Positions 1 through 64,000 of a DNA stretch of 64,000 nt are shown here, piece after piece. A program made the position numbers and the translations under genes. Positions within the stretch are counted from its first letter, which is position 1; every line of letters begins with the position of its first letter. This stretch comes from Chlorobiaceae bacterium (lineage in GTDB: Bacteria; Bacteroidota; Chlorobiia; Chlorobiales; Chlorobiaceae). The notes beneath the pieces were generated by a model. That model was not told the DNA's origin. It did no database searches and saw only the letters and a list, made by a program, of their open reading frames with translations. The stretch is from positions 38,209 to 102,208 of the forward strand of contig JAAXXL010000001.1 in NCBI GenBank assembly GCA_013334485.1, in the 5' to 3' direction.

Positions 1-21
1 ACCAGATAATTTCGAAGGGGC

Positions 22-1398
22 TCACTTATGGGTCAAAGCATCAATAAGATCCGATTTGGTAAGCAGTTGCAGCCGACCATCGGAAAGGCTTATCAACACA
101 CCAGACGCACTTTGTTGTAATTTTTCCGATAATTCTGAAATGGTGGCATCCGGCGGGCAAACCGGAAAAGGCTGCTCCATGAACCCGACAACCTTGGCAT
201 TCATCGCCTCATCGTTCTCTATGAGTATGGAAAGAATCTTGTTTTCACTGATACTGCCGATCGGAGCGTTGTAGGAAACAATCGGCAACTGTGAAACATC
301 ATTCTGCTTCATCATCTCAAAAACTTCGGCAAGCGTACTTTCAGGATAAGCGAAAATCAGATCCCTGCGTGCTTTCAACTGCAAGATATCCTCGGCTGTA
401 ATCTGATCAAGTGCCGATTTCTGTTTTCGGTAAAAGCCACGCTTCCGCATCCACTCGTCACGATACATCTTGCTGAGATAGTAACCACCGAAATCATTCA
501 TCATGACAACAATGCAGTCACTCTCTGTATAGCCTGCACCGCACTGAAGCGCTGCTGCCATAACCGCACCCGATGCACCACCGGCAAAAACAGCTTCCAT
601 CCTGAGCAGCTCCCTGCCACAGTTAAACGCAGCATAATCACTTACCTGAATAACATCATCAATCACTGAAGGATCCCAATAGGCTGAAGGGTGCTGGGAA
701 CCGATCTCCTCAAGCTCTGAAAACAGAGGCTCACCCGGCTTTGCATTTCTGAAAAGAGCGGCATAGATCGAACCCTGAGGCTCCACACCAATCACTTTAA
801 TTTCAGGGTTTTTCGCTTTAAGATAACGACCAAGTCCGAAAACCATCGCTCCGGAAATCATCGGAACAAAAACATGAGTGACCTTCCCATCAGTTTGACG
901 AAAAATCTCACTACCGGTGGCTTCGAAGTGAACCTTGAGACTGACAGGGTTCTCATACATACCGGCAAAAAAAGCATTGGGCATATTATTTACCAGGCTC
1001 TCTGCAACATTTTTGCAGCTCCGGGGAGCACCGGGCAAAGCATCCGAAGGGGTAATAACCAGTTCCGCACCGACAGCCTTGATCATATCACGTTTCTCCC
1101 TCGATATCTTGTCAGGGGCGGCCAGCAGCAGCTTGTAACCACGGCTGACACCGGCCATGGCAAGTGCAATGCCGCTGTTCCCGTAGGTCCAGTCGACAAG
1201 GGTCATTCCCGGATGAATCAGGTCCCGCTCTTCTGCATCCCTGACGATGGCTGAGGCAACCCTGTAGTAGTGAGAACAGGCCGGGTTCATATATTCGAGT
1301 TTGGCCATAACCTTCGGTCGGATATGGCGCGCCATCTGCTTGACAAGAATGAGCGGCGTTTCTGCTGCAAGCCCGAATATATCGTTGTTCGGCATCAT
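22..1398 (-). CDS. Cysteine synthase/cystathionine beta-synthase-fold protein with C-terminal CBS domains, PLP lysine absent
   Basis: The 458-residue protein has an N-terminal fold-type II PLP domain (about 1-330) and a C-terminal CBS-domain pair (about 335-458), the layout of cystathionine beta-synthases. Family members carry N-P-x-G-S-x-K-D-R, where the Lys forms the Schiff base with PLP. Here the matching stretch (residues 38-46) reads 'NPACSHYYR', so Lys is Tyr44 and Asp is Tyr45. I checked this at nucleotide level (TAC TAC at 1264-1269). The phosphate/substrate loop is also altered ('TYGNSG' instead of TSGNTG). The frame is intact and full length, so this looks like a conserved pseudoenzyme or a diverged activity rather than decay. 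The start is one of two adjacent ATGs. It is transcribed divergently from alr. Confidence 0.85.
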   Translation of the reverse strand: MMPNNDIFGLAAETPLILVKQMARHIRPKVMAKLEYMNPACSHYYRVASAIVRDAEERDLIHPGMTLVDWTYGNSGIALAMAGVSRGYKLLLAAPDKISREKRDMIKAVGAELVITPSDALPGAPRSCKNVAESLVNNMPNAFFAGMYENPVSLKVHFEATGSEIFRQTDGKVTHVFVPMISGAMVFGLGRYLKAKNPEIKVIGVEPQGSIYAALFRNAKPGEPLFSELEEIGSQHPSAYWDPSVIDDVIQVSDYAAFNCGRELLRMEAVFAGGASGAVMAAALQCGAGYTESDCIVVMMNDFGGYYLSKMYRDEWMRKRGFYRKQKSALDQITAEDILQLKARRDLIFAYPESTLAEVFEMMKQNDVSQLPIVSYNAPIGSISENKILSILIENDEAMNAKVVGFMEQPFPVCPPDATISELSEKLQQSASGVLISLSDGRLQLLTKSDLIDALTHK

Positions 1399-1651
1399 AT
1401 ATGCTCAAATGGTTTAACGTGACGAGGGCACAGGATCACCTTTCAACGGAAAATATACATTAATTGATCAATTCACGATAGCGGAACAATAAGAGTAATC
1501 AACGGCTTGATTATCATGATCAAAATACGTTCTTTAACTGAATGGTACCTGTTGATTAGTTCTCCCTGGCATGTCGGCAGAAACCCGACAATTGCATTGT
1601 GAAATGGATTGTATTGCTGTACCCCTGTAACGTTAAAATTGATCCCCCGTT

Positions 1652-2803
1652 ATGGCTGAAAACATGCCAGACTCGCGTGCCAACTATTCCCCCGCAGAAA
1701 ACATGGCGGAGGCCCTTGTTTCCATAGATCATCTGTTGTGGAACACCAGCCTCATTCGCCAACGAGTAGGAGCCACTTCCCGTATCATGGGAATCGTCAA
1801 GGCAAATGCATATGGCCATGGAGTCCACAGAGTTTCGGCAGCACTTGAAACTGCGGGAATAGAAGATTTCGGTGTAGCCAACATCCATGAAGCTATTGAG
1901 CTGAGAACCGGTGGTGCGCTGAAAAAACCGGCATCGATTCTTGCTTTCTCCTCACCACTCAACACCCAGATCGAGCAGTTCCTGCAACACAGTATCGACA
2001 TGACGCTCTGTGACAGCGAGACCCTGCATACGGCTGAAAAAATCGCTTCTGCACACGGCAAAACCCTCAATGTACAACTCAAGGTCGATACGGGAATGGG
2101 CCGGCTCGGTACTCATCCGTCAATGGCCATAGAGCTGTTACGCCAGATTGACCAATCAGAGCACCTGCAGCTCAAAGGAGTCTACACTCATTTTGCCGAC
2201 AGTGCTTCACCCGAAGGGTTTACTGCACAACAGCTTGCGGAGTTCAAAAAGCTTACCGCTGAATACGAACATGCATCATCACGCACGCTCTGCAAACATG
2301 CGGCTAACAGCGGCGCAATCCTTACAGCCCCTGACTCCTGGCTCGACATGGTGCGACCGGGCATTCTGCTCTATGGTTACCATCCGGCAAAACAGACACC
2401 CTTGCGACTCGACGTCAAACCGGTCATGCAGGTTGAGGCAAAAGTGATCTTTATCAAAAAGGTAGCCACAGGCACAACCATCAGCTACAACCGGACATGG
2501 AGCGCTCCTTCGGCCCGCCATATCGCTACCATAGCCGCCGGTTATGCTGACGGCTATGCAAGAGTACTCTCCGGCAAGACGACAGTGAGAATCAACGGCA
2601 AGCACTACCCGCAGGTAGGGATAGTCACCATGGATCAGATTATGGTTGATCTCGGCACTGAGCATGATGTTAAAAAAGGTGACAGAGCCACACTGTTCGG
2701 GTGGGATGGTCCTTCGGCTGAAGAGCTTGCCGAAATAGCAGGAACCATCAGCTATGAAACGCTCTGTTCGGTTTCGTCAAGAGTAAAGCGTATTTTCGTG
2801 TAA
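1652..2803 (+). CDS. alr: Alanine racemase
   Basis: PLP-dependent enzyme that interconverts L- and D-alanine for peptidoglycan. The PLP lysine is Lys50 in 'VKANAYGHG', and the catalytic tyrosine lies in the 'SYNRTW' region (about residue 280), followed by 'GYADGY'. At 383 residues it matches the usual family length, with an N-terminal TIM barrel and a C-terminal beta domain. The ATG at 1652 gives about 20 extra residues before the conserved 'VSIDHLLWN' start; the internal ATG at 1703 is an alternative. A gene for a helix-hairpin-helix protein follows after about 30 bp and may be co-transcribed. Confidence 0.95.
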   Translation: MAENMPDSRANYSPAENMAEALVSIDHLLWNTSLIRQRVGATSRIMGIVKANAYGHGVHRVSAALETAGIEDFGVANIHEAIELRTGGALKKPASILAFSSPLNTQIEQFLQHSIDMTLCDSETLHTAEKIASAHGKTLNVQLKVDTGMGRLGTHPSMAIELLRQIDQSEHLQLKGVYTHFADSASPEGFTAQQLAEFKKLTAEYEHASSRTLCKHAANSGAILTAPDSWLDMVRPGILLYGYHPAKQTPLRLDVKPVMQVEAKVIFIKKVATGTTISYNRTWSAPSARHIATIAAGYADGYARVLSGKTTVRINGKHYPQVGIVTMDQIMVDLGTEHDVKKGDRATLFGWDGPSAEELAEIAGTISYETLCSVSSRVKRIFV

Positions 2804-2832
2804 AGCACCCTATAAACAGCAAAACAGTTATC

Positions 2833-3348
2833 ATGAAGCATCTGGACAATCTTGCACAGAAGCTCAGCCTGACCAAAGCGGAGATCTCACTGATCACCAT
2901 GCTTCTCGGGTTTCTGGTGCTTGGTGGTATACTGAAAACATTTCGTTCAGTAGAGGAAACCGATCAGCTTGTAAAAAAAGCTGAAGCGGCCCGACTGCGT
3001 GAAGCGGAAGTTGACAGCCTTATCCGGCTTGCAGCAGCAGATCAGTCAACAGTCAGGGAAGATGCAGTTCAGGATGTTACGGCCACTGAGAGTGAAGAGA
3101 CTACTGATAAACCTGCTGCTCACCGCTCAGCAGCAAAAAAAACATTCAGCGGCACTATCGCCTTCAATAAAGCAGGCAAAGCAGAGTTGCAGAAAATCTC
3201 CGGAATCGGCCCGGTGATGGCCGGGCGACTGATAGCTTTCAGAGCCTCAAAAGGGGGGAGAGTTACGCAATTTCAGGAGTTTCTTGACGTCAAGGGGATA
3301 GGCAAAAAGAAACTGGAAGTTCTGAAAAAACATTTTACCCTCGAGTGA
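2833..3348 (+). CDS. ComEA-like helix-hairpin-helix protein with N-terminal membrane anchor
   Basis: A 171-residue protein. Residues about 17-37 ('LITMLLGFLVLGGILKTF') form one membrane helix. A charged Ala/Glu-rich linker follows, then a C-terminal helix-hairpin-helix pair (about 115-171) with the typical 'LQKISGIGPVMAGRLIAFR' pattern. This layout matches ComEA-family proteins, in which the HhH domain binds DNA outside the membrane during uptake. Many bacteria keep such proteins with no proven role in transformation. It lies just after alr and overlaps the next gene by one base (stop TGA 3346-3348, ATG 3348-3350), so translational coupling with that gene is likely. Confidence 0.75.
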   Translation: MKHLDNLAQKLSLTKAEISLITMLLGFLVLGGILKTFRSVEETDQLVKKAEAARLREAEVDSLIRLAAADQSTVREDAVQDVTATESEETTDKPAAHRSAAKKTFSGTIAFNKAGKAELQKISGIGPVMAGRLIAFRASKGGRVTQFQEFLDVKGIGKKKLEVLKKHFTLE

Positions 3349-4217
3349 TGAGCAAAAGTCAGATAGCTTGCAATATTGATCAAAGAGAGTGCTCCGTTGT
3401 TCGCATGAAAACCTCAGGGAGTGATGGTTACAGCCTGAGCAGTTCGAAAACGTTTCCGTTCGGCACCGATACACTTGCCTCACCGAAAAGCGAGCGGCAC
3501 TGGAAAAAGCTGATAGCAGAGATCGGCCGGTGGCCGGGTGAAAATCTCGCACTCTCTGTTGAACCGCTAAGCTGTCACCCACTTCCAGCAACCTTTTCTG
3601 CCAATGTAACCCATGAAGCGGCAAGGGAGTATTGCCGGATTGAGGCGGCATACTTTTTACACCGTCCCGAAGAGTATCTCTCTGATATTACCGGTTGCAC
3701 CAGCGACTCATTTGCGGGTGACCGGCTTGAAAAAAAGCTGCTCATCTTCTACCCTGCAGAACCTTGTCTAACGGCAAAAGCCTGTTTTGCAGCAACACAC
3801 CCGGTCAACTTCTCCGGTTCATCCATTCCCTCCACTCTCTACCTCTCAAAGCTTACCGCCAGAGCGCAGGTACTCCTTGAACTTGAAGAGAAGCATATGC
3901 TCCTCGCTGTGACAAAAAATGGACAAATGGAAAAATTTGTGTACAGGAAGGTAAAAAACCGGGAGGAAGCAAGATACTTTACAATCAAAGAGCTTCTTGA
4001 TAACCCGGTATGCCTTGAAACTGATGTTCAGGTTACAGGGAAACTGGCCGACCGGGCCATGACAAAAATGATCCAGAAAGAGACCTCGGTGAACCTCGTC
4101 CCCTTCTCCATTCCCTCATCAATCGCCATCAGCAACCCGAATAAATTCCGCATCACTTCACCCTCAACAGTAAGAGCCATCAGCACTGCACTGATGGCTC
4201 TCGATGGGAAAAGGTGA
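3348..4217 (+). CDS. Unknown protein, coupled to ComEA-like gene
   Basis: About 289 residues from the ATG at 3348; the ORF track starts at an overlapping GTG at 3345. There is no signal peptide or membrane segment. The alternating strands in the middle ('ALSVEPL', 'LLIFYPAEP', 'QVLLELEEKHMLLAVTKNGQ') are reminiscent of actin/PilM-fold proteins such as the DUF3822 group, but I cannot show a nucleotide-binding motif, so that is only a guess. It overlaps the upstream HhH gene by one base and converges on asd with a single base between the two stop codons. Its 3' end contains a perfect 11-bp hairpin (4173-4201). Confidence 0.6.
   Translation: MSKSQIACNIDQRECSVVRMKTSGSDGYSLSSSKTFPFGTDTLASPKSERHWKKLIAEIGRWPGENLALSVEPLSCHPLPATFSANVTHEAAREYCRIEAAYFLHRPEEYLSDITGCTSDSFAGDRLEKKLLIFYPAEPCLTAKACFAATHPVNFSGSSIPSTLYLSKLTARAQVLLELEEKHMLLAVTKNGQMEKFVYRKVKNREEARYFTIKELLDNPVCLETDVQVTGKLADRAMTKMIQKETSVNLVPFSIPSSIAISNPNKFRITSPSTVRAISTALMALDGKR
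4173..4201. terminator. Perfect 11-bp hairpin inside the 3' end of the 3348-4217 gene
   Basis: AGAGCCATCAG and CTGATGGCTCT are exact inverse complements around a 7-base loop. The hairpin lies 15-45 bases before the convergent stop codons of this gene and asd. There is no T-tract on either side, so it may act as a transcript 3'-end stabiliser or a weak bidirectional terminator built into coding sequence. Confidence 0.45.
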
Positions 4218-4218
4218 C

Positions 4219-5238
4219 CTACCCTTTCTTGGCGATAACCACTTCTGCTATCTGCACGGCATTGGTAGCCGCGCCTTTGCGGAGGTTGTCTGCTACAATC
4301 CACATATTGAGTGTACGGGGGTGCCAGTAGTCACGGCGGAGCCGGCCAACAAAAACCTCATCACGCTCGTATGAGGTAAGTGGCATGGGGTAGAGGTTCG
4401 CCGAAGGATCGTCCTGCAAAATAATACCGGGAGAGGTGCGAAGAAGCTCCCGCACCTCATCAATCTCAAAGTCACCGTCAAGCTCGATGTTCAGCGATTC
4501 GCCGTGCCCTCCATAAACTGGAATACGTACCGTGGTCGGAGAGACGCTGATGGTGTCGTCACCCATGATCTTGCGGGTTTCGTTAACCATCTTCATCTCC
4601 TCCTTGGTGTAGCCGTTATCGGTAAAAACATCGATCTGCGGCACGGCATTGAAGGCTATCTGGTGAAAATGGGTAAACTTCTCCTGTTTCTCTCCTGCAA
4701 GCTCACTTTCAAGCGCGTCACGCCCGGCCTTTCCTTTACCGGTTACCGACTGGTAGGTTGATACCACAACGCGCTTGAGGCCAAACCGGTCATGAAGCGG
4801 TTTAAGCACAACCACCATCTGAATGGTTGAACAGTTTGGATTGGCAATAATGGATTCAGGAGTGCCATCAGCTTTGAAAATAGCTTCAGGATTAACCTCG
4901 GGCACCACGAGTGGCACATCGGGGTCCATACGGAATGCTGAAGAGTTATCGATAACAATAGCACCCTCTTCAGCGGCTATTGCCGCCCACTCCTTGCTTG
5001 CGGTTGCTCCGGCAGAGAAAAGCGCAATATCGACACCTTTGAACACCTCTCTTGAGGGTACCTGCGTAATGAACTCCCTGCCATTGAACTTGACTGGCTG
5101 ACCGGCACTCCGGGATGAGGCAAGGGGAATAATCTCTGTGGCGGGGAAATTCCGCTCTTCCAGAACCTGAATCATTGTGCGGCCGACAAGGCCGGTTGCA
5201 CCCAGTACTGCTACCCTGCAGCGGGAAATACTACTCAT
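4219..5238 (-). CDS. asd: Aspartate-semialdehyde dehydrogenase
   Basis: NADPH-dependent reduction of aspartyl phosphate to aspartate semialdehyde, leading to lysine/diaminopimelate, threonine and methionine. The 339-residue protein has the N-terminal nucleotide motif 'GATGLVGR' (about 10-17), the catalytic cysteine in 'NPNCST' (about residue 130) and the C-terminal substrate-binding region 'RIPVYGGHGESLNIEL' with its histidine. The start ATG at 5238 is clear. It is the last gene of a recA-dus-asd run with short gaps (about 20 bp to dus), so co-transcription with recA is likely. Confidence 0.95.
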   Translation of the reverse strand: MSSISRCRVAVLGATGLVGRTMIQVLEERNFPATEIIPLASSRSAGQPVKFNGREFITQVPSREVFKGVDIALFSAGATASKEWAAIAAEEGAIVIDNSSAFRMDPDVPLVVPEVNPEAIFKADGTPESIIANPNCSTIQMVVVLKPLHDRFGLKRVVVSTYQSVTGKGKAGRDALESELAGEKQEKFTHFHQIAFNAVPQIDVFTDNGYTKEEMKMVNETRKIMGDDTISVSPTTVRIPVYGGHGESLNIELDGDFEIDEVRELLRTSPGIILQDDPSANLYPMPLTSYERDEVFVGRLRRDYWHPRTLNMWIVADNLRKGAATNAVQIAEVVIAKKG

Positions 5239-5259
5239 ATCTTGTTGTGTATCGTTAGT

Positions 5260-6303
5260 TTAATAATTTAAAATCAATTTATCTGAATGGTCGTTAAGAA
5301 ACTCCGCATGGTCGCGGATCTTCCCCTCTCTTGCATATCCTTCGCACTCTTCACTGTAGGAGAAGAGAATATCAATAATCAGATTCCAGTTATCCTCACG
5401 AACCAGTTTATTGCGTACCTGTGAAACCATCGGCAACCCTTTCAGGTAGGTTGAGTAGTGACGGCGCATCTCAAGCACCCCGTACTTTTCACCCTTGAAC
5501 TCAACGGATAGTTTCAGGTGCTCCACAGCAGCATTGATCCTCTGGCGAAAGTCCGGCGGCGAGAGAGGGGTTCCGGTTTCAAGCCGATGCTTCGCCGCAG
5601 CGAAAATAAATGGGTTACCGATGGATCCGCGTCCGATCATCACACCGTCCGCACCGGTTTCAGCAAACATCCTGACGGCATCTTCATCCGACCAGATATC
5701 ACCATTTGCAATGATTGGTATACTTGCATGCGCTTTCACCTCCCGAATCCAGTTCCAGTCGGCTCTGCCTTTATACATCTCGCTCCTGGTTCGACCATGC
5801 ACGGCCAGAGCCTGAATGCCTGCGCCTTCAAGACGGTGCAGCACATCAATAATATTGATTGATTCCCGGTCCCAACCGATCCTTGTTTTGGCTGTCACAG
5901 GAATGCTGACCGCCTTCACAACAGCTTCAGCAATGAGGGTCATCTTTTCCGGCTCCCTGAGCAGAGCTGCACCGGCACCCTTGCCAGCAACCTTTTTGGT
6001 AGGGCATCCGAAATTGATATCGAGATAGTCGGGCTTGAACTCTTCGGCAATAACAGCAGCCTCAATCATCGACTCCACAGTACTGCCAAAAATCTGCACA
6101 GCAATCGGGCGCTCAATTGGATCGGCCTTGAGTTTGCGTACAGTCTTTTCCGCTCCCCTGCGCAAAGCTTCAGCACTGATAAACTCCGTATAGACAATGT
6201 CCGCACCGTGCAGCTTGCAAAGCTGGCGAAAAGCCCTGTCGGTCACATCTTCCATCGGGGCAAGAATAACAGGACGGTCAATATCTATCGAACCGATCTT
6301 CAT
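5260..6303 (-). CDS. dusB: tRNA-dihydrouridine synthase (DusB type)
   Basis: Flavin enzyme that reduces specific uridines in tRNA D-loops. The 347-residue protein has an FMN-binding TIM barrel starting 'APMEDVTDRAFR', the Dus signature with catalytic cysteine 'DINFGCPTKKV' (about residue 100), and the FMN/phosphate site 'GDIWS...GADGVMIGRG', then a helical C-terminal domain. The gene starts 2 bp after the recA stop codon, which suggests a shared transcript. Family assignment is firm; assignment to DusB rather than another bacterial Dus rests on general similarity. Confidence 0.92.
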   Translation of the reverse strand: MKIGSIDIDRPVILAPMEDVTDRAFRQLCKLHGADIVYTEFISAEALRRGAEKTVRKLKADPIERPIAVQIFGSTVESMIEAAVIAEEFKPDYLDINFGCPTKKVAGKGAGAALLREPEKMTLIAEAVVKAVSIPVTAKTRIGWDRESINIIDVLHRLEGAGIQALAVHGRTRSEMYKGRADWNWIREVKAHASIPIIANGDIWSDEDAVRMFAETGADGVMIGRGSIGNPFIFAAAKHRLETGTPLSPPDFRQRINAAVEHLKLSVEFKGEKYGVLEMRRHYSTYLKGLPMVSQVRNKLVREDNWNLIIDILFSYSEECEGYAREGKIRDHAEFLNDHSDKLILNY

Positions 6304-6305
6304 AC

Positions 6306-7358
6306 CTACTCTTTATCTTTAACGATCTCCGCAGGCACCTTCATCAACTCTTTGACCTGTGCATGAATTTTTTTGAACAGTGCCGGATCCTCACGAAGCG
6401 CCTTCTTGACGGTTTCGCGACCCTGGCCAAGCTTGTCCGCACCGTAACTGAACCATGATCCGGATTTTTTAACCACTCCGAACTCAACAGCCAAATCAAT
6501 CAGTTCACCGATAACCGAGATCCCCTCACCATAAAGAATATCAAACTCGGCAATCCTGAAGGGAGGAGCTACCTTGTTTTTAACCACCTTGACTTTGGTG
6601 CGGTTACCGATAATCTCCTCACCATCCTTGAGCTGTGCAATCCGGCGGATATCGAGACGAATGGAGGAGTAGAACTTCAAGGCCTTGCCGCCGGTCGTTG
6701 TTTCCGGGCTGCCGTACATGACGCCTATTTTATCTCGAAGCTGATTGATAAAAATACAGACGCAGCTTGATTTTGAAATGGCACCAGTCAGTTTCCTCAG
6801 AGCCTGGCTCATAAGCCTGGCCTGCAGGCCGACAACACTGTCACCCATTTCACCTTCAAGTTCAGCCTGGGGAACAAGCGCCGCAACAGAATCAACAACA
6901 ACCACATCAACCGCACCGCTTCTGACAAGTGTTTCAACAATAGAGAGCGCCTGTTCACCTGACTCCGGCTGACTGATCAGCATGGCGTTGATATCAACAC
7001 CGAGCCTGCGGGCATAGGAGGGATCAAAAGCATGTTCAGCATCAACAAGAGCGGCAATACCGCCCTCTTTCTGGGCCTCGGCAATCACATGAAGGGCGAG
7101 AGTGGTTTTGCCCGAAGATTCAGGTCCATATATTTCGGTTACTCTGCCACGGGGAAGGCCGCCGACACCAAGAGCAAAATCAAGTGTCATTGACCCGGTT
7201 GAAATAGAGAGCACCTGCATGACCGCAGAGCTGTCACCAAGACGCATGATCGAGCCTTTACCGAACTGTTTTTCAAGGGCTTCAACGGCAAGATTGAGTT
7301 GTTTCAGTTTTGCCGGATCGACAACCGGTACACTCTGTTCTATTTTTGGGGTATCCAT
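6306..7358 (-). CDS. recA: Recombinase RecA
   Basis: ATP-dependent strand-exchange protein for homologous recombination and SOS induction. The 350 residues include Walker A '[10 protein letters not shown]' (about 70-79), the '[10 protein letters not shown]' segment, Walker B '[12 protein letters not shown]', and loops L1/L2 ('[16 protein letters not shown]', '[17 protein letters not shown]'). Length is normal and no intein is present. The ATG at 7358 is followed by the usual short variable N-terminus. It heads the recA-dus-asd run. I did not see an obvious LexA palindrome in the 38 bases between it and the neighbouring epimerase gene. Confidence 0.98.
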
Positions 7359-7396
7359 TGCACAAGCATTAAATAATTGGAAAAAAAGCGGCTCCT

Positions 7397-8386
7397 TCAG
7401 CCGACAATGGTCTGGAGCGTTTCCGAAAGTTCCCGGTAACGCAGGTTCAACTCCTGCACTGAACGGCTGTTGTTGTATGAGAGAGATCGTGATGAAATAC
7501 GGATGCTTTCCAGACTGATAAATGAGGGTGAGTTGGTAAGAATCGACCAGATCTCCCCTCCGAACCCGGCCATAAATCCAAAAAGTTCCGGTAGTATCAT
7601 AACCGGTCCGACGCTGTTTCCGGCAATACTTCCGATGCGGTCGAACAGCTCCCGAAAGAGGAGGTTATGACCGACAACCAGATATCGCTCGCCGGTTTTC
7701 CCCTGCTGCCATGCAGCAATATGACTGTCAGCCACATCGCGAACATCAACAAAACCGGTACCACCCGAAGGAGATATCGGAATACGGCCCTGGTAAATCA
7801 AACGAAGCACCTCGTTCGAAGAGCTGAGAGATGCCGGATTTGAGCTATCCACACCGATAACAACTCCGGGATTAACCATGACGACATCAAGACCCTCGGC
7901 CACTCCGCGAAGTCCCTCAAGTTCTGCCAGATGTTTGGCCTCCATGTACCCGTTCCTGCGCTGCCACTCCTGAAACGTTGTCGATTCAGAAGCAGGAGAA
8001 CCATCCTCAGTAGAGCCGACAGCGGCTATGGAACTCGTCAGCACAAGTCTCCGGACACTATTGAAAAGGCAGGCATTAACCACATTCCGGGTTCCAACCA
8101 CATTGGTTTCATAGAGTGCGTTGCGGAAATTAACGGTGTAGGAGATCAGTCCCGCGCAATGGAAAACTGCGCTTGCCCCCCTGAACGCTTCATTGAGCGC
8201 CAATGGATCAAGAATATCCGCCCTGACAACTTCAACCGGAAGTGCTTCCAGAAAAGAACAGTCCGAGCTTTGACGGGCAATCACCCTGAAGCTGAACTGC
8301 CCGGAAAACCGGGAGAGAAGCGCAAGAAGAATCTGGGAGCCGATATAGCCGGTAGCCCCGGTTATGACAATTAATGAGTTGGGCAT
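7397..8386 (-). CDS. NAD-dependent epimerase/dehydratase (extended SDR)
   Basis: A 329-residue extended short-chain dehydrogenase with the Rossmann motif 'GATGYIGS' (about 10-17), the NAD-pocket segment 'VFHCAGLIS' and the catalytic tyrosine/lysine in 'YMEAKHLAE' (about 148). The substrate is not evident; relatives act on nucleotide sugars, hopanoid precursors, dihydroflavonols or sterol-like compounds. Its stop lies about 40 bp before the recA start on the same strand, so it may be the first gene of that transcription unit. Confidence 0.8.
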
Positions 8387-8738
8387 GAAACGTTGAAAAT
8401 GAAAATAGAAGCCAAGCTATAGTATAAAACATCAGCATGACCTTCACTGTTCGCAAAAATAAGAATTTCGCGGCTATTGTTTTCGCCTATTTTTCAGCGC
8501 TTCATGAATAGTCATGGAAGCCTGCTGCATATACGGCAAAGAACCTTGCCATGTGAATAATCATGATAGAGCGAAAAAAAACAGCCCGGCCTGCGTTACC
8601 GAAAAATATACGTATTAATGCGGCCGTATCGGAAATATTAATTCACCCGCCAAAACCTTTAGACTTTCTTTATCTTGACTTCAACGCAAAAAGCAACAAG
8701 CTGCATGCTGCCATTTCATAAAACAGAACTTTCAGGTA
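8387..8738. other. Intergenic region between divergent genes
   Basis: This 352-bp stretch separates the epimerase (minus) and the M16 peptidase (plus). It is AT-rich, with no ORF of credible composition, no RNA gene and no strong hairpin that I can see. A 'TTGACT' hexamer about 60 bp before the peptidase ATG could serve as a -35 element, but I cannot confirm a matching -10. Confidence 0.4.
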
Positions 8739-10019
8739 ATGAAGCAAGTAACCTCCCACTCCAGGCAATCCCCGGTTCCGGAAGATTCAGTTCAGCAGGA
8801 GCTTCTGGTAAACGGGTTACGGGTTGTTACTGACAGTGTCTCCCATGTTGAAAGCATTACCCTCGGCATACAAATCAATTCCGGTTCGCGCGATGATCCC
8901 GAAAGCGCACCGGGACTCGCCCACTTTATTGAACACGCACTCTTTAAAGGGACAAAAAAACGCAGCTACATTGATATCGCAAAAAATATTGAAAAGCTCG
9001 GCGGATACCTTGATGCCTTCACCACCAAAGAGCAGACCTGCATCTACCTGCGCTGCCTGAGCAATCACCTTGAACCCTCCTTTGAGCTGTTGGCAGATCT
9101 GGTCTGTGACCCGACATTCCCCCAGGAAGAGATGGAGAAGGAAAAAGAGGTTGTCATTGAGGAGATCAGCAGCGTCAATGATAACCCCGAAGAGTTAATT
9201 TTTGAAGAGTTTGACCTCCGTTCTTTTCCTCTCCATCCACTCGGCAGACCGATTCTTGGCAGTGAAAAGAGTGTGGAGGAATTTACGGAAAGCGACCTGA
9301 AGCAGTTCATGCGGGAGCATTATATACCCCGAAATATGATGCTCACCGCAACTGGGAAAATGGATCATGATAATATTGTGCGACTCTCCGAACGATTTCT
9401 CGGTACTCTCGGAGAAGAGGGCAGCAATCACTACAATCGCCAGCCTTTCCTTGCCGAGCACTATACCCCGTTTGAAGTAACCCTGAAAAAACAGCTCTTT
9501 CAGGCACAAATCGTACTCGGCACCGCTACTGCCCGACACGACCCGCTCTTCTCCAGCCTCATGGTGCTTAACTCCATGCTTGGCAACGGTATGAGTTCCC
9601 TGCTCAACCTTGAGCTTCGTGAAAAACGCGGACTTGCCTATACTATCTATTCATCGCTCACCTGGTACGATGACATGACCGCACTGAACATCTATGCTGG
9701 TACGGACAGTAACAAAACAAAACTCACCATTGAACTAATCAGGGAGCTTTTGCTGAGCGATGCGCTCAAAAACCCTGATCCGGTAGAGGTCGAGGCTGCA
9801 AAAACGAAGCTGCTCGGTGCCCATATCATGGGTATGGAAAAGATGACACGAAGAATGTCACAGACAGCATCGGATATCGCCTATTTTGGACGATATATTG
9901 ATTCTTCAGAAAAAACGGCTGCGCTTGAAGCCGTCACACCTGATGACATAGCCAATGCTGCTGCCATCATGCTGCGCGATGCCCCGTTCTCGACACTGGT
10001 CTATATACCAAAACGGTAG
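8739..10019 (+). CDS. M16-family zinc peptidase (processing-peptidase type)
   Basis: A 426-residue zinc metallopeptidase with the inverted zinc motif H-x-x-E-H, seen as 'HFIEH' (about residue 66). The third ligand region is 'EVVIEEISSVNDNPEE' about 75 residues later. This and the C-terminal half ('NLELREKRGLAYTIYSS') match the PqqL/mitochondrial-processing-peptidase group. The active domain and the inactive domain are both present. No signal peptide is visible, so it is probably cytoplasmic or peripheral. It is followed after about 100 bp by the trigger factor gene on the same strand. Confidence 0.9.
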   Translation: MKQVTSHSRQSPVPEDSVQQELLVNGLRVVTDSVSHVESITLGIQINSGSRDDPESAPGLAHFIEHALFKGTKKRSYIDIAKNIEKLGGYLDAFTTKEQTCIYLRCLSNHLEPSFELLADLVCDPTFPQEEMEKEKEVVIEEISSVNDNPEELIFEEFDLRSFPLHPLGRPILGSEKSVEEFTESDLKQFMREHYIPRNMMLTATGKMDHDNIVRLSERFLGTLGEEGSNHYNRQPFLAEHYTPFEVTLKKQLFQAQIVLGTATARHDPLFSSLMVLNSMLGNGMSSLLNLELREKRGLAYTIYSSLTWYDDMTALNIYAGTDSNKTKLTIELIRELLLSDALKNPDPVEVEAAKTKLLGAHIMGMEKMTRRMSQTASDIAYFGRYIDSSEKTAALEAVTPDDIANAAAIMLRDAPFSTLVYIPKR

Positions 10020-10116
10020 GCCGGTCACCAAAGGGGCCTGCCTTTTATAAAAGAGGATTTATTCGTATCTTCTGAACCTTACATTTTGCACAATTACTAA
10101 TTAACCAGAGAGAGCC

Positions 10117-11400
10117 TTGCAAAAGAATATCAAGAACGTCAGCGAAACCGAACAGGAAGTGGAAATCATCCTTTCCACTGAAGAATTCGGTGCCGATTAT
10201 AACCAGGAACTGGAAGAGGCAAAAAGAACCATTCAGATCAAGGGATTCAGAAAAGGACATGCTCCGGCAAGCCTGATCAAAAAACTTGCAGGCCCCTCGA
10301 TTGAGGCAAATATTGCTGAAAAACTGGCTTCAAAACATTTCGGAGATATTGTCGAAACCGAAAAGATCAAACCGGCAAGCCGAGCCCAGTTGATAGATTT
10401 CATTTTCACCCCCGAGCTTCTGACTATCCGCCTCTCCTATGAGATCCATCCTGAGTTTGAAATCAAGGATTACAGCGGCTACACCTTCACACAAACCAGC
10501 TACACCATCGGTGATGAAGATGTGCAACGCGAAATAAATCTTATTCTCAAGGGTCATGGCACCATGATTACGGTCAATGAACCCGCAGCGGCAACAGACA
10601 CCGTGGTTGGCGATGTGATCCACATCAATGCAGAGGGCGAGCCTGACGAAGAGCAGAAAACCGATAACCACCACTTCAACCTCGAGTACCTTCCCGAGGA
10701 GAACCCTTTCCGTAAAGAGCTTACAGGGAAAAAAGCGGGTGATGTGGTTGATGTGACAGCAGAACAGAAGGATGCCGATGTCGAACCGACACGCTTCCGG
10801 GTTACCATCAGCGAAGTCAAGCGCCTCGAACTGCCTGAACTGACTGATGATCTGGTCAAGGAGATCACTGGCGGACGCTTTGAATCAGTCACCGACTTTA
10901 CCAGCGATGTCCATATTCAGCTCACCCAGCACTTCAGCGCAAAATCAGAAGAGGAGCTGCTTGAATCGATCTCTGCTAAACTGATTGAAGAGAATCCTGT
11001 CCCCACACCTAAAACCATGGTGGAGTCCTTCTCGAATATGCTGGTAGAGAATGCCAAACGGCAGATGGGCGGCAACTTCCCGAAATCGTTTGACGAAAGC
11101 CAGTTCCGTCTGGCCATGAAGCCTAATGCAGAAAAACACGCACAATGGCTTCTTATCAGCCAGAAAATCGCCGAACTCGCAGAGCTTACCGTAACGGATG
11201 ATGACATCAAGGCCTATGCAGAAAAAGAGGCCGGTAAAAATGCTTCGGCAAATGCTGAAGATCTCTTGAGCACCTACCTCTCGGCAGAGTTCAGGGATTA
11301 CATCACCGACACCATTCTTAAAGACAAGATCTACGAGATCATCAAGTCGAAAGTCACGATCACCGAGGAAGCTACGCCGATCCCGGTTCACCACGCCTGA
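10117..11400 (+). CDS. tig: Trigger factor (ribosome-associated chaperone/prolyl isomerase)
   Basis: A 427-residue protein with the ribosome-binding N-terminal domain, including the 'GFRKGHAP' version of the GFRxGxxP ribosome signature (about 44-51), then an FKBP-like domain and a helical substrate-binding C-terminal domain. It binds nascent chains at the ribosome exit tunnel. The start is a TTG at 10117, preceded by 'AGAGAG'. It gives the family-typical beginning '[17 protein letters not shown]', which no nearby ATG would allow. A strong bidirectional terminator follows the stop. Confidence 0.95.
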
Positions 11401-11415
11401 TCACCATCATTTCAT

Positions 11416-11458
11416 AAAAAAAGGCAGAAGTTTCCACATAAACTTCTGCCTTTTTTTA
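11416..11458. terminator. Bidirectional rho-independent terminator between tig and acpS
   Basis: GGCAGAAGTTT pairs exactly with AAACTTCTGCC around a short CCACAT loop. It is flanked by an A-run on the left and a T-run on the right, so it fits transcripts from both strands. Confidence 0.9.
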
Positions 11459-11479
11459 TTTATCACTCTCTCCTTCCCG

Positions 11480-11842
11480 TTACTCCATGTATATCAGCGC
11501 GGTGGCGACCGCAGCATGACGGTCATGGGCAATAGAGATTTTAATAGCGCTCCCTGAAGGAAAACAACCGGTATCAACCGTCCGCACAAAGGGACGGCCA
11601 CGACCATCATTGAGAACTTCAAAGCTCTTCCAGTGCACTTTTGCGGAAAAACCTGTACCAAGCGCTTTAACTACAGCCTCTTTGGCCGCAAATCTTCCAG
11701 CAATACTCGCAATGACCTGGGGTTTGTGCAGGCATATATCGATCTCCTCCTGGGAGAGAAACCTCTTGAGAAACTTCATTCCATAGCGGCTGTATACCTT
11801 TTCGATCCGGTCCAGATCGACGATGTCAACTCCAATTTCCAC
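11480..11842 (-). CDS. acpS: Holo-[acyl-carrier-protein] synthase
   Basis: Transfers 4'-phosphopantetheine from CoA to apo-ACP. The 120 residues include the Mg-binding start 'GVDIVDLDRI' (Asp at about 8) and the second signature 'AGRFAAKEAVVKALGTG' (about 47-63). The start codon is GTG at 11842; no in-frame ATG lies before the conserved motif. It begins 12 bp after the nadC stop on the same strand, so nadC-acpS is probably an operon. Confidence 0.95.
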   Translation of the reverse strand: MEIGVDIVDLDRIEKVYSRYGMKFLKRFLSQEEIDICLHKPQVIASIAGRFAAKEAVVKALGTGFSAKVHWKSFEVLNDGRGRPFVRTVDTGCFPSGSAIKISIAHDRHAAVATALIYME

Positions 11843-11854
11843 GTGCAGCGCCGT

Positions 11855-12730
11855 TCAGGCCAGATTAATTGTCAGTGAAAGATCAAGAGCCCTGACGCTG
11901 TGTGTCAGTTCACCAATTGAAATAAAATCAACCCCGGTTTCGGCAACCTCAAGCACATTGTTCAGGCTGATATTGCCCGACGCTTCAAGGAGAACCTTGC
12001 TGCATGCGCTCCGGACATACTCAACGGCCTCTTTCATCAGCTCGGGAGTAAAATTATCGAGCAGGATAATATCCGGCAGGCATACCAGCGCACGGCTCAA
12101 CTCATCCATACTGCGCACCTCTGTTTCAATCTTGACATCAAGATTATGTTTTTCCCGGTACTTCCGGGCTCTTCGGATTGCCTGCGCAACCCCGCCTGAA
12201 GCGTCAATATGGTTATCCTTGATAAGAATCATGTCAAACAGGCCGAAACGGTGGTTGACTCCACCGCCTATGCGTACCGCCTCCTTGTCAAAATAACGCA
12301 ACCCCGGAGCGGTTTTTCGTGTGTCAAGAATTTTTGCTGCCGTATGGCTGATTCGATCAACATAGGTTCTCGTTCTGGTCGCAATACCCGACATCCGCTG
12401 CATAAAATTGAGTGCTGTCCTTTCTCCAACCATCAAGGGAGCAACCCTGCCGCTAATTTCAAGAATCAGCTCTCCACTCCGAACCGTTTCACCATCTTTT
12501 CGCAGCGGTCGAACCGACAGTTCCGGATCACAGGCTGCAAATATCTGAACGGCAACATCAACGCCACCTGCAACACCATCCTCCTTAGCCTTTACCAGTG
12601 CACTACCCTCCTGATGGGGATCAATGGTTGCAAGTGTTGTAATATCTCCTGTATAGCGATCTTCCTCGAGAGCAAGCATAATGGCCCTTGAGCGGCACCC
12701 TTCATAAAAATCACTTCGCGCCTTCATCAT
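11855..12730 (-). CDS. nadC: Nicotinate-nucleotide pyrophosphorylase (quinolinate phosphoribosyltransferase)
   Basis: Converts quinolinate and PRPP to nicotinate mononucleotide, CO2 and PPi in de novo NAD synthesis. About 291 residues from the ATG at 12730; the ORF track uses a GTG at 12739. Typical features are 'ERTALNFMQRMSGIAT' (about 100-115), 'DTRKTAPGLR' and 'GGVNHRFGLFDMILIKDNH', which carry the quinolinate- and phosphate-binding residues. It lies directly upstream of acpS. Confidence 0.95.
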   Translation of the reverse strand: MMKARSDFYEGCRSRAIMLALEEDRYTGDITTLATIDPHQEGSALVKAKEDGVAGGVDVAVQIFAACDPELSVRPLRKDGETVRSGELILEISGRVAPLMVGERTALNFMQRMSGIATRTRTYVDRISHTAAKILDTRKTAPGLRYFDKEAVRIGGGVNHRFGLFDMILIKDNHIDASGGVAQAIRRARKYREKHNLDVKIETEVRSMDELSRALVCLPDIILLDNFTPELMKEAVEYVRSACSKVLLEASGNISLNNVLEVAETGVDFISIGELTHSVRALDLSLTINLA

Positions 12731-13003
12731 AGTTACCACTCTTGAAACATTAACAAATAATTGTTCTGCAGGTTCGGCTTTCCAAACGCTCTTAAAACAA
12801 AAGGTAATATATTTTTACCATTCAGACCACCTCCACATCAACCCTCCGCAAGTCATCTCATGGCCGTTCTCCACCACGCAGAAGCACGGTATCCAGGATG
12901 GGCAGAGAATTTACATTTTTCAGTTTTGATTTAAGAGTTTTGTCCCTAACATTGTTAGCTTTAACCGGAACGGTGCCTATAACTGATCAGATGATTTTTC
13001 TTT

Positions 13004-13381
13004 ATGACACAGCACTCCCTTTCATGCGTCCGGCTGGTTAACATGGTCTTCTATGCGCACCACGGGGTTCTCCGCGAAGAGCATACAGTCGGGGCCAAAT
13101 ATGAAGTTGATGCGGAACTCTGTTTCGACTATACCGATGCTGCCCGGCATGATGATATCACAAAAACCATCGATTACGGTGCGGTCTACCGCAAAATACG
13201 GGAAGCGCTGACCCTCAGAAAATTTTTTCTTATTGAGGCTGTTGCCTATGAGATAGCCAACGATCTTCTTGCTGACTTTCCGGTGATTGAACGTCTCTCC
13301 ATAAGGGTACGCAAGCGAAACCCCCCTGTTGACGGCATCTGCGACTATGCGGAAGCCGATTACACCGCGTCCCGTCGCTGA
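13004..13381 (+). CDS. folB: Dihydroneopterin aldolase
   Basis: Folate pathway enzyme cleaving dihydroneopterin to 6-hydroxymethyl-dihydropterin and glycolaldehyde. The 125 residues begin with the family motif 'VFYAHHGVLREE' (about 13-24) and contain 'TIDYGAVYRKI' and the C-terminal 'SIRVRKRNPPVDG' strand. The ATG at 13004 adds a short N-terminal extension that is normal for the family. It sits 5 bp before folK, so the next two pathway steps are encoded together. Confidence 0.93.
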   Translation: MTQHSLSCVRLVNMVFYAHHGVLREEHTVGAKYEVDAELCFDYTDAARHDDITKTIDYGAVYRKIREALTLRKFFLIEAVAYEIANDLLADFPVIERLSIRVRKRNPPVDGICDYAEADYTASRR

Positions 13382-13386
13382 AAAAT

Positions 13387-13893
13387 ATGACTCAGCACAA
13401 AGCATTTATTGGTATCGGATCCAATATCGGAGACCGGCTCCACCATCTGCAGGAAGCAGTCAACCGGCTTGCTCTCCTTGAAGAGACGGCGCTCCTCTCT
13501 CTCTCCTCCGTTTATATGACTGAACCTGTAGGCGAGGCGGGCCAGAACCGTTTTTACAACGGCGTTGTTCTTGTTGAAACCGCCCTGGAACCTGAAGAGC
13601 TTCGCCGGCAGTGCAAAATCATAGAGCTGGAGCTTGGAAGACCACTTGATTACCCCCGATGGAGCCCAAGGGTCATTGACCTTGATATTCTGCTCTATGA
13701 CGACAGGATAATCACTACTCCAACCCTCACCATACCACACCCTGAACTGCATTGCAGGAAGTTTGTCCTGCTGCCCATGCTTGATATCACCAACCCGCTC
13801 CATCCCTCCTCAGGAGAGAGCGCCCTGCAGCTTCTTGAGCAGTGCAGTGATCCATCTGTTCTGATAAAAATAAAAGAGCGGCTCCTGCCATAA
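13387..13893 (+). CDS. folK: 2-amino-4-hydroxy-6-hydroxymethyldihydropteridine pyrophosphokinase
   Basis: Transfers pyrophosphate from ATP to 6-hydroxymethyl-dihydropterin. The 168-residue protein carries 'GIGSNIGDR' at the N-terminus and the signature 'RWSPRVIDLDILLYDD' (about 92-107), whose aspartates bind Mg. The C-terminal 'IPHPELHCRKFVLLPMLDI' is also typical. It directly follows folB, and a hairpin with the sequence AAAGGACG/CGTCCTTT follows its stop. Confidence 0.95.
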   Translation: MTQHKAFIGIGSNIGDRLHHLQEAVNRLALLEETALLSLSSVYMTEPVGEAGQNRFYNGVVLVETALEPEELRRQCKIIELELGRPLDYPRWSPRVIDLDILLYDDRIITTPTLTIPHPELHCRKFVLLPMLDITNPLHPSSGESALQLLEQCSDPSVLIKIKERLLP

Positions 13894-13895
13894 AA

Positions 13896-13929
13896 AAAGG
13901 ACGGGCCACCTTGAAGCAGCGCGTCCTTT
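13896..13929. terminator. Hairpin between convergent folK and ArsA-type gene
   Basis: AAAGGACG and CGTCCTTT form a perfect 8-bp stem with an 18-base loop. An A-run before the left arm gives a T-tract when read from the minus strand. It is 3 bp after the folK stop and 37 bp after the stop of the convergent ATPase gene. Confidence 0.65.
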
Positions 13930-13966
13930 GTCAATAATTCCCTCAAAAACAGAGGAGCAACTGCCC

Positions 13967-15121
13967 TCAGTTGGCAAAAGTGATGTTGAGATTTCCTTCG
14001 GCAAAATCAGCCCCTTCAGTCTTGCGCCCAACAAGAACATTCGGAAGAATAATACTTTTACGGAAGTTGTTGATGTCAACCAGCAGTTCATCACCCTTGA
14101 TATTAACATTGAGCTTCTTTACCTCCACGTTGGGCAGATAAAGACTCAGTACATATTTCCCATTAACTTTCTCCAACACCTGGGTCTTCTCATTGTTGTA
14201 AAGAATAGCTGCAGGATTTTGGTCGCCGAACATCTCCTTACTTAAATCATGCAGGCGGTCAGTATTGATAATCTCAGCTGTGGACTGCTTCACCTTGAAA
14301 ATCGGCACCGGATAGAAGCAGTTATCAATCACGCCAAGATATTTCGTCTGGATGTCAATAAGGCTCTGCAGATAGGAATCTGTAGAACTTGAAGGGAGAA
14401 TTTTATTGACTACAGCAGCATCAAGCTTGTAGCCGAAAAGATTGAGATAGGTCTGAACCCGCAAAGCCTCTTTGATAACCATATTTTCCGGGTTGAGAAC
14501 AACCCTGAAGGTAGTTATGGACTTATCCTGAAGCATTGCATGCAGCTCTTTCATATGCTCATTTACCTCAGGCATGAGCTTGAAGATATTTTTCTTCGGC
14601 ATGAACTTGCTCAAAAGCGGAGCAGCAAAGCCAATTGCCTTTGAGTGCCAGCCGCCAATCTTGTCGGAATACCAGCCATAAGATTCCGGCATACCAAGCA
14701 ACCGCATGGTCTCGCCTGTCGGAGCAGCATCAACAACAACAACATCATAATCACCTGACTTGGCAGCCTTCCAGATATAACGAAGGCTGATCATCTCCTC
14801 CATTCCCGGCATGATTGCAAGCTCTTCGGCAACAACCTCATTGGCGCCGTCATGCATTAATATCGATGAGAAATAGGAGTAGAGTTCGTTCCAGTTCTCA
14901 CGAATTTCAGCAAGAACATTAACCTCCATCGCAAAGAGGTTTTTTTCAACTTCAAGTGGAGTAGAAGAGAGTTCAACACTGAAAGCATCAGCAAGACTGT
15001 GAGCAACATCGGTACTCATAATCAAAACCCGTTGTCCTCTCCGGGCAATGGCTGTTGCGGTTGAGGCTGAAACGGTGGTTTTTCCTACCCCTCCTTTACC
15101 CAAGTAAAGAATAATTCTCAT
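13967..15121 (-). CDS. ArsA/Get3-type ATPase at chlorosome locus (copy 1)
   Basis: A 384-residue single-module P-loop ATPase of the ArsA/Get3 family. The deviant P-loop '[11 protein letters not shown]' is at 9-19, switch I is '[12 protein letters not shown]' and switch II is '[12 protein letters not shown]'. The last 80 or so residues form beta-strands that match the alpha-crystallin/Hsp20-like ArsA C-terminal domain. Only one cysteine is present ('DNCF'), so neither the metalloid-binding cysteines of arsenite-pump ArsA nor the CxxC of Get3 exists. It lies 47 bp after the acidic csmA-linked protein gene on the same strand. A role in handling membrane or chlorosome proteins is my inference. 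Confidence 0.88.
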
Positions 15122-15168
15122 GTTGGTAATAAAACTATTGAGTGGAGTTGATCTTGATTGAAAGCCTT

Positions 15169-16737
15169 TTATTGACCCGACAACTTTTTCTCTTCATCTC
15201 CTCCGCCTTCGAGGCGAATGGCGGCAAAAGCTGCGGCGATATCATCCGGATCCGGGAGATTTTCCTCACCCGAATGTTCAGCAGGTTCAAGCACTTTTTC
15301 TTCTTCCTGCACAATCATTATTTTTTTTCTTGCCGTTCCGGCACCGTTCTCAACGGAAACTTTTGGCAAAGCACTCTCAGGAGCACTTTTTTGCCAGGAA
15401 GAGTCATCCGAATGCAGCATATGCTTGACAATGGCAGGTTGACTCTCGTCAAGCGTCGTTATCGAAATACTCTTGCGCCTGGGTGTATCATCGTCGTCAT
15501 CAAGATCTGCAAATGATCGAGCGCTCTTGATTGATGATGCGGAAGAGACTGTAGTCACCTTACCAGGCAAGGGCTCTCTGCCAAAACAGTCATCGTTTCG
15601 CGTAGCATCATCATCACTGCTGATGTTGATCTTTTTGCGTTGAGTGCCAAAATCATCATCATCAAAAGGGTCCCGGCGATCACTACGAGAGGAGTCTCTC
15701 GCTGATCCTGAATTAGAGGTGCTCTTTGGTGAATTTTTCTTTGGCGAACCGCCAAAACTGGAAGAGAGCTTCATAAGCTTGCTGACAGAACCGATCATAC
15801 CGTCATTGCGGACCGCAGTCTTGACGATATTCATAATGAAACGCTCAGCCTGGGGGTTGTCCGAAATGCTGGTCAGCAGCTCAGTGAGGGCAGAAATCAT
15901 GCCTGGAACATGCTGCAAATCACTGCGAACCTGATCACGAAGTTTAAACGGTGCATCGCCAACAATACCCTTCAGTGAATCAACAACTTTTTTCAGTGAA
16001 GCCGGATCTGTTGGAAGAATATTCTCAAGCCCCTTGAGTGCATCAGCAGGTGAAAAACCACCAGCGCCATGCTCACCGCCATGAGATGCTCCGGAAGAGT
16101 GCATTGGGGGCTGCTGAGCGTGTTCAGATGGAGGGTAACCCATGTTTGCCTTGTACTGTTCAAGCAAATCCTGACCATAGCCAATGTGGCTTTCCTGCTG
16201 CGCAGGGTCAGGTGCAGCTAATCTAAGAGTAATGATCTGGGGGGTACAAACTCCCCTCGCGCCCCTGAGAACAGCATCAGCTACTTCGTCGGGCAGATTT
16301 GAACGAAAATTAAGGCCCAGACGCTCTTCTATGATTGACTCAATAACAGTGTGGAGTTTTAAAATTTGATCTGCTTCACGCAGTTCAACCATATCAAAAA
16401 TCACATAGACAGGATCTTTCTCCTCCCTGCGAATTTTCAGATTGAGCGTTGCAAAATCATGATCTTTATTGCGGCTGTTGACGGAAACCGTACCAAGATC
16501 AAATCGGTCAAGAAAGTCTTTTGTGGAACCTCTCGCCCAGAGATAAACCGCCTTGTCGGTGTAGATCAGGTAGTCCTGAAATGCAATATTACCGACACGC
16601 TCCTGATGTGATTCATAAAAGACCCCGTCAAAAAATGCAATCGGGTTCTCCCCTGCACTCATGAGCCCTTTCTGAAAAAACTCGCTTATATCAGCCTGAT
16701 CGGTCTGTCCTGAAACATACAAAGATATATTTGCCAT
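15169..16737 (-). CDS. Acidic two-part protein linked to chlorosome genes; PH-like N-domain, disordered C-half with three repeated motifs
   Basis: About 522 residues from the ATG at 16737 (the track starts at a GTG two codons earlier). Residues 1-150 are a compact mixed alpha/beta region resembling bacterial PH-like domains. About 230-330 is helical. From about 330 on it is low-complexity, Ser/Asp/Glu-rich and probably disordered. The tail carries three spaced copies of a basic-hydrophobic motif: 'TQRKKINI', 'TPRRKSISI' and 'TARKKIMI', each followed by Asp/Glu. It has no signal peptide or membrane helix. It sits between csmA and the first ArsA-type gene, all on the minus strand. No function is known to me; a scaffold or adaptor role is an inference from position and motif repetition. 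Confidence 0.75.
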
Positions 16738-16948
16738 TACCACTACCCGTTCACTTAACTCTTAATGGGACGTTGAAGCGAAATCTATTAAAATTTTAGA
16801 ATAAACAGAAATTAGTCGATCAACAGCACCAATACGCATTCTTGATCAGAAAAGGGAGATGAAAAAGAGTTGCGGAGAATCAACCATCGAATACAAATCA
16901 TGAAGAAACCTTACCGAACATTCAGTAACTGTTCCGGCTTGACACAAA

Positions 16949-16987
16949 TAAAAAAAGGCAGTGAAACATGAAACTTTTCACTGCCTT
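16949..16987 (-). terminator. csmA: Terminator downstream of csmA
   Basis: Read on the minus strand, AAGGCAGTGAAA pairs with TTTCACTGCCTT around a 9-base loop and is followed by seven Ts. It lies 23 bp past the csmA stop, so most csmA transcripts should end here and the downstream gene may need its own promoter. Confidence 0.88.
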
Positions 16988-17009
16988 ATCAAAGATGATC
17001 TCTATCTGC

Positions 17010-17252
17010 TTACTTCGCAAACTTTGAAGCAACTTCTTTTGAAGGAACAGCATAACCGGTAACTTCAGGTGATCCACCACGAAGGCTTGTGCCTCCGCCC
17101 ATGCTGCCGTATGCATTGCGGTTGATTCTCATGGTACCTTTGCCCAGTGAATCAAACAGCATACCAACGGTTTCCCAATGGCCTTCAACCATTACTTCAA
17201 AAATGCGACCGGCTGCAGCCAGGATATCAGTAAAAACGCCACCACCACTCAT
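17010..17252 (-). CDS. csmA: Chlorosome baseplate protein CsmA precursor
   Basis: An 80-residue precursor of the bacteriochlorophyll a-binding baseplate protein, the most abundant chlorosome envelope protein. The N-terminal '[20 protein letters not shown]' and the His25 region 'VEGHWETVG' match known CsmA almost exactly. His25 is the proposed bacteriochlorophyll ligand. Known CsmA is matured by removal of about 20 C-terminal residues after the 'GSMGGG' region; this copy has 'GGGTSLRGG' there, which looks one residue longer than the C. tepidum form as I remember it. A strong ribosome site 'AAGGAGG' precedes the ATG. It lies 143 bp after csmC and is followed by a strong terminator. Confidence 0.98.
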
Positions 17253-17257
17253 AATTC

Positions 17258-17269
17258 CTCCTTGGAATT
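17258..17269 (-). promoter_or_regulatory. csmA: Strong Shine-Dalgarno of csmA
   Basis: On the minus strand the sequence CCAAGGAGGAATT directly precedes the csmA ATG with normal spacing. Many other genes in this window have weak or no such site, so this fits very high expression. Confidence 0.8.
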
Positions 17270-17353
17270 AAATTATTGGAAAGTTATCTGAGATTTAAAA
17301 CAGTATTCTGCAATCAATTTACAGTAATAAACGAAAAAACACAAAAAAAATAA

Positions 17354-17380
17354 CCGGGGCCGTAACCTGAAGGGCCGCGG
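17354..17380 (-). terminator. Attenuator-like hairpin between csmC and csmA
   Basis: On the minus strand CCGCGGCC pairs with GGCCCCGG (one mismatch) around an 11-base loop and is followed by TTATTTTTTTTG. It starts 16 bp after the csmC stop. It could reduce read-through or protect a processed csmC end, consistent with a separate abundant csmA transcript. Confidence 0.65.
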
Positions 17381-17395
17381 AAAGAACAAAACAAA

Positions 17396-17815
17396 CTATT
17401 TTCTTATCGGTCCTTTCTGAAATGAGCCGGTAAAATTCTTGACTGCAGTTGAAGCTGAAACCCCTACATCACCGACAGCAGTTGCCGCATTGGTTGTTGC
17501 ATTTTCAACGGTTTCAACAGCGTTGGCATAAAGCTCGTTTGCAGTTCTTGATGCATCCTTGACAGTAATGGCTACACGGTCAATAGTCTCACCGACCACT
17601 CCTCCGGTATTGCCAAGCAGATTACCAATACCTGAAGCATCAATAACAGCTCCAACGGTACCGGTGACGGTATCAAAAAGGCTACCGGCAATATTCAGGC
17701 TTCCTACAACAGCACTCTGACCGGTCAAGAGAACACTTTCAGCAAGAAAGGTGAGGCGATCTGTAAATTCAAGCTCCTTGAAATCCTTGCGCAGTTTCTG
17801 GTACGATTCCGACAT
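17396..17815 (-). CDS. csmC: Chlorosome envelope protein CsmC
   Basis: A 139-residue chlorosome envelope protein. The charged N-terminus ('[20 protein letters not shown]') is followed by a long Gly/Ala/Val-rich hydrophobic stretch (about 30-75) and an alanine-rich amphipathic tail. This is the CsmC/CsmD pattern, and csmC directly precedes csmA in known green sulfur bacteria. It acts in the lipid monolayer of the chlorosome; its exact role is not settled, and loss in C. tepidum is reported to be mild. A strong 'GGGAGG' ribosome site precedes the ATG. Confidence 0.92.
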
Positions 17816-17877
17816 ATTTTCCTCCCTGGAAATGAGGCTGCAAAACAGAGCCCCGGTTATGATATATAGTTAACGAG

Positions 17878-17883
17878 ATTATA
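17878..17883 (-). promoter_or_regulatory. csmC: Candidate -10 element upstream of csmC
   Basis: The minus strand reads TATAAT here, 63 bp before the csmC start codon and between it and the upstream ATPase gene stop. The hexamer about 17 bp upstream is a poor -35 match, so this is a candidate only. Confidence 0.35.
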
Positions 17884-17939
17884 TGCAAATAAGTTAAACA
17901 TAAAATCTATGCGAAGCAAACACTCTTCCTCCACCCAAG

Positions 17940-19172
17940 TCAAGCTCTCTGGTGGTGATGGCTTTTCTGTTCTTTCAACAGGCGGTTCTGCTCATTCTGG
18001 TCAAGGTCAAAGGGTATGTGAAGCCATTTGTCCTTGAAGACCGCGTTACCCGGCTCAAGCCCGGTAAGACTGATCGGAAGAGTAATGATTTTCCGCTGGT
18101 TTCCTATCTGAACATAAAGCTCGTCACCGGTAACCCAGACATCAATATCAACAGGATTGGCAAACATCAGCTTCAACTGCACCTCATAAACATCCTTGAT
18201 TCTGACAAATTTTATCGGTGGTTCATCATACATCAAGTCCGACGGGTCCGTGTCACCGTACATATCCTTTGCAAACTGATCAAGAGCGGCAAGACCTACA
18301 ATTTCCTGCTCATACATCCTGAGTTTTTTAACCGGAAGCGGAGCAAAACCCTCTTCAATTTCTCCAAGATACTTCTGCTGGATGGTTTTCCACTTTTCAA
18401 GGTAACCACTGTCCTCATTGGTGTCAAGCAGCCTGTTGACAAGCACCATATCCACCTTGAAACCGTAAAGATTCAGATAGGTCAAAGCCCGCATGGTCTC
18501 CTTTATAGACATCTTCTCCGCATTCATGACCAGACGTACCGTTGACTTCACATTATCCGTCAGAATTTCACGGATATCCTCAAGCTCTTCAAAAACCTGG
18601 TCAACCGACTCAATCGCATCTTCAGGAGGAACAAAATGGGCAATCTTGTCAGACATTTTCGAAAGCGGCTTGCTGAGCGGGCGGATTATATATTTATTGA
18701 CATTTTTTATAGCTTTCATTCCCCATGCAAGCGTATCGGGAAGAGAGAGCAGCCGGAGGGTCTCTCCGGTCGGGGCAGTATCGAGCACCAGCACATCATA
18801 AAGTCCGGAGGTTTTATACCGCTTTATTCGCAAGAGTGAAAAAAGCTCTTCCATTCCGGGAAGAATAGTCATCTCATCAGTCATCACCCCGGAAACACCC
18901 TGGGCCATGAACACCTTTGCATAGTATTTCTGAACAGACTGCCAGTTCTGCTTGAGATCTACATAAGGGTTAACCTCAATGGCATGAAGGTTCTCCCTGA
19001 TTTTTGTAGGTTCAGCACCAAGAGGAAGGTTGAATGAATCCGACAGACTGTGAGCAGGATCGGTTGAAAGAATAAGGGTACGATAACCCATACCTGACAA
19101 ACGGACTGCTGTAGCTGCTGATACACTGGTTTTGCCTACCCCGCCTTTACCAGTAAATGTTAAAATACGCAT
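17940..19172 (-). CDS. ArsA/Get3-type ATPase at chlorosome locus (copy 2)
   Basis: A 410-residue paralogue of the ATPase at 13967-15121. The deviant P-loop '[11 protein letters not shown]' is at 8-18, switch I is 'STDPAHSLSDSF', and switch II is 'DTAPTGETLRLL'. The C-terminal beta-rich region (about 315-395, 'YEVQLKLMFANPVDIDVWV') fits an Hsp20-like domain, and the protein ends in a basic His-rich tail. It contains no cysteine at all, which rules out thiol-based arsenite binding. It is the first gene before csmC on the same strand with a 124-bp gap. Four 17-bp-spaced half-sites lie directly upstream. The two copies bracket csmC-csmA. Confidence 0.88.
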   Translation of the reverse strand: MRILTFTGKGGVGKTSVSAATAVRLSGMGYRTLILSTDPAHSLSDSFNLPLGAEPTKIRENLHAIEVNPYVDLKQNWQSVQKYYAKVFMAQGVSGVMTDEMTILPGMEELFSLLRIKRYKTSGLYDVLVLDTAPTGETLRLLSLPDTLAWGMKAIKNVNKYIIRPLSKPLSKMSDKIAHFVPPEDAIESVDQVFEELEDIREILTDNVKSTVRLVMNAEKMSIKETMRALTYLNLYGFKVDMVLVNRLLDTNEDSGYLEKWKTIQQKYLGEIEEGFAPLPVKKLRMYEQEIVGLAALDQFAKDMYGDTDPSDLMYDEPPIKFVRIKDVYEVQLKLMFANPVDIDVWVTGDELYVQIGNQRKIITLPISLTGLEPGNAVFKDKWLHIPFDLDQNEQNRLLKEQKSHHHQRA

Positions 19173-19207
19173 GAACCGAAGTTTGGAATATTAAATGACT
19201 ACGGACA

Positions 19208-19274
19208 AAGAGTTCAAGATATAACTCTGAACTATTTCTGCAAGAGTTCAAACATACACAGTTCGAACAATGTT
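19208..19274 (-). promoter_or_regulatory. Operator-like array: four GTTCAA-type half-sites spaced exactly 17 bp
   Basis: AGTTCA at 19211-19216, TGAACT at 19228-19233, AGTTCA at 19245-19250 and the palindrome GTTCGAAC at 19261-19268 have centres at 17-bp intervals, with the second inverted. The decamer AAGAGTTCAA occurs twice, 34 bp apart. The array is 36-96 bp before the ArsA-type start codon, and its first site reads TTGAAC on the minus strand, a possible -35 with TAATAT 18 bp further on. Confidence 0.5.
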
Positions 19275-19447
19275 AAAAAATTATTATTCAGACACTCTTC
19301 TCCCCTTTTTTTTCGGAATGGAAAAAAAGGGATATTTCATAAGTACACAAGAAAAAAAGATGCACAACGCAAACAGCTTGCAAATGAGAGGACAACTCTA
19401 TTAATTGACCTCAACGTTTATCATCCTTTCACCCTCATTTATTTGAA

Positions 19448-20254
19448 ATGAGCCCAGATATGATCGAAACAAATGCTCTTGCCGATGTCAGGGCAACCAT
19501 TACAGAAAACCGCCGTATCAGCAGCGATATCACCATCATTACACTGGAGTGCCCGGAAATTGCCATTGCAGCAAAACCGGGAAACTTTGTCAATGTCAAG
19601 GTCAGCAACACAACACAACCACTGCTCAGACGACCCTTTTCCATCCACAATGTCAGAGACAACTCAATTGACATCATGGTCAAATCTGTCGGGTGCGGAA
19701 CCGCTATCTTTTGCGACAGCGCTGAAGGCACTCCCATGATGGTACTTGGTCCGCTGGGTAACAGTTTTAATACCTCCAGCCGGAACTTCGACACCGCTCT
19801 TCTTCTCTCCGGAGGAATAGGCACAGCACCAATGTACTTTCTGGAACAGACACTTGCCCACGAAGAGAAAAAGGTAATCAACCTCGTCGGGGGCAGAACC
19901 GAAGCAGACCTGATCGCACCGGGACTTACCAATGTGCAGTTTGCTACCGATGACGGTTCAGCAGGCTTCAGGGGAAATGTAGTGGCGCTGCTTGAGAGTG
20001 TACTGCCCTCCATTGACCGGAAAGGAGGTGTGAAAGTATTTGCCTGCGGCCCCAATCCCATGCTCAAAGCACTGGCAGGATGCTGCAGAAAACATCACCT
20101 CCCGTGTGAGCTATCACTCGAATCGGTTATGGGCTGCGGCATCGGCATCTGCTACGGCTGCAGTGTTGAAATCAACGATCCTGACGGAGGGATCCGCTCC
20201 ATTCTGCTCTGCCGGGAAGGTCCGGTCATCGACGCCGAACTTTTTGTACTATAG
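19448..20254 (+). CDS. pyrK: Dihydroorotate dehydrogenase electron-transfer subunit
   Basis: A 268-residue FAD and [2Fe-2S] protein that passes electrons from dihydroorotate dehydrogenase type B (PyrD) to NAD. The N-terminal FAD domain has 'RRPFSIHNV' (the RxxS flavin motif), the NAD domain starts 'LLLSGGIGTAPM', and the C-terminus has the iron-sulfur cysteines in 'CGIGICYGCSVEI' plus 'LLCREG'. pyrD is not adjacent. The related NADPH:ferredoxin oxidoreductase beta subunits are similar, but the length and cluster pattern favour PyrK. Start ATG 19448; an alternative lies four codons on. Confidence 0.88.
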   Translation: MSPDMIETNALADVRATITENRRISSDITIITLECPEIAIAAKPGNFVNVKVSNTTQPLLRRPFSIHNVRDNSIDIMVKSVGCGTAIFCDSAEGTPMMVLGPLGNSFNTSSRNFDTALLLSGGIGTAPMYFLEQTLAHEEKKVINLVGGRTEADLIAPGLTNVQFATDDGSAGFRGNVVALLESVLPSIDRKGGVKVFACGPNPMLKALAGCCRKHHLPCELSLESVMGCGIGICYGCSVEINDPDGGIRSILLCREGPVIDAELFVL

Positions 20255-20327
20255 AACACTGAGATATATCTTCAAAAACATGGGAAAGGCATTCCCGAAA
20301 GCTTTTTTCAATGAACCCTGATACACT

Positions 20328-20834
20328 ATGGCAAAAGGACTCAATAAAGTAATGCTGATAGGTCGCCTCGGCAAAGATCCGGTAACCCGTCAGGCCGGCA
20401 GCAGCACAGTATGCAACTTCACCATCGCCACAAGCGAAACATTCAAGGATGCACAGGGCTCGAAGCAGGAAAGAACCGAGTGGCACAACATTGCCGTATG
20501 GGGACGACTTGGCGAGATATGCCAGCAGTACCTTACAAAAGGTCGCGAAGTCTATATCGAAGGTAAGCTGCAAACCCGAAGCTGGGACGACCCGAAAAGC
20601 GGCGAAAAGAAATATGCCACTGACATTGTCTGCACAGACATGCAGATGCTTGGCAGTCAGAGAGATTCCGGTGCCGGCAGTGGAGGATACAGTGATGGCG
20701 GCGCATCGAATTACGAACGTCAGGCAGACAAAACTCAGCCACGCGACTATCAGGGGGACTCCGGCTATCCTGCACCATCTGCTCCTCCTTCAGCGCCCAT
20801 GCTTGAAAGCGACAAGGATGACCTTCCGTTTTAA
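20328..20834 (+). CDS. ssb: Single-stranded DNA-binding protein
   Basis: A 168-residue SSB. Residues 1-108 are the OB fold starting '[17 protein letters not shown]' and ending near 'DMQMLGSQ'. A Gly/Ser/Pro-rich linker follows, and the acidic tip 'DKDDLPF' is the standard docking peptide for replication and repair partners. It lies 73 bp after pyrK and 61 bp before holA on the same strand. Confidence 0.96.
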
Positions 20835-20847
20835 TGAGACGCTGAGC

Positions 20848-20868
20848 GCCGGGTTCTCAACGCCCGGC
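20848..20868 (+). terminator. Short GC hairpin after ssb
   Basis: GCCGGG and CCCGGC form a 6-bp stem with a 9-base loop 14 bp after the ssb stop. T-rich sequence appears only about 15 bp later, so it is a weak terminator at best. The following 'ACTCAGCACTTAGCAC' text recurs in other intergenic regions. Confidence 0.4.
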
Positions 20869-20895
20869 ACTCAGCACTTAGCACTTTTTTAATCA

Positions 20896-21936
20896 ATGGA
20901 TGCATTGAAGAAAACCCCTCTTGCCGGTACCGTTTCACCGGTTTATTTTCTCTACGGCCCCGAAAGCCACCTCAAGGAAGAGATGACCGATATGATAAAA
21001 TCGGCTCTATTTCCTTCAGAGAGCGATGCAGCAGCTAATACGCACATACTCTACGGCCCGGAGCTCACGTTGGGAGAACTGGTTTCCAAAGCTTCAGAGT
21101 ACCCGATGTTTACCCCGAAACAGCTTATTATTGTCCGGCAGTTTGAAAAAATCAAAAAGCCCGCGACAAAGGAGCTGCTAAAACAGCATGAAGAGAAATT
21201 CAGCCGCTACATGCAGAATCCGGCAGAGTTCACCATTCTTGTGCTTGATGCCGACCAGATTGAGAAAAAAGAGCAGGAAAAAACGCCATACAGTACACTG
21301 AAAATGTACCGCAAAGAGTTCCCGGTTATCAAAAGTCCGGATCTCTTTGCTTCCGAACGGGCAAAAGCCTCCGGATGGGAGTTCGAACCTGATGCACTCA
21401 AAGCATTTTCCGCCTATATTCAGCCATCTTCGCGGGAGATATGCCACGAAATCGAAAAAATCATCATGTACGTCTCCGCGCGGGCCGGAGTAAAGCGTAT
21501 CACAGCCGCCGATGTTCTTGACTGCGTAGGTATATCCAGAACCTATAATGTCTTTGAGCTGGAAAAAGCACTTGCAGCACGAAACCTCCGCCTCTGCAGC
21601 GGCATCTCGCTCATGATCATGGATCAGGAGGGTCAAAAAGAGGGGCTCGGCAACATCGTCCGTTACCTCACCACTTTTTATATCCGGCTTTGGAAACTCT
21701 CACTGCCCGAAGTACGACAGCTTCCGCAGGCTGAAATCGCTAAAATTCTCGGCATGTACGGCAAGCAGGAGTACTTTATAAAAAACTACCTTACCTACAC
21801 CCGGTCATTTTCGATCTCCGACACCGAGCAGGCAATTATCGCCCTGAAAGAGACCGATGCCGCACTCAAAGGACTTCTCCCCTACCCCGACGAGAAATTT
21901 CTGCTTCTTAAACTCATGCAAAAACTGCTGGGGTGA
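20896..21936 (+). CDS. holA: DNA polymerase III delta subunit
   Basis: A 346-residue clamp-loader subunit that opens the sliding clamp. The N-terminal AAA+ region starts '[16 protein letters not shown]' (about 14-29), which keeps the fold but not a working Walker A, as is normal for delta. The HolA C-terminal helical collar includes '[12 protein letters not shown]' and '[15 protein letters not shown]'. Length is typical. It follows ssb and ends 55 bp before a 24-bp-arm palindrome that separates it from a convergent gene. Confidence 0.93.
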
Positions 21937-21990
21937 AAACCGAAGTAAAATAACCAGTACCTTGCATTAAACCTTCTCGAAGCACTCTTT

Positions 21991-22044
21991 AATCTTTTAT
22001 AGGTACTATAGGTCTCATGGGACTTATAGTACCTATAAAAGATT
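21991..22044. repeat. Long palindrome between convergent holA and epimerase (repeat family E, copy 1)
   Basis: AATCTTTTATAGGTACTATAGGTC pairs with GACTTATAGTACCTATAAAAGATT over 24 positions (one G-T wobble) around the 6-base loop TCATGG. The left flank and arm start 'AAGCACTCTTTAATCTT' are repeated at 31520-31536. It may serve as a bidirectional terminator for the two convergent genes, but its repeated nature points to a mobile or REP-like element. Confidence 0.8.
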
Positions 22045-22064
22045 TCAAGAAATTTTACCAAACC

Positions 22065-23057
22065 TCACATCCACCCTTTTCGTCGGTACCAGTCGATGGT
22101 GGTTGCAACACCTTTTTCAAGGGGAGTTCCGGCTATAAAACCAAGATCGCGTTCTGCCTTTTCCGGCGAGCAGACCCAGTAATCCTGAACCAGTTCATTG
22201 GCTTTATCACGGTTGATAAGCGCCGGCTTGCCGGTCAATGCGCCTGCAGCACCAACGAGAGTACCAACAAAAAACACAAGAGGCACCGGAAGAGAAATGG
22301 TATAAAACCGTCGAAAACCAAACACTGGACGCGCAGCAGCAACAACTTCCGCCCAAGAGAGCGCGTGATGAGAGGTTATATAATAACACTGGCCAACACC
22401 CTTTTCAGAACGGACGGCAAGCATGATACCTCTGAGAAGATCATCAACATAAATCATGCTGAAACGCTGCTTTCCGGGTCTGCCCGCCGATATCAGCACC
22501 CCTTTTGCAAGCATCTGAAAAACCTGCAGAACATCTCGATCACCCGGCCCGTAAACGGCAGGTGGACGAACAATGGTAACCGGAATATCCTGTGCATACT
22601 CCATGCAAACAGTTTCCGCCCTTGACTTGCTTCGACCGTAAGCACTCACAGGCTTGCATAGATCAGATTCGCTGACACCCGACACTCCATCCGAAGCCGG
22701 ACCTGCAGCAGCAAGAGAAGAGATCAGTAAAAAACGTTTCAGCGAAGGATTATGCGCCCTGACTGCATCAAGAATGTTCCTGACCGGCATAACATTACCG
22801 GCATCAAAACCTGCTTCGTCAACCGCTTTGGTGACCCCGGCAAGATGCACAATACGGTCAACCCGCTGAACCGCCCGGCCAAGAGCCTCGCGATCACTAA
22901 AACTCCCTCTGACAATCTCTATCTTGCCGGATAAGGGCAATCCTGCACTTTCGGGACGTAAAAAAACTCTTATCTGCACTCCCTCTTTCTCAAGTAGATT
23001 CAGCAGCCTCGACCCAATAAAACCGGTCGACCCCGTCACTAAAATTGTTTCACCCAT
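22065..23057 (-). CDS. NAD-dependent epimerase/dehydratase, candidate ceramide reductase
   Basis: A 330-residue extended SDR with Rossmann motif 'GSTGFIGSRLL' (about 7-17), the 'VHLAGVTKAVD' strand and catalytic 'YGRSKSRAE' (about 145). The ATG at 23057 is chosen over the GTG two codons earlier. A hydrophobic stretch 'LPVPLVFFVGTLVGAAGAL' (about 245-263) is unusual for soluble SDRs and suggests a lipid or membrane-bound substrate. It is divergent from the serine-palmitoyltransferase-like gene. In Caulobacter an SDR of this type (CerR) works with Spt in ceramide synthesis. That function here is inferred from the pairing. Confidence 0.75.
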   Translation of the reverse strand: MGETILVTGSTGFIGSRLLNLLEKEGVQIRVFLRPESAGLPLSGKIEIVRGSFSDREALGRAVQRVDRIVHLAGVTKAVDEAGFDAGNVMPVRNILDAVRAHNPSLKRFLLISSLAAAGPASDGVSGVSESDLCKPVSAYGRSKSRAETVCMEYAQDIPVTIVRPPAVYGPGDRDVLQVFQMLAKGVLISAGRPGKQRFSMIYVDDLLRGIMLAVRSEKGVGQCYYITSHHALSWAEVVAAARPVFGFRRFYTISLPVPLVFFVGTLVGAAGALTGKPALINRDKANELVQDYWVCSPEKAERDLGFIAGTPLEKGVATTIDWYRRKGWM

Positions 23058-23296
23058 AGACACTTTTGTTCATTTATTTAATCTATTTACTTTTATTACG
23101 CCACAAAAGCATTTCTGGCAGCAAAAAAACCGGCACGGGTATTATCAAAAAAAATAAAAAAATTGATACATTTCGGTTTCAGGGCAAAACCGTCCTGCTG
23201 AAACCCGGTCACCGAAAGAAATAAGAGAACAAAACGACCGTAAGAACGAGAAATTCACGCTTTTTGCTATTAAAGCTGAGATAAATTTGCATTCCT

Positions 23297-24499
23297 GTGG
23301 ATAAAACAAAAGATTTATTTAAAAAATGCCTTGATTTTACCCTTGCCGATGAAGTAAAGGCACAGGGTGTATATCCATTTTTTCATCCGATAGACGAAAA
23401 TGAAGGTCCGGTTGTCACCTTTGCCGGACGAAAACTCGTGATGGCCGGCTCCAACAACTATCTCGGTCTGACTGCCGACCCCAGGGTAAAAGCCGCATCA
23501 ATCAATGCAATCAACAAATACGGCACAAGCTGCAGCGGCTCAAGATACATGACCGGCACGGTCAATCTTCACATTGAGCTTGAAGAGAAGCTTGCCAACT
23601 TTTTCCAGAAAGAGCGCTGCCTGCTCTTCAGTACCGGCTACCAGACAGGTCAGGGCATCATCCCCACTGTTGTACAGCGCGGTGAATATATAGTCTCTGA
23701 TCGCGACAACCACGCAAGCCTGGTCGCAGCATCCATAATGGCACAGGGAGCAGGAGCAAACCTTGTCCGATACAACCACAACAATATGGAGGATCTGGAG
23801 CGCGTGCTTCAGAAAATCCCTGAGTCAGCCGGACGCCTGATCGTTTCTGATGGAGTCTTTTCAGTTTCAGGTGAAATCGTCGATCTTCCTGAACTGGTAA
23901 AACTCGCCAAAAAATATAATGCACGAATTCTTATTGATGACGCACATGCCGTAGGCGTTATTGGCAAAGGTGGCCGGGGTACCCCGTCGGAGTTTGATCT
24001 GGTTGACGAGGTGGACCTCATCATGGGCACCTTCTCAAAAACCTTTGGCTCACTTGGCGGATATGTAGCAGGTGACCGCAGTGTCATCAACTATATCAAG
24101 CACAACGCATCATCCCTCATCTTTAGCGCCTCACCTACACCGGCCAGTGTTGCGGCAGTGCTTGCCACCCTCGAAATAATCAGCAACGAACCCGAACTTA
24201 CTGAACGGCTGATCTCCAATACCGACTATGTTCGTCAGGGACTGCTTAAAGCCGGATTTACACTCATGCCATCACGAACAGCCATTGTCACTGTTCTGAT
24301 CAGCGACCAAATGAAAACTCTGCTCTTCTGGAAAAAGCTCTTCGATGCAGGCGTTTATGTGAATGCCTTTATCCGTCCTGGCGTTATGCCGGGTCATGAA
24401 GCACTTCGAACAAGCTTCATGGCAACTCACCTCAAAGAGCATCTCGACAAGGTCATCACCGAATTCTCCACTATAGGAAAAGAGCTCGGAGTAATCTGA
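23297..24499 (+). CDS. Alpha-oxoamine synthase, probably serine palmitoyltransferase
   Basis: A 400-residue PLP enzyme that condenses an amino acid with an acyl-CoA or acyl-ACP. The PLP lysine is in '[15 protein letters not shown]' (about 233-247), the PLP-stacking and Asp-His region is '[10 protein letters not shown]', and '[17 protein letters not shown]' is at the N-terminal active site. The start is GTG at 23297; no ATG fits the conserved N-terminus. Family members include serine palmitoyltransferase, BioF, aminolevulinate synthase and 2-amino-3-ketobutyrate ligase. No biotin or threonine-catabolism genes are nearby, and the neighbour is an SDR, so a sphingoid-base role is favoured. Confidence 0.82.
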
Positions 24500-24533
24500 G
24501 CTTGGAGGCTTGGAGCAAATAATTTATTTCCAT

Positions 24534-24561
24534 GTTATCCCCGGTACGAACCGGGGATAAC
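24534..24561. terminator. Perfect 12-bp hairpin after the serine-palmitoyltransferase-like gene
   Basis: GTTATCCCCGGT and ACCGGGGATAAC enclose a 4-base ACGA loop, 35 bp after the stop codon. The stem is strong, but no T-run follows, so termination is likely but not certain. Confidence 0.55.
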
Positions 24562-24630
24562 TATTTCCGGCAGCACAAGTATACCGTTGCAGGAAAGTAA
24601 AAAGGACAACAACGGACAAAGAGAAATCTC

Positions 24631-24659
24631 AGGCAACCACAGGGTATTGCCCCTGCACA
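24631..24659. repeat. Repeat family B copy (short hairpin)
   Basis: 'AGGCAACCACAGGGTATTGC' followed by CCCTGCAC is a variant of the GGGCAACC...GGATTGCCCC unit found again at 31581, 44071, 51897 and 52093. Confidence 0.6.
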
Positions 24660-24664
24660 CCAGT

Positions 24665-24742
24665 GTCATCCCGAACGCATGTGAGGGATCTCTCTTTCGA
24701 CAAGCAGATCCCTCACCATCCTTCGTCAGGATTCGGGATGAC
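24665..24742. repeat. Repeat family A copy 1
   Basis: Begins GTCATCCCGAACGC and ends ATTCGGGATGAC, with an internal 'AGGGATCTCTC...AGATCCCTC' palindromic core. This is the longest and most diverged of the six copies seen in the window. Confidence 0.8.
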
Positions 24743-25065
24743 ACCACTCCCCCCTCCTGTCCACATCGTCTTCCTTTCGTGAACTTTCGTGTCTTTCGTG
24801 GCAACAAATCTTTTCTCATCTCCCAGCACTCAGCACTTTTCTCCTCCACCCCTGATTCACGATACTATTACCTTATCATTTGCACAATTTGCTTTTTTTT
24901 TTATAACTTTGGAGTTACGATGGCTATTCATTGCGTGATGAGATAAAGATTATTTTAATACCGATAGCTGATATGAGGTGTTGATGATGAGGTGATGACG
25001 GAGAATTCCAGAATGAGTAACCCGGTTTTTTTGTTCGTATCATTGCAACCAGACAACACACAACC

Positions 25066-27486
25066 ATGAAAACAAAACATACGCAGTCGTATCGCGTTTC
25101 CCGTTTTGTTCTGTCGGCATTTTGCCTGACGGCTACACTCTTGCCGCTCCCGGCTCTCGGAGCTGACTACGGCATAGTAAAAGGTAAAATCACCGACAAA
25201 GCTGACGGTGAAGGCGTTTACGGAGCTTCAGTCAGTATTGCCGGAACGACTATCGGCACCACAACTGACATGAACGGCAACTTTACACTCCCCAATGTTC
25301 CGGCAAAACAGCAGAAAATATCCATCTCCATCGTAGGCTACGCCCCGGCAAGCCAAGTTGTTACCGTCGCTAACGGACAAACATACCAGGTTAACCTGCA
25401 GCTCGGTCAGACCACCATTATGGCATCCGAAGTCGTAGTCGGTGCCTCGCTCTACAAGCAGGACCGCCTTGATGTTCCTGTGACCGCCAACGTGGTCTCA
25501 CAGGAAAAGATCAAGCAGCAGGCCAACCCGACACTCGACAGAATAATTGAGGATGTTCCTGGTGTTGTGGTCACACGTGCAGGCGGCCAGACCTCATCAG
25601 GTGTTCAGATTCGAGGTTCAAACACCTACCAGGGTGGAGGTATCGGTACCCGTGTTAGCGCACTTTACGACGGCTTCCCTATCAATGCTCCGGAGTCAGG
25701 TGAAGTGGCATGGTCCTCCGTCAACATGAATGCTGCTGACAAGGTTGAAATCCTCAAAGGTGCCGCAGCTACCCTCTACGGTTCAGGTGCCATGGGTGGT
25801 GTAGTAAACGTCTTCGGTCACCTTCCGGACAAACTTGAAGTAAAAGCCGGTGTGAATGGTGGCTACTACGCTGCACCTCCATCAAGCGACCAGAGTGTTT
25901 TTTATAGTGACAATCATACTCCCTGGTTCTGGAATACCTATGTCGGTTTTGGCAACAAGAGCGGAAAGTTGAACTACAACATCCTTTACACAACCAGCCA
26001 TGATGACGGCTATCGCCAAAACGCCAATACACTGCTGGATGATGTAAAACTGAAAGCGCGTTACGACATTGATGCCAAACAGTACCTCCTGTTGAGCGCT
26101 TTTTACAATCAGACTAAAGGCGGCTACGCTTATGAGTGGTATACCGGCGACAGTTTCACCGTATTCACCGCTCATCCTGAACGCGCTTATGATATCAATA
26201 ACAGCCAGTACTATTACGATGACATGATCAAGCGCAAAAACGCATTGGTCGGACTAAACTATGTCAACCTCCTGAGCGATAACCTCAGCCTTGATACCCG
26301 AGTCTACTATACCCATAACGCAACCAGATACGAATACAACACAACAAGTGCCAGACAAATTTCACTGCCCATTCCCTACTACAACAAAGCTGTGGGCGAC
26401 TTTAACGAGACCCATTCCGACCGGCTCGGTATTGGAACGAAATTCGACTGGAGAGCAAACGACAACAACCGTGTTCTTGTTGGTGCAGAGGGAAGCATAA
26501 CCGATGTCACGACCACACAGCTTACTGCCCAGTGGCCTACAGCCAATACCTTTGGTAACATCAAGGAGGACAATCGGGCTCTCTTTATTCAGGATGAGTT
26601 AAAGGTGACGGATAAACTGACCTCGCTGCTCTCACTCCGTTATGACTGGAGTGGTATTAATGCCGATCAGGCACAGTCAGCAGCAGGCGGAGCATATGTC
26701 GCTATTCAGCACAAAGCCGTTGATGCATTCAGCCCGCGTGTTGCGCTTAACTACAAGGCAATGGATGACATGTCATTCCGTGCTTCATGGGGCAGGAGCT
26801 TCCGTGCGCCAACCCTCTACGAGCGCTTTGTCCGCAGTGCCGGCCCATACTCAGGAACACCAAATCCTGCTCTGAACAAAGAGACCATGACCGCTTACGA
26901 GGTTGGTATGTTCAAACAGTTCGGTGACAAGCTCTCGCTTGACGTCGCAGGCTTTCTGAACAACTATAATGACCTGATTGAGTCTGTTATTTTAACGTCC
27001 AGATCGTTTCAATACAGAAACATAACGAAAGCCCGAATCTATGGTATCGAAACAGGCCTGAACTATAGACCTGCAATCGACTGGGCGTTTAACGTATCTT
27101 ACACCTACATGAATGCAAAAGACCGCTCTTATGTGACGAATCTCTTTGATATGCAGCATCTCAATCCGGATCCAACCTGGCTGGCCTACAGACCCGAGCA
27201 TACCGCTTCAGTCGGTGCGACATGGAAAGCAACCGACAAGCTGTCGCTTAACGTAAATGGCCGCTATGTCTCGCAGTACAAATCAGTCAGTTCACATCCG
27301 AATGCAACCAGTGCAAACTATCCTGGCGATTTCGTTGTATTTAACAGTGGCCTGAAGTATCAGGCAGGCGAAACCGCTTCAGTGAGCCTGCTCTGCAAAA
27401 ACATGAACAACACACAGTATCAGGAAGCTGAGTGGTTTGCTGCACCAGGACGCAGCTATGTTGCTGGTGTCGATTTCACTTTCTGA
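25066..27486 (+). CDS. TonB-dependent outer-membrane receptor
   Basis: An 806-residue outer-membrane transporter. It has a signal peptide (about 1-32, ending 'ALGA'), a carboxypeptidase-like regulatory domain (about 35-110, 'VKGKITDKADGEGVYGASV'), a plug domain (about 125-240, 'VQIRGSNTYQGGGIGTRVSALYDG') and a C-terminal beta-barrel ending with aromatic 'FTF'. It imports a scarce ligand using TonB energy. The ligand is not visible; cobalamin, an iron chelate or another metal compound are all possible. Its place just upstream of bchH-bchM-bchE makes a pigment-related ligand plausible, since BchE needs cobalamin. A terminator separates it from bchH. Confidence 0.92.
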   Translation: MKTKHTQSYRVSRFVLSAFCLTATLLPLPALGADYGIVKGKITDKADGEGVYGASVSIAGTTIGTTTDMNGNFTLPNVPAKQQKISISIVGYAPASQVVTVANGQTYQVNLQLGQTTIMASEVVVGASLYKQDRLDVPVTANVVSQEKIKQQANPTLDRIIEDVPGVVVTRAGGQTSSGVQIRGSNTYQGGGIGTRVSALYDGFPINAPESGEVAWSSVNMNAADKVEILKGAAATLYGSGAMGGVVNVFGHLPDKLEVKAGVNGGYYAAPPSSDQSVFYSDNHTPWFWNTYVGFGNKSGKLNYNILYTTSHDDGYRQNANTLLDDVKLKARYDIDAKQYLLLSAFYNQTKGGYAYEWYTGDSFTVFTAHPERAYDINNSQYYYDDMIKRKNALVGLNYVNLLSDNLSLDTRVYYTHNATRYEYNTTSARQISLPIPYYNKAVGDFNETHSDRLGIGTKFDWRANDNNRVLVGAEGSITDVTTTQLTAQWPTANTFGNIKEDNRALFIQDELKVTDKLTSLLSLRYDWSGINADQAQSAAGGAYVAIQHKAVDAFSPRVALNYKAMDDMSFRASWGRSFRAPTLYERFVRSAGPYSGTPNPALNKETMTAYEVGMFKQFGDKLSLDVAGFLNNYNDLIESVILTSRSFQYRNITKARIYGIETGLNYRPAIDWAFNVSYTYMNAKDRSYVTNLFDMQHLNPDPTWLAYRPEHTASVGATWKATDKLSLNVNGRYVSQYKSVSSHPNATSANYPGDFVVFNSGLKYQAGETASVSLLCKNMNNTQYQEAEWFAAPGRSYVAGVDFTF

Positions 27487-27519
27487 GAAATCCGCAGGCA
27501 CTTTAGCTATCACATCTGA

Positions 27520-27553
27520 AGCCAGCCCCTCATCCGTAGGGGCTGGCTTTTTT
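27520..27553 (+). terminator. Rho-independent terminator after the TonB receptor gene
   Basis: AGCCAGCCCCT pairs perfectly with AGGGGCTGGCT around CATCCGT and is followed by TTTTTT. It isolates the receptor transcript from bchH. Confidence 0.93.
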
Positions 27554-27635
27554 AATCGTTAGCATTCATCAAGGGATTTTATTACATTTTGCAATCCTGT
27601 TACAACCACATCAAACGCACATCTTTTGTAATTCT

Positions 27636-30600
27636 ATGCACGATAAAATCAGAATTGCCGCTATTGTCGGGATGGAGCAATGCAATCAGCGGGTATGGCG
27701 CGAGGTTACGTCTAAAATTTCCGCACATGCTGAATTAACCCAATGGACCGATCAGGACCTTGAGCATCAGAATCCTGAAACGGCCGAAGCCATCCGCAAT
27801 GCCGACTGCATTTTTACCACCCTGATTCAGTTCAAGGGGCAGGCTGACTGGCTTCAGGAGCAGATCGAACAGTCAAAGGTGAAAACCATCTTTGCCTATG
27901 AGTCAATGCCGGAAGTAATGCAGCTGACTAAAATAGGCACTTATGTTGTATCCGGAGACGGCAGCGGTATGCCCGATATCGTCAAGAAGGTTGCCAAGAT
28001 GCTGGTTAAGGGACGCGATGAGGACGCACTTTACGGCTACATGAAGCTGCTGAAAATCATGCGCACCATGCTGCCGCTCATCCCGAAAAAGGCAAAGGAT
28101 TTCAAAAACTGGATGCAGGTTTACACCTACTGGATGAACCCGACCACTGATAATCTGGCCTCGATGTTCAACTACATCATGGCAGAGTACTTTGAAGCGG
28201 GTATCAAGGTTGAAAAGGTCGTTGAGGTTCCCACCATGGGCTTCTACCACCCGGATGCACCGGAGTACCAGAAGGATCTGCACCATTACGAAAAGTGGCT
28301 GCACAAGCACAAAAAAGGTTCTGAAAAAAACAGAAATATCGGGCTCCTCTTCTTCCGCAAGCATCTGTTGCAGGAGAAAGAGTATATCGACAATACCATT
28401 CGCGCAATAGAAGCAAAAGGGCTCAATCCCCTGCCGGTATTTGTCATGGGTGTTGAAGGTCACGTCGCCGCCAGAGAGTGGTTTACCCATAACAACATCG
28501 ACATGCTCGTCAACATGATGGGCTTCGGCTTTGTGGGCGGCCCGGCGGGCGCAACAACACCGGGTGCATCTTCAGCCGCACGTGATGAGATTCTGGGCAA
28601 AATCAATGCCCCCTACGTCGTTTCACAGCCGCTCTTCATACAGGATGTGGCATCATGGAAGTCACAGGGCGTTGTACCGCTCCAGTCCGCCATGACCTAC
28701 TCCCTGCCTGAAATGGATGGCGCAGTATGCCCGGTTGTGCTCGGCGCCATCAAGGATGGCCGTCTTCAGACTGTGCCTGACCGTCTTGAAAGGCTTGCAG
28801 GAATAGCTAAAAAAATTTCCGGGCTGCGTCAGACCCCCAACAAGGCAAAAAAGGTTGCCCTTGTAGTCTACGACTATCCGCCGGGCATGGGTAAAAAAGC
28901 CAGCGCTGCGCTGCTTGACGTACCGAAAAGTATCTACAATATTCTCCTGACGCTTCGTGCTGAAGGATATAATGTCGGGGAACTGCCGGAATCACCGGAA
29001 GTTCTGCTTGCGATGCTCGACAGAGCTACCGATTACGAAATCCAGGCACATGAGCAGGATTGCTTCGCCATTGACCGCGAAACCTTCAACAGCATCACCA
29101 GCTCAAGAGAGCGTGAACGCATTGAAGGGCGCTGGAGCGGCTTCCCCGGCGAGATCGGGCCAATCAAGCCCGACAAACTCTTTATCGGTGGTCTGACACT
29201 CGGCAACATCTTTATCGGTGTTCAGCCGCGCCTCGGTATCCAGGGTGACCCGATGCGCCTGCTCTTCGACAAGGAGAACACACCGCACCATCAATATATC
29301 GCCTTCTACCGCTGGATCAGTCGTGTGTTCGGAGCCAATGCCATGGTACACATCGGTATGCACGGCACAGCCGAGTGGATGCCCGGCCTTCAGCTCGGTG
29401 TAACCGGCGACTGCTGGTCAGACGCCCTGCTCGGTGAGGTACCGCATTTCTATATCTACCCGATCAACAACCCGAGCGAAGCCAACATCGCCAAGCGACG
29501 CGGCTACGCAACCATGATTTCGCACAACATCCCGCCACTTGCACGCGCCGGACTCTACAAGGAGCTCCCGGCATTCAAGGAGATGCTGAATGACTACCGC
29601 GAACGTGGGCTCGAAAAGATCGTGGATGTCGAAACTGAAGAGGTCATTATCACCAAGGCGCAGCAGCTCAACCTGACTGATGACTGCCCCCGAATCGAGG
29701 GTGAGAACTTCCAGGACTATATCAGCCGTCTCTACACCTATATGATGGAGCTTGAAGGACGCTTGATCTCCAACTCGCTTCACGTCTTTGGCGAAACACC
29801 GAAGCTTGAAACCCAGGTAACAACCATTACCGAGTACCTGAAAGTGCGCGGCAACGAAAAATCGCTACCGTCAATCATCATGCAGGCGATCGGTGAAGAC
29901 AAACTCTTTGGTGATTATGCCTCGCTCGCTACCCGCGCGCGCAAGGGAGAGCCGCAAGCCATGAAAGCACGCGAACAGGTGGACGATCACACCCGCGAGT
30001 TTATACAGCAAACCATTTTCGGCCAGAGCAATCCGGGAACTGTCTTTAACGTCCTGACCGGCGGAGCAAAGATTTCGCAGGAGATGGGTGAAGCTATCAA
30101 CACCGCACTCCAGGACGGCCTTGCCCTCAAGCGCGCTCTTGAAGACAACAGCGGCGAGATGAAGGGCTTCCTCCGCGCCCTTTGCGGAGAGTATATTCCC
30201 TCCGGATCAGGCGGCGACCTTGTGCGAGACGGAGCTGGCATTCTGCCAACCGGACGCAACATCCACGCCATTGACCCCTGGCGCATTCCTTCGGAACTTG
30301 CATTCAAACGCGGACGGCAGATCGCCGACTCGATCATCAATCGCCACGTCGAAGAGAACAACGGCGAGTACCCTGAAACCATTGCACAGGTGCTATGGGG
30401 ACTTGATACCATCAAGAGCAAGGGTGAAGCTGTAGCCGTCATCATTCATCTCATGGGAGCTGAGCCGGCTTACGACGCCCAGGGCAAAATCAGCCACTAC
30501 CGCCTCGTTCCTCTCGAAAAGCTCGGTCGTCCGAGAATCGACGTTCTGATTCAGATCAGCTCGATTTTCCGCGACACCTTCGGAGTCCTTGTCGACCACC

Positions 30601-31439
30601 TCGACAAACTGGTCAAGGATGCTGCAAAAGCCATTGAGCCCCACGAGATGAACCACATCAAAAAGCATGTGGATGAAGCAATTAAAGCGGGAAGTGATTT
30701 CGAAAGTGCCACCTCGCGTCTCTTCACCCAGGCCCCCGGAGCATACGGCTCACAGGTTGAGGAGCTGGTTGAGGATTCAGCATGGGAGTCAGAAGAGGAT
30801 CTCGACAACATGTTCATCAAGCGCACAGGATTTGCCTACGGTGGCAACCGCTACGGTGACCAGCAGACCGATATTCTCAAAGGTCTTCTCAGCACCGTTG
30901 ACCGTGTTGTACAGCAGGTTGACTCGGCAGAGTTCGGCATTACCGATATCGACCGCTACTTCTCCTCATCGGGAGCACTGCAACTCTCAGCCCGTCGCCG
31001 CAACCCGAAAGGTGACAAGGTAAAACTGAACTATGTGGAAACCTTTACGGCAGATGTTAAAATCGACGATGCCGACAAGGCTCTGAAAGTGGAGTTCCGC
31101 AGCAAACTGCTCAACCCGAAATGGTTTGAGACCATGCTTGAACAAGGGCACAGCGGAGCAACCGAAATCAGCAACCGCTTTACCTACATGCTCGGCTGGG
31201 ATGCCGTCACCAAAGGTGTAGACGACTGGGTCTACAAAGAGGCTGCCGAAACCTACGCCATGGATCCGAAAATGCGCGAACGACTCATGAAGGTCAATCC
31301 AAAAGCCTTCAAGAACATCGTAGGCCGTATGCTCGAAGCCAGCGGACGCGGCATGTGGAGCGCCGATCCGGAGATGATCGAAAAACTCCAGGAGATCTAC
31401 TCCGACCTTGAAGACCGTCTCGAAGGGATCGAGGTTTAA
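27636..31439 (+). CDS. bchH: Magnesium chelatase large subunit (BchH/BchS/BchT family)
   Basis: A 1267-residue porphyrin-binding subunit that, with BchI and BchD, inserts Mg into protoporphyrin IX. It shows the CobN/BchH family layout: N-terminal head (about 1-500), conserved 'FRWISRVFGANAMVHIGMHGTAEWMPG'-type central region around the active-site histidines and glutamate ('HIGMHGTAEW', about residue 573), and the C-terminal domains. Green sulfur bacteria carry three paralogues. I assign BchH because bchM and bchE follow, the order I remember for C. tepidum bchH; I cannot exclude BchS or BchT by eye. bchI and bchD are not in the window. Confidence 0.9.
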   Translation: MHDKIRIAAIVGMEQCNQRVWREVTSKISAHAELTQWTDQDLEHQNPETAEAIRNADCIFTTLIQFKGQADWLQEQIEQSKVKTIFAYESMPEVMQLTKIGTYVVSGDGSGMPDIVKKVAKMLVKGRDEDALYGYMKLLKIMRTMLPLIPKKAKDFKNWMQVYTYWMNPTTDNLASMFNYIMAEYFEAGIKVEKVVEVPTMGFYHPDAPEYQKDLHHYEKWLHKHKKGSEKNRNIGLLFFRKHLLQEKEYIDNTIRAIEAKGLNPLPVFVMGVEGHVAAREWFTHNNIDMLVNMMGFGFVGGPAGATTPGASSAARDEILGKINAPYVVSQPLFIQDVASWKSQGVVPLQSAMTYSLPEMDGAVCPVVLGAIKDGRLQTVPDRLERLAGIAKKISGLRQTPNKAKKVALVVYDYPPGMGKKASAALLDVPKSIYNILLTLRAEGYNVGELPESPEVLLAMLDRATDYEIQAHEQDCFAIDRETFNSITSSRERERIEGRWSGFPGEIGPIKPDKLFIGGLTLGNIFIGVQPRLGIQGDPMRLLFDKENTPHHQYIAFYRWISRVFGANAMVHIGMHGTAEWMPGLQLGVTGDCWSDALLGEVPHFYIYPINNPSEANIAKRRGYATMISHNIPPLARAGLYKELPAFKEMLNDYRERGLEKIVDVETEEVIITKAQQLNLTDDCPRIEGENFQDYISRLYTYMMELEGRLISNSLHVFGETPKLETQVTTITEYLKVRGNEKSLPSIIMQAIGEDKLFGDYASLATRARKGEPQAMKAREQVDDHTREFIQQTIFGQSNPGTVFNVLTGGAKISQEMGEAINTALQDGLALKRALEDNSGEMKGFLRALCGEYIPSGSGGDLVRDGAGILPTGRNIHAIDPWRIPSELAFKRGRQIADSIINRHVEENNGEYPETIAQVLWGLDTIKSKGEAVAVIIHLMGAEPAYDAQGKISHYRLVPLEKLGRPRIDVLIQISSIFRDTFGVLVDHLDKLVKDAAKAIEPHEMNHIKKHVDEAIKAGSDFESATSRLFTQAPGAYGSQVEELVEDSAWESEEDLDNMFIKRTGFAYGGNRYGDQQTDILKGLLSTVDRVVQQVDSAEFGITDIDRYFSSSGALQLSARRRNPKGDKVKLNYVETFTADVKIDDADKALKVEFRSKLLNPKWFETMLEQGHSGATEISNRFTYMLGWDAVTKGVDDWVYKEAAETYAMDPKMRERLMKVNPKAFKNIVGRMLEASGRGMWSADPEMIEKLQEIYSDLEDRLEGIEV

Positions 31440-31463
31440 CTCTCGCAGAATACATGTACTCCC

Positions 31464-31491
31464 AAAAAGCACGGCTCCCCCCGTGCTTTTT
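31464..31491 (+). terminator. Hairpin after bchH
   Basis: AAAAAGCACGG pairs with CCGTGCTTTTT around CTCCCC, 25 bp after the bchH stop, with further Ts. It suggests that bchM is not simply co-transcribed with bchH. Confidence 0.85.
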
Positions 31492-31517
31492 GGTTTTAAA
31501 ATAAGTGGCCCTCGCCC

Positions 31518-31572
31518 CAAAGCACTCTTTAATCTTCTATAAGGCCTATAAGACGTATTGGCCCTATATTTC
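31518..31572. repeat. Repeat family E, copy 2 (imperfect palindrome)
   Basis: Starts with the same 'AAAGCACTCTTTAATCTT' flank as copy 1 at 21979, then TATAAGGCC and GGCCCTATA form a 9-bp imperfect stem. The palindrome is degraded compared with copy 1. Confidence 0.65.
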
Positions 31573-31580
31573 CCTTCAAC

Positions 31581-31610
31581 AAGGCAAACACGCAGGTTTG
31601 CCCCTACACC
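31581..31610. repeat. Repeat family B copy (diverged)
   Basis: 'AAGGCAAACACGCAGGTTTG' followed by CCCCTACACC has the same outer arms and 'CCCCTACACC' end as the other copies but an altered core. Confidence 0.5.
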
Positions 31611-31969
31611 TTTTCGTGTTAATTCGCGCAATTCGCGGACAACCTTCCCCTCTTCAATTCAGAATCCATCATCTCTTAATCATCGGTATTGCTGATAATG
31701 ATCATTATTATGAGTATCTTGGCGGAGTTTAAAAAAACGTGAAGCCACCCGGCAAGGTAAAAAGCAGAACATCTGTTCGCTCGAAAAAATGGTCTCGCTT
31801 GAAGCTCCTCAAAGCACTCTTCCGAGGGTTTCGGGAAGCAGAAGCAGAGACTATCGATGAGCTGGCAGGAACTCAATGCCGATCTCGAAACAAGAATTGA
31901 AAGGGTTCATGAGTGCATTCACGCAACTGTTTTTTTAAGACTACATCAAGAAACATCAAAACCTATACC

Positions 31970-32668
31970 ATGAGCAGCTCCTCATTCAATGCTGAAGAAC
32001 ACAAAAAAATGCTCCGCTCCTACTTCAACGGGCAGGGCTTCCAGCGATGGGCATCAATATACGGAGACGACAAACTCTCCTCAGTACGCAATACCGTCCG
32101 ACAGGGCCATGCGGTCATGATGGACAAGGCATTTGACTGGCTGCAAAAGCTTGGGCTGCCGAAAGGAGCAACCGTACTTGATGCAGGCTGTGGCACCGGA
32201 CTCTTCAGCATCAGACTGGCAAAAGCAGGCTACAAGGTAAAGTCGGTCGATATCGCATCACAGATGGTCGGAAAGGCAAAAGAGGAAGCCATAAAGCAGG
32301 GGGTTGACGGCAACATTGAATTCGAAGTCAATACCATTGAATCGGTAAGCGGCACCTATGACGCCGTGGTCTGTTTTGATGTGCTTATCCACTACCCGGC
32401 AGAAGGATTTGCCGAGGCCTTCCGCAATCTGAGCAGCCTCACAAAAGGGTCGGTTATTTTCACCTATGCTCCATACAACAACATTCTTGCCTTCCAGCAC
32501 TGGATCGGAGGCTATTTCCCGAAAAAGGAACGGAGAACAACCATCCAGATGATCCGCGATGAGGAGATGCAGCGAGCAATGGAGAGAGCAGGGATGGAGG
32601 TAAAAAGCCGTGAAAAGATCAGTTTTGGCTTTTATCACACCATGCTGATGAATGCATCGCATAAGTAA
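31970..32668 (+). CDS. bchM: Mg-protoporphyrin IX methyltransferase
   Basis: SAM-dependent O-methyltransferase that methylates the ring-C propionate of Mg-protoporphyrin IX, the step between BchH and BchE. From the ATG at 31970 ('[19 protein letters not shown]') it has 232 residues; the track adds 19 residues from an upstream GTG, which family comparison does not support. The SAM motif I is '[16 protein letters not shown]' (about 68-83), with '[11 protein letters not shown]' as the post-motif. The region '[19 protein letters not shown]' is typical of BchM/ChlM. Confidence 0.93.
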
Positions 32669-32818
32669 GGGTTTAATCTGCGAAAACCATAAGAGATTTT
32701 TCCAAATAAATTGTAAATTAAAAATCAAGGGATTTTTTACTGGTAGATCGGCGTTCCCCCTTAGCGAGTAAAGAGATTCCTATTTTTGTTAAAAAACATA
32801 TCTGGAGGGTGAAGACTG

Positions 32819-34459
32819 ATGAAAATACTGATGGTTCAGCCAAATTATCATTCAGGTGGAGCTGAAATTGCCGGTAACTGGACGCCAAGCTGGGTAGCCT
32901 ACATCGGTGGCGCCCTTAAACATGCAGGGTTTGACCAGGTGCGCTTTGTTGACGCCATGGCCGACAATCTTGAAGACGATCAGATTGAAGAGATCATCAG
33001 AAAAAACAAGCCTGATGTGGTAATGGCAACCAATATTACCCCATCTATCTTCAAGGCACAGGACATTATGAAGGTCGCCAAAAAGGTTGACCCGAAAATA
33101 AGAACCATAATGGGTGGTATTCATTCGACCTTCATGTACCCGCAGGTACTGAGCGAAGCACCCGAGACCGACTATGTTGTCCGTGGAGAAGGCGAAGAGG
33201 TTACCGTTAACCTCATCAGAGAGATCGCTGCCGGTACCGACCGGGAGAACCGCGCCAACATCACTGGTATCGCCTATCTTGATGACGAGGGCAAGGTGTT
33301 TGCAACCGCTGCACATCCGGTAATCGAGGATCTCGATACCCTTACCCCCGACTGGAGCCTCTACGACTGGGATAAATATATCTACACCCCGCTCAACTGC
33401 CGTCTTGCTGTACCGAACTTTGCAAGAGGATGCCCCTTTACCTGTACCTTCTGCTCACAGTGGCAGTTCTGGCGCCGGTACCGTGCACGCAGCCCGAAAC
33501 TCTTTGTTGATGAAATCGAGGTACTCGTTAAGAAATACAACGTTGGATTCTTTATCCTTGCTGACGAAGAGCCGACTATCAACAAGCAGAAATTCGTATC
33601 ACTCTGTCAGGAGCTGATCGACCGCAAACTCAACGTCTCCTGGGGTATCAACACCCGCGTTACCGACATTATGCGTGATGCTGATCTGCTCCCATTCTTC
33701 CGCAAGGCAGGCCTTGTACACGTCTCGCTTGGAACAGAGGCTGCAAGCCAGATGAACCTGAACCGGTTCCGCAAAGAGACCACAATTGAGGAGAACAAGT
33801 TCGCCATCAAGCTGCTTCAGAAAAACGGCATCGTAGCTGAAGCACAGTTTGTAATGGGACTTGAGCATGAAACTCCTGAGACCATCGAAGAGACCTACCA
33901 GCTCTGCAAAGACTGGGATCCTGATATGGCCAACTGGACAATCTACACCCCATGGCCATTCTCCGATCTCTTCAAAGAGCTTGGCGACAGGGTTGAAGTA
34001 CGCGACTACTCCAAGTACAACTTTGTGACGCCTATCATCAAGCCGGATAACATGGAGCGTGAGGATGTGCTCAAGGGCGTGCTGAAATCATATGCACGGT
34101 TCTATGCACGCAAAACCTTCTTCAGCTACCCATGGATCAAAGATCCTTATGTGCGCAAGTACATGCTTGGATGCCTGAAGGCTTTTGCCCAGACAACCAT
34201 CACCAAGCGCTTCTACGATATCGACCGCGTCAAGACCAAGAACAACAAGATCGAAATCGATCTCGGCTTTGACAAGTCAAGAATCCTGACACAGAATGAG
34301 GTCAAAAACCTCAAGGAACTGCGTCCGGAGATGGTTGCCGACATGAGCTTCGGTCTCAAGGAAGCTGGCTATCAGCGTGAGCATGATGAGCACAACTGGG
34401 ACGAGTTTGACGAGTCCACCATCAAGGATCGCAACTCTTCAACAGTACGCAACTGCTGA
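32819..34459 (+). CDS. bchE: Anaerobic Mg-protoporphyrin IX monomethyl ester cyclase
   Basis: A 546-residue radical-SAM enzyme with an N-terminal cobalamin-binding domain (about 1-150, 'MKILMVQPNYHSGG') and a radical-SAM domain with the [4Fe-4S] motif C-x3-C-x2-C in 'GCPFTCTFCSQW' (about 203-214). It forms the isocyclic fifth ring of bacteriochlorophyll without oxygen, as expected for an anaerobic phototroph. A good ribosome site 'TGGAGGGTG' precedes the ATG. It follows bchM by 150 bp and ends at a strong terminator. Confidence 0.96.
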   Translation: MKILMVQPNYHSGGAEIAGNWTPSWVAYIGGALKHAGFDQVRFVDAMADNLEDDQIEEIIRKNKPDVVMATNITPSIFKAQDIMKVAKKVDPKIRTIMGGIHSTFMYPQVLSEAPETDYVVRGEGEEVTVNLIREIAAGTDRENRANITGIAYLDDEGKVFATAAHPVIEDLDTLTPDWSLYDWDKYIYTPLNCRLAVPNFARGCPFTCTFCSQWQFWRRYRARSPKLFVDEIEVLVKKYNVGFFILADEEPTINKQKFVSLCQELIDRKLNVSWGINTRVTDIMRDADLLPFFRKAGLVHVSLGTEAASQMNLNRFRKETTIEENKFAIKLLQKNGIVAEAQFVMGLEHETPETIEETYQLCKDWDPDMANWTIYTPWPFSDLFKELGDRVEVRDYSKYNFVTPIIKPDNMEREDVLKGVLKSYARFYARKTFFSYPWIKDPYVRKYMLGCLKAFAQTTITKRFYDIDRVKTKNNKIEIDLGFDKSRILTQNEVKNLKELRPEMVADMSFGLKEAGYQREHDEHNWDEFDESTIKDRNSSTVRNC

Positions 34460-34480
34460 GTTGTTCAACGCTCTCAATAC

Positions 34481-34517
34481 AACAAAAAAACCCTCCACTT
34501 CGGAGGGTTTTTTTGTT
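34481..34517. terminator. Bidirectional terminator between bchE and hsp20
   Basis: AACAAAAAAACCCTCC pairs with GGAGGGTTTTTTTGTT around ACTTC. A-run and T-run flank the GC stem on both sides, so it serves bchE (plus) and the small heat-shock gene (minus). Confidence 0.93.
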
Positions 34518-34531
34518 AAGCATGCTGATGC

Positions 34532-34951
34532 TTATTTGATCGAAATCTCTTTACCGGTTTTAGGCTTTGGCTCCGATTTTGGAAGAACGATCTTCAGAAC
34601 ACCATTGTCGAACGATGCCTCAATTTTTTCAGCATTGACGTTCTCACCGACAGTAAAACTCCGGCTCAAACTTCCCCATGAACGCTCTATTCGGTGATAT
34701 CCCTTTTTCTTCTCCTCCTCACTCTGGGTTCTTTCGGCTGTGATGCAGAGCACATCATCATCCATTGCAACCTTTACATCCTCTTTTTTGACACCCGGGA
34801 GATCAGCCTCAATATTGATGGCATTTTCATCTTCGCTGATATCAACCTTGAAGGATGGAGCGACCATTGAAGAAAAAAAAGGCGACACCTTGTCGTTGAA
34901 AACATCCTCAAACATTCTCAACGGATCCCTGCCATAAAGTTTGAGTGACAT
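34532..34951 (-). CDS. Small heat-shock protein, Hsp20 family
   Basis: A 139-residue holdase with an alpha-crystallin domain (about 33-125: 'FKVDISEDENAINIEADLPGV', 'SFDNGVLKIVLPKSE') and a C-terminal I-x-I motif in 'GKEISIK'. The ATG at 34951 is preceded by GGAGG on the minus strand and gives the family-typical 'MSLKLYGRDPL' start; the longer track start at 35008 lacks support. It acts in the cytoplasm, binding unfolding proteins without ATP. Confidence 0.92.
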   Translation of the reverse strand: MSLKLYGRDPLRMFEDVFNDKVSPFFSSMVAPSFKVDISEDENAINIEADLPGVKKEDVKVAMDDDVLCITAERTQSEEEKKKGYHRIERSWGSLSRSFTVGENVNAEKIEASFDNGVLKIVLPKSEPKPKTGKEISIK

Positions 34952-35239
34952 GACTGCACCTCCATCTTTTAATGGTTTAAAAGTTGAAACTGAACTCATG
35001 AATACCAAAAAACAAAAACACAGCTAAACCGAAATAAATTCCCCGCGGGTATGGAAGAAGGAGCCAAGTGCCAGGGGTTAGGCATAATACATAGCACCTG
35101 TCCCGAGAGAAAAAAGGACCCAAAGGACTTCAAGGACTACAGGGACGAAGAGAAACCCCAGGGACTACCAACATCCGCCCCTACAGGGCTTAAAACCTAA
35201 TACCTCTTACCTCTTCACCTATCACTTAGCTCCTTCTTC

Positions 35240-36184
35240 TCAGCGTATCGTTTCAAGAAAACGCTCGGTATCGACAGCAGCCATACATCCGGTTCCGACA
35301 GCGGTAACGGCCTGGCGGTAGGTATAGTCCTGGACATCGCCGCAGGCAAAAACACCCTGAACACTGGTTTCGGAGGATGATTTTTTGGTTTTGATATAAC
35401 CGTAGTCATCAAGTTCAAGCTGCCCCTTGAACAACCCGGTATTCGGTGCGTGACCAATAGCCATAAATACTCCGTCACAGGAGTGCTCAACAAGCTCCCC
35501 GGTCTTGACGTTTTTCAAACGGATTCCGGTTACCTGCAGGCCATCACCGAGAATTTCATCAACGACTTCGTTGAGCATCATGGTGATTTTCGGATTCTTC
35601 TGAACCCTGAGACTCATGATTTTTGAGGAGCGGAACTCTTCACGACGATGGACAAGCACAACTTCAGAAGCAAATTTGGTAAGGTAGAGTGCCTCTTCCA
35701 TGGCTGTGTCACCGCCACCGATAACAAAGACCTTGCTGTCACGGAAGAAAAATCCGTCACAGGTTGCACAGGCTGAAACGCCCTTGCCGCGGTAGCGGTC
35801 TTCAGACTCTATGTTGAGCCACTTGGCACAGGCTCCGGTTGCAACAATTAGCGCGTGAGTAAAGAGTTCACGACCATCTTCAAGCAGAAGCGAGAAAGGG
35901 CTTCTTGAAAGATCAACCTCAGTAACGCTCCCTGCAAGAAATTCCGTACCGAACTTGGCAGCCTGCTCACGCATTTTCGCCATCAGTTCAGGCCCGCGTA
36001 TACCTTCAGGAAAACCGGGGAAGTTCTCAATTTCCGTGGTGATCATGAGCTGCCCGCCCGGCTGCATCCCGTCAATGACAAGCGGCTTAAGATTGGCTCT
36101 GCCTGTGTAGATAGCTGACGTATATCCTGCAGGGCCGGTACCCATGATAATGATGTCACGTACTTCTCTTGCCATATTGGTCAT
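35240..36184 (-). CDS. trxB: Thioredoxin reductase
   Basis: A 314-residue flavoenzyme that reduces thioredoxin with NADPH. It contains FAD motif 'GTGPAGYTSA' (about 15-24), the redox pair in 'CATCDGFF' (about 138-145), the NADPH motif 'GGGDTAMEEA' and the C-terminal FAD motif 'GVFACGDVQD'. Both the ATG at 36184 and the one at 36175 ('MAREVRD') are possible. It follows trxA by 47 bp on the same strand, so both parts of the system are likely expressed together. Confidence 0.96.
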   Translation of the reverse strand: MTNMAREVRDIIIMGTGPAGYTSAIYTGRANLKPLVIDGMQPGGQLMITTEIENFPGFPEGIRGPELMAKMREQAAKFGTEFLAGSVTEVDLSRSPFSLLLEDGRELFTHALIVATGACAKWLNIESEDRYRGKGVSACATCDGFFFRDSKVFVIGGGDTAMEEALYLTKFASEVVLVHRREEFRSSKIMSLRVQKNPKITMMLNEVVDEILGDGLQVTGIRLKNVKTGELVEHSCDGVFMAIGHAPNTGLFKGQLELDDYGYIKTKKSSSETSVQGVFACGDVQDYTYRQAVTAVGTGCMAAVDTERFLETIR

Positions 36185-36231
36185 GATAATGTTATTAATA
36201 AATTCTCTACCCCCGTGTTGGAATCACTGAA

Positions 36232-36561
36232 TCATGCAATATGCAGATCCATTTTCTTCGAAATCTGGTTTTTCGGTACAGCTCCGAGTAACTGGTCAAC
36301 AACCTGTCCGTTCTTGAATATAAGCAGACTCGGGATACTTCTGATACCAAATTGGGCTGCTGTAGCAGGGTTCTCATCAACATTGAGTTTTGCTACAACT
36401 GCCTTTCCGGCATACTCTGCGGCAAGTTCCTCAATAACTGGACCAAGCATCATGCAAGGACCACACCAGGTAGCCCAGAAATCAACCAGAGCAACCTGAC
36501 CAGAATCAAGGATTTCGGATTTGAAATTCTTGTCTGTTGCTGCAACATAGTTATCGCTCAT
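36232..36561 (-). CDS. trxA: Thioredoxin
   Basis: A 109-residue thioredoxin with the active site 'WATWCGPCMML' (about 31-41), the cis-proline region 'RSIPSLLIF' and the usual 'GKAVVAKLNVDENP' strand. It supplies reducing power for ribonucleotide reductase, peroxiredoxins and other enzymes. It is upstream of trxB on the minus strand. Confidence 0.96.
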   Translation of the reverse strand: MSDNYVAATDKNFKSEILDSGQVALVDFWATWCGPCMMLGPVIEELAAEYAGKAVVAKLNVDENPATAAQFGIRSIPSLLIFKNGQVVDQLLGAVPKNQISKKMDLHIA

Positions 36562-36698
36562 ACTTCATTACCGTTTAAGTTAAGAATTACAAAGATTTTA
36601 TGATAACCATCGCACTCTTAAACTACTCTTAACGAATACTTAAATTTCGCTTATAAAGAGAAGAAAAATTTGGGCCACGAAAGCAAACGAATGGAATG

Positions 36699-36726
36699 TA
36701 GGGGCGATCCTGTGTGATCGCCCCTG
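36699..36726. repeat. Hairpin related to repeat family B
   Basis: AGGGGCGATC and GATCGCCCCT pair perfectly around CTGTGT. The 'TAGGGGC...GCCCCT' arms resemble family B read in the opposite direction, with a different core. Confidence 0.5.
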
Positions 36727-36836
36727 GGGGTGAGATTTCTCTTCGTCGTTGAACGCCCTGAACGACAAAACGGAAAAGATTCTCAATTGCAGGTGAGTTC
36801 CCGACGAAATCGGGAGTTCACCTGCCAAAGGAAAGA

Positions 36837-36995
36837 TCAGGAGTGTCCGCCGACAACAATACGCATGATTTTAACATTAAGTACGACAAACCGGACAAGC
36901 TGCCACAAAACATTTTTCCGCCAATACAGTGTTGTTTTTGAGGGTACCGGAGGGTAGGCCTCATCATAATATGCCTTGACTTTATTGGTGCTCAT
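36837..36995 (-). CDS. Small conserved-looking protein of 52 residues (absent from the ORF track)
   Basis: The minus strand from ATG 36993-36995 to TGA 36837-36839 encodes 52 residues starting 'MSTNKVKAYYDEAYPPVP'. The middle has 'TLYWRKNVLWQLVRFVVLN' and the end is 'IMRIVVGGHS'. The composition is protein-like: a short polar start, an aromatic/basic amphipathic middle and a hydrophobic C-terminal half that could lie on a membrane. I do not recognise the family. No strong ribosome site is seen. It lies between sqr and trxA on the same strand. Confidence 0.6.
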   Translation of the reverse strand: MSTNKVKAYYDEAYPPVPSKTTLYWRKNVLWQLVRFVVLNVKIMRIVVGGHS

Positions 36996-37086
36996 TGTAT
37001 TCAGTATTTAACGTTATTACGCCTTATAGTGTAAGGGTTTAGGTGCGTCCCTGAAAGACTCGGCACTTAACACCTCACAATGTTAT

Positions 37087-37154
37087 GTCATCTCGAACGC
37101 AGAGAGAGATCTCCTGTCACAAAAAGCAGATCCCTCCTTTCAGTTCGGGATGAC
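37087..37154. repeat. Repeat family A copy 2
   Basis: GTCATCTCGAACGC at one end and CAGTTCGGGATGAC at the other, with 'AGAGAGATCTC' and 'AGATCCCTCC' inside. It lies upstream of the 52-residue gene and downstream of sqr. Confidence 0.85.
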
Positions 37155-37246
37155 ACCACCGCCAACTCATCCCTCGTCACTCTTCATCCCCTTCTCTTCC
37201 TTTCGTGACTTTCGTGGCCAAAAAACTTCCTCTTCAACTCATCACT

Positions 37247-38701
37247 TTATTCAGGAATAAGCCACCAGAACGGATATCCCTTTGCCTTGTGAAAGAAGAG
37301 GTAGTGCAGTATCACTTTGAGCCAGTGGCCGGCAAGACCAGCCTCACCAAGGGAGTAGTTCATGTCACGGCCCCACTCAGGGTATTTTTCCCAGTCAGGC
37401 ACAACAGGAAAAAGAGTCATTGAGGCGCCAAGTCCATCAAATGAACCAAAACCTGCCGATACAACGCATGCCGCGCCCATTCTGCTCATGGATGCTTTAT
37501 GACGGTGTTCCGTGGCTCCCTGTATTTTCTCGGCAATATTCAGCGCAACGATTTTCCCCATAACACCGGCAGGCATTCCAGTTCGAGGGGCGGTCGGGAA
37601 TATCTGACGACCGGTAGGGCTCGACATCGGCTTTGAAATCGGGTGGGGCGGAGCAAAAGCAATCCCCGGAGCATAGATGTTTTTATAGAGCGGGTTCTGA
37701 TAAATTGATGGCCAGTCATTAGCTGCCCAATCGTCAAAGGGCTTGCCGGAGTAGTCTGCATCGACTTTCATGAACTTGTTCGGGGCAAACATTTTTTCGG
37801 TAATATCATTGCCCTCCCTGTCATAAGAGGTAAGTCCAACCCCTGAAAATGAAGGAATGAGCATGGCAAAATCAAACTCCTGGGTGAGGTTTTCACCATC
37901 AAGCGTCTCATAGTAGGCCTTACCGGGTTCAACCTTGTAGACACCTGCTCTTCTGATCCAGTTAATGCCGTACTCGGCCATAATTGATTCGGTGAATACC
38001 TTTGTCGGAGTATAGTAGCCGCCCCGGTTGATGAACGCGCCGGCCATTCCGAAATCACCAAGCTCATACTCATTTGACAGCCAGGTAATCTGCGCTTTAT
38101 CACTCAGACCGAGTTTTGATATTTCGTGGGCAACATTCAGAATATATTCAAATGCCGCACCCTGGCAGGTTGCCATGGCATGACCGGTACCAATCAGAAT
38201 CCGCTGCTTCTCGCCGGCCTGCATTTTTTTGATGATCTTCTGAAGGTTCTCCCAGGCATGCGCTGCATGACTGTATGTGCAAACCGAAAAGGTATTTTTA
38301 TCAGGGCCGAGACCTTCGGTAGCGTCAAAATTGAGCTTTGGGCCCGTTGCATTGACAAGGTAATCGTAATCGACTTTCTCGATCTGACCGGCGTGCTGCT
38401 CATCGGTATACTCAATGGTAACGTACCCTTTTGAGATTTCATGATCGCCCTCAGGGTGAATTTCTATCGCTTTGGCCTGCTTTCGGATAATTCCCCAGCG
38501 ACCATACACTTTTTTCAGCTCAAACCGGACATCGTCAATCGACATTCTTCCGACGCCAACCCAGATGTTTGAGGGAATCCACTGGTAGTATGCGTTCGGA
38601 GTAACAACGACAACTTCATGCTGCTTTCCGAGTTTCTTTTTGAGAAAGGCTGCACAGGTATGACCTGCAACACCGGCCCCTAAAACGACAACTTTTGCCA
38701 T
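37247..38701 (-). CDS. sqr: Sulfide:quinone oxidoreductase family flavoprotein
   Basis: A 484-residue FAD protein that oxidises sulfide and passes electrons to quinone, a main electron source for green sulfur bacteria. The FAD motif 'VVVLGAGVAGHTCAAFL' is at the N-terminus. Candidate redox cysteines lie in 'AMATCQGAA' (about 186) and 'MGAACVVSAG' (about 412). The C-terminal 'WLKVILHYLFFHKAKG' helix fits membrane attachment. The start at 38701 ('MAKVVVLG') is chosen because the 26 earlier track residues lie in repeat-like sequence. The genus has several SQR types and I cannot assign the subtype. It follows a DUF2892 gene. Confidence 0.85.
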   Translation of the reverse strand: MAKVVVLGAGVAGHTCAAFLKKKLGKQHEVVVVTPNAYYQWIPSNIWVGVGRMSIDDVRFELKKVYGRWGIIRKQAKAIEIHPEGDHEISKGYVTIEYTDEQHAGQIEKVDYDYLVNATGPKLNFDATEGLGPDKNTFSVCTYSHAAHAWENLQKIIKKMQAGEKQRILIGTGHAMATCQGAAFEYILNVAHEISKLGLSDKAQITWLSNEYELGDFGMAGAFINRGGYYTPTKVFTESIMAEYGINWIRRAGVYKVEPGKAYYETLDGENLTQEFDFAMLIPSFSGVGLTSYDREGNDITEKMFAPNKFMKVDADYSGKPFDDWAANDWPSIYQNPLYKNIYAPGIAFAPPHPISKPMSSPTGRQIFPTAPRTGMPAGVMGKIVALNIAEKIQGATEHRHKASMSRMGAACVVSAGFGSFDGLGASMTLFPVVPDWEKYPEWGRDMNYSLGEAGLAGHWLKVILHYLFFHKAKGYPFWWLIPE

Positions 38702-38779
38702 AGTTTCTTGATTTTTTCGGTGCAAAAAAATGTACTCTGTCACAGGTGTTAGGCATAATACAGAGCACTCATCACTCAC

Positions 38780-38983
38780 TTAAATGAAAGCCTGACCCGG
38801 CTCAACACCAGCGGCTTTGAGAATTTTCGCAAGGGGGCAGAAACCGGTGAATGCAGCCTGAAAAAGATTGAGGCCAACAAAGCCGGTAAACCACAGCCAG
38901 TTCTGATTGTGATAGATTGAAAGCAGGACACTTGAAAACACAAACAAGCCCGCAACCGCAAAGACAAGACGATCCATATTCAT
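38780..38983 (-). CDS. DUF2892-type small membrane protein
   Basis: A 67-residue protein from the ATG at 38983 (GTG at 38992 in the track). Two hydrophobic segments, '[18 protein letters not shown]' and '[20 protein letters not shown]', are followed by the conserved '[13 protein letters not shown]' motif of the DUF2892 family, often found beside rhodaneses and sulfur-oxidation genes. It lies 78 bp upstream of sqr on the same strand, which fits a role in sulfide metabolism. Its biochemical role is unknown. Confidence 0.82.
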
Positions 38984-39438
38984 AGGAAGCACTCCGGTGA
39001 TTGATATAAACTCTCTTTCAGAAAGAGCCAGTAACTTGTTCCAATACAGTACTTTTTATCATTGAAACACGCAGTAGTGACTCGGAAATCAATGTAAATC
39101 CGATAAATCACCCTACTTATTGGCATATGCTAATAATAAAAAATAAAAAGCATTGAACAAACAGATAAGCCTGTAATTCTTTCGGGGGCGTCTCCGAACG
39201 GGTGAGGAAGATGAAAAAAAATGTGCCGAGTTAAAGAGGAGATTACGGAGTAGGGGTTAGAAGGGGGAAAAGTGGACGCGAGCGTGGACAGGGAAATGGT
39301 GGACGGAAGTGGACAAGAGAAAGGGATTTCTCGGGGGCTACCGATACTCCGCCACTGCGGAACTGAAGATCTTCATTTTTCGTGTGATTTCGTGTGATTC
39401 GTGGTTGAAAATCTTCTCTGTCCAATTTCAAAATCTCT
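38984..39438. other. Intergenic region with repeat debris
   Basis: A 455-bp stretch between the DUF2892 and DUF134 genes. The left part, near 39000-39180, is AT-rich. The right part has several 'GTGGAC' words (39270-39320) and a 'TTCGTGTGATTTCGTGTGATTC' type segment followed by 'AAAATCTTCTCT' (39378-39420), which is a member of the repeat debris also seen near 24780, 37200, 44100 and 51930. No credible gene. Confidence 0.5.
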
Positions 39439-39900
39439 TCAAACTTCGGAGAAGCATCCGCCCTTGCGTTTCAGAGAGATGCCGCATTGAGCACAGGTGT
39501 TCTCCCGGCAGGGTTCACCCTTCAGATGGGGTACCTCATGGCCGCACCCCGGGCAGACACAAATGTCCGGCCGTTCAGTCGGCAGCGAGTCACAGAGGTG
39601 GCTGACAAAACCGCCTTCAATACAGAGCCCTTTTCCTTCAACAAGTGCCTCTGCAACTTTTTTATGGGCCGACTCAAGGATACGGCCAAATGTCTGGCGG
39701 GAGACATTCATCCGTTCAGCAGCTTCAACCTGGTATAATCCCTCGCTGTCAGCCAATCGTATGGCCTCAAATTCATCAACGGCAAGAACCACACTTTCCA
39801 GACTTTCACAGGGCACTCCATCAGGCCTGAAACAGGTGATCTTTGGAAGATCCTTAACACTCCGGCAGTTTACAGGTCTGCCAACACGTCTTTTCTTCAT
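39439..39900 (-). CDS. DUF134-family HTH protein with C-terminal zinc-ribbon-like cysteines
   Basis: A 153-residue protein starting 'MKKRRVGRPVNCR' at 39900. The DUF134 domain (about 1-95) contains a sigma-70 region 4-like helix-turn-helix, 'LYQVEAAERMNVSRQTFGRIL', and is predicted to bind DNA. The C-terminal part has paired cysteines ('CVCPGCGHEV', 'CAQCGISLKRKGGC') that could bind zinc or iron. DUF134 genes often neighbour NifX/NifB-type or Mrp-type iron-sulfur genes; none is adjacent here. Confidence 0.85.
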   Translation of the reverse strand: MKKRRVGRPVNCRSVKDLPKITCFRPDGVPCESLESVVLAVDEFEAIRLADSEGLYQVEAAERMNVSRQTFGRILESAHKKVAEALVEGKGLCIEGGFVSHLCDSLPTERPDICVCPGCGHEVPHLKGEPCRENTCAQCGISLKRKGGCFSEV

Positions 39901-40149
39901 ATACAAACCGTATCTATTACATTCCACTCTAAACAATACATTGCACGAACTACCTGCAGGTCGGAATATCGCAAAATTGATTTAGAACCCGGAATAAATT
40001 GGTTGTAAAAAAAAGTCCTGTATCAAGTTAACCTTTTAATATTTATACAGTCTGGTCTATCACAATTGTTAACCTGCTTATCGAATATCAAGACACCGCT
40101 ATCCGATTCAAACAGGATAGAACAAGTACCTCTCGCCCGCCACTGGAAA

Positions 40150-40554
40150 TCATCGGGTTACCGTGGTCACTACAATTTCGGGTGGATCCTGAATATGGCG
40201 TTTAACTGCGCAGAGATTCGCCGCATTGATGACCGCATCTTGGTATTTTTCGGGGAAATCACCGGGCAGCTCTATCGAAAGCTCGATTTTTCCTATCCCG
40301 CGACCTGATTCCCTGACAACATGTGACTGTACAATCCTGATACCCTCTGTCGGAATCCCCCGGCTCTGGCAAAAAGAGAGCACAAAAAAGCCTGCACAGG
40401 TGCCGATGGATGCAAGAAAAAGGGAAAACGGCTCCGGAGCGGAACCCTCACCACCTGCATAAGTGGACTGATCGGTATGCATGGTAAAACCATTAAAATC
40501 AGCATTTACCTTTTTTCCGCCGCCAAAGGTTACGATCATTTCACTTGTCATCAT
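40150..40554 (-). CDS. OsmC/Ohr-family protein
   Basis: A 134-residue OsmC-like protein. The two conserved cysteines lie in 'SIGTCAGFFVLSF' (about 53) and 'ANLCAVKRH' (about 113), spaced as in hydroperoxide-reducing family members. The typical 'PEPFSLFLASIGTC' helix is present. The likely role is peroxide defence using a thiol reductant, but many YhfA-like members have no proven substrate. The start is one of two adjacent ATGs. Confidence 0.85.
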   Translation of the reverse strand: MMTSEMIVTFGGGKKVNADFNGFTMHTDQSTYAGGEGSAPEPFSLFLASIGTCAGFFVLSFCQSRGIPTEGIRIVQSHVVRESGRGIGKIELSIELPGDFPEKYQDAVINAANLCAVKRHIQDPPEIVVTTVTR

Positions 40555-40656
40555 GCTAAAGTGCTGTTTATAGTTGCTGTCGAGTGTTTATTCTCAATCT
40601 AAAATATAGACCTTCCCTCTATTATACGCATATGCCCATAATAAAGCAAGCTGATT

Positions 40657-40696
40657 ACCTGAACTCTGATTGATCTTTGTCAGTCAGAGTTCAGGT
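40657..40696 (-). terminator. 13-bp hairpin downstream of the DUF4438 gene
   Basis: ACCTGAACTCTGA pairs perfectly with TCAGAGTTCAGGT around a 14-base loop. It starts about 20 bp after the minus-strand stop at 40718. It lacks a clear T-run. Confidence 0.6.
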
Positions 40697-40717
40697 AGAG
40701 ATAATGATCCTTCAAGC

Positions 40718-41608
40718 TTACCTCTTCAGCATGGTTCCAAAACCGAGGCGATCGGCGATATTGGCTTCAGGATCGATGACGGGATGAATAAGCGGCGAAG
40801 CGCAGGTCATAAGCGTCGTAACACCCGGTCCGTGACCGGCTTCCCTGCAATCACTGTGCACAACAATACCGATCGTGACGGCACCCTTGCGGTATGCTCT
40901 GCCATAGCGATTATCATGATCGAGCAGGGCAACAAAGTCACCAAAACGAATCTTGTCAATCCCGTAATCCCTGACCGTTTCGGCATCACTCGTCATAATA
41001 TCATAGTCACCCTTTGCAACATGGGCAGAACCGATTCCCGATCCCATGCAGACAGCAGGAACAATAGTGGTCACCGGCACCTCAAGCACCCCCTCCTCAA
41101 CTTCCTGAATCTTCATTGCACCAAGAAGAGCGGGATCAAGGTTAAAGAGGGCGATATCACCATAATCAACAAGCTGCAACCCCTGACCTTTCCCCCGAAT
41201 AATAATGGTATCGCTGTAAAGCAGCTTCTCCTTCACCTCACGCGGGAAATCAACAATCACATGCTCAGATCCGCCATGATGACCGAGAACCCTGCCTTCG
41301 GCCCCTTTGGCCTCACCGGTAACAACGGTGGCGATATTGCCTGCACAGGAGTAGATCTGCACTCCGACATTCGGATGCTCGTAGGGTTTCTGGGTATCAG
41401 CGGTACAGCTAACGCCCGGCTCTATGTGATCACCCTGCCATCCGAATGCGGAGTCTCCTACCTGGACGTTCAGGGTAATGCCTCCGATAGAGGGAAGAAT
41501 AAAGGGTATGCCATGATGGTCAACCTCCCAGTTGCCTCTGGTTCTCGGCTGCCCCGGCTGACACTGAAGCAAAAATTCCACTATATGCGCTTCATTCGTT
41601 TTAAGCAT
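40718..41608 (-). CDS. DUF4438-domain protein
   Basis: A 296-residue protein that I match to DUF4438 by overall pattern ('[17 protein letters not shown]', '[12 protein letters not shown]', '[14 protein letters not shown]', '[10 protein letters not shown]'). The family is found in thermophiles and anaerobes and has no known activity. Several conserved His/Asp/Gly clusters suggest a metal- or nucleotide-handling enzyme, but that is speculation. The 329-codon plus-strand frame across the same DNA is an antisense shadow. Confidence 0.78.
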
Positions 41609-41655
41609 GGATTCTCATTAAAGGTTGTGAGTGATGTACTGAAACAGAGCACCGG

Positions 41656-42387
41656 TTAGACATCCAGCCCCGGACGTTTAAATGATCTTGCTGCGGGAAA
41701 AAGAGCCTCTACTGAACGGCGAAGCCTGTCAAGATGGAGAAGAAGAGAGAGCGTGCTGTTCTCCCTCGATGGCAGGGCTGTGTAAAGCCGGCTCCACGCG
41801 GCAAGGGAGCGGTCGATGGTTATGAGCGCAATCTTTGCACTGCCGTTGGCATCGTTGTCTGCGCTATTGATCCCGGAAGCGATATCGTTCATTCGCCCTT
41901 CAACAGCACGAACCATTTTCGGATAGATAAAGTACTGATAACGCCTGATGATCTCGACCGGCTCTTCCAGAGAAGAGAGTGCAGCAGGCAAAAGAGACTC
42001 ATCCTCAAAATGCTCATCAACTGCGGCAAACCATTCATTGACCATACCGGCATAGTGAAGCGCTGCCGTTGAGCATGGATGTTCCCGTGCACTATGATAG
42101 AGACTTTCGGGCGGGTCGGATTGTACGCTCTCTTTTTGAAGATCTTCAACTCCCGCCCCCTCAGTCAAGGCTGTTTCTTGCACAACACGCATGGCCTGAA
42201 GAAGTGCTTCACCCATCTCCTGCCAAAAACCGGCATTCAAGACATCAAGCTCTTTCAGGGGAGTGCTGCTCTCTTCCTCTCCGGATTCAACCTGAAACTG
42301 AAGACAGCGAGAGGTAAATGCACAACGCTCGCACCAGCGGTCGCAATAGGTATAGATACCTTCTATCAGGTGAGATGTATCATCCAT
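41656..42387 (-). CDS. Unknown protein with N-terminal cysteine cluster
   Basis: A 243-residue protein from the ATG at 42387. The N-terminus carries 'YCDRWCERCAFTSRC' (about 13-27), a C-x3-C-x2-C-x5-C arrangement that could hold zinc or an iron-sulfur cluster. The rest is helical and acidic with no membrane segment. I have a general impression that this Cys motif occurs in unannotated proteins of several phyla, but I cannot name the family. It lies 47 bp upstream of the DUF4438 gene on the same strand and may share its transcript. Confidence 0.65.
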   Translation of the reverse strand: MDDTSHLIEGIYTYCDRWCERCAFTSRCLQFQVESGEEESSTPLKELDVLNAGFWQEMGEALLQAMRVVQETALTEGAGVEDLQKESVQSDPPESLYHSAREHPCSTAALHYAGMVNEWFAAVDEHFEDESLLPAALSSLEEPVEIIRRYQYFIYPKMVRAVEGRMNDIASGINSADNDANGSAKIALITIDRSLAAWSRLYTALPSRENSTLSLLLHLDRLRRSVEALFPAARSFKRPGLDV

Positions 42388-42834
42388 GGTTACTTCGTTA
42401 CGTGGCCGATAGTCAAACCGGAGTAGAAGAAAATACAAAAAACAGAATCGCCTGCAATCAGGCAATGAGTGTAAAGGATGTTATCGCATGCCGGGCCGGG
42501 AAAAAAGAATCATAAACAGTGGATCCCCCCTGAGAGGAAAACTCCTCACCGTCTCAAAAAAGTCTCACTATTCACCTCATTAAACGGATGATTTAAACAA
42601 TAATGAGACAGTGCTTCTCCGAAAACATCGCAACAGAGCCCCTCTCATGTATCGTTCTGTCGAACATAAATATAGGACATTTTTAATCCTGAAAGCACCA
42701 TAAAACAACACGATCCCGTCAGAAAAAGGGGAAGAGGCGTGGCCGTTTACGGGCAGGACTCCGTTCTTTGGCACGGAAGTTGATGAATGATATACAGAAC
42801 TATTAAAACAATCCACCACAAAGGGAGAACCATC
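42388..42834. other. Intergenic region upstream of the secreted protein gene
   Basis: A 447-bp stretch with no gene. The left half has a run of weak direct words ('TCTCA', 'CTCACC'). The right half contains a candidate sigma-54-type site (42769-42784) at a suitable distance from the ATG at 42835. Confidence 0.45.
42769..42784 (+). promoter_or_regulatory. Candidate sigma-54-type promoter
   Basis: TGGCACGGAAGTTGAT matches the TGGCAC-N5-TTGCA/T consensus except that the -12 'GC' is 'GA'. It is 51-66 bp before the ATG of the secreted protein, with a ribosome site (AAGGGAG) between. One key base differs, so this remains tentative. Confidence 0.35.
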
Positions 42835-43443
42835 ATGACACACTTCAAATCCATAAGAACTATCGCTCTCGGTGCAGCACTTCTTGGTTTATTCGCAGTG
42901 CCATCATCTGCCAGAGCAGCGGTTACTCAATCGGGAACAACCACCGTCACGGTTACCATGCCGGAGTATCTTGTTCTGCACTACTACAGTGCTGTTGCCC
43001 TGAACTTTTCCGCCACCTCGGCAAGCGCATCACAGACAGGTTCACCGCTTTCGGCTACCTGGACAACTCTCGGCGATACCTCAACAACTCTTGCTGCATC
43101 AGCAACAGAGGTAGGGCCCTCGTCAGCTAACATTACACTGAAGAATGCCTGGGCAATTGCCGGTCTCTCAAGCAGTGGAACAGCAACCGTATCAATTACC
43201 GGAACTGATTTCGCAGCAACAAGAGTCGGTTCAACCTCGAAGATAGGTGTAAGCGGATACGGACTGGCCTCAACAAATGGCGTAAGCGGAGCGGTTTCAG
43301 GAAGTACCATTACCACGCAGTTGCGCGGAGTTACCGGTCAGGCACAGACCGTTGGTGATGTCAAAATGACACTCAACTTCTCGAATACCACTGAGTCCGG
43401 TGCACATACAGGATCGTTCACGATTACTGCACAGACCATCTGA
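42835..43443 (+). CDS. Secreted beta-sandwich-like protein, possibly a pilin or surface-layer subunit
   Basis: A 202-residue protein with a signal peptide (about 1-31, ending 'SSARA'). The mature part is extremely rich in Ser, Thr, Ala and Gly and alternates short beta-strands ('TTTVTVTMPEYLVLHY', 'GTATVSITGTD'), ending 'TGSFTITAQTI'. That ending resembles fimbrial or CfaB/spore-coat-U-type subunits. Only one or no cysteine is present. I do not recognise a family with certainty. The ATG at 42835 follows AAGGGAG; the track start 16 codons earlier would disrupt the signal peptide. A strong terminator follows and no chaperone-usher genes are near. Confidence 0.7.
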   Translation: MTHFKSIRTIALGAALLGLFAVPSSARAAVTQSGTTTVTVTMPEYLVLHYYSAVALNFSATSASASQTGSPLSATWTTLGDTSTTLAASATEVGPSSANITLKNAWAIAGLSSSGTATVSITGTDFAATRVGSTSKIGVSGYGLASTNGVSGAVSGSTITTQLRGVTGQAQTVGDVKMTLNFSNTTESGAHTGSFTITAQTI

Positions 43444-43489
43444 CGCAGAGTATTGTAACTGCTCTCTTACCTTCATCTCATGTAGACTA

Positions 43490-43525
43490 CAAGCAAGGCT
43501 CTTTTCTGGAGCCTTGCTTGTTTTG
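43490..43525. terminator. Terminator after the secreted protein gene
   Basis: CAAGCAAGGCTC pairs perfectly with GAGCCTTGCTTG around TTTTCTG and is followed by TTTTG. It sits between this gene and convergent arfB. Confidence 0.9.
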
Positions 43526-43527
43526 TT

Positions 43528-43929
43528 CTACCAATCAATACGACCACGCAGCAGTTTGACTTCTGAACGTTTTTCCTTGCTTTCGAGTCGTTTTTGACGT
43601 GAACTTCCGGTCGGCTTTGTCTCCCTGCGCTTTTTGGGAACAACAGCAACACTATCGAGAATAAGCTGCAAGCGAAGGAGCGCATCTTCCCGGTTTTTTT
43701 CTTTTGTCCGATAGCGCTGGGCTTTAATGACAAGCACACCATCTTTAGAAATCCGCCTGTCTTTCAGGGCAAGCATGCGCCCCTTCACCGCGTCAGGAAG
43801 AGATGAGGCCCTGACGTCAAAACGCAAATGAACCGCACTTTCAACCTTGTTGACATTCTGCCCGCCCGCACCCTGTGAGCGCATGGAGTGCAGTTCAAGC
43901 TCCTCTTCCCTTATGGTCACCTTGTTCAT
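43528..43929 (-). CDS. arfB: Ribosome-rescue peptidyl-tRNA hydrolase ArfB
   Basis: A 133-residue release-factor-like hydrolase that frees stalled ribosomes lacking a stop codon. The catalytic GGQ motif is in 'RSQGAGGQNVNKVESAVHL' (about 18-36). The C-terminal tail is highly basic ('KPTGSSRQKRLESKEKR'), as needed to enter the empty mRNA channel. The ATG at 43929 is chosen; the upstream track start adds 14 non-conserved residues. Confidence 0.9.
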   Translation of the reverse strand: MNKVTIREEELELHSMRSQGAGGQNVNKVESAVHLRFDVRASSLPDAVKGRMLALKDRRISKDGVLVIKAQRYRTKEKNREDALLRLQLILDSVAVVPKKRRETKPTGSSRQKRLESKEKRSEVKLLRGRIDW

Positions 43930-44070
43930 AGTCTCCCCGCGTTTCCCCCCGACTGCGTCAGGGGCTGCCAATATTATACCCAGAGCTTAGCCTGAAATCC
44001 AGAATCTCTGCTACATCTTCCTTTCGTGCCTTTTCGAGCAATCCCTGGACAAAACTCTTCCTCTTCAACA

Positions 44071-44099
44071 GGGCAACCACAAGGGATTGCCCCTACACC
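44071..44099. repeat. Repeat family B copy
   Basis: 'GGGCAACCACAAGGGATTGC' followed by CCCTACACC; identical to the copy at 51897 over the whole unit. Confidence 0.7.
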
Positions 44100-44172
44100 C
44101 TTTTCGTGCCATTCGTGGACAAAAATCTTCTCTTTTTCCCAGCACTTTTCTTCATCCCTCATCTCTTCATCT

Positions 44173-44240
44173 GTCATCTCGAACGCAGAGAGAGATCTCC
44201 CTTAACAAAAGATAGATCCCTCCCTTCAGTTCGGGATGAC
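44173..44240. repeat. Repeat family A copy 3
   Basis: GTCATCTCGAACGC to AGTTCGGGATGAC, with 'AGAGAGATCTCC' and 'TAGATCCCTCCC' inside. A second partial right end follows 11 bp later. Confidence 0.85.
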
Positions 44241-44359
44241 AATGGGAATGTTCGGGATGACAATACGAATATCCGCAATGACATCACTTCCTACCTAACA
44301 CATAGTACCTCTTACCTCTTCCTCTCAGCACTCGCGACTCAGCACCCGGCACTTTTTTT

Positions 44360-44953
44360 CTAATCCCCCCCTAACACCTTTTCCAAAGTTTCTGGCCAGG
44401 AGCTGAACTGGATTGCGCGTATGCCTGTTTCAGATGCAGCAATGCAGTTTTCATGCCTGTCGTCAATAAGCAGAAACTCCTCTGCAGGAAGACCTGAATC
44501 AGAAAGCACATGCATAAATGCCTCCCGTGAGCTTTTCAGGAATCCATGCTCATAGGAGAGATAATATCGCTCCCTGCCTCTCAACAAAGGTACGGTGTTC
44601 AAGAGAAAGGCAAAATGGAGCGGGTCGGTGTCGCTCATAATCCATATCCGGTGCTCTTTTTCGAGAAGCTCTACTCCCCGGTCCGCGCCTTGCAAAGGAG
44701 TAAAGATATTCTGCCACTTCGCCCTAATATCAGAGGTTTTGCTGTTTTGTATGAGCCGGTCACCCTCAATCATGGCCAGATAGTCAAAAGGGGCAATCAT
44801 TCCCCGGTCAAACCGGCTTTTCAGCTCTCCCTGACAGTATTTATCACAAAGAGCCTGCCCATCGACACTTCCGGAGGGAAGAGCCCCTCTGCAAAAGGCA
44901 GTAAAATCAACTGAAACAAGCACATTGCCAATATCAAGAAGAATAATGCTCAT
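44360..44953 (-). CDS. HAD-superfamily phosphatase, YihX-like
   Basis: A 197-residue haloacid-dehalogenase-type hydrolase. Motif I is 'LLDIGNVLVSVDF' (about 4-16), the D-x-G-N form of YihX-type sugar-phosphate phosphatases in place of the usual DxD. Motif II is in 'WIMSDTDPLH' (about 104) and motif IV 'FLLIDDRHENC' (about 160). The likely substrate is a small sugar phosphate or a nucleotide; this cannot be read from the sequence. Confidence 0.85.
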   Translation of the reverse strand: MSIILLDIGNVLVSVDFTAFCRGALPSGSVDGQALCDKYCQGELKSRFDRGMIAPFDYLAMIEGDRLIQNSKTSDIRAKWQNIFTPLQGADRGVELLEKEHRIWIMSDTDPLHFAFLLNTVPLLRGRERYYLSYEHGFLKSSREAFMHVLSDSGLPAEEFLLIDDRHENCIAASETGIRAIQFSSWPETLEKVLGGD

Positions 44954-45347
44954 AAGAGTTCAGGTTAAAAGAGAAGTGCAGAAATTCCTGATGTTGAATT
45001 GCTGAAAAAACGATCCTGCGTTATCGCCCTTTGGCAGATGTTTCTCTTTGTCGTTGCGGTCACCAAAGTCCTTGTTGTCCTTTTCTCGATCTCCTTGACT
45101 CGATTTCAGGGTAATTTATGAGCCCGAAGGCCCGTAAACAAAAAAAACACAGTGCGCACAAAAATTGCACACTGTGTTTTTAATCAATAACCCGGGAGGT
45201 ATGACTTTCAGTAATAAAATACCGGATGCGGTCAAGCAGAACAACCGCATTCATAAAACAAGCGGAAAGTGCTGATAAATGATCAACCGGCCAAGCCGCC
45301 CGAACAAAGTGATGTGAAGAACCGCCCTGTGGTTCGAAACTCTAACC
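44954..45347. other. Intergenic region between HAD gene and cold-shock gene
   Basis: A 394-bp stretch. It contains a terminator-like hairpin (45144-45181) and little else. AT-rich sequence downstream of cspA shows no ORF with a plausible start. Confidence 0.45.
45141..45183. terminator. Hairpin downstream of the cold-shock gene
   Basis: AAAACACAGTG pairs with CACTGTGTTTT, extended by an almost complementary inner segment, with A- and T-runs on either side. It is about 165 bp past the cold-shock stop and could end transcripts from either strand. Confidence 0.75.
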
Positions 45348-45557
45348 TTAAAGAGGGGTTACGTTTTCAGCCTGAAGTCCTTTTGCGCCCTGTGTAACTT
45401 CCATCAATACTTTCTGGCCTTCAACAAGGGTTTTGCGTCCAGTTCCGTTAATTGCACTGTGATGCACAAAAACGTCTTTTCCGCCCTTCTGCTCAATAAA
45501 ACCGTAACCTTTTTCTTCGTTGAACCATTTGACAGTTCCTTCAACCTGAGTACCCAT
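45348..45557 (-). CDS. Cold-shock domain protein
   Basis: A 69-residue single cold-shock domain (OB-fold) nucleic-acid chaperone. It carries RNP1 'KGYGFIEQ' (about 16-23) and RNP2 'VFVHHSAI' (about 29-36), after 'GTVKWFNEE'. The ATG at 45557 is preceded by GAGGTA on the minus strand; the longer track start has no support. The approximately 230-bp upstream region is AT-rich, as often seen for the leaders of cold-inducible genes. Confidence 0.94.
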
Positions 45558-45789
45558 ATCTACCTCTTTTTTATTTTTGCCAGTTAAACTTGGCGTTACA
45601 ATGAACGAACTTCTACATGAAGCGCTCAAAAACTAATTTATTTATCGTGAAAATTAATTTACTCACTTTAAGCTAATTCAAAAAGAAAGTTGTGCAGTTT
45701 ACTCCACTTTTTTACAATCGATCAAAAAAAATCCATGGTACTCTTCGAAAGAGCACCCTCCAGGGAAGAGTAAAAGAAAAACCGCCCTC

Positions 45790-46740
45790 TTACAGAACAG
45801 CCCAGAGCTTTATGCGGCGATCGTCACTTCCGCTTGCAATTACTTTTCCATCCGGAGAGATATCAACAGATTGTACTTCGAGTGTATGACCACGATAAGA
45901 GTGAATCTGTTTACCTGTCGCTACATCCCAGAGACGGATCGATTCATCATTAGCTGCACTTGCAACTTTCGTCCCTTCAGGATTGAAACAGACGCTGCGC
46001 ACAGCATCTTCATGACCTTCAAGCACCTTAAGAATCTCTCCTGTTGCGGCATCAACAATCTTCACCTTGGCATCCCGGCCACAAAAAGCGATCAATTTAT
46101 CGTCAGGGCTAAAAACAACCGCGTGGGAAAGAGTGTCATTGGTTCGATAGTTGGCAATATTTTTGCCGCTCTCAACATCCCAGATTCTAAGAACCGGCTC
46201 TTCACCACAACTTACAATCTTCGTACCGTCATGGCTGTATGCAAGAGATTCAATATATGACTTATGACCTCTCCACAACGAGAGTTCTTTACCGGTTTCA
46301 ACATCCCAAAGCCGGATAGTCGTATCGCGGGAACAGCTTGCAAGAACTTTGCTGTCGGGGCTGAATGCAACCATGCGCACTGCTGTGTCGTGACCTTTGC
46401 AAACATGAACGCATGCTCCGGTTGCAGCATCCCATATTCTGACCGTACTGTCGGTACTTCCGCTCGCAACTCTTTTGCCGTCGCGACTGTAGTCGATGCA
46501 CTCCACCCAGGTTTCATGACCTTTCATGGTGAACAGTGATTTACCGGTCTCGACATCCCACAGCATCACACTCTCATCAAAACTGCCGCTGACAATTTTT
46601 TTGCCGTCCGCGCTGAACTTCACACCAAGAACCCGGTCGAGATGGCCTTCCATTGTCTTGATGACATTGACATCCTCTTTAATCGCGGGAAGTTTCAGTT
46701 CTACCTCTTTTTTTCCGAATATCTTCGATAAGAAACCCAT
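45790..46740 (-). CDS. Seven-bladed WD40 repeat protein
   Basis: A 316-residue protein. After the basic N-terminus 'MGFLSKIFGKKEVELKL' come seven WD40 blades starting at about residue 28. Most begin with a GH dipeptide ('EGHLDR', 'KGHETW', 'KGHDTA', 'RGHKSY', 'EGHEDA', 'RGHTLE') and end with 'LWD', 'IWD' or similar; blade 5 is degenerate ('NYRTND...VKIVD'). Together they form one closed propeller, a protein-interaction platform. No enzyme domain is fused and there is no signal peptide, so it acts in the cytoplasm or at the inner membrane. The partner is unknown. Confidence 0.88.
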   Translation of the reverse strand: MGFLSKIFGKKEVELKLPAIKEDVNVIKTMEGHLDRVLGVKFSADGKKIVSGSFDESVMLWDVETGKSLFTMKGHETWVECIDYSRDGKRVASGSTDSTVRIWDAATGACVHVCKGHDTAVRMVAFSPDSKVLASCSRDTTIRLWDVETGKELSLWRGHKSYIESLAYSHDGTKIVSCGEEPVLRIWDVESGKNIANYRTNDTLSHAVVFSPDDKLIAFCGRDAKVKIVDAATGEILKVLEGHEDAVRSVCFNPEGTKVASAANDESIRLWDVATGKQIHSYRGHTLEVQSVDISPDGKVIASGSDDRRIKLWAVL

Positions 46741-46857
46741 AGCACTGCTCTTGTTTGAATTGATACGCTTTTGCCTGCTTGTGCAGGGGATAGCCATATT
46801 ACATTAATCGTGCAATTTACAAAATTTAATCGCCTTCACCGAAATCTTGCTCCTCCC

Positions 46858-47997
46858 TCATGAAAAATTGTACGCTCTCCCCTTCCATTTTGCTCCACTG
46901 CCTGAGTGTATGATCCAGAAGGAGTTAACGGCAATCGCAATCAGAATAAGCTGCGAAAAGAGATTAAGAAAAACCATGAACAGAGACTGCGTAAATACCC
47001 GTGCAATTATAATTCTGCAGGCAAGGGCGATGATAATCTGAAAAAGCGGCAGCCAGAATTGTCCGGGAGTGAACCTCCCCGCACTCAGTGCTTGTATGAA
47101 AAAAGCATAAGGGACTACGTAGAGCGCTGCGGTCAAGAGCATAAGCAAAAACAATCCGACTGTGTTGTATCCGAGACCTGCATAGAGGTTTTTGGAAAAT
47201 CCTTCCCAGATATCTTTGAATGAACGGTACATCCGGCACCTTACCGCGTCAGAACCATTAAATGCCACAACCCTTCCGCCTGCGCCTTTTACCTCACGAC
47301 AAAGCCATACATCTTCAGCCAGGGCCTGCTTGACTGATGCGTGACCGTTAATGCGCTCGTAGCACTCCCTTCGAAAAAGAATAAACTGGCCGTTGGCAAA
47401 ACAAAAAGCGGGATTTCTGCTTTTCCAGACAAGGCGGATAGGGAGGTAACACATGAGAATAACATAAACCAGCGGCACAACAAGCTCTTCCCAGAACGAG
47501 CGGAGCTCCTGATGAGGCGTCAGCGAGAGCATGTCAGCCCCGGTATTGTTCAATGCGGCAACCGAGCGGCGAAGGGCATCGGGCTCGTGCATGGTATCGG
47601 CATCGGTAAAGAGCAACAGCTCCCCTTTTGCCTGGCGACTGAGCTGAAAGCATGCCCAGGCTTTGCCATGCCATCCATCGGGAAGCGGTTCACCATTCAG
47701 TACCCTCAGCCGTCCATCAGACTCGTTCAAAAGAGTTTGCAGCAGCTCCGGTGTAGCATCGGTTGAACCGTCATCGAGTGCCAGAATTTCAAAAGCCCGA
47801 TACTCCTGCTGTAACAGAGAGCGCACACAACGCTCAATATTAAGCGCTTCATTCCTCGCTGGAACAAGAATTGAAACCAGCGGACCGCAACTGGTCGGAT
47901 TTACAGGCAATGCCGTGAGATCGACCAGATTTCTCAGCAGTATTGCTAAAAAAACCAGCAGAAAAAGTAAAACAGCGATCTGATAGATGAGCAGCAT
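46858..47997 (-). CDS. cruC: Family 2 glycosyltransferase, probable chlorobactene glucosyltransferase
   Basis: A 379-residue membrane glycosyltransferase. An N-terminal helix (about 1-22) is followed by a GT-A domain with 'SILVPARNEALNIERCV' (about 44), 'LALDDGSTDAT', the metal-binding 'FTDADT' (about 131) and 'LAEDVWLCREVK' (acid motif). Four to five C-terminal helices follow. The pattern, including 'LPDGWHGKAWAC', fits carotenoid glucosyltransferases. I remember CruC in C. tepidum lying a few genes from bchK, as here. The function is likely but not proven by sequence alone. It starts 64 bp after the hisG stop. Confidence 0.7.
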   Translation of the reverse strand: MLLIYQIAVLLFLLVFLAILLRNLVDLTALPVNPTSCGPLVSILVPARNEALNIERCVRSLLQQEYRAFEILALDDGSTDATPELLQTLLNESDGRLRVLNGEPLPDGWHGKAWACFQLSRQAKGELLLFTDADTMHEPDALRRSVAALNNTGADMLSLTPHQELRSFWEELVVPLVYVILMCYLPIRLVWKSRNPAFCFANGQFILFRRECYERINGHASVKQALAEDVWLCREVKGAGGRVVAFNGSDAVRCRMYRSFKDIWEGFSKNLYAGLGYNTVGLFLLMLLTAALYVVPYAFFIQALSAGRFTPGQFWLPLFQIIIALACRIIIARVFTQSLFMVFLNLFSQLILIAIAVNSFWIIHSGSGAKWKGRAYNFS

Positions 47998-48005
47998 AGA
48001 AGAGC

Positions 48006-48034
48006 TAAAAAAGGCCGCCCTTGCGGGCAGCCTG
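48006..48034 (-). terminator. Terminator after hisG
   Basis: On the minus strand GGCTGCCC pairs with GGGCGGCC (one G-T wobble) around GCAA and is followed by TTTTTT. It precedes the cruC-like gene, so that gene may have its own promoter or depend on read-through. Confidence 0.85.
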
Positions 48035-48060
48035 AAATTTCATGATCTGATCGAAAAAGT

Positions 48061-48945
48061 TCAATCGATCAGTTTATTGATATTGTACTCAAAAATACCC
48101 TCTGCACCGGCTCTTTTCAGTTCAGGAATAAGCTTGCGCACAATTTTTTCAGTGACAATAACTTCAAGCGCAACCCACTGATCTTCAGCCAGATGAGAGA
48201 CGGTCGGCTGACGCAGTGCCGGAATAATGGCGATAATCTTGTCGAGAGCTGATTTCGGAGCGTTCATTTTCAGGCCAACCTTGCCCTGAGCATTGATTGC
48301 GCCCTGAAGCATCAAAGCCATACTCTCAATCTTTTCGCGCTTCCATGGATCGTTCCATGAGCTCTTGTTGGCGATAAGTTTTGTGTTTGACTCAAGGATG
48401 GTATCGACAATCCTCAGTTTGTTGGCTCTGAGTGAAGAGCCTGTTTCGGTAACCTCAACAATGGCATCAGCAAGATCGGGTGGCTTGACTTCGGTAGCTC
48501 CCCAACTGAACTCCACCGAAGCCGTAACACCGTTACGTGCAAGATATTTTTTGGTAATATTGACCACTTCGGTAGCGATATGCTTGCCTTCAAGATCTTT
48601 GACCGACTTGATTGAAGAGTTTTCAGGGACAGCAAGTACCCAGCGAACCGGTCGCATTGAAGCCTTGGAATAGACCAGATCAGCCACCTCAACAACATCG
48701 GCATCGGTTTCAATGATCCAGTCCTTGCCGGTAAGACCGACATCAAAGGCCCCAAGCTCAACATAGTGAGCCATCTCCTGCGCCCTTATGAGAATAGCTT
48801 CAAGCTCATCATCATCTATAGAGGGAAAATAGGAACGACTCTGTACAGAAAAATGAAATCCTGCATGTGCAAAAAGATCGATTGTCGAATCCTGAAGACT
48901 TCCTTTCGGCAACCCGAGCTTGAGCACCTTGTTTTTATTAGTCAT
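48061..48945 (-). CDS. hisG: ATP phosphoribosyltransferase, long form
   Basis: First enzyme of histidine synthesis, joining ATP and PRPP. The 294 residues match the long, self-regulated form: two periplasmic-binding-like lobes ('[14 protein letters not shown]' at the N-terminus, 'VGLTGKDWI', '[16 protein letters not shown]' as the PRPP-binding loop at about 167) and a C-terminal ACT-like domain (about 220-294) for histidine feedback. No other his gene is present in the window. Confidence 0.96.
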
Positions 48946-49045
48946 GGCAAAAACAGTCTATACTATTAATTTACTTGTACCTACACATTTATTTTCCCGA
49001 CCCGGTCAGGAGCCCCCATATCGCGCCCTCCGAGGCTTAACACCT

Positions 49046-49113
49046 GTCATCTCGAACGCAGAGAGAGATCTGCATTTACGAAAATCAGATCCATCCTTTC
49101 AGTTCGGGATAAC
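49046..49113. repeat. Repeat family A copy 4
   Basis: GTCATCTCGAACGC to AGTTCGGGATAAC (last arm has one changed base), between hisG and lpxH. It is followed by 'ACTCAGCACTCAGCACCCAG' debris. Confidence 0.85.
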
Positions 49114-49152
49114 ACCTCTCATTACTCAGCACTCAGCACCCAGCACTCGTCA

Positions 49153-49905
49153 CTATTCTCCTACCTCTTTCAATTGAAACTCACCATCCTTGAACACGCC
49201 ATAAGGCGATTGACCCTCAATCCACGATCCGAGATTGGCATATTTTTTCAAACCCCCGGAGAGATCGTTTACCCCCCGAACGTGGTTATGGCCGCATACA
49301 AAGTAATCAAACTCTTTCTCAGTCGCCAGCAGTTTAGCAAAATCAAGCAGCCGATCCGTTTCAAAAACACGGTTGTCAGGCTTATGGGTGCGGCTGAGCT
49401 GTGAAAGCCATTTCATCAGACCAATTGCCAGATCCGGCTGAAAGCCGGAAAGGAGAGCAAGATTGAAACGGTTTCTGACTATACGGGAAAAAAGCTTGTA
49501 GCCAATATCCCCCTGACCGAGTCCGTCACCATGGGCAATAATAAATCTGCTCCCGTCAATCTGAAGCTCATGCATACCATAGAGGGTTTTGATGCCGAGC
49601 TCATCATCAAAGTACCGCCCGAGAAAGAAGTCGTGATTACCGGCAACATAGACAACCTCTATGTTGCTCCGAACCAGATCAGACAATAAACAAAATAACC
49701 GGGTAAATCCCTTTGGAATAACATGGCGGAACTCAAGCCAGTAATCAAAAATATCGCCAAGCATATAAAGCGAACGACCTTCCGCCTTGATGATGGCGAA
49801 AAGTCGTTCGAGGTTATCAAGCTTGAGCTGCTCGGTTTTTTCATCCTGCAGCCCGGCATGAAAGTCGCTGATAAAATAGCTGGCTTGTTGCCCCCCTGTT
49901 GTCAT
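49153..49905 (-). CDS. lpxH: UDP-2,3-diacylglucosamine pyrophosphatase
   Basis: A 250-residue calcineurin-like phosphoesterase that forms lipid X in lipid A synthesis. Metal-binding motifs are 'ISDFHAG' (about 12-18), 'LGDIFDYW' (about 49-56), 'AGNHDFFLG' (about 88), 'IAHGDGLGQGD' (about 123-133) and 'VCGHNHVRG' (about 201). All ligands are present. The first gene of the lpxH-cruC direction is unclear; the prenol kinase and bchK lie upstream on the same strand with short gaps. Confidence 0.9.
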   Translation of the reverse strand: MTTGGQQASYFISDFHAGLQDEKTEQLKLDNLERLFAIIKAEGRSLYMLGDIFDYWLEFRHVIPKGFTRLFCLLSDLVRSNIEVVYVAGNHDFFLGRYFDDELGIKTLYGMHELQIDGSRFIIAHGDGLGQGDIGYKLFSRIVRNRFNLALLSGFQPDLAIGLMKWLSQLSRTHKPDNRVFETDRLLDFAKLLATEKEFDYFVCGHNHVRGVNDLSGGLKKYANLGSWIEGQSPYGVFKDGEFQLKEVGE

Positions 49906-49921
49906 GGGTTAATCCCTGCTT

Positions 49922-50635
49922 TTATAAAAAACGGGCAGCCGCAATAACTGCAAGAGGAATCGTAATGTTATCAACCTCCTTGGGGCTGACACCTTCCACA
50001 ATTGTTGCAATTACAGCAATAGCTATAATCTTCTGAGTGGAGAACGATCCGGGAACAATGAGTTCCATAAAAAAAAGCGAGGCGGCAATGCTGCCGACAA
50101 GAAAAGCAAGGCTCCCTTCAACACTTTTATCACTCAGCACCCTGTATTTAAGCCTGCCGAAGCGGGTTCCGATAATCGGAGCAAGCCCGACACCCCAGCC
50201 GAGAATAGACATGGCCAGAACGCCCGCTGGTTGTTTGTAATAAACGGTTCCACAAATCATGGCCACAATAACAAAGTAGAGTGTACCCTTGAGCAGTTCG
50301 CGCTTGTCTCCGGTTCTGGTCATAGTTTTCACTGCCTGATCATCATCAGCGGCAAAAAGCCCCTTCTGTATCAAAAGCAGCGTCCAGACAGCAAAAACGG
50401 TAATATTCAGATAGTGCGACCAGTCAGTATCGATAAACAGAGGAAGAAAAACAATAACCGAACCGGCACAGATGTGGGTAATCTTGCGACTGATATCCCT
50501 CGGGAGATTATGATTGGTCACAAGATAGTCCATCAGAGGGGGAACACTGAATACATAGACAAAGGTGAAAAGAGTAACCAGTGCATTATGCCATACCACC
50601 GGCAGCGAAAAGAGTGTAGCCTGAAGAGTATCCAT
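49922..50635 (-). CDS. Phytol/farnesol kinase-like integral membrane protein
   Basis: A 237-residue protein with about six to seven membrane helices of the CTP-transferase/dolichol-kinase fold. 'SRKITHICAGSVIVFLP' (about 49-65) and 'DKSVEGSLAFLVGSIAAS' (about 168-185) are the family signatures, shared with the plant phytol kinase VTE5. The reaction expected is phosphorylation of a free prenol with CTP or UTP. Its place directly between bchK and lpxH suggests it feeds prenyl phosphate to the chlorophyll synthase or salvages alcohol tails (farnesol, phytol). That link is an inference. Confidence 0.8.
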   Translation of the reverse strand: MDTLQATLFSLPVVWHNALVTLFTFVYVFSVPPLMDYLVTNHNLPRDISRKITHICAGSVIVFLPLFIDTDWSHYLNITVFAVWTLLLIQKGLFAADDDQAVKTMTRTGDKRELLKGTLYFVIVAMICGTVYYKQPAGVLAMSILGWGVGLAPIIGTRFGRLKYRVLSDKSVEGSLAFLVGSIAASLFFMELIVPGSFSTQKIIAIAVIATIVEGVSPKEVDNITIPLAVIAAARFL

Positions 50636-50731
50636 AAGAGCATTATGTTTAAGATTACTATTGAAAACAGCTCACCAATTCACCGGTACTCTTTTACCTA
50701 ACAAAATTCATGACCGCAAAAAACCAGTTCT

Positions 50732-51730
50732 TTACATATACTTCATGCCGACCATACCAGCCACAAGAAGATTATTGATCAAAAACAGAACGTTGTTTGC
50801 TATCTGAAAACGAAGAAACGCATTGTGCTCCTGAACATCACTTTTACCGAGAACATTACCGAATCCATCCTCAACAGCACTGTTCATGAATGAGATTCCC
50901 CCTTTCGGATCTCGCAGAAGCTGAACCTGAAGAACCAGATTAAGCACAAGCCCGATCAAAACAAAGGCCATGGGAATCAGAAATCCCCAGGTAAAGGAGA
51001 GCCAGGCAAGAACGGCAAAAACAAGGTCAATAATTACAAATGAGACCAGAAAGGTCTTGCGGGCACCAATCATCACCGTCATTGACTTGAGACCACCCTC
51101 TTTATCACCTTCCGCAGACTTGAAGTCATTAAGAATGATCAAGGCCACTGCCATGAAAAAGTTAAGACTTGCGAGCCATATTGCTTCAGGACGAATATCA
51201 CCGAAAAGGGCATTTGCCGAGATGAAAGAGACGAAGCCATAGGAAAAGCCGACGGCCGGCGCTGAGGTAAGAATGTTTTTTTTCAGCTTGAGGGGCGGTG
51301 CTGAATAGATATAGGCAACAACCAGAGCTGATAAAATCGAAGCCACAATCACAATGCCACGAACTCCACCGATATGCACTCCAAGCAGCACACCAAGACC
51401 AATGGCAAGAAGAAGTGCAATAATGCTGTTCCATAATCCCTCTTTTTCTGTCAGCCTTCCGGATGGAATCGGACGGGTAGGTTCATTGACCCGGTCAAGT
51501 TCAAGATCAAAGCAGTCGTTGACTGACTGACTGAAACCGGTTCCAAGAGGACCGAACATCAGAAAAATGGCAAAAAGAAGAAGATAGTCGTGAAGGGTAG
51601 GCTGCATGGCACCGGATGCCATAACACCTCCGGCAAGGCACGGAAAAACGCTGATCCAGGTAACAGGATCCAGCAGTTCAAGATGTGCTCTAACTTTATC
51701 GGTAAACCCAAGTCTTGCAGGAACTGGCAT
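50732..51730 (-). CDS. bchK: Bacteriochlorophyll synthase of the UbiA family, probable BchK
   Basis: A 332-residue integral membrane prenyltransferase. It shows the Asp-rich motif 'NDCFDLELDRVNEPTRPIP' (about 71-89), a second motif 'NDFKSAEGDKEGGLKSM' (about 201-217) and seven to nine helices. It attaches the isoprenoid tail to (bacterio)chlorophyllide; BchK uses farnesyl diphosphate for bacteriochlorophyll c, d or e. BchG and ChlG paralogues exist in these bacteria. I choose BchK because I recall it near CruC in C. tepidum; sequence by eye does not separate them. The next gene on the strand is the prenol kinase. Confidence 0.82.
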   Translation of the reverse strand: MPVPARLGFTDKVRAHLELLDPVTWISVFPCLAGGVMASGAMQPTLHDYLLLFAIFLMFGPLGTGFSQSVNDCFDLELDRVNEPTRPIPSGRLTEKEGLWNSIIALLLAIGLGVLLGVHIGGVRGIVIVASILSALVVAYIYSAPPLKLKKNILTSAPAVGFSYGFVSFISANALFGDIRPEAIWLASLNFFMAVALIILNDFKSAEGDKEGGLKSMTVMIGARKTFLVSFVIIDLVFAVLAWLSFTWGFLIPMAFVLIGLVLNLVLQVQLLRDPKGGISFMNSAVEDGFGNVLGKSDVQEHNAFLRFQIANNVLFLINNLLVAGMVGMKYM

Positions 51731-51896
51731 GCTTTACTTCACTCCGGAGCCCTTGCAGAGGGCTGTTAAATGATTGAGATTAAAGGATCAATTTACAAAT
51801 ACGACTCAAGATAAAAAAGCCCTAATACAACAGGGGCCGGGGGGAAACCCCAACAGGAAAGAAAAGGAGCCACAGGTCCTGTAATTTTCTTCTTCA

Positions 51897-51925
51897 GGGC
51901 AACCACAAGGGATTGCCCCTACACC
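51897..51925. repeat. Repeat family B copy
   Basis: 'GGGCAACCACAAGGGATTGC' plus CCCTACACC, identical to the copy at 44071. Confidence 0.7.
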
Positions 51926-51975
51926 ATTTCGTGACAAAAATCTTCTCTTCAACCGATCAAACACTTCTTTGTTTT

Positions 51976-52042
51976 GTCATCCCGAACTGAAAGGAGGGAT
52001 CCATTTCACAGCAATCAGATCCCTCTCTGCGTTCGGGATGAC
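51976..52042. repeat. Repeat family A copy 5, opposite orientation
   Basis: GTCATCCCGAACTGAAAGGAGGG to GCGTTCGGGATGAC. Compared with the other copies, the 'CTGAAAGGAGGGATC' side comes first, so the element is inverted. It has perfect 12-bp terminal inverted repeats. Confidence 0.88.
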
Positions 52043-52092
52043 ATCAGGAAATATGCAGAATGTCATGAAATGGCCGATGTCACCCCCCTACA

Positions 52093-52119
52093 GGGCAACC
52101 ACAAGAGATTGCCCCTACC
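52093..52119. repeat. Repeat family B copy
   Basis: 'GGGCAACCACAAGAGATTGC' plus CCCTACC, one base different in the loop side from the copy 196 bp upstream. Confidence 0.68.
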
Positions 52120-52136
52120 TAACACCTGGGGGGCTG

Positions 52137-53459
52137 TCAGGCGGGCGTGCCGGTCAGGGTTGCTGAAGTAGCCGAAGTGATCAACACTCGCACAAGGTCA
52201 CCCGGTTGATATCCCTGACGATCAAAAACAACTGCACGGTTGGTCTCTGTCCGCCCCATAAGCTGCCCGGCAGAGCGCTTGCTTTCGGATTCAGCAAGAA
52301 CCTCGACAACCGACCCGACTGCCTCCTGAAGAAGCTCAGCGGAAATGGCGTTCTGCAGGTCAATAATCTCCTGCAGCCTCCGTTTTTTCACCGGATCCGG
52401 AACATCATCCTCAAGGGTGCGGGCGGCGAGTGTGCCCGGTCGTGTGGAGTAGAAAAACATATAGGCGGCATCAAACCGGATATCTGAAAGCAGTTGCAGC
52501 GTCAACTGGTGGTCCTCCTCGCTCTCTCCACAGAATCCTGCAATGAGATCAGTTGAAAGTGATACATCGGGAATAATCGAACGGGCAAGTGCTATTTTTT
52601 CCCGGTACTCTTCAATAGTATGACCCCGGTTCATAAGACCGAGTACCCTTGATGAACCTGACTGAACCGGAAGATGGATATGATTGCAGATATTCGGACG
52701 CCCGGCAATGGTTCGAACAAGCGCTTCAGATATATCTTTCGGATGGGATGTGGTAAAACGGATTCTGAGATCCGGCACTTCCCTGCTGACCGCATCGAGC
52801 AGACCTGCAAAGTCAAGAGCTGTATCCGGAGCACAGTAAGAGTTAACATTCTGACCGAGCAGGGTAATCTCCCTGTATCCGGAAGCCGCAACCTTGCGTA
52901 CCTCTTCAAGAACCATACTGAACGCATGGCTGCGTTCCCGACCGCGGGTAAATGGCACCACACAATAGGCACACATATTATTACAACCCCTCATAACCGG
53001 CACGTAAGCTGTAATCGCGCCCTGCCGTAAAGGGTCAATTCCCTCATAGGTTTCCGCAGGATCGAACTCCAGAGATGAGGCTCTTGTTCCGGCTCGAACC
53101 TGGCGGATAAGTGATGGCAGTGTGCGATAGGTGTCGGGACCTGCAAGAAAATCAATCGCCGGAGACATTGAAAACATCTCCTCCCGCTGATACTGTGGTA
53201 TACAACCGGCAACACCGAGAATCAGATCTTTCTGTTTTCGTTTCATTCCCAGCAGGTGCTGCAGGTAGTGCTCTATACGCTCGACCGCATTTTCCCGCAC
53301 TGCACAGGTATTGAGCAGAATAATGCCGGCGTCCTGCTCATTTTCTGCCGGCACGTAACCATCCTGAACCAGCAGTGCCGTCATGATTGCTGAATCCGCC
53401 TGATTCATCTGGCATCCGAAAGTATGGATATAGAATTTGTTACTCCGCTCAGTGCTCAT
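52137..53459 (-). CDS. miaB: tRNA-2-methylthio-N6-dimethylallyladenosine synthase
   Basis: A 440-residue radical-SAM methylthiotransferase that adds a methylthio group to A37 of certain tRNAs. The N-terminal UPF0004 domain has three cluster cysteines ('TFGCQMNQ', 'LNTCAVRE', 'VAGCIPQ'), the radical-SAM motif is '[12 protein letters not shown]' (about 154-165), and a TRAM domain forms the C-terminus (about 370-435). MiaB rather than MtaB/RimO is favoured by the N-terminal '[10 protein letters not shown]'. Confidence 0.94.
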
Positions 53460-53531
53460 GATTTATAGTTCTCTTTAGATAAATGTTCTGCCTGAACAAC
53501 TGAGGTCCACCCTCGTCTGCCAGAAGCGCCT

Positions 53532-53972
53532 TCAGGAAGTCGAAGCAAAGCGTCTGGCCACATAAACAGAGAAAAGTCCGGTGAGAGCAAGCTGAAACAG
53601 AGGCAGTAGTCCTACTCCGAACACAACCGGCATGGATGGCCCGTAGTGCCAGAGGTGCAGCATAAAGATACTGATATACTCAATCGTGAAGGCTGCTGCA
53701 AGAGCGGCGAGAAAAAAAATGGAGTTGTTTCGCCAACTGCCCGGCCAGCTCCATTGACGTGCAGAAAGAGCAGTAAACAGATAGAGGGCAGATATACCGA
53801 GTGCATCCATAAGTGCCATAAAGAGCATCATCGGAACGTACTCACCTGCCGGCATTTCGGGGTGCGCCGCAAAGAAGAGCCCGTGGAGGGACTCCCAGCA
53901 AAAATTGAGAAGAAATGCGGTTACCGGGAGGGCCGCCGAAAAGGAGAGCGTTTTTGCTTGACGTTGGTTCAT
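53532..53972 (-). CDS. Unknown integral membrane protein
   Basis: A 146-residue protein with four predicted helices, near residues 9-29, 44-66, 78-100 and 115-137. It has two conspicuous polar-aromatic spots ('NFCWESLHGLFF', 'HLWHYGPSMPV') that may form an active or binding site. I do not recognise the family. The start ATG at 53972 is the only good choice. It lies 72 bp upstream of the miaB start on the same strand. Confidence 0.6.
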   Translation of the reverse strand: MNQRQAKTLSFSAALPVTAFLLNFCWESLHGLFFAAHPEMPAGEYVPMMLFMALMDALGISALYLFTALSARQWSWPGSWRNNSIFFLAALAAAFTIEYISIFMLHLWHYGPSMPVVFGVGLLPLFQLALTGLFSVYVARRFASTS

Positions 53973-54020
53973 AGGATCTCACGTCCGGCACCATAAAATG
54001 CCTTTGGTTTAGAAGCGAAG

Positions 54021-54073
54021 AGAGGTAAAAACAGGAGGCCGCTCGTTGCTTCACCCCGTTTTTACCTCTTTTT
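54021..54073. terminator. Long hairpin downstream of nifU-like gene
   Basis: AGAGGTAAAAAC pairs perfectly with GTTTTTACCTCT around a 25-base loop, about 40 bp after the NifU-type stop. The run of Ts is on the plus side only. Confidence 0.55.
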
Positions 54074-54111
54074 CTCCAGCTCAATCATCACGAAAGGTAC
54101 CACCCTTTCAT

Positions 54112-54723
54112 TCAGACACCAAAATGAATATGCTTGTACTTGCCAAGCAGCACTTCAGCCTCATCCTTGCACTGGCCGCATACCGTGCCAAGCTTGGTAT
54201 GCTCCTGCAGTTCTAGATAGGTACGGGCGCCTTCAAGCACAGCATCCTCAATATCGTGATCAGTAACGTTCATGCACTGGCAAATCACCTTCACCTGCTC
54301 CTTCTTTACCCTGTCGGTCATGCCGTTGCGGGTATAGTAATCGTTGATGGCCGCACGCAAAGCCTTGTCACCAAGTACCGAACAGTGAATCTTGTTATCC
54401 GGCAGTCCGCCAAGCTCAATGGCGACCTCCTTCGGGGAGATATTAAATGCCGCGTCAAGGGTCCGTCCCTTGACCATTTCAGAAAGCACCGACGTGCTGG
54501 CAATTGCACTTGCACATCCGTAGGTTTTCCATTGACAATCCGTAATCACATCTTTTTCCCGATCCACCTTTATGACAACCATCATCTGATCACCGCACTG
54601 CAGGTTACCTTCCATACCGACGCCATCAAAATCATCGGTATTCTCACCCTGCAGAATATTTTTCGGGTTCATGAAATGTTCTTTCAGCGTCTCGCTATAT
54701 GCCCATTCACCTGCTTGCAGCAT
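54112..54723 (-). CDS. nifU: NifU-type iron-sulfur scaffold protein without the C-terminal Nfu domain
   Basis: A 203-residue scaffold for iron-sulfur cluster assembly. The IscU-like N-domain has the three cluster cysteines in 'LQCGDQM', 'TYGCASAIA' and 'KIHCSVLG' (about 43, 70 and 114). A BFD-like [2Fe-2S] domain follows with 'ICQCMN' and 'CGQCKDE' (about 148-185). Classical nitrogen-fixation NifU has about 300 residues and a third Nfu domain, which is missing here. Its start overlaps the nifS stop by 17 bp, so the two are translated together. Confidence 0.9.
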   Translation of the reverse strand: MLQAGEWAYSETLKEHFMNPKNILQGENTDDFDGVGMEGNLQCGDQMMVVIKVDREKDVITDCQWKTYGCASAIASTSVLSEMVKGRTLDAAFNISPKEVAIELGGLPDNKIHCSVLGDKALRAAINDYYTRNGMTDRVKKEQVKVICQCMNVTDHDIEDAVLEGARTYLELQEHTKLGTVCGQCKDEAEVLLGKYKHIHFGV

Positions 54724-55912
54724 GCACTCCTCCTTTTACATAAGCCGTTGACATGTTTCTTATTCGTTTAATTGTTCTTGGTAATACGTCGAGCAGATAA
54801 TCAACCTCCTGCATGGTACTTTCACGCCCCATACTGAAGCGGATAGAGCCGTGTGCGCGCTCGGCATCAACACCTGTAGCCATAAGCACATGCGAAGGGT
54901 CAAGAGAACCCGATGCGCAGGCCGATCCGGTTGAGACCGCTATCCCTTCAAGGTCCAGATAGAGCAAAACAGCTTCGCCCTCTACTCCTTCAAAAGAGAC
55001 ATTAAGCGTTCCGGCAAGAGAGTCTGTCGGGTGACCATTAATAGAGATATCATCAATCTGCGCTTCGATTCCCTCTTGCAACGCTTTTTTAAGACGCAGC
55101 ATCCTCGCATGCTCCTCCGGCATTTCCAGAGTTCTCATCTCAACTGCACGACCGAGACCGAGAATTCCGAGAGTATTTTCGGTTCCGGCTCTCCGGCCTC
55201 TCTCCTGATGGCCGCCTCTGATCAGCGGGCAGTAAGAAACTCCTTTTTTCACAAAAAGAGCCCCAACACCTTTTGGTCCATAGATTTTGTGACCTGAGAT
55301 GGTCAAAAAATCAACCCCGAGTTGACGCACATCTACAGGCACCTTGCCTACAGCCTGCACGGCATCAGTGTGCATATAGGCACCGCTTGCATGCACCATT
55401 TTTGTAATCGCTTCAATATCCTGCAGGGTACCGATCTCATTGTTTGCCATCATAACCGAAACCAGGCCGACATCATCTCCAAGCATACCATGAAGCTGAT
55501 CAAGATCTATTTTACCATAGCGGTCAACATCAAGATATTTGACATTTGCACCACGATGAGCAAGACATTCAGCAGTTTCAAGCACACAGGGGTGTTCAAT
55601 TCTGGTAGTAATAATCGTGCTGCGCATTCCACAGCCGCCAACACACTGGTTGGTCGCACAAACAAAGAGTGAGAGCACGGTATTGTTTGCTTCGGAACCG
55701 CTTCCCACAAAAATTATCTCTTCGTCTGTGGCTCCGATAAACTCGGCTACACTTTTACGCGACGCCTCAACGTTTGCCCGTGCCTCACGCCCGTAAGCAT
55801 GCATGCTTGATGGATTACCAAACATCTCCATCGCTGCAATCATCTCCTTTTTGACCTCGGGATGCAGCGGAGTTGTGGCATTGTGATCAAAATAAACTTT
55901 CATATCTCCCAT
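54707..55912 (-). CDS. nifS: Cysteine desulfurase
   Basis: A 401-residue PLP enzyme that takes sulfur from cysteine for cluster assembly. It includes 'YFDHNATTPLHPEV' (start), PLP lysine in 'SGHKIYGPKGVG' (about 210-221) and the catalytic cysteine loop 'STGSACASGSLDPSHV' (about 336-351), which is the class I (NifS/IscS) form. The start ATG at 55912 may be replaced by the one three codons later. It overlaps nifU. No other nif gene occurs in the window, so this may serve general cluster assembly. Confidence 0.93.
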   Translation of the reverse strand: MGDMKVYFDHNATTPLHPEVKKEMIAAMEMFGNPSSMHAYGREARANVEASRKSVAEFIGATDEEIIFVGSGSEANNTVLSLFVCATNQCVGGCGMRSTIITTRIEHPCVLETAECLAHRGANVKYLDVDRYGKIDLDQLHGMLGDDVGLVSVMMANNEIGTLQDIEAITKMVHASGAYMHTDAVQAVGKVPVDVRQLGVDFLTISGHKIYGPKGVGALFVKKGVSYCPLIRGGHQERGRRAGTENTLGILGLGRAVEMRTLEMPEEHARMLRLKKALQEGIEAQIDDISINGHPTDSLAGTLNVSFEGVEGEAVLLYLDLEGIAVSTGSACASGSLDPSHVLMATGVDAERAHGSIRFSMGRESTMQEVDYLLDVLPRTIKRIRNMSTAYVKGGVHAASR

Positions 55913-56429
55913 AATACGTCAATATTCGTAGTTACGGCCATAGCCGCGATTGATTTGATAGCTAATAATAGCCAATATACGCCCTTTATCACAACAACGA
56001 GAGCAACCTACACGAGCATAACCTTCCCGTAATACAAAGAAAACAACAAAAAGGCCTTCAAAACAATTATAAAATCGATAAATAGCTAAAACCCTTTACA
56101 TTACGCCGCTCAAGCGGCAATCCTGCATTAATATTTTATGCAACATTATGAATATGCATTAAGGAATGATAAAACGGTACTATTAATTCCAATAAACGGA
56201 CTTTTTTTATCTTATTTCATAAAAAAAGACATTAAAAGGTAATCACACCACTCAACAGCTCGTGCAAACTATTTTTAATCCTCTCAATTTTTTTGTCAAC
56301 TCGATTTTTTTTGTCATCTCGAACGCAGTGAGAGATCTCTTTTATCGACAATCAGCTCCCTCCTTTCAGTTCGGGATGACATTGGTCGAAGTAATCCCAA
56401 TTCTCTTATACCTCTATTTCAATAGATAT
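55913..56429. other. AT-rich gap upstream of nifS with family A repeat
   Basis: A 517-bp region. About 400 bases upstream of nifS are AT-rich with one short GCCGCTCAAGCGGC hairpin (56105-56118) and no ORF of protein-like composition. A family A repeat follows (56313-56380). A promoter for nifS is expected here, but I cannot point to it. Confidence 0.45.
56313..56380. repeat. Repeat family A copy 6
   Basis: GTCATCTCGAACGC to AGTTCGGGATGAC with 'AGTGAGAGATCTC' and 'AGCTCCCTCC' inside, downstream of the RodZ-like gene. Confidence 0.85.
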
Positions 56430-57155
56430 TTACCGGGAAATGGCGGGCTCTTCCGCAGTTGGAACTGCCTTACGGGAGGAGGGACGCGCCGGGGATGGCA
56501 GCTCAGAAGCAGGCGAAACAACGCTTGAAGGAGTCGAAGTTTCCTTAGGAGCAGGAGTATCGGCGGCAAGAGCTGTACCACCGGATCTGTTTTCACTTTT
56601 AATAGCCAGAGAATCCACAATCTGTTCAGCCACAGCTACCGTATCCTCAACCACTGCTGAAGGCATTGCAACCGGAAGAGGAGCCGGTGTATCGGAAATA
56701 CGGTTATTGTCATAAAAATACAAACCGGCCAGAACAACAACAACAATGAGCACAATCACAACACTGATTGTTTTCCATGAAACCCTCGAGTTGTTGTTTC
56801 GAGGCCCCGACTCATCTCTTTCGCTTCTGCTCCGCTGCTTTTGATGTACTTCTGAACTTCCTTCATCCACAACAGCTCTCTTCACTGCCCCGGAAAGTTG
56901 CAGATCGTTGCGACACTGCTCAAGCTGCTCATCGTTACCAACACCCAAAAATTTTGCATACGATTTGATATAGGCAAAAACATAAGCCCTGGAGAGGAAA
57001 CCGAAATCACCTTCCTCAATTTTTTCGAGGTAGCTCTTTTGTATCGTAACCTGTCGGCTTACATCATCCAGCGAGATATCTTTTTCAATTCTTGCTCGCT
57101 TCAGCTCCCTTGACATAAGCTCCAACGCACTACTGCTTGATACCTTTTCCGTCAT
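56430..57155 (-). CDS. RodZ-like helix-turn-helix membrane protein
   Basis: A 241-residue protein with a cytoplasmic helix-turn-helix of the RodZ/HTH_25 type (about 12-85, 'LKRARIEKDISLDDVSRQV'), a basic linker, one membrane helix (about 128-148, 'TISVVIVLIVVVVLAGLYFY') and a Pro/Ala/Ser-rich outer tail. This is the RodZ layout; RodZ links MreB to the cell-wall machinery in rods. The extracytoplasmic beta-sandwich (DUF4115) of full-length RodZ is not evident. It may instead be a regulator of another surface process. Confidence 0.8.
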   Translation of the reverse strand: MTEKVSSSSALELMSRELKRARIEKDISLDDVSRQVTIQKSYLEKIEEGDFGFLSRAYVFAYIKSYAKFLGVGNDEQLEQCRNDLQLSGAVKRAVVDEGSSEVHQKQRSRSERDESGPRNNNSRVSWKTISVVIVLIVVVVLAGLYFYDNNRISDTPAPLPVAMPSAVVEDTVAVAEQIVDSLAIKSENRSGGTALAADTPAPKETSTPSSVVSPASELPSPARPSSRKAVPTAEEPAISR

Positions 57156-57387
57156 AGAGATAGGTCCGGATTACGCGTAACATGAGAGTAAGTACAAACA
57201 ATAATACTCATAAATTTAAAAAAAACCGGAATGCCTTTCAATAAACAACATAAAAATAGTGCTGTTACTGAATTTGTTTTTACCTGCTTGTATCCTCAAA
57301 GTATAAAACACAATCCTTAACAGGCATTAAACGCTGCTTAAAAAACAGTATAAACAGAGGTATAAAAAATCGAACAACCTCTACGAA

Positions 57388-59475
57388 TTAATCTTTCCCG
57401 TATGAAGAGATATATTTCCATGTTTCACGACCAGTTGAAGATTGTTCGGCAATAGAAATCATTGCTTCAGAAGCTGATACCGTTCCCTGCATGGCAAGGG
57501 CTATCTGTTGACGCAGTGCATCAAGATCCGCTAAACTGTATTTTTTCCAGAGTAAAAACACCCTGTCACGGGGAGCAAAAAGTTTATGTATCCTGGCGGC
57601 GGAAACATTTTCGACAGGATAGAAATAGATCTGTGAAACACCACGTTCAGAGTTCGACGGCTTCGTCAGCAGTGAAAACTCAGCGATGGATTGCAGAAAA
57701 GAGTACCTTCTTTCCGGAACTGAATCATCAGATAAACCTGAAATATGGAACGGAAAGAGATCGTCGGAAACAATTATCAACTGCCGGTATTTGTCAATCG
57801 ATCCTGAAAGTGGTGTATAAAACGCTTTGGTAAACCACGCCTGTTCTCCGCTGCCATACCTGGCCCCATGAGCCAGCTCGCGTCTGAAACCATCTATTGC
57901 CGATTCAGCGGTATGCAGTGAATCCAGACCAAGGTCACCGCCGGCAATCTCCAACTGCCTCTTTCCGATAAGCATAACGCCGCATAGTGAATCGGAAATC
58001 AACGGCATCAGCAGAGCCTGGTCTTCCTTCAACGTACCCTGCACAGAGTGAAGCGTTTCAGGCGCAAACCGCATCAGCTCAGCAACTCGCGGATTAATAG
58101 CCCGTACCTGAGAAACGAGTTCCAGCAACCGGCCTCTTTTTATATTAATAGCCTGATCGGCAGCTCTCTGTTTTTCATAGCCTGAAGCCTGAAAAAAAAT
58201 ATCAGCTTTCCTCTGCTGCAATCCCGAAATCTCGTGCTGCAACTGACAAACCTCAGCATTCAGCACGGCATGCTCTTTACCCGGAATGATGCTTCGCCGA
58301 TCTCTCTGTATGGAACGCTGAAGGGCAAGATAACCTGCCTGTTCAGTAGCATCAAACAGCTCAAATATCCTTGATTTTCCAAGCAAAAGCCCGACCAACC
58401 TCCTCGAAGCACTTTTTTCAAGCCGAAGAAACTCATCTCCCGGATAAGGAGGCGCACTGTTGCGACTTGCAGAAAATCCCTGCTGCAGCAATGAAACTCT
58501 TTCAGCTTCATCAATCGAGCTGCTTTCAGCAAGCATAAAGAGTGCTGCTGAACGGGCATATTGCAAGTTTTTTATCCGGAAATATTCAGCGGCTTCACGA
58601 AAAGAGTCGGGCTTGCGCACAATAACCGCATTTGATTCAAACCGAAGAATCTGAACCAGCATCTGGTTTTTGGACTCTTCAGCAAGAGTGAGAGCCCTGA
58701 AGAGAAGATAACTGGCATTCCTGCGATGCTTTTCAAGGAGCTGAAGACTCTTTGAGGCAAACCGGAGAGCCTCAATCCGTTCAACCAATGCTCCCTGCAT
58801 TGAAAATACCCTTCCGGACTCCGCTGCAATTTTGCCGGCAAGAGCATCAGAACTTTCAACATCAAGCTCCGGATCTGCAACCTTGCACTGAAGCTGCCCG
58901 GCTAAGGCCGTGATCCGAATGGCCGGGTCACGATCCATACCGGTAAACTCACCATAGATCTCCGCCGCCTTTCTACATTCGCCAAACTCCCTGTAAAGCG
59001 AAGCCAGCTCAAACCGGATTTGCGATGTCGGAGAAGCCACTTTTTCAAGTGCTGCTACTGCCGCCCGAAAACTTCCAAGCTCCCGAAGCCATGCAGCCTT
59101 TTCAACAAGCACAGCGTTACGAAGCGAATCGGAGAGCGCTCCTTCAGGAAGTTTTTCAAGACGTATCGTTGTTCTCAGTGCTTCGTAATATGAACCGGTC
59201 AGCCCCTCAAGAACCCTCTTTTCATTCAGTCCGGCAACAAATTCCGGAGAGGTGGAGTTCAACGAATCAAGAACAAGAGCTTTATTATAGAACTCAATAG
59301 CCTTGAGATATTCGCCCTTATGTTTAAAGGAGGACGCCTGAAGATATAACTGCTTTATGCTCTCCGCTGTATTGTTGCCTGGACTGCATGAGGTATAAAG
59401 AAAACACAAACCCAGAAAAAGAATTCCTGACCAGACTGGCTGGAGACGAATGTTCTTGTGTAACCAGTAACGCAT
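57388..59475 (-). CDS. TPR lipoprotein with truncated CHAT-like domain
   Basis: A 695-residue exported protein. A signal sequence ending 'LYTSCSPG' (Cys about 30) fits a lipoprotein. Residues about 35-430 are TPR-like helical repeats ('SFKHKGEYLKAIEFYNKALVLDS'). From about 460 the pattern follows the start of CHAT domains: 'LKEDQALLMPLISDSLCGVML', a helical stretch with 'FTKAFYTPLSGSIDKY', then 'LIIVSDDLFPFHISGL' where CHAT has 'DGPLHYLPFAAL'. Normal CHAT proteases then have catalytic 'HLATHG' and 'LSAC' motifs; both are missing and only about 85 residues remain. I infer a non-proteolytic version. It lies upstream of the RodZ-like gene on the same strand. Confidence 0.68.
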   Translation of the reverse strand: MRYWLHKNIRLQPVWSGILFLGLCFLYTSCSPGNNTAESIKQLYLQASSFKHKGEYLKAIEFYNKALVLDSLNSTSPEFVAGLNEKRVLEGLTGSYYEALRTTIRLEKLPEGALSDSLRNAVLVEKAAWLRELGSFRAAVAALEKVASPTSQIRFELASLYREFGECRKAAEIYGEFTGMDRDPAIRITALAGQLQCKVADPELDVESSDALAGKIAAESGRVFSMQGALVERIEALRFASKSLQLLEKHRRNASYLLFRALTLAEESKNQMLVQILRFESNAVIVRKPDSFREAAEYFRIKNLQYARSAALFMLAESSSIDEAERVSLLQQGFSASRNSAPPYPGDEFLRLEKSASRRLVGLLLGKSRIFELFDATEQAGYLALQRSIQRDRRSIIPGKEHAVLNAEVCQLQHEISGLQQRKADIFFQASGYEKQRAADQAINIKRGRLLELVSQVRAINPRVAELMRFAPETLHSVQGTLKEDQALLMPLISDSLCGVMLIGKRQLEIAGGDLGLDSLHTAESAIDGFRRELAHGARYGSGEQAWFTKAFYTPLSGSIDKYRQLIIVSDDLFPFHISGLSDDSVPERRYSFLQSIAEFSLLTKPSNSERGVSQIYFYPVENVSAARIHKLFAPRDRVFLLWKKYSLADLDALRQQIALAMQGTVSASEAMISIAEQSSTGRETWKYISSYGKD

Positions 59476-59714
59476 TTTGAAATCTGACTATAATAATTGC
59501 TCTCCTGCATTGTTCTATACTCTGACGTAACACCGTAACGACGTTGAACCGTTCCTTTCCATGGCAAATCAAGCGGGCAGAAAAAATAATAATCTCTGTA
59601 TTTTACTGCAATGGAGGGAAAAATACCTTTATATCTGAAACCTGCAACTCCCGTGTTATAAGAAGTGTTCTAATATCTCGCGCCCGACCGCAAACAGTTA
59701 AACCATAGACCACC

Positions 59715-60161
59715 ATGATAGCAGAAAACACGAAAGCACCGGCATTCACCCTTCCTGACAGTGACGGTAAAATGGTTTCACTCTCTGAATTCATCGGCAA
59801 AAAAGTGCTGCTTATCTTCTATCCCGGTGACGATACACCGGTCTGTACCGCCCAGTTGTGCGATTACCGGAACAATGTTACTGAATTCACCAAAAGGGGT
59901 ATTGTGGTGCTCGGCATCAGCTCTGACAATGTAGAGTCACATAAAAAGTTTGGAGAGAAACATCAGCTCCCCTTCACCCTGCTCAGCGACACCAAAAAAT
60001 CAACCGCAAAAGCCTACGACGCCCTCGGTTTTCTCGGCATGTCACAGCGCGCCTATGTGCTTGTTGATGAACTCGGGGAGGTTGTGCTCTCCTACAGCGA
60101 TCTCTTGCCGATTACCTATCAACCGATGAAGGATTTGCTGGCGAAAATCGACGCCGCATAG
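59715..60161 (+). CDS. bcp: Peroxiredoxin of the Bcp/PrxQ type
   Basis: A 148-residue thiol peroxidase. The peroxidatic cysteine is in 'PGDDTPVCTAQLC' and the resolving cysteine lies five residues on (C-x4-C), the atypical two-cysteine PrxQ form. 'YPGDDTPVC' replaces the usual YPKDxTPGC. It reduces peroxides with thioredoxin. A hypothetical alternative is a close AhpC-type relative, but length and spacing favour Bcp. Start ATG 59715. Confidence 0.93.
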   Translation: MIAENTKAPAFTLPDSDGKMVSLSEFIGKKVLLIFYPGDDTPVCTAQLCDYRNNVTEFTKRGIVVLGISSDNVESHKKFGEKHQLPFTLLSDTKKSTAKAYDALGFLGMSQRAYVLVDELGEVVLSYSDLLPITYQPMKDLLAKIDAA

Positions 60162-60357
60162 GGCGGCACTCTCTATTAAGTTGTTCAACGATTCGATTGC
60201 TTCGTTGTCCAGAGGAGTCGGAATCAATATCCTGCGATCTGTACGCGTGGCCTATGACATCTTCTTGAAACCATGAGCAACTAAAGAATGATAATAGTTG
60301 TTATATCAGAGTTCGGGTCGGGAGTATGGATTTTTTCCCAACAAAAACACAAACGCC

Positions 60358-61032
60358 ATGAAAAAGAGGTTTATCATTTTATCACTCTTGGGTGCTGGTA
60401 TTCTTGCGGCTCCGTCACTTGCATCAGCAGTGACCCCGTACGTCAGAATGTCAGGAGGTGCTGGTCTGATGAACAATGTCGAGTACAGATTTCTGGTACA
60501 GGATAAGGTTGAGACTGATAAAATGCATGCCGGTGCTGCGGTTGAGGGGGCATTTGGTATCAAAACAGGAAGATTCCGTATTGAAGCCGCAGCGGGGTAT
60601 CAGTCAAATATGGTGGACCAGTTCACTCTAAAGGGCACGGGTTACGGCGTAAATAACGGCCTTACCAGCACACCGGAATCCGGCGATGAAAAATGGACCT
60701 ACTCCATTCAATCATATATGGTAAATGGATTCGTAGATTTCAATGCTGATAGCAAAATATCTCCATTCGTGATGGCTGGTGCTGGAATTGCAAATATTAT
60801 GAATAAAGAGCGGACGACTGCTGATGCTTTTGGGGTAACGGTACTGGGTACATCCAATGGGGTTTTTGCCTGGCAGGTCGGTGCCGGTGTCGGTGTTCAG
60901 GCATCTGATAACATAACAATAGACCTTGGGTACCGCTATTTTGCACCTTCAAGCGCAGAAGGATTTGCTGCTGACCGGGTAGTTGATCTTTCAACCAGCA
61001 ATATCTTGCTCGGAGCACGTTACAGCTTCTAA
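60358..61032 (+). CDS. Outer-membrane beta-barrel protein
   Basis: A 224-residue protein from the ATG at 60358 (the track start is 20 codons earlier). A signal peptide (about 1-22, ending 'SLASA') is followed by alternating beta-strands such as 'RMSGGAGLMNNVEYRF' and 'FRIEAAAGYQSN', with the C-terminus 'NILLGARYSF' ending in Phe. This is the eight-stranded porin-like/OmpA-barrel form. No OmpA peptidoglycan domain is attached. Function is unknown. A hairpin terminator follows the stop. Confidence 0.82.
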   Translation: MKKRFIILSLLGAGILAAPSLASAVTPYVRMSGGAGLMNNVEYRFLVQDKVETDKMHAGAAVEGAFGIKTGRFRIEAAAGYQSNMVDQFTLKGTGYGVNNGLTSTPESGDEKWTYSIQSYMVNGFVDFNADSKISPFVMAGAGIANIMNKERTTADAFGVTVLGTSNGVFAWQVGAGVGVQASDNITIDLGYRYFAPSSAEGFAADRVVDLSTSNILLGARYSF

Positions 61033-61047
61033 GTTCTTGGATGAAAA

Positions 61048-61074
61048 TACCCCCACCCGGCAAGGATGGGGGTA
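61048..61074 (+). terminator. Hairpin after the beta-barrel gene
   Basis: TACCCCCA pairs perfectly with TGGGGGTA around an 11-base loop, 15 bp after the stop. The T-run is absent. Confidence 0.55.
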
Positions 61075-61130
61075 GCGTAAACGGGGCTCGCCCGAAGTAA
61101 TCATAAAGAAAAACCAGAACGTCAAGCACT

Positions 61131-61574
61131 ATGTCAGGAAAGCCATTACGGAGAACGCTGATCGCTTCAGTTCTATTAATTTCAATCGTTTCGCCTTTAG
61201 CATTACAACTCCATGCTGCTACACCTGTAGCCATTGCCAAAGATGAATCCGGTGAACTCAACCTCTCTGCCACGAAAGCCCTTTTCGACACACATTCGGC
61301 GTGCTTTGTTGATGCTCGTTCCGAGTATGCCTATCACAAATTGCATATCAAGGGAGCCCGCTCTCTTTCTGACAGCAGATTTGACGAGCAGTTTCCTGAG
61401 TTCAGGCAAAAACTACCCATTGAAACCCTTATTGTGGTTTATTGCTCCGAGCCCAGTTGCGCTAAGGCCCGGCATGTAGCTAAAAAGCTCAGGAAAAACG
61501 GGTACAAAAATGTCAGGGTTTATTCAGGCGGTCTCGTCGAATGGGCTCATGCAGGCTTCCCCATGGAAGGATGA
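61131..61574 (+). CDS. Exported rhodanese-like protein
   Basis: A 147-residue protein with a signal peptide (about 1-29) and a single rhodanese domain (about 45-147). The active-site cysteine is in 'VVYCSEPSCAKA' (about 106), followed by 'YKNVRVYSGGLVEWAHAGFP', the usual ending. Such domains carry sulfane sulfur or act in redox signalling. It is followed 56 bp later by a MauE-type gene, a pairing I remember from other bacteria, which points to periplasmic sulfur or thiol chemistry. Confidence 0.85.
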   Translation: MSGKPLRRTLIASVLLISIVSPLALQLHAATPVAIAKDESGELNLSATKALFDTHSACFVDARSEYAYHKLHIKGARSLSDSRFDEQFPEFRQKLPIETLIVVYCSEPSCAKARHVAKKLRKNGYKNVRVYSGGLVEWAHAGFPMEG

Positions 61575-61630
61575 GCTTGTGTGAAGCAAAGCGTTGAGAA
61601 GCCATAAATCAAGGAAACGCAGAAGCACCT

Positions 61631-62095
61631 ATGGCCAGGATTGGCTTTCCATCAGCATTGATCACAGCCCCGAGGCTGATACTCGGTGCGCTGTTCATCA
61701 TGTCGGGATTTGAAAAACTGCTGGATCTCAAGTTTTTCGGTCTTGTCATCGCGGAATACCAGATTTTGCCCTCACTCCTTATACCTGCCGCTGCGCTCAT
61801 CCTCTCTCTTTGTGAGCTGCTCTGCGGCACCATGCTTCTCCTCGACCTCTTCTCGCGGGTCAGCTCCTCGATTATGCTCTGCATGATGGCAATCTTCATA
61901 GCCGCCATGACATACAATGTAATGAGAGGGCTTGAACATGAGTGCGGCTGCTTCGAATTCCTTACGCAATGGTACGGCCTGAAAGAGGAGATCGGTATCG
62001 GTCCGATTGTGCGCGACATCCTCTTTTTCATCCTTTTACTGCCGATCGCATTGAGTGGCAGCAACAGGATTCCATGGAAAAAACAGCAGGGATGA
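61631..62095 (+). CDS. MauE/DoxX-family membrane protein
   Basis: A 154-residue protein with four membrane helices (near 9-29, 45-68, 74-95 and 120-140). The loop 'GLEHECGCFEF' (about 99-109) carries the C-x-C pair characteristic of the MauE branch of the DoxX superfamily, which helps form disulfides in exported proteins. It follows an exported rhodanese gene on the same strand and the two may form one operon. Confidence 0.8.
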   Translation: MARIGFPSALITAPRLILGALFIMSGFEKLLDLKFFGLVIAEYQILPSLLIPAAALILSLCELLCGTMLLLDLFSRVSSSIMLCMMAIFIAAMTYNVMRGLEHECGCFEFLTQWYGLKEEIGIGPIVRDILFFILLLPIALSGSNRIPWKKQQG

Positions 62096-62217
62096 ACGGA
62101 TTTTTTCAATAAGCAAGTGATCCTGTGTTCCGGGCATACTTCCTCAAGAGGGGGACCGGGACATCCTGTATCGGTGGTGGCCGATATCCCGGCTCGTCGG
62201 AAGTGTAGAAGCACAAC

Positions 62218-62248
62218 TCGGGGGCATAACGAACGGCTATGCCCCCGA
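62218..62248. terminator. Bidirectional hairpin between MauE-type gene and a convergent gene
   Basis: TCGGGGGCATA pairs perfectly with TATGCCCCCGA around a 9-base loop. It sits 17 bp before the convergent stop at 62265. Confidence 0.75.
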
Positions 62249-62264
62249 ACCGTTATTTATTGGT

Positions 62265-62759
62265 TCATCTGTTTCTACCGTCACTAAAGTTGAATAAATA
62301 ATCTTTTGCCGATACCTCGTTACCAGAATCTTTCTCTGTCATAGCAACGCGAATCCGCCAAGTACCAAACGAGGGATACGCACGGTCAGCACTCCGTTCG
62401 TAAAAAAGAATCGGCAGGCTGAACACCTGTTCCGAATATCCCTCTTCACTGAAGCCATACTTGGTATTCCACACCTCTGATCCATCTGGACGAAGCACCT
62501 GAACTTTGAAATAGTAATCAAACGTACCAAATCGGCTAAGATTGCCCTGTCTCTGAACCCGCATCCAGAATTTCACCTCCGGATTCGGCTGCGGCGGGTT
62601 AAACACCCAATTAGTCTGGCTTGTACTCACTCCGGAATCAAGAACGGCAGGAGCGGCAAACGCCGCCGTTGAACGGCCAAAGGCAAAAAAAGTCATAAAC
62701 AAAAACAACATCATCCCCAGACGTTGGAGACCGGTGTTCTTCACGTGGTTGACTGACAT
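62265..62759 (-). CDS. Exported protein of unknown function, beta-rich
   Basis: A 164-residue protein with a signal peptide (about 1-35, ending 'AFAAP'). The mature part has several beta-strands typical of an immunoglobulin-like fold ('EVKFWMRVQRQGNL', 'YYFKVQVLRPDGSEVW', 'WRIRVAMTEKDSGNEV'). No cysteines occur after the signal peptide. I do not recognise the family. The region upstream (62760-63113) has no visible gene. Confidence 0.65.
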   Translation of the reverse strand: MSVNHVKNTGLQRLGMMLFLFMTFFAFGRSTAAFAAPAVLDSGVSTSQTNWVFNPPQPNPEVKFWMRVQRQGNLSRFGTFDYYFKVQVLRPDGSEVWNTKYGFSEEGYSEQVFSLPILFYERSADRAYPSFGTWRIRVAMTEKDSGNEVSAKDYLFNFSDGRNR

Positions 62760-63113
62760 ACTTCTCCTCCCTTTAATTGTAATAAGAAATCCTCGCAGCA
62801 GAGCTACAAAGTATTAATTCACAGGTAATCGATTCTTTCACGAAGCAGGGCTTCGAGGAAATGCTTTAACCGTCTTAAAAACAGGAATAGATTATTTTGC
62901 TTCTCTAAAGGTATGGATATTTCAGACAATACTGAAAAGAGAGAGGTGCGGCAGTCAGTTCATGCCCGACCAATGCATCATTCACGAAACATCGGGATTT
63001 CCCAAAGTTCCAGATGAACGGGATATTGATGCGAATGACTCTTATCCCCCGGTTTGATAGTGATAGCACATTGAACTGCCGAGGCAAGTAGAGTTTGTCG
63101 TCAACGCCTACCG
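62760..63113. other. Gap with a decayed fragment
   Basis: A 354-bp stretch. Near its right end 'TTGAACTGCCGAGGCAAGTA' with GAGTTTGTCGTCAA closely matches a segment at 63602-63637, but with a one-base deletion that breaks the frame. This suggests a second, more damaged copy of the fragment described at 63420-63660. Confidence 0.45.
63070..63106 (+). pseudogene. Frameshifted remnant related to the 63420-63660 fragment
   Basis: Thirty-four bases ('TTGAACTGCCGAGGCAAGTA' onward) match 35 bases at 63602-63637 apart from one deletion and a few substitutions; the shared part includes AAGTAGAGTTTGTCGTCAA. Nothing else of the gene is recognisable on this side. Confidence 0.4.
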
Positions 63114-63347
63114 TTACATTTCTTTCTTTTCTTGACCAATTAAGTCAATATATATTTCTTCAATTTTCACCCTGGCCCAACTTGTTTTTCGCAAAAATTT
63201 CAGGCTTGACTTGATACTTGGATCATTATAAAAACAACGAATTTCTATCATTTTATAGAGCTCATCCCAGCCGTAGTGATTTACAAGATCACATAGTATT
63301 TTTTCAAGAGTTAATCCATGCAATGGATTATTCGGGTGATTATTCAT
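63114..63347 (-). CDS. VF530/DUF2132-family protein
   Basis: A 77-residue protein that fits the VF530 family: '[25 protein letters not shown]' near the start and '[26 protein letters not shown]' in the middle. The structure known for the family is a small helical DNA-binding fold; its physiological role is unclear. The ATG at 63347 is the only reasonable start. Confidence 0.88.
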
Positions 63348-63656
63348 ATCTCTGTATTCTCCATAGACCCTTATGACATTAGATTATTTTACCGAATCTA
63401 CCTTAATCAACACCACAGCCTCTTGCATCCACTGAATTCAATCGTTGGTTGGTGGATTATGATGCTGAACTGCATGAGTAAGTTTACGTAGTTGTTAACA
63501 TTCCCGCATATGACCAGAAATATATTACGGAAACGGGACGGATATCGCTAAGAATGAAACTTGAGGGAGAGATCAATAACTGCCGGATGCAAATTCGGCG
63601 ACTGAACTGCAGGAAACAAGTAGAGTTTGTCGTCAAAAGCCCGAAAGTTGGGGATG
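63348..63656. other. Gap holding decayed coding sequence
   Basis: A 309-bp region between the VF530 gene and the partial methyltransferase. Its right two-thirds hold the broken plus-strand frame described under 63420-63660. The left part shows nothing more. Confidence 0.4.
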
Positions 63657-63660
63657 TCAC
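63420..63660 (+). pseudogene. Decayed gene fragment with an in-frame stop
   Basis: One plus-strand frame reads 'ASTEFNRWLVDYDAELHE', then TAA, then 'VYVVVNIPAYDQKYITETGR', 'ISLRMKLEGEINNCRMQIRR' and 'LNCRKQVEFVVKSPKVGDV'. The reading is protein-like on both sides of the stop and the ORF track shows only the part after 63554. I cannot name the source; 'NRWLVDYDAEL' is loosely reminiscent of integrase-type C-termini. The fragment runs into the convergent methyltransferase gene. Confidence 0.5.
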
Positions 63661-64000
63661 CCGGATTTCTCCGGCTTTTCAGCATAAGAGAGAATATAGT
63701 CCAGGCCAGCGTAGACACTCTCTGCAGAGCGACGGAATGCTGATTTTGCGAGAATCATGGCAACCGGAGGCAGCTTCCTGACAAACGTTTGATCTCTTGA
63801 CAGATACTCATGAAGAGGCTGATAGACATCGTCACGTATTGATTTGATGTCGATAGCAACGAAGCCGGCGCTCAAGAGCTTACTGGTGTAAGACGGAATC
63901 AGATAGTAGTTTTCCTGCGGAATATTGAATTTGCCGGCTACAAGACTCCATGAAATCCATTGCTCCATCCGCCTGAAAAGATTATCGGAGTTTTTTGTCG
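63657..64000 (-). CDS. SAM-dependent methyltransferase C-terminal part, cut by the window end
   Basis: The frame stays open past the ATG at 63968 to the window edge (codons for 'TKNSDNLFRR' precede it without a stop), so this is the 3' part of a longer gene. The visible 113 or so residues ('SYTSKLLSAGFVAIDIKSIRDDVYQP') match the strand-and-helix pattern after motif III of UbiE/sterol-type class I methyltransferases. The SAM-binding motifs would lie outside the window. Substrate unknown. The ORF-track start is an internal Met, not the real start. Confidence 0.6.
   Translation of the reverse strand, partial: TKNSDNLFRRMEQWISWSLVAGKFNIPQENYYLIPSYTSKLLSAGFVAIDIKSIRDDVYQPLHEYLSRDQTFVRKLPPVAMILAKSAFRRSAESVYAGLDYILSYAEKPEKSG

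Follow-up and report, generated by a model that had tools for sequence, protein, structure and literature searches.

The window analysed here is a 64,000-nucleotide stretch from the genome of a Chlorobiaceae bacterium. Its minus strand carries, in order, genes for an ATPase (ATPase-B), the chlorosome proteins CsmC and CsmA, an acidic protein, and another ATPase (ATPase-A) (Table 1). A first-pass annotation, made from the sequence alone, had listed the same five genes on one strand and in this order, and each open reading frame is recovered with identical boundaries. The chlorosome is a bacterial light antenna, of which CsmA and CsmC are coat proteins. Both are ordinary members of their families here, scoring 112.6 bits against the PF02043 cut-off of 25 for CsmA and 205.9 bits against the PF11098 cut-off of 26.3 for CsmC, in which the stretch R[VI][AV]ITVKD is kept in 20/20 orthologues. 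The csmA gene is essential and csmC is dispensable (PMC12214013).

Table 1. Features of the csmA locus, in positions of the window
Feature	Position	Strand	Details
ATPase-B, Get3d-type	17940..19172	(-)	410 aa; ORF and PF02374, E 9.7e-116
Hsp20-like domain, ATPase-B C-terminus	~18009-18194	(-)	PF17886, E 1.4e-19
csmC, chlorosome envelope protein C	17396..17815	(-)	139 aa; PF11098, E 3e-61
RVAITVKD stretch in csmC	17555-17578	(-)	invariant
csmA, chlorosome baseplate protein	17010..17252	(-)	80 aa; PF02043, E 9.2e-33
Intrinsic terminator-like hairpin and T-run just 3' of csmA	16955..16987	(-)	12-bp stem AAGGCAGTGAAA
Acidic adaptor-like protein	15169..16737	(-)	522 aa from ATG; without Pfam entry
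Predicted PH-like domain, acidic protein N-terminus	16225..16737	(-)	residues 1-171; AlphaFold2, Foldseek and hhalign
Disordered tail segment of the acidic protein	15313..15639	(-)	three basic-I-x-I motifs; motif positions and enrichment
Tail motif RKKINI	15622-15639	(-)	
Tail motif RRKSISI	15460-15480	(-)	
Tail motif RKKIMI	15313-15330	(-)	
ATPase-A, Get3d-type	13967..15121	(-)	384 aa; ORF and PF02374, E 1.4e-83
Hsp20-like domain, ATPase-A C-terminus	~13976-14164	(-)	PF17886, E 3.2e-19

The hairpin 3' of csmA has a folding energy of -16.3 kcal/mol (z -4.15), and a hairpin followed by a T-run occurs at this position in 41 of 51 Chlorobi loci and in none of 29 Chloroflexales loci. This conserved terminator parts csmC and csmA from the genes for the acidic protein and ATPase-A, and co-transcription of all five genes as a single operon is therefore doubtful in Chlorobi. 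A promoter scan gave scores no better than those of shuffled sequences.

Architecture of the two ATPases

Each ATPase has a single PF02374 (ArsA_ATPase) stretch without tandem halves. A deviant Walker A motif, GKGGVGKT, starts at residue 8 in both proteins and is present in all Chlorobi orthologues (50/50 for ATPase-B and 49/49 for ATPase-A). Switch I reads STDPAHS in ATPase-B and STD(V/I)AHS among the ATPase-A orthologues (STDVAHS here), while switch II, DTAPTGETLRLL in ATPase-B, is invariant within both orthologue sets. ATPase-B has no cysteine and ATPase-A has one (C268); the CxxC zinc motif was found in 0/99 Chlorobi orthologues of the two. Both proteins exceed the cut-offs of PF17886 (ArsA_HSP20) and of the GET3/ArsA/TRC40 model TIGR00345, and they also match ParA/CbiA models weakly. 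The first-pass annotation had described intact P-loops and switch motifs, zero and one cysteine with no CxxC, Hsp20-like C-termini, and a Get3-like rather than pump-type character, all of which hold. It was too narrow in speaking of two ATPases: both are present, and each Chlorobia genome encodes about six.

To these sequence features we can add a predicted structure, taken from an AlphaFold2 model of locus L189 in which the acidic protein and the ATPase-A orthologue form one chain, with Gly put in place of the stop codon for modelling purposes alone. The model predicts seven C-terminal strands in the ATPase, which matches the solved Get3d structures 8egk (Foldseek E 7.8e-21, TMt 0.72) and 8elf (E 1.2e-17, TMt 0.63). 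Among solved structures, archaeal Get3 proteins make up most of the best matches to the two ATPases. Both ATPases thus have the Get3d architecture. The type itself is not new, since this architecture was published in 2023 (Barlow et al., PMC10248533; PDB 8egk and 3igf from Nostoc, 8elf from Arabidopsis); that report already places Get3d in green bacteria, describes ATP hydrolysis and the binding of tail-anchored clients, and notes a hydrophobic insert conserved across the family.

Genes of this kind have been annotated as arsenite efflux ATPases since the C. tepidum genome paper, which lists six "ArsA" homologues, as cited in PMC11269200. Membership of PF02374 is compatible with that annotation, but the single domain, the presence of at most one cysteine, and scores of 118 and 91 bits against a cut-off of 650 for the arsenite-pump model TIGR04291 stand against it. 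The same genome also holds a separate double-domain ArsA-like gene (contig C127), and no arsenite pump genes lie near the locus. We reject the pump reading on domain number, cysteines, and model scores, and assign it next to no probability.

The acidic protein

The first-pass annotation had also singled out a 522-residue acidic protein with repeated motifs, and we find a net charge of -23 and three tail motifs (RKKINI, RKSISI, and RKKIMI). Searches for a Pfam family or another sequence-family match to this protein returned none. Its PH-like domain is accompanied by helices and by a disordered tail bearing the repeated motif R-K-K-I-x-I-K. AlphaFold2 predicts the N-terminal domain with a pLDDT of about 94 over residues 1-170, showing strands followed by a high-confidence helix at residues 119-140, in keeping with the seven-stranded barrel and capping C-terminal helix expected of the fold. 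The top Foldseek matches of this region are PH domains (TMt up to 0.68), and hhalign aligns it with Chloroflexales homologues (probability 99.2, E 1.5e-19). We are confident in this model-based assignment of the N-terminus as a PH-like domain.

The tail motifs are strongly enriched, with 14 motifs per 1000 aa where background proteins have 0.30, and a count of 122 against 4.8 +/- 2.0 in shuffles, and they are also present in the Chloroflexales homologues. In the read-through model of locus L189 (artificial, monomeric, 55 rows), all tail motifs are disordered, and docking of the I-x-I motifs on the alpha-crystallin domain is therefore not supported by AlphaFold2.

Conservation of the locus across two phyla

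In all four families of Chlorobia, every locus examined whose assembly is adequate keeps the five genes together. The cluster persists while its flanking genes vary, with immediate flanks shared in up to 7/7 cases in family f1 and at most 1/9 in f2-f4. A core of the cluster, comprising ATPase-B, csmA, two acidic homologues, and two further Get3d genes, recurs in 29 chlorosome-bearing Chloroflexales, which is 29/29 csmA loci where contigs allow. The gene order is not a product of chance, because it recurs in all the Chlorobia loci with adequate assembly, and the 29 Chloroflexales loci retain its core. The gene-order comparison that the first-pass annotation had proposed thus reveals a deeply conserved block.

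Among 82 Chloroflexales genomes, ATPase-B is present in 33/33 genomes with csmA and in 1/49 without it, and the acidic family shows the same counts; the exception lies at a contig edge in both cases. The other 48 csmA-less genomes, one of which matches Roseiflexus, lack both. The corresponding Fisher p of about 4e-22 is descriptive only, being uncorrected for relatedness. Throughout the class Chlorobia and the order Chloroflexales, which defined the search, the acidic family is found essentially only alongside csmA; it is conserved across Chlorobia, and Chloroflexales carry it in duplicate. A contig scan returned Chloroflexota and Chlorobi only, together with one small contig labelled Latescibacterota. 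The ATPase-B/csmA/acidic-family cluster is thus retained in two phyla, and sister genomes that have no csmA lack it.

The tree separates the two ATPases. ATPase-B sequences of both phyla form one chlorosome-only clade (support 99/98), whereas the closest outside relatives of ATPase-A are a generic Chloroflexota ATPase that is present in csmA-less genomes. On this phylogenetic evidence, ATPase-A comes from a generic lineage that also occurs in the absence of chlorosomes, and for ATPase-A we therefore reject the idea that both ATPases are chlorosome-specific. The first-pass annotation had proposed a dedicated delivery or assembly machine and had named equal occurrence of the ATPases at unrelated loci in relatives without chlorosomes as evidence against it. 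ATPase-B and the acidic protein do not occur in that way because both track csmA, and for them the proposal stands; for ATPase-A such occurrence is partly seen, and the generic lineage speaks against a wholly dedicated machine. A reading that takes these as general proteostasis genes, with Get3d as a housekeeping chaperone and the linkage as old operon drift, draws on the same ancestry of ATPase-A and on Bacteroidota outside Chlorobia, which can carry one such ATPase gene. We consider it improbable: the linkage survives across phyla despite lost flanking synteny, and the presence of ATPase-B and of the acidic protein follows that of csmA almost without exception.

Further ATPase genes lie beside pigment genes. 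In this genome a second ATPase-B copy sits next to a chlorophyll synthase gene (L114), an ATPase-B paralogue lies beside BchU in another (G036, L126), and in Chloroflexus the cluster extends, through intervening hydrolase genes, towards BchU and a UbiA/synthase-like gene. These pigment-gene neighbours speak for a link to chlorosome biogenesis. Together with the unidentified density observed inside the Get3d chamber (PMC10248533), they would also suit a role in pigment or lipid handling, in which BChl c precursors, quinones, or glycolipid are carried in the chamber, or the ATPase chaperones pigment enzymes bound to the membrane, such as BchK/BchG and BchU, at the chlorosome budding site. We regard this as unlikely, though as the strongest of the alternatives: in every csmA locus the nearest gene encodes a baseplate or envelope protein rather than a pigment enzyme, and no Get3d structure shows pigment.

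Proposed role in chlorosome biogenesis

We propose, with a probability of roughly 0.55, that the locus encodes a module dedicated to chlorosome biogenesis: its Get3d ATPases would shield CsmA and CsmC, with the PH-tail protein as adaptor. The association with the csmA locus is strong, and from it we infer client binding and delivery. Get3d dimers would use ATP cycling and a hydrophobic client chamber to keep envelope and baseplate proteins soluble after synthesis. The clients would be short, amphipathic, and aggregation-prone, CsmA first and CsmC in Chlorobia, and would be handed over to the monolayer or baseplate of the growing chlorosome. The PH-like domain of the adaptor could bind the envelope, a membrane, or a partner, while its disordered basic-I-x-I tail could recruit several client-loaded ATPases, possibly via the groove of their alpha-crystallin domains. 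Several points count against this explanation: neither CsmA nor CsmC is a tail-anchored protein, the tail motifs stay disordered in the read-through model, the terminator parts csmC and csmA from the two genes that follow, ATPase-A stems from the generic lineage, and other Get3d paralogues adjoin housekeeping genes.

The same components could instead position chlorosomes on the membrane in the manner of MinD/ParA, as a scaffold and with no client transfer. The deviant-Walker ATPases with their weak ParA/CbiA matches, and a partner that combines a PH-like domain with a multivalent tail, are consistent with such a role, but sequence and fold are Get3-like rather than MinD/ParA-like and the multiple ATPase paralogues per genome suit client diversity, which leaves positioning a minor alternative, less probable than pigment handling and slightly ahead of general proteostasis.

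The shielding and delivery reading can be extended, more tentatively, to a new chlorosome assembly pathway common to Chlorobi and Chloroflexota, with client-specialised Get3d ATPases and a new PH-domain adaptor family, whose basic-I-x-I tail repeats would recruit the alpha-crystallin domains of several ATPases at the growing envelope. If true, proteins would reach a lipid-monolayer organelle by a GET-like route, with an sHSP-like I-x-I docking code. Both the protein route to the chlorosome monolayer and the mode of chlorosome formation, by budding or aggregation, are unsettled (PMC9316378). Our analysis identifies two more conserved partners, present at the csmA locus of both phyla, and a concrete candidate client set for Get3d; the genes labelled "arsenite-pump" ATPases in green bacteria probably encode factors of antenna assembly. 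The findings also inform the question of how chlorosomes passed from phylum to phylum: the module and csmA appear to have moved together. The proposed steps are testable in genetically tractable green bacteria.

Comparison with known systems

The linkage of csmA, Get3d, and acidic-protein genes appears to be new; we found no paper linking csmA with ArsA or Get3 in the open literature. Get3d proteins share with both ATPases the ATPase domain and the C-terminal alpha-crystallin domain, likewise without CxxC, and the solved structures are only ~20-22% identical to them. In the parts of the Get3d paper covered here (PMC10248533), by contrast, neither a csmA linkage nor a PH-tail partner is reported, and Get3d is not divided into a chlorosome-restricted clade like ATPase-B and a generic one like ATPase-A. 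Get3/TRC40 of the GET pathway has the fold, P-loop, and switches in common with these ATPases, which lack its zinc CxxC and add the alpha-crystallin domain. Its clients are tail-anchored proteins, whereas the proposed clients here are chlorosome envelope proteins, and neither a Get1/Get2 receptor nor Get4/5 was seen near the locus. The arsenite-pump ATPase ArsA belongs to the same superfamily but has two halves and metalloid cysteines, in contrast to the single-domain ATPases here, which lack that cysteine set. The predicted fold of residues 1-171 of the acidic protein matches bacterial and eukaryotic PH-domain proteins, to which this protein adds a helical region and the basic-I-x-I repeat tail. 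Finally, PMC9316378 describes CsmA as the one chlorosome protein common to the chlorosome phyla; at the csmA locus, ATPase-B and the acidic family would now join it as shared components.

Organization of the csmCA locus

The five open reading frames lie just as the first-pass annotation had described them, in order on a single strand, and the intergenic gaps, in the direction of transcription, are 124, 143, 272 and 47 bases. In the window, a strong intrinsic terminator (z -4.15) lies 3' of csmA, and a terminator-type hairpin follows csmA in 41 of 51 Chlorobi loci versus 0 of 29 Chloroflexales loci. Because of this terminator-like hairpin, csmCA and the acidic protein/ATPase-A pair may form separate transcription units in Chlorobi. 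The same window carries bchH, bchM and bchE consecutively and, farther along, bchK.

Coordinates of the features. Unprefixed positions refer to the window; L, G and C denote extracted loci, genomes and contigs.
Feature	Location	Strand	Annotation
ATPase-B	19172-17940	minus	ORF, first in transcription order; Pfam ArsA_ATPase + ArsA_HSP20
csmC	17815-17396	minus	ORF, second; Pfam CsmC
Invariant CsmC stretch	17555-17578		R[VI][AV]ITVKD
csmA	17252-17010	minus	ORF, third; Pfam CsmA
Acidic protein	16737-15169	minus	ORF, fourth; Pfam: no match
ATPase-A	15121-13967	minus	ORF, fifth; Pfam ArsA_ATPase + ArsA_HSP20
bchH, bchM, bchE	27636-34459
bchK	50732-51730		BChl c synthase
Second ATPase-B copy with neighbouring genes, source genome	L114:1-4332 (C17)
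Second ATPase-B copy with neighbouring genes, G036	L126:4082-9721
CsmE-like gene and nearby Get3d gene	L100:5460-10536; L099, L101		Chlorobaculum-type genomes
Extra small gene between csmC and csmA	L090:8103-8420; L091:8140-8481; L095:8201-8533; L096:6649-6990; L089:3111-3512; L087:8345-8557; L088:8499-8711
Last ATPase, Chloroflexales cluster	L155:14147-15247 and equivalents
RRIKV protein	L155:17179-17967; G334:C1:3538957-3539670		237-262 aa

The flanking ATPases are of the Get3d type

Both ATPases have the Get3d architecture described in PMC10248533. The cysteine counts (0 in ATPase-B, 1 in ATPase-A), missing CxxC and intact P-loops noted earlier were confirmed on the window sequences; among 50 ATPase-B and 49 ATPase-A orthologues, the P-loop is intact in all and CxxC occurs in none. 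Both proteins exceed the NCBIfam cut-off for the GET3/ArsA/TRC40 subfamily. An arsenite-pump identity was rejected, both scoring far under the corresponding NCBIfam model. Sequence comparison with solved structures ranks mainly archaeal Get3 and algal ArsA1 proteins highest, with matches also to Nostoc and Arabidopsis Get3d, and the modeled fold of an ATPase-A orthologue resembles archaeal Get3 (TMt 0.73-0.80), NosGet3d (0.72) and AtGet3d (0.63).

PF17886 matches occur in every Chlorobia genome searched, with about 6 full-length ATPases per complete genome. The source genome of the window also contains a distinct double-domain ArsA-like gene (contig C127) and, outside the csmCA locus, a second ATPase-B copy adjoining chlorophyll synthase and radical-SAM genes; in genome G036, such a copy adjoins BchU and two radical-SAM genes. 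In Chlorobaculum-type genomes, and not in the source genome, a further Get3d gene lies ~4 kb from a CsmE-like csmA paralogue, which is accompanied by a hydrophobic, possibly CsmD-like gene.

The locus is conserved in Chlorobia and extends to Chloroflexales

Across loci of four Chlorobia families, the five-gene order is kept on all contigs of sufficient length; it is broken only at contig ends and in a single genome, G039, which has a CsmE-like gene as its sole PF02043 member. An additional 51 Chlorobi-type loci from a named genome scan show identical order, incomplete at contig ends only. The immediate flanks, common within Chlorobiaceae, recur in no more than 1 of 9 loci from other families, whereas all 9 contain ATPase-B, the acidic protein and ATPase-A; csmC was found there in 7 of 9 by a coarse gene caller and in all by homology search across all reading frames. 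Acidic-protein matches span 89 of 98 Chlorobia genomes and 9 of 9 genera.

Genome G039 (locus L086; 1.6 Mb, reported 96% complete), without csmA-type and acidic genes and with three PF17886 matches only, is either reduced or missing a contig. In families other than Chlorobiaceae, csmC and csmA are separated by an additional small gene, and several of its copies end in TISIKPK, TIPIRPA or AIPIKKK, that is, I-x-I plus basic residues. A 3.3 kb contig labelled Latescibacterota (L226), on which ATPase-B, csmC and csmA of the Chlorobi type are found, is probably a binning contaminant.

A scan with the Chloroflexus CsmA sequence, confirmed by matches at 96-99% identity, yielded 29 Chloroflexota csmA loci. 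Contigs permitting, csmA has on its 5' side an ATPase that the Chlorobi ATPase-B profile matches at 517-536 bits, and on its 3' side two acidic-profile genes followed by two further Get3d-type ATPases, all on the same strand. The last ATPase, with a destroyed P-loop and a retained alpha-crystallin region, is likely a pseudo-ATPase. Profile-profile comparison matched the Chlorobi and Chloroflexales acidic families over the N-terminal domain (probability 99.2, E 1.5e-19). Beyond several hydrolase genes, the Chloroflexus cluster reaches bchU together with a synthase-like gene, in agreement with published bchU/bchK/csm clustering (PMC3150298). The C-terminal tail of an uncharacterised protein encoded downstream in this cluster contains a single RRIKV motif.

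ATPase-B and the acidic family track csmA

As a control, we used 82 genomes from the order of the Chloroflexus genome (Chloroflexales), 33 of which contain csmA. ATPase-B orthologues (at least 78% identity, E <1e-200) occur in the same 33 plus G344, and the acidic family in the same 33 plus G349, the extra gene lying in each case at a short-contig end, on the csmA side. ATPase-B is absent from the other 48 csmA-less genomes of the order and the acidic family, likewise, from 48, although most csmA-less control genomes encode one or two generic Hsp20-tailed ATPases (~40% identity). One of these csmA-less genomes, G385, is presumably Roseiflexus sp. RS-1, from a phototrophic genus that lacks chlorosomes (PMC6180586). 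Nine non-Chlorobia Bacteroidota genomes, chosen from a 297-genome search by strong Hsp20-like scores, each encode one full-length ATPase of this type, 38-41% identical to ATPase-B.

Phylogenetic analysis, with long-branch warnings on some deep joins, placed Chlorobia ATPase-B, the csmA-linked Chloroflexales ATPase-B and one other Chlorobia group in a clade (support 99/98) drawn exclusively from chlorosome bearers. The second Chloroflexales ATPase groups with another Chlorobia group (100/100), and the sister of ATPase-A (100/100) is a generic Chloroflexota ATPase occurring with and without chlorosomes. The first-pass annotation had proposed a dedicated delivery or assembly machine for CsmA, CsmC and relatives, to be refuted if the ATPases were equally common at unrelated loci in chlorosome-less relatives; chlorosome restriction holds for ATPase-B and the acidic protein, but not for the relatives of ATPase-A.

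The acidic protein combines a PH-like domain with a motif-bearing tail

An AlphaFold2 model built with 37 family members shows a confident N-terminal domain (pLDDT about 94, residues 1-170), weak helices to residue 324 and a disordered tail; PH domains rank first in Foldseek. The tail repeats the motif R-[RK]-[KS]-I-x-[IV]-[KR] one to seven times per protein, in some families at the extreme C-terminus. Its strict form reaches ~14 per 1000 tail residues, compared with 0.30 for a background set of 560 proteins. All Chlorobi acidic proteins (49/49) and all second Chloroflexales homologues (27/27) contain this form; it is absent from the first Chloroflexales homologue, which has RREIPLRRR. A loose form, framed on Chlorobi tails and then applied to Chloroflexales, occurs 122 times in 40 Chlorobi tails (shuffles, 4.8 +/- 2.0), 68 times in 23 tails of the second Chloroflexales homologue (2.2 +/- 1.5) and 18 times in 20 tails of the first (0.5); as it was defined after viewing sequences of both phyla, this enrichment is supportive, not blind. 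CsmC contains an invariant stretch (20/20 orthologues) resembling the motif.

In small heat-shock proteins, I-x-I motifs of this type bind the grooves of alpha-crystallin domains; since such a domain also forms the C-terminus of both ATPases, the tails could dock there. In an artificial, monomeric read-through model fusing one acidic protein with the ATPase-A of its locus, the tail motifs stayed disordered and gave this idea no structural support.

Proposed role and relation to known systems

Gene content, linkage, co-occurrence, domain architecture and motif enrichment are direct observations. We place the probability that the module serves chlorosome biogenesis in some manner at about 0.9. 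The ATPases would keep CsmA and CsmC, and perhaps pigment enzymes as well, shielded until they are passed to the envelope, with the PH-tail protein acting as a multivalent adaptor; we lean slightly towards such adaptor-assisted chaperoning, and the full version including I-x-I docking is rather doubtful.

In the open literature that was searched, we found no earlier account of the partner family, the cross-phylum linkage or the chlorosome-restricted Get3d clade; the genomic comparison covers two of the three chlorosome phyla, Chlorobi and Chloroflexota. According to PMC12214013, csmA is an essential gene and csmC a dispensable one. The ATPase family itself is already known: PMC10248533 reports Get3d from green sulfur and nonsulfur bacteria, with five copies in one Chlorobium, and a review that refers to the C. 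tepidum genome paper still terms the six homologues arsenite ATPases (PMC11269200). Get3d, as described in PMC10248533, has an alpha-crystallin domain with no known role, hydrolyses ATP and binds tail-anchored proteins.

Follow-up and report, generated by a model that had tools for sequence, protein, structure and literature searches.

The window (the whole stretch of 64,000 nucleotides that was analysed) was found to contain a gene for a sulfide:quinone oxidoreductase (SQR) which is followed on the same strand by a very short gene. The features of this locus are as follows:

36837..36995, minus strand: small gene encoding 52 aa, proposed as a dedicated partner or subunit of the upstream SQR (intact ORF, low dN/dS, third-position variation, homologue after every intact SQR of the clade)
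36849..36911, minus strand: amphipathic helix core of the small protein, codons 29–49 (alignments, AlphaFold2 model, hydrophobic moment)
37086..37155, given without strand: palindromic dispersed repeat of about 70 bp in the gap between sqr and the small gene (genome matches, hairpin)
37247..38701, minus strand: sqr, encoding a 484-aa SQR probably of the type IV (SqrD) clade (phmmer to 3sz0/3hyv, catalytic Cys, Foldseek)
38780..38992, minus strand: gene for a YgaP-like transmembrane protein (PF11127), immediately upstream of sqr (Pfam)

The small gene occupies an intact minus-strand frame of 52 codons running from ATG to TGA (36837–36995; product MSTNKVKAYYDEAYPPVPSKTTLYWRKNVLWQLVRFVVLNVKIMRIVVGGHS) and is placed between trxA (36232–36561, minus) and sqr (37247–38701 from its conserved start, minus). 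An ORF of 52 codons is by length alone unremarkable; it is conservation that takes this one far beyond chance. Homologues at E ≤ 1e-15 and without internal stops were identified in about 23–24 of 41 genomes (its own and 40 relatives), with identities of 67–94% in the relatives and with some copies truncated at contig ends, while 79 further loci came from scanning a large collection of genomes. Against relatives with usable dS, the dN/dS of the gene was 0.01–0.12. The pN/pS in its frame was 0.14 with no stops in the homologues, compared with 0.34–4.6 and 79–242 stops for the five other frames, and the mean minor-allele fraction was 0.06, 0.02, and 0.30 for codon positions 1, 2, and 3, respectively. 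As judged from these sequence comparisons, 36837–36995 (minus) is certainly a real coding gene under strong purifying selection, because the frame is conserved intact, the selection is specific to it and the variation falls mostly at third positions. An unlisted 52-residue gene had been claimed at this position in the earlier note, which named a related frame in close relatives and synonymous-biased substitution as the checks to be made; the gene was confirmed and both of these signs were found.

The listed sqr ORF reaches upstream to 38779, with homologues of its product beginning at MAKVVVLGAG. The window SQR was matched by phmmer to 3sz0 (E 5e-35), and a Foldseek search with its model returned SQRs as the top matches, the best being the SQR of At. 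ferrooxidans (TM 0.74/0.85). Residues C141, C179, and C412 are invariant in the SQRs of the clade and align with the cysteines of 3hyv and 3sz0, the three catalytic Cys of type I/IV SQRs being kept in the window enzyme. It is probably a member of the type IV (SqrD) clade and a likely orthologue of CT0117 of Chlorobaculum tepidum. A homologue is found in genome G134 at 112.4 kb with the small gene directly after it, and this pair sits where CT0117 of C. tepidum TLS is presumably to be expected. CT0117 is a well-studied type IV SQR (PMC4584964). In the part of that paper which cites Chan 2009, it is described as constitutively expressed and as supporting growth at 2–4 mM sulfide (PMC4584964).

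Known SQRs have been described in a recent paper as single-subunit flavoproteins (PMC10892978). Most of them have two C-terminal amphipathic helices in the domain for membrane and quinone binding, and a type VI SQR, which has a single C-terminal helix, remains membrane-bound without that helix (PMC9666304). The AlphaFold2 model of the window SQR has one helix (residues 456–473) after C412, a helix count which is provisional as modelled, the pLDDT being 51–57 around residues 410–430. All 151 SQRs of the clade that were measured end 71–73 residues past the last catalytic Cys, a stretch only slightly shorter than the 78–83 residues that follow the catalytic Cys in the crystallised type I SQRs, and the apparent lack of a second helix in the clade enzyme is thus provisional rather than certain. 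No type IV SQR was among the solved structures found.

The pairing of the two genes was surveyed in 687 sampled genomes (297 of Bacteroidota, 189 of Myxococcota, and 201 of Chloroflexota), which were searched for both the small protein and SQR with coordinates matched by script; the SQRs counted are the intact genes of the clade, at least 39% identical. All 102 such genes were found to have a homologue of the small protein on the same strand, no more than about 280 nt further downstream (84/84 in Bacteroidota/Chlorobi, 9/9 in Myxococcota, and 9/9 in Chloroflexota). The 297 Bacteroidota genomes hold 87 SQR places, 84 of which have the small gene downstream; of the three unpaired ones, two are fragments at contig ends and the third is a distant SQR. 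SQR matches lacking the small gene are either contig-end fragments or distant SQRs of a shorter kind at 27–35% identity. Matches to the small protein lacking sqr consist of six contig-edge copies, a decayed fragment at G016:C37 and a single weak match at L179. The 19 divergent Bacteroidota matches that were checked adjoin SQRs of 39–65% identity, those checked in Myxococcota and Chloroflexota all lie beside SQRs with one exception, and an SQR gene of ~485 codons was located upstream on the same strand at all fetched loci whose upstream sequence was long enough. On plasmids of Sulfurovum, Thiodictyon and Marivivens, SQRs are likewise followed by "hypothetical proteins" of 52–53 aa with the conserved core, these cases being one example each (Campylobacterota, Pseudomonadota) and not a survey of a phylum. 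A second SQR clade (39–43% identity) keeps the pairing with a small protein that is shortened to 38 aa and has the same core. That the small protein is obligately partnered with a single SQR clade in several phyla is well supported at the level of sequence.

Some loci merit separate description. SQRs of the second clade with their own 38-aa small protein are found at L138, L139, and L148–L151, all of the same genus, and some genomes carry both clades. Several genomes of the same genus (G024, G220, and G234) have two sqr–small gene pairs each, at separate places. The decayed fragment (L147:2061–2171, corresponding to G016:C37:85263–85319; YWRKKQLWQIVRFVVLNY) has no sqr and is apparently the remnant of a lost second copy. 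The weak match of Chloroflexota (L179:2363–2551, genome G575; WQLVRFVWINFKMIDMI) is an orphan core match whose surroundings, out to about 2.4 kb, contain no SQR. Natural fusions of SQR and the small protein were also considered and rejected, as the long open frames that surround certain GC-rich homologues do not arise by read-through from SQR; the SQR near these homologues lies in another frame and has its own stop.

The distance from sqr to the small gene has a median of 38 nt and a range of 23–251 nt, the window having the longest gap, with about 210 nt added in its species. The repeat at 37086–37155 lies in this gap and folds as a strong hairpin (z = -4.1); it has 57 matches in its own genome, some of which are both strands of one copy, corresponding to dozens of copies. 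The hairpin in the 251-nt gap could weaken the co-transcription of sqr and the small gene in the window species. The YgaP-like gene, counting that of the window, is present at 20 of the 83 loci and is an optional neighbour outside the core pair. A gene for a DUF134 (PF02001) protein (39439–39888 of the window, minus) is found near sqr in 12 loci, often together with OsmC-like and methyltransferase-like genes, this neighbourhood being conserved in part of the genus. The downstream side of the small gene is variable between loci.

Proteins of the small family are 38–58 residues long and share the conserved core Q-x2-[RK]-[FY]-x2-[LI]-[NS]-x-[KR]. Across phyla only the C-terminal half is kept, in which a hydrophobic stretch, often also basic, comes after the core. 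In the alignments Q32 is invariant, with F36, L39, N40, and K42 nearly so. AlphaFold2 predicted helices at residues 20–27 and 29–49, the latter at a pLDDT of about 90, and a poorly ordered N-terminal third; a conserved YYDEAYPPxP segment in the N-terminal part is limited to the longer proteins and missing in those of 38 aa. For helix 29–49 the hydrophobic moment is 0.43. Because four polar or charged residues are conserved within it and its maximum 19-residue mean hydrophobicity is 0.36, it is, as modelled, a cationic, amphipathic helix of the membrane surface, and a transmembrane protein was rejected as the helix is too polar. The aromatic/basic amphipathic middle that had been read from this protein at first sight is retained, whereas its description as a membrane protein holds only in the sense of a surface helix. 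Alignment of the homologues revealed no conserved cysteine, for which reason a role as sulfur or electron carrier is unlikely.

No known curated family for the small protein was recovered above threshold. Searches of Pfam gave no family for the window protein and a single PsaO_TMD match (E 0.013) for one of 39 members, the best NCBIfam score was 13 bits, where the cut-off is 375, and the best PDB match was at E 0.37. Some homologues have already been listed by annotation pipelines as hypothetical proteins. The literature searched held no description of a small SQR partner, prior mention being possible in subscription papers, which mostly lay outside the search.

We lean toward the view that the small protein is a dedicated partner of the type IV (SqrD-clade) SQR, to which it contributes in trans an amphipathic helix located by the quinone entrance and the membrane face. 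The small gene is probably carried on the sqr transcript. Beyond the gene, its strict partnership and its predicted helix, we infer a physical contact, its place and a role in quinone access: the C-terminal helix would lie on the membrane face and pack against the C-terminal membrane-binding domain of the SQR, providing in trans what in most other SQRs is a second, in-chain amphipathic helix. The small protein may in this way help the SQR to seat on the membrane and may contribute to the wall around the quinone entrance. Speaking against this reading are the low model confidence around SQR residues 410–430, the near-normal length of the stretch after the catalytic Cys, the type VI SQR that stays on the membrane without its single helix, and the gap with its hairpin in the window species.

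An unlikely alternative is that of an assembly or insertion factor, acting as a transient chaperone while FAD is loaded or the SQR is delivered to the membrane, and not retained in the finished SQR. The strict one-to-one pairing and the operon position fit such a factor as well as they fit a subunit, and the loose N-terminal third with its YYDEAYPPxP segment could be a docking tail. However, the core is an amphipathic helix with no folded chaperone domain, and since the 38-aa forms lack the N-terminal motif the helix alone must suffice.

Several small membrane proteins tune transporters and kinases. The small size and membrane-surface helix would suit a regulator which adjusts the activity, turnover or quinone exchange of SQR to conditions, and, with a gene of its own, its level could be controlled independently of that of the enzyme. 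Such a regulator is nonetheless rather improbable, as the gene is invariably present whatever the phylum or lifestyle, and each time in cis downstream of sqr, which suggests a structural need over optional control. Either an assembly factor or a regulator would produce the same genomic pattern as a subunit.

The position of the small gene between sqr and trxA in the window could also suggest a stand-alone membrane protein with a thiol/thioredoxin or general membrane function that came to lie beside sqr by chance. This is very improbable, as all intact loci have sqr for a neighbour (the matches without it being the contig-edge copies, the decayed fragment and the weak match given above), and as trxA occupies that place in the window only, with thioredoxin-like genes of 41–42% identity near three other loci among 83. 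Of the accessory role in sulfide oxidation proposed in the earlier note, the association with sqr therefore stands (102 of 102 intact clade SQRs), whereas the link to trxA was discarded as not conserved. A conserved RNA element of the sqr transcript, either 3′ untranslated or regulatory, to which the position just downstream of sqr would be suited, can be dismissed as having a negligible probability, given the frame-specific purifying selection with variation at third positions, the lack of any Rfam match and the retention of the amino-acid core by homologues in other phyla even though their DNA is GC-rich and fully diverged.

Returning to the dedicated partner of SQR, a bolder form of this reading is put forward tentatively, its chances being judged slightly below even: this widespread clade of SQRs may be an obligate two-component enzyme whose second helix is a separate subunit of 38–58 residues that lines the quinone entrance and was overlooked for its size. 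Held just as tentatively, the second helix would in that case have become separate or would always have been so, in a clade that is probably the main sulfide oxidiser of green sulfur bacteria.

SQR passes electrons from sulfide to photosynthesis and respiration in many bacteria. If the enzyme needs its small partner, sqr expressed alone would be expected to yield an enzyme that is poor or unstable, and both genes should be covered whenever sqr is knocked out or transferred. The short core motif also offers a ready marker by which this SQR clade can be separated from others in genomes and metagenomes. If true, the proposed arrangement would be a case of a membrane-seating helix provided by a separate gene.

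The window SQR appears to belong to the same clade as the known type IV SQRs (SqrD; CT0117 of C. tepidum and Alvin_2145 of Allochromatium vinosum), for which, unlike the window pair, no small partner was mentioned in the papers found. In A. vinosum, Alvin_1196 and Alvin_1197, downstream of the type VI SqrF, have been suggested to serve in the membrane attachment of SqrF and are absent in Thiocapsa bogorovii (PMC10892978). They resemble the small gene in lying directly downstream of an SQR and in their proposed membrane-holding role, a likeness of description; however, they accompany a different SQR type and, because of their absence in T. bogorovii, are not obligate. Another small protein of a quinone-linked membrane enzyme is CydX of cytochrome bd, an operon-encoded protein of 30–50 residues which was long overlooked for its size and which binds as a transmembrane helix to an integral membrane complex. 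The small gene is CydX-like in that it adjoins and co-occurs with its enzyme gene, whereas its predicted helix is amphipathic and SQR is monotopic, so that the likeness is one of kind with no homology claimed. The same role in membrane seating and in the quinone channel is proposed for the amphipathic helices at the C-terminus of type I/III SQRs (At. ferrooxidans, Aquifex, and Caldivirga); these helices are part of the SQR chain, whereas that of the present clade would be the product of a separate gene, the likeness again being one of proposed role.
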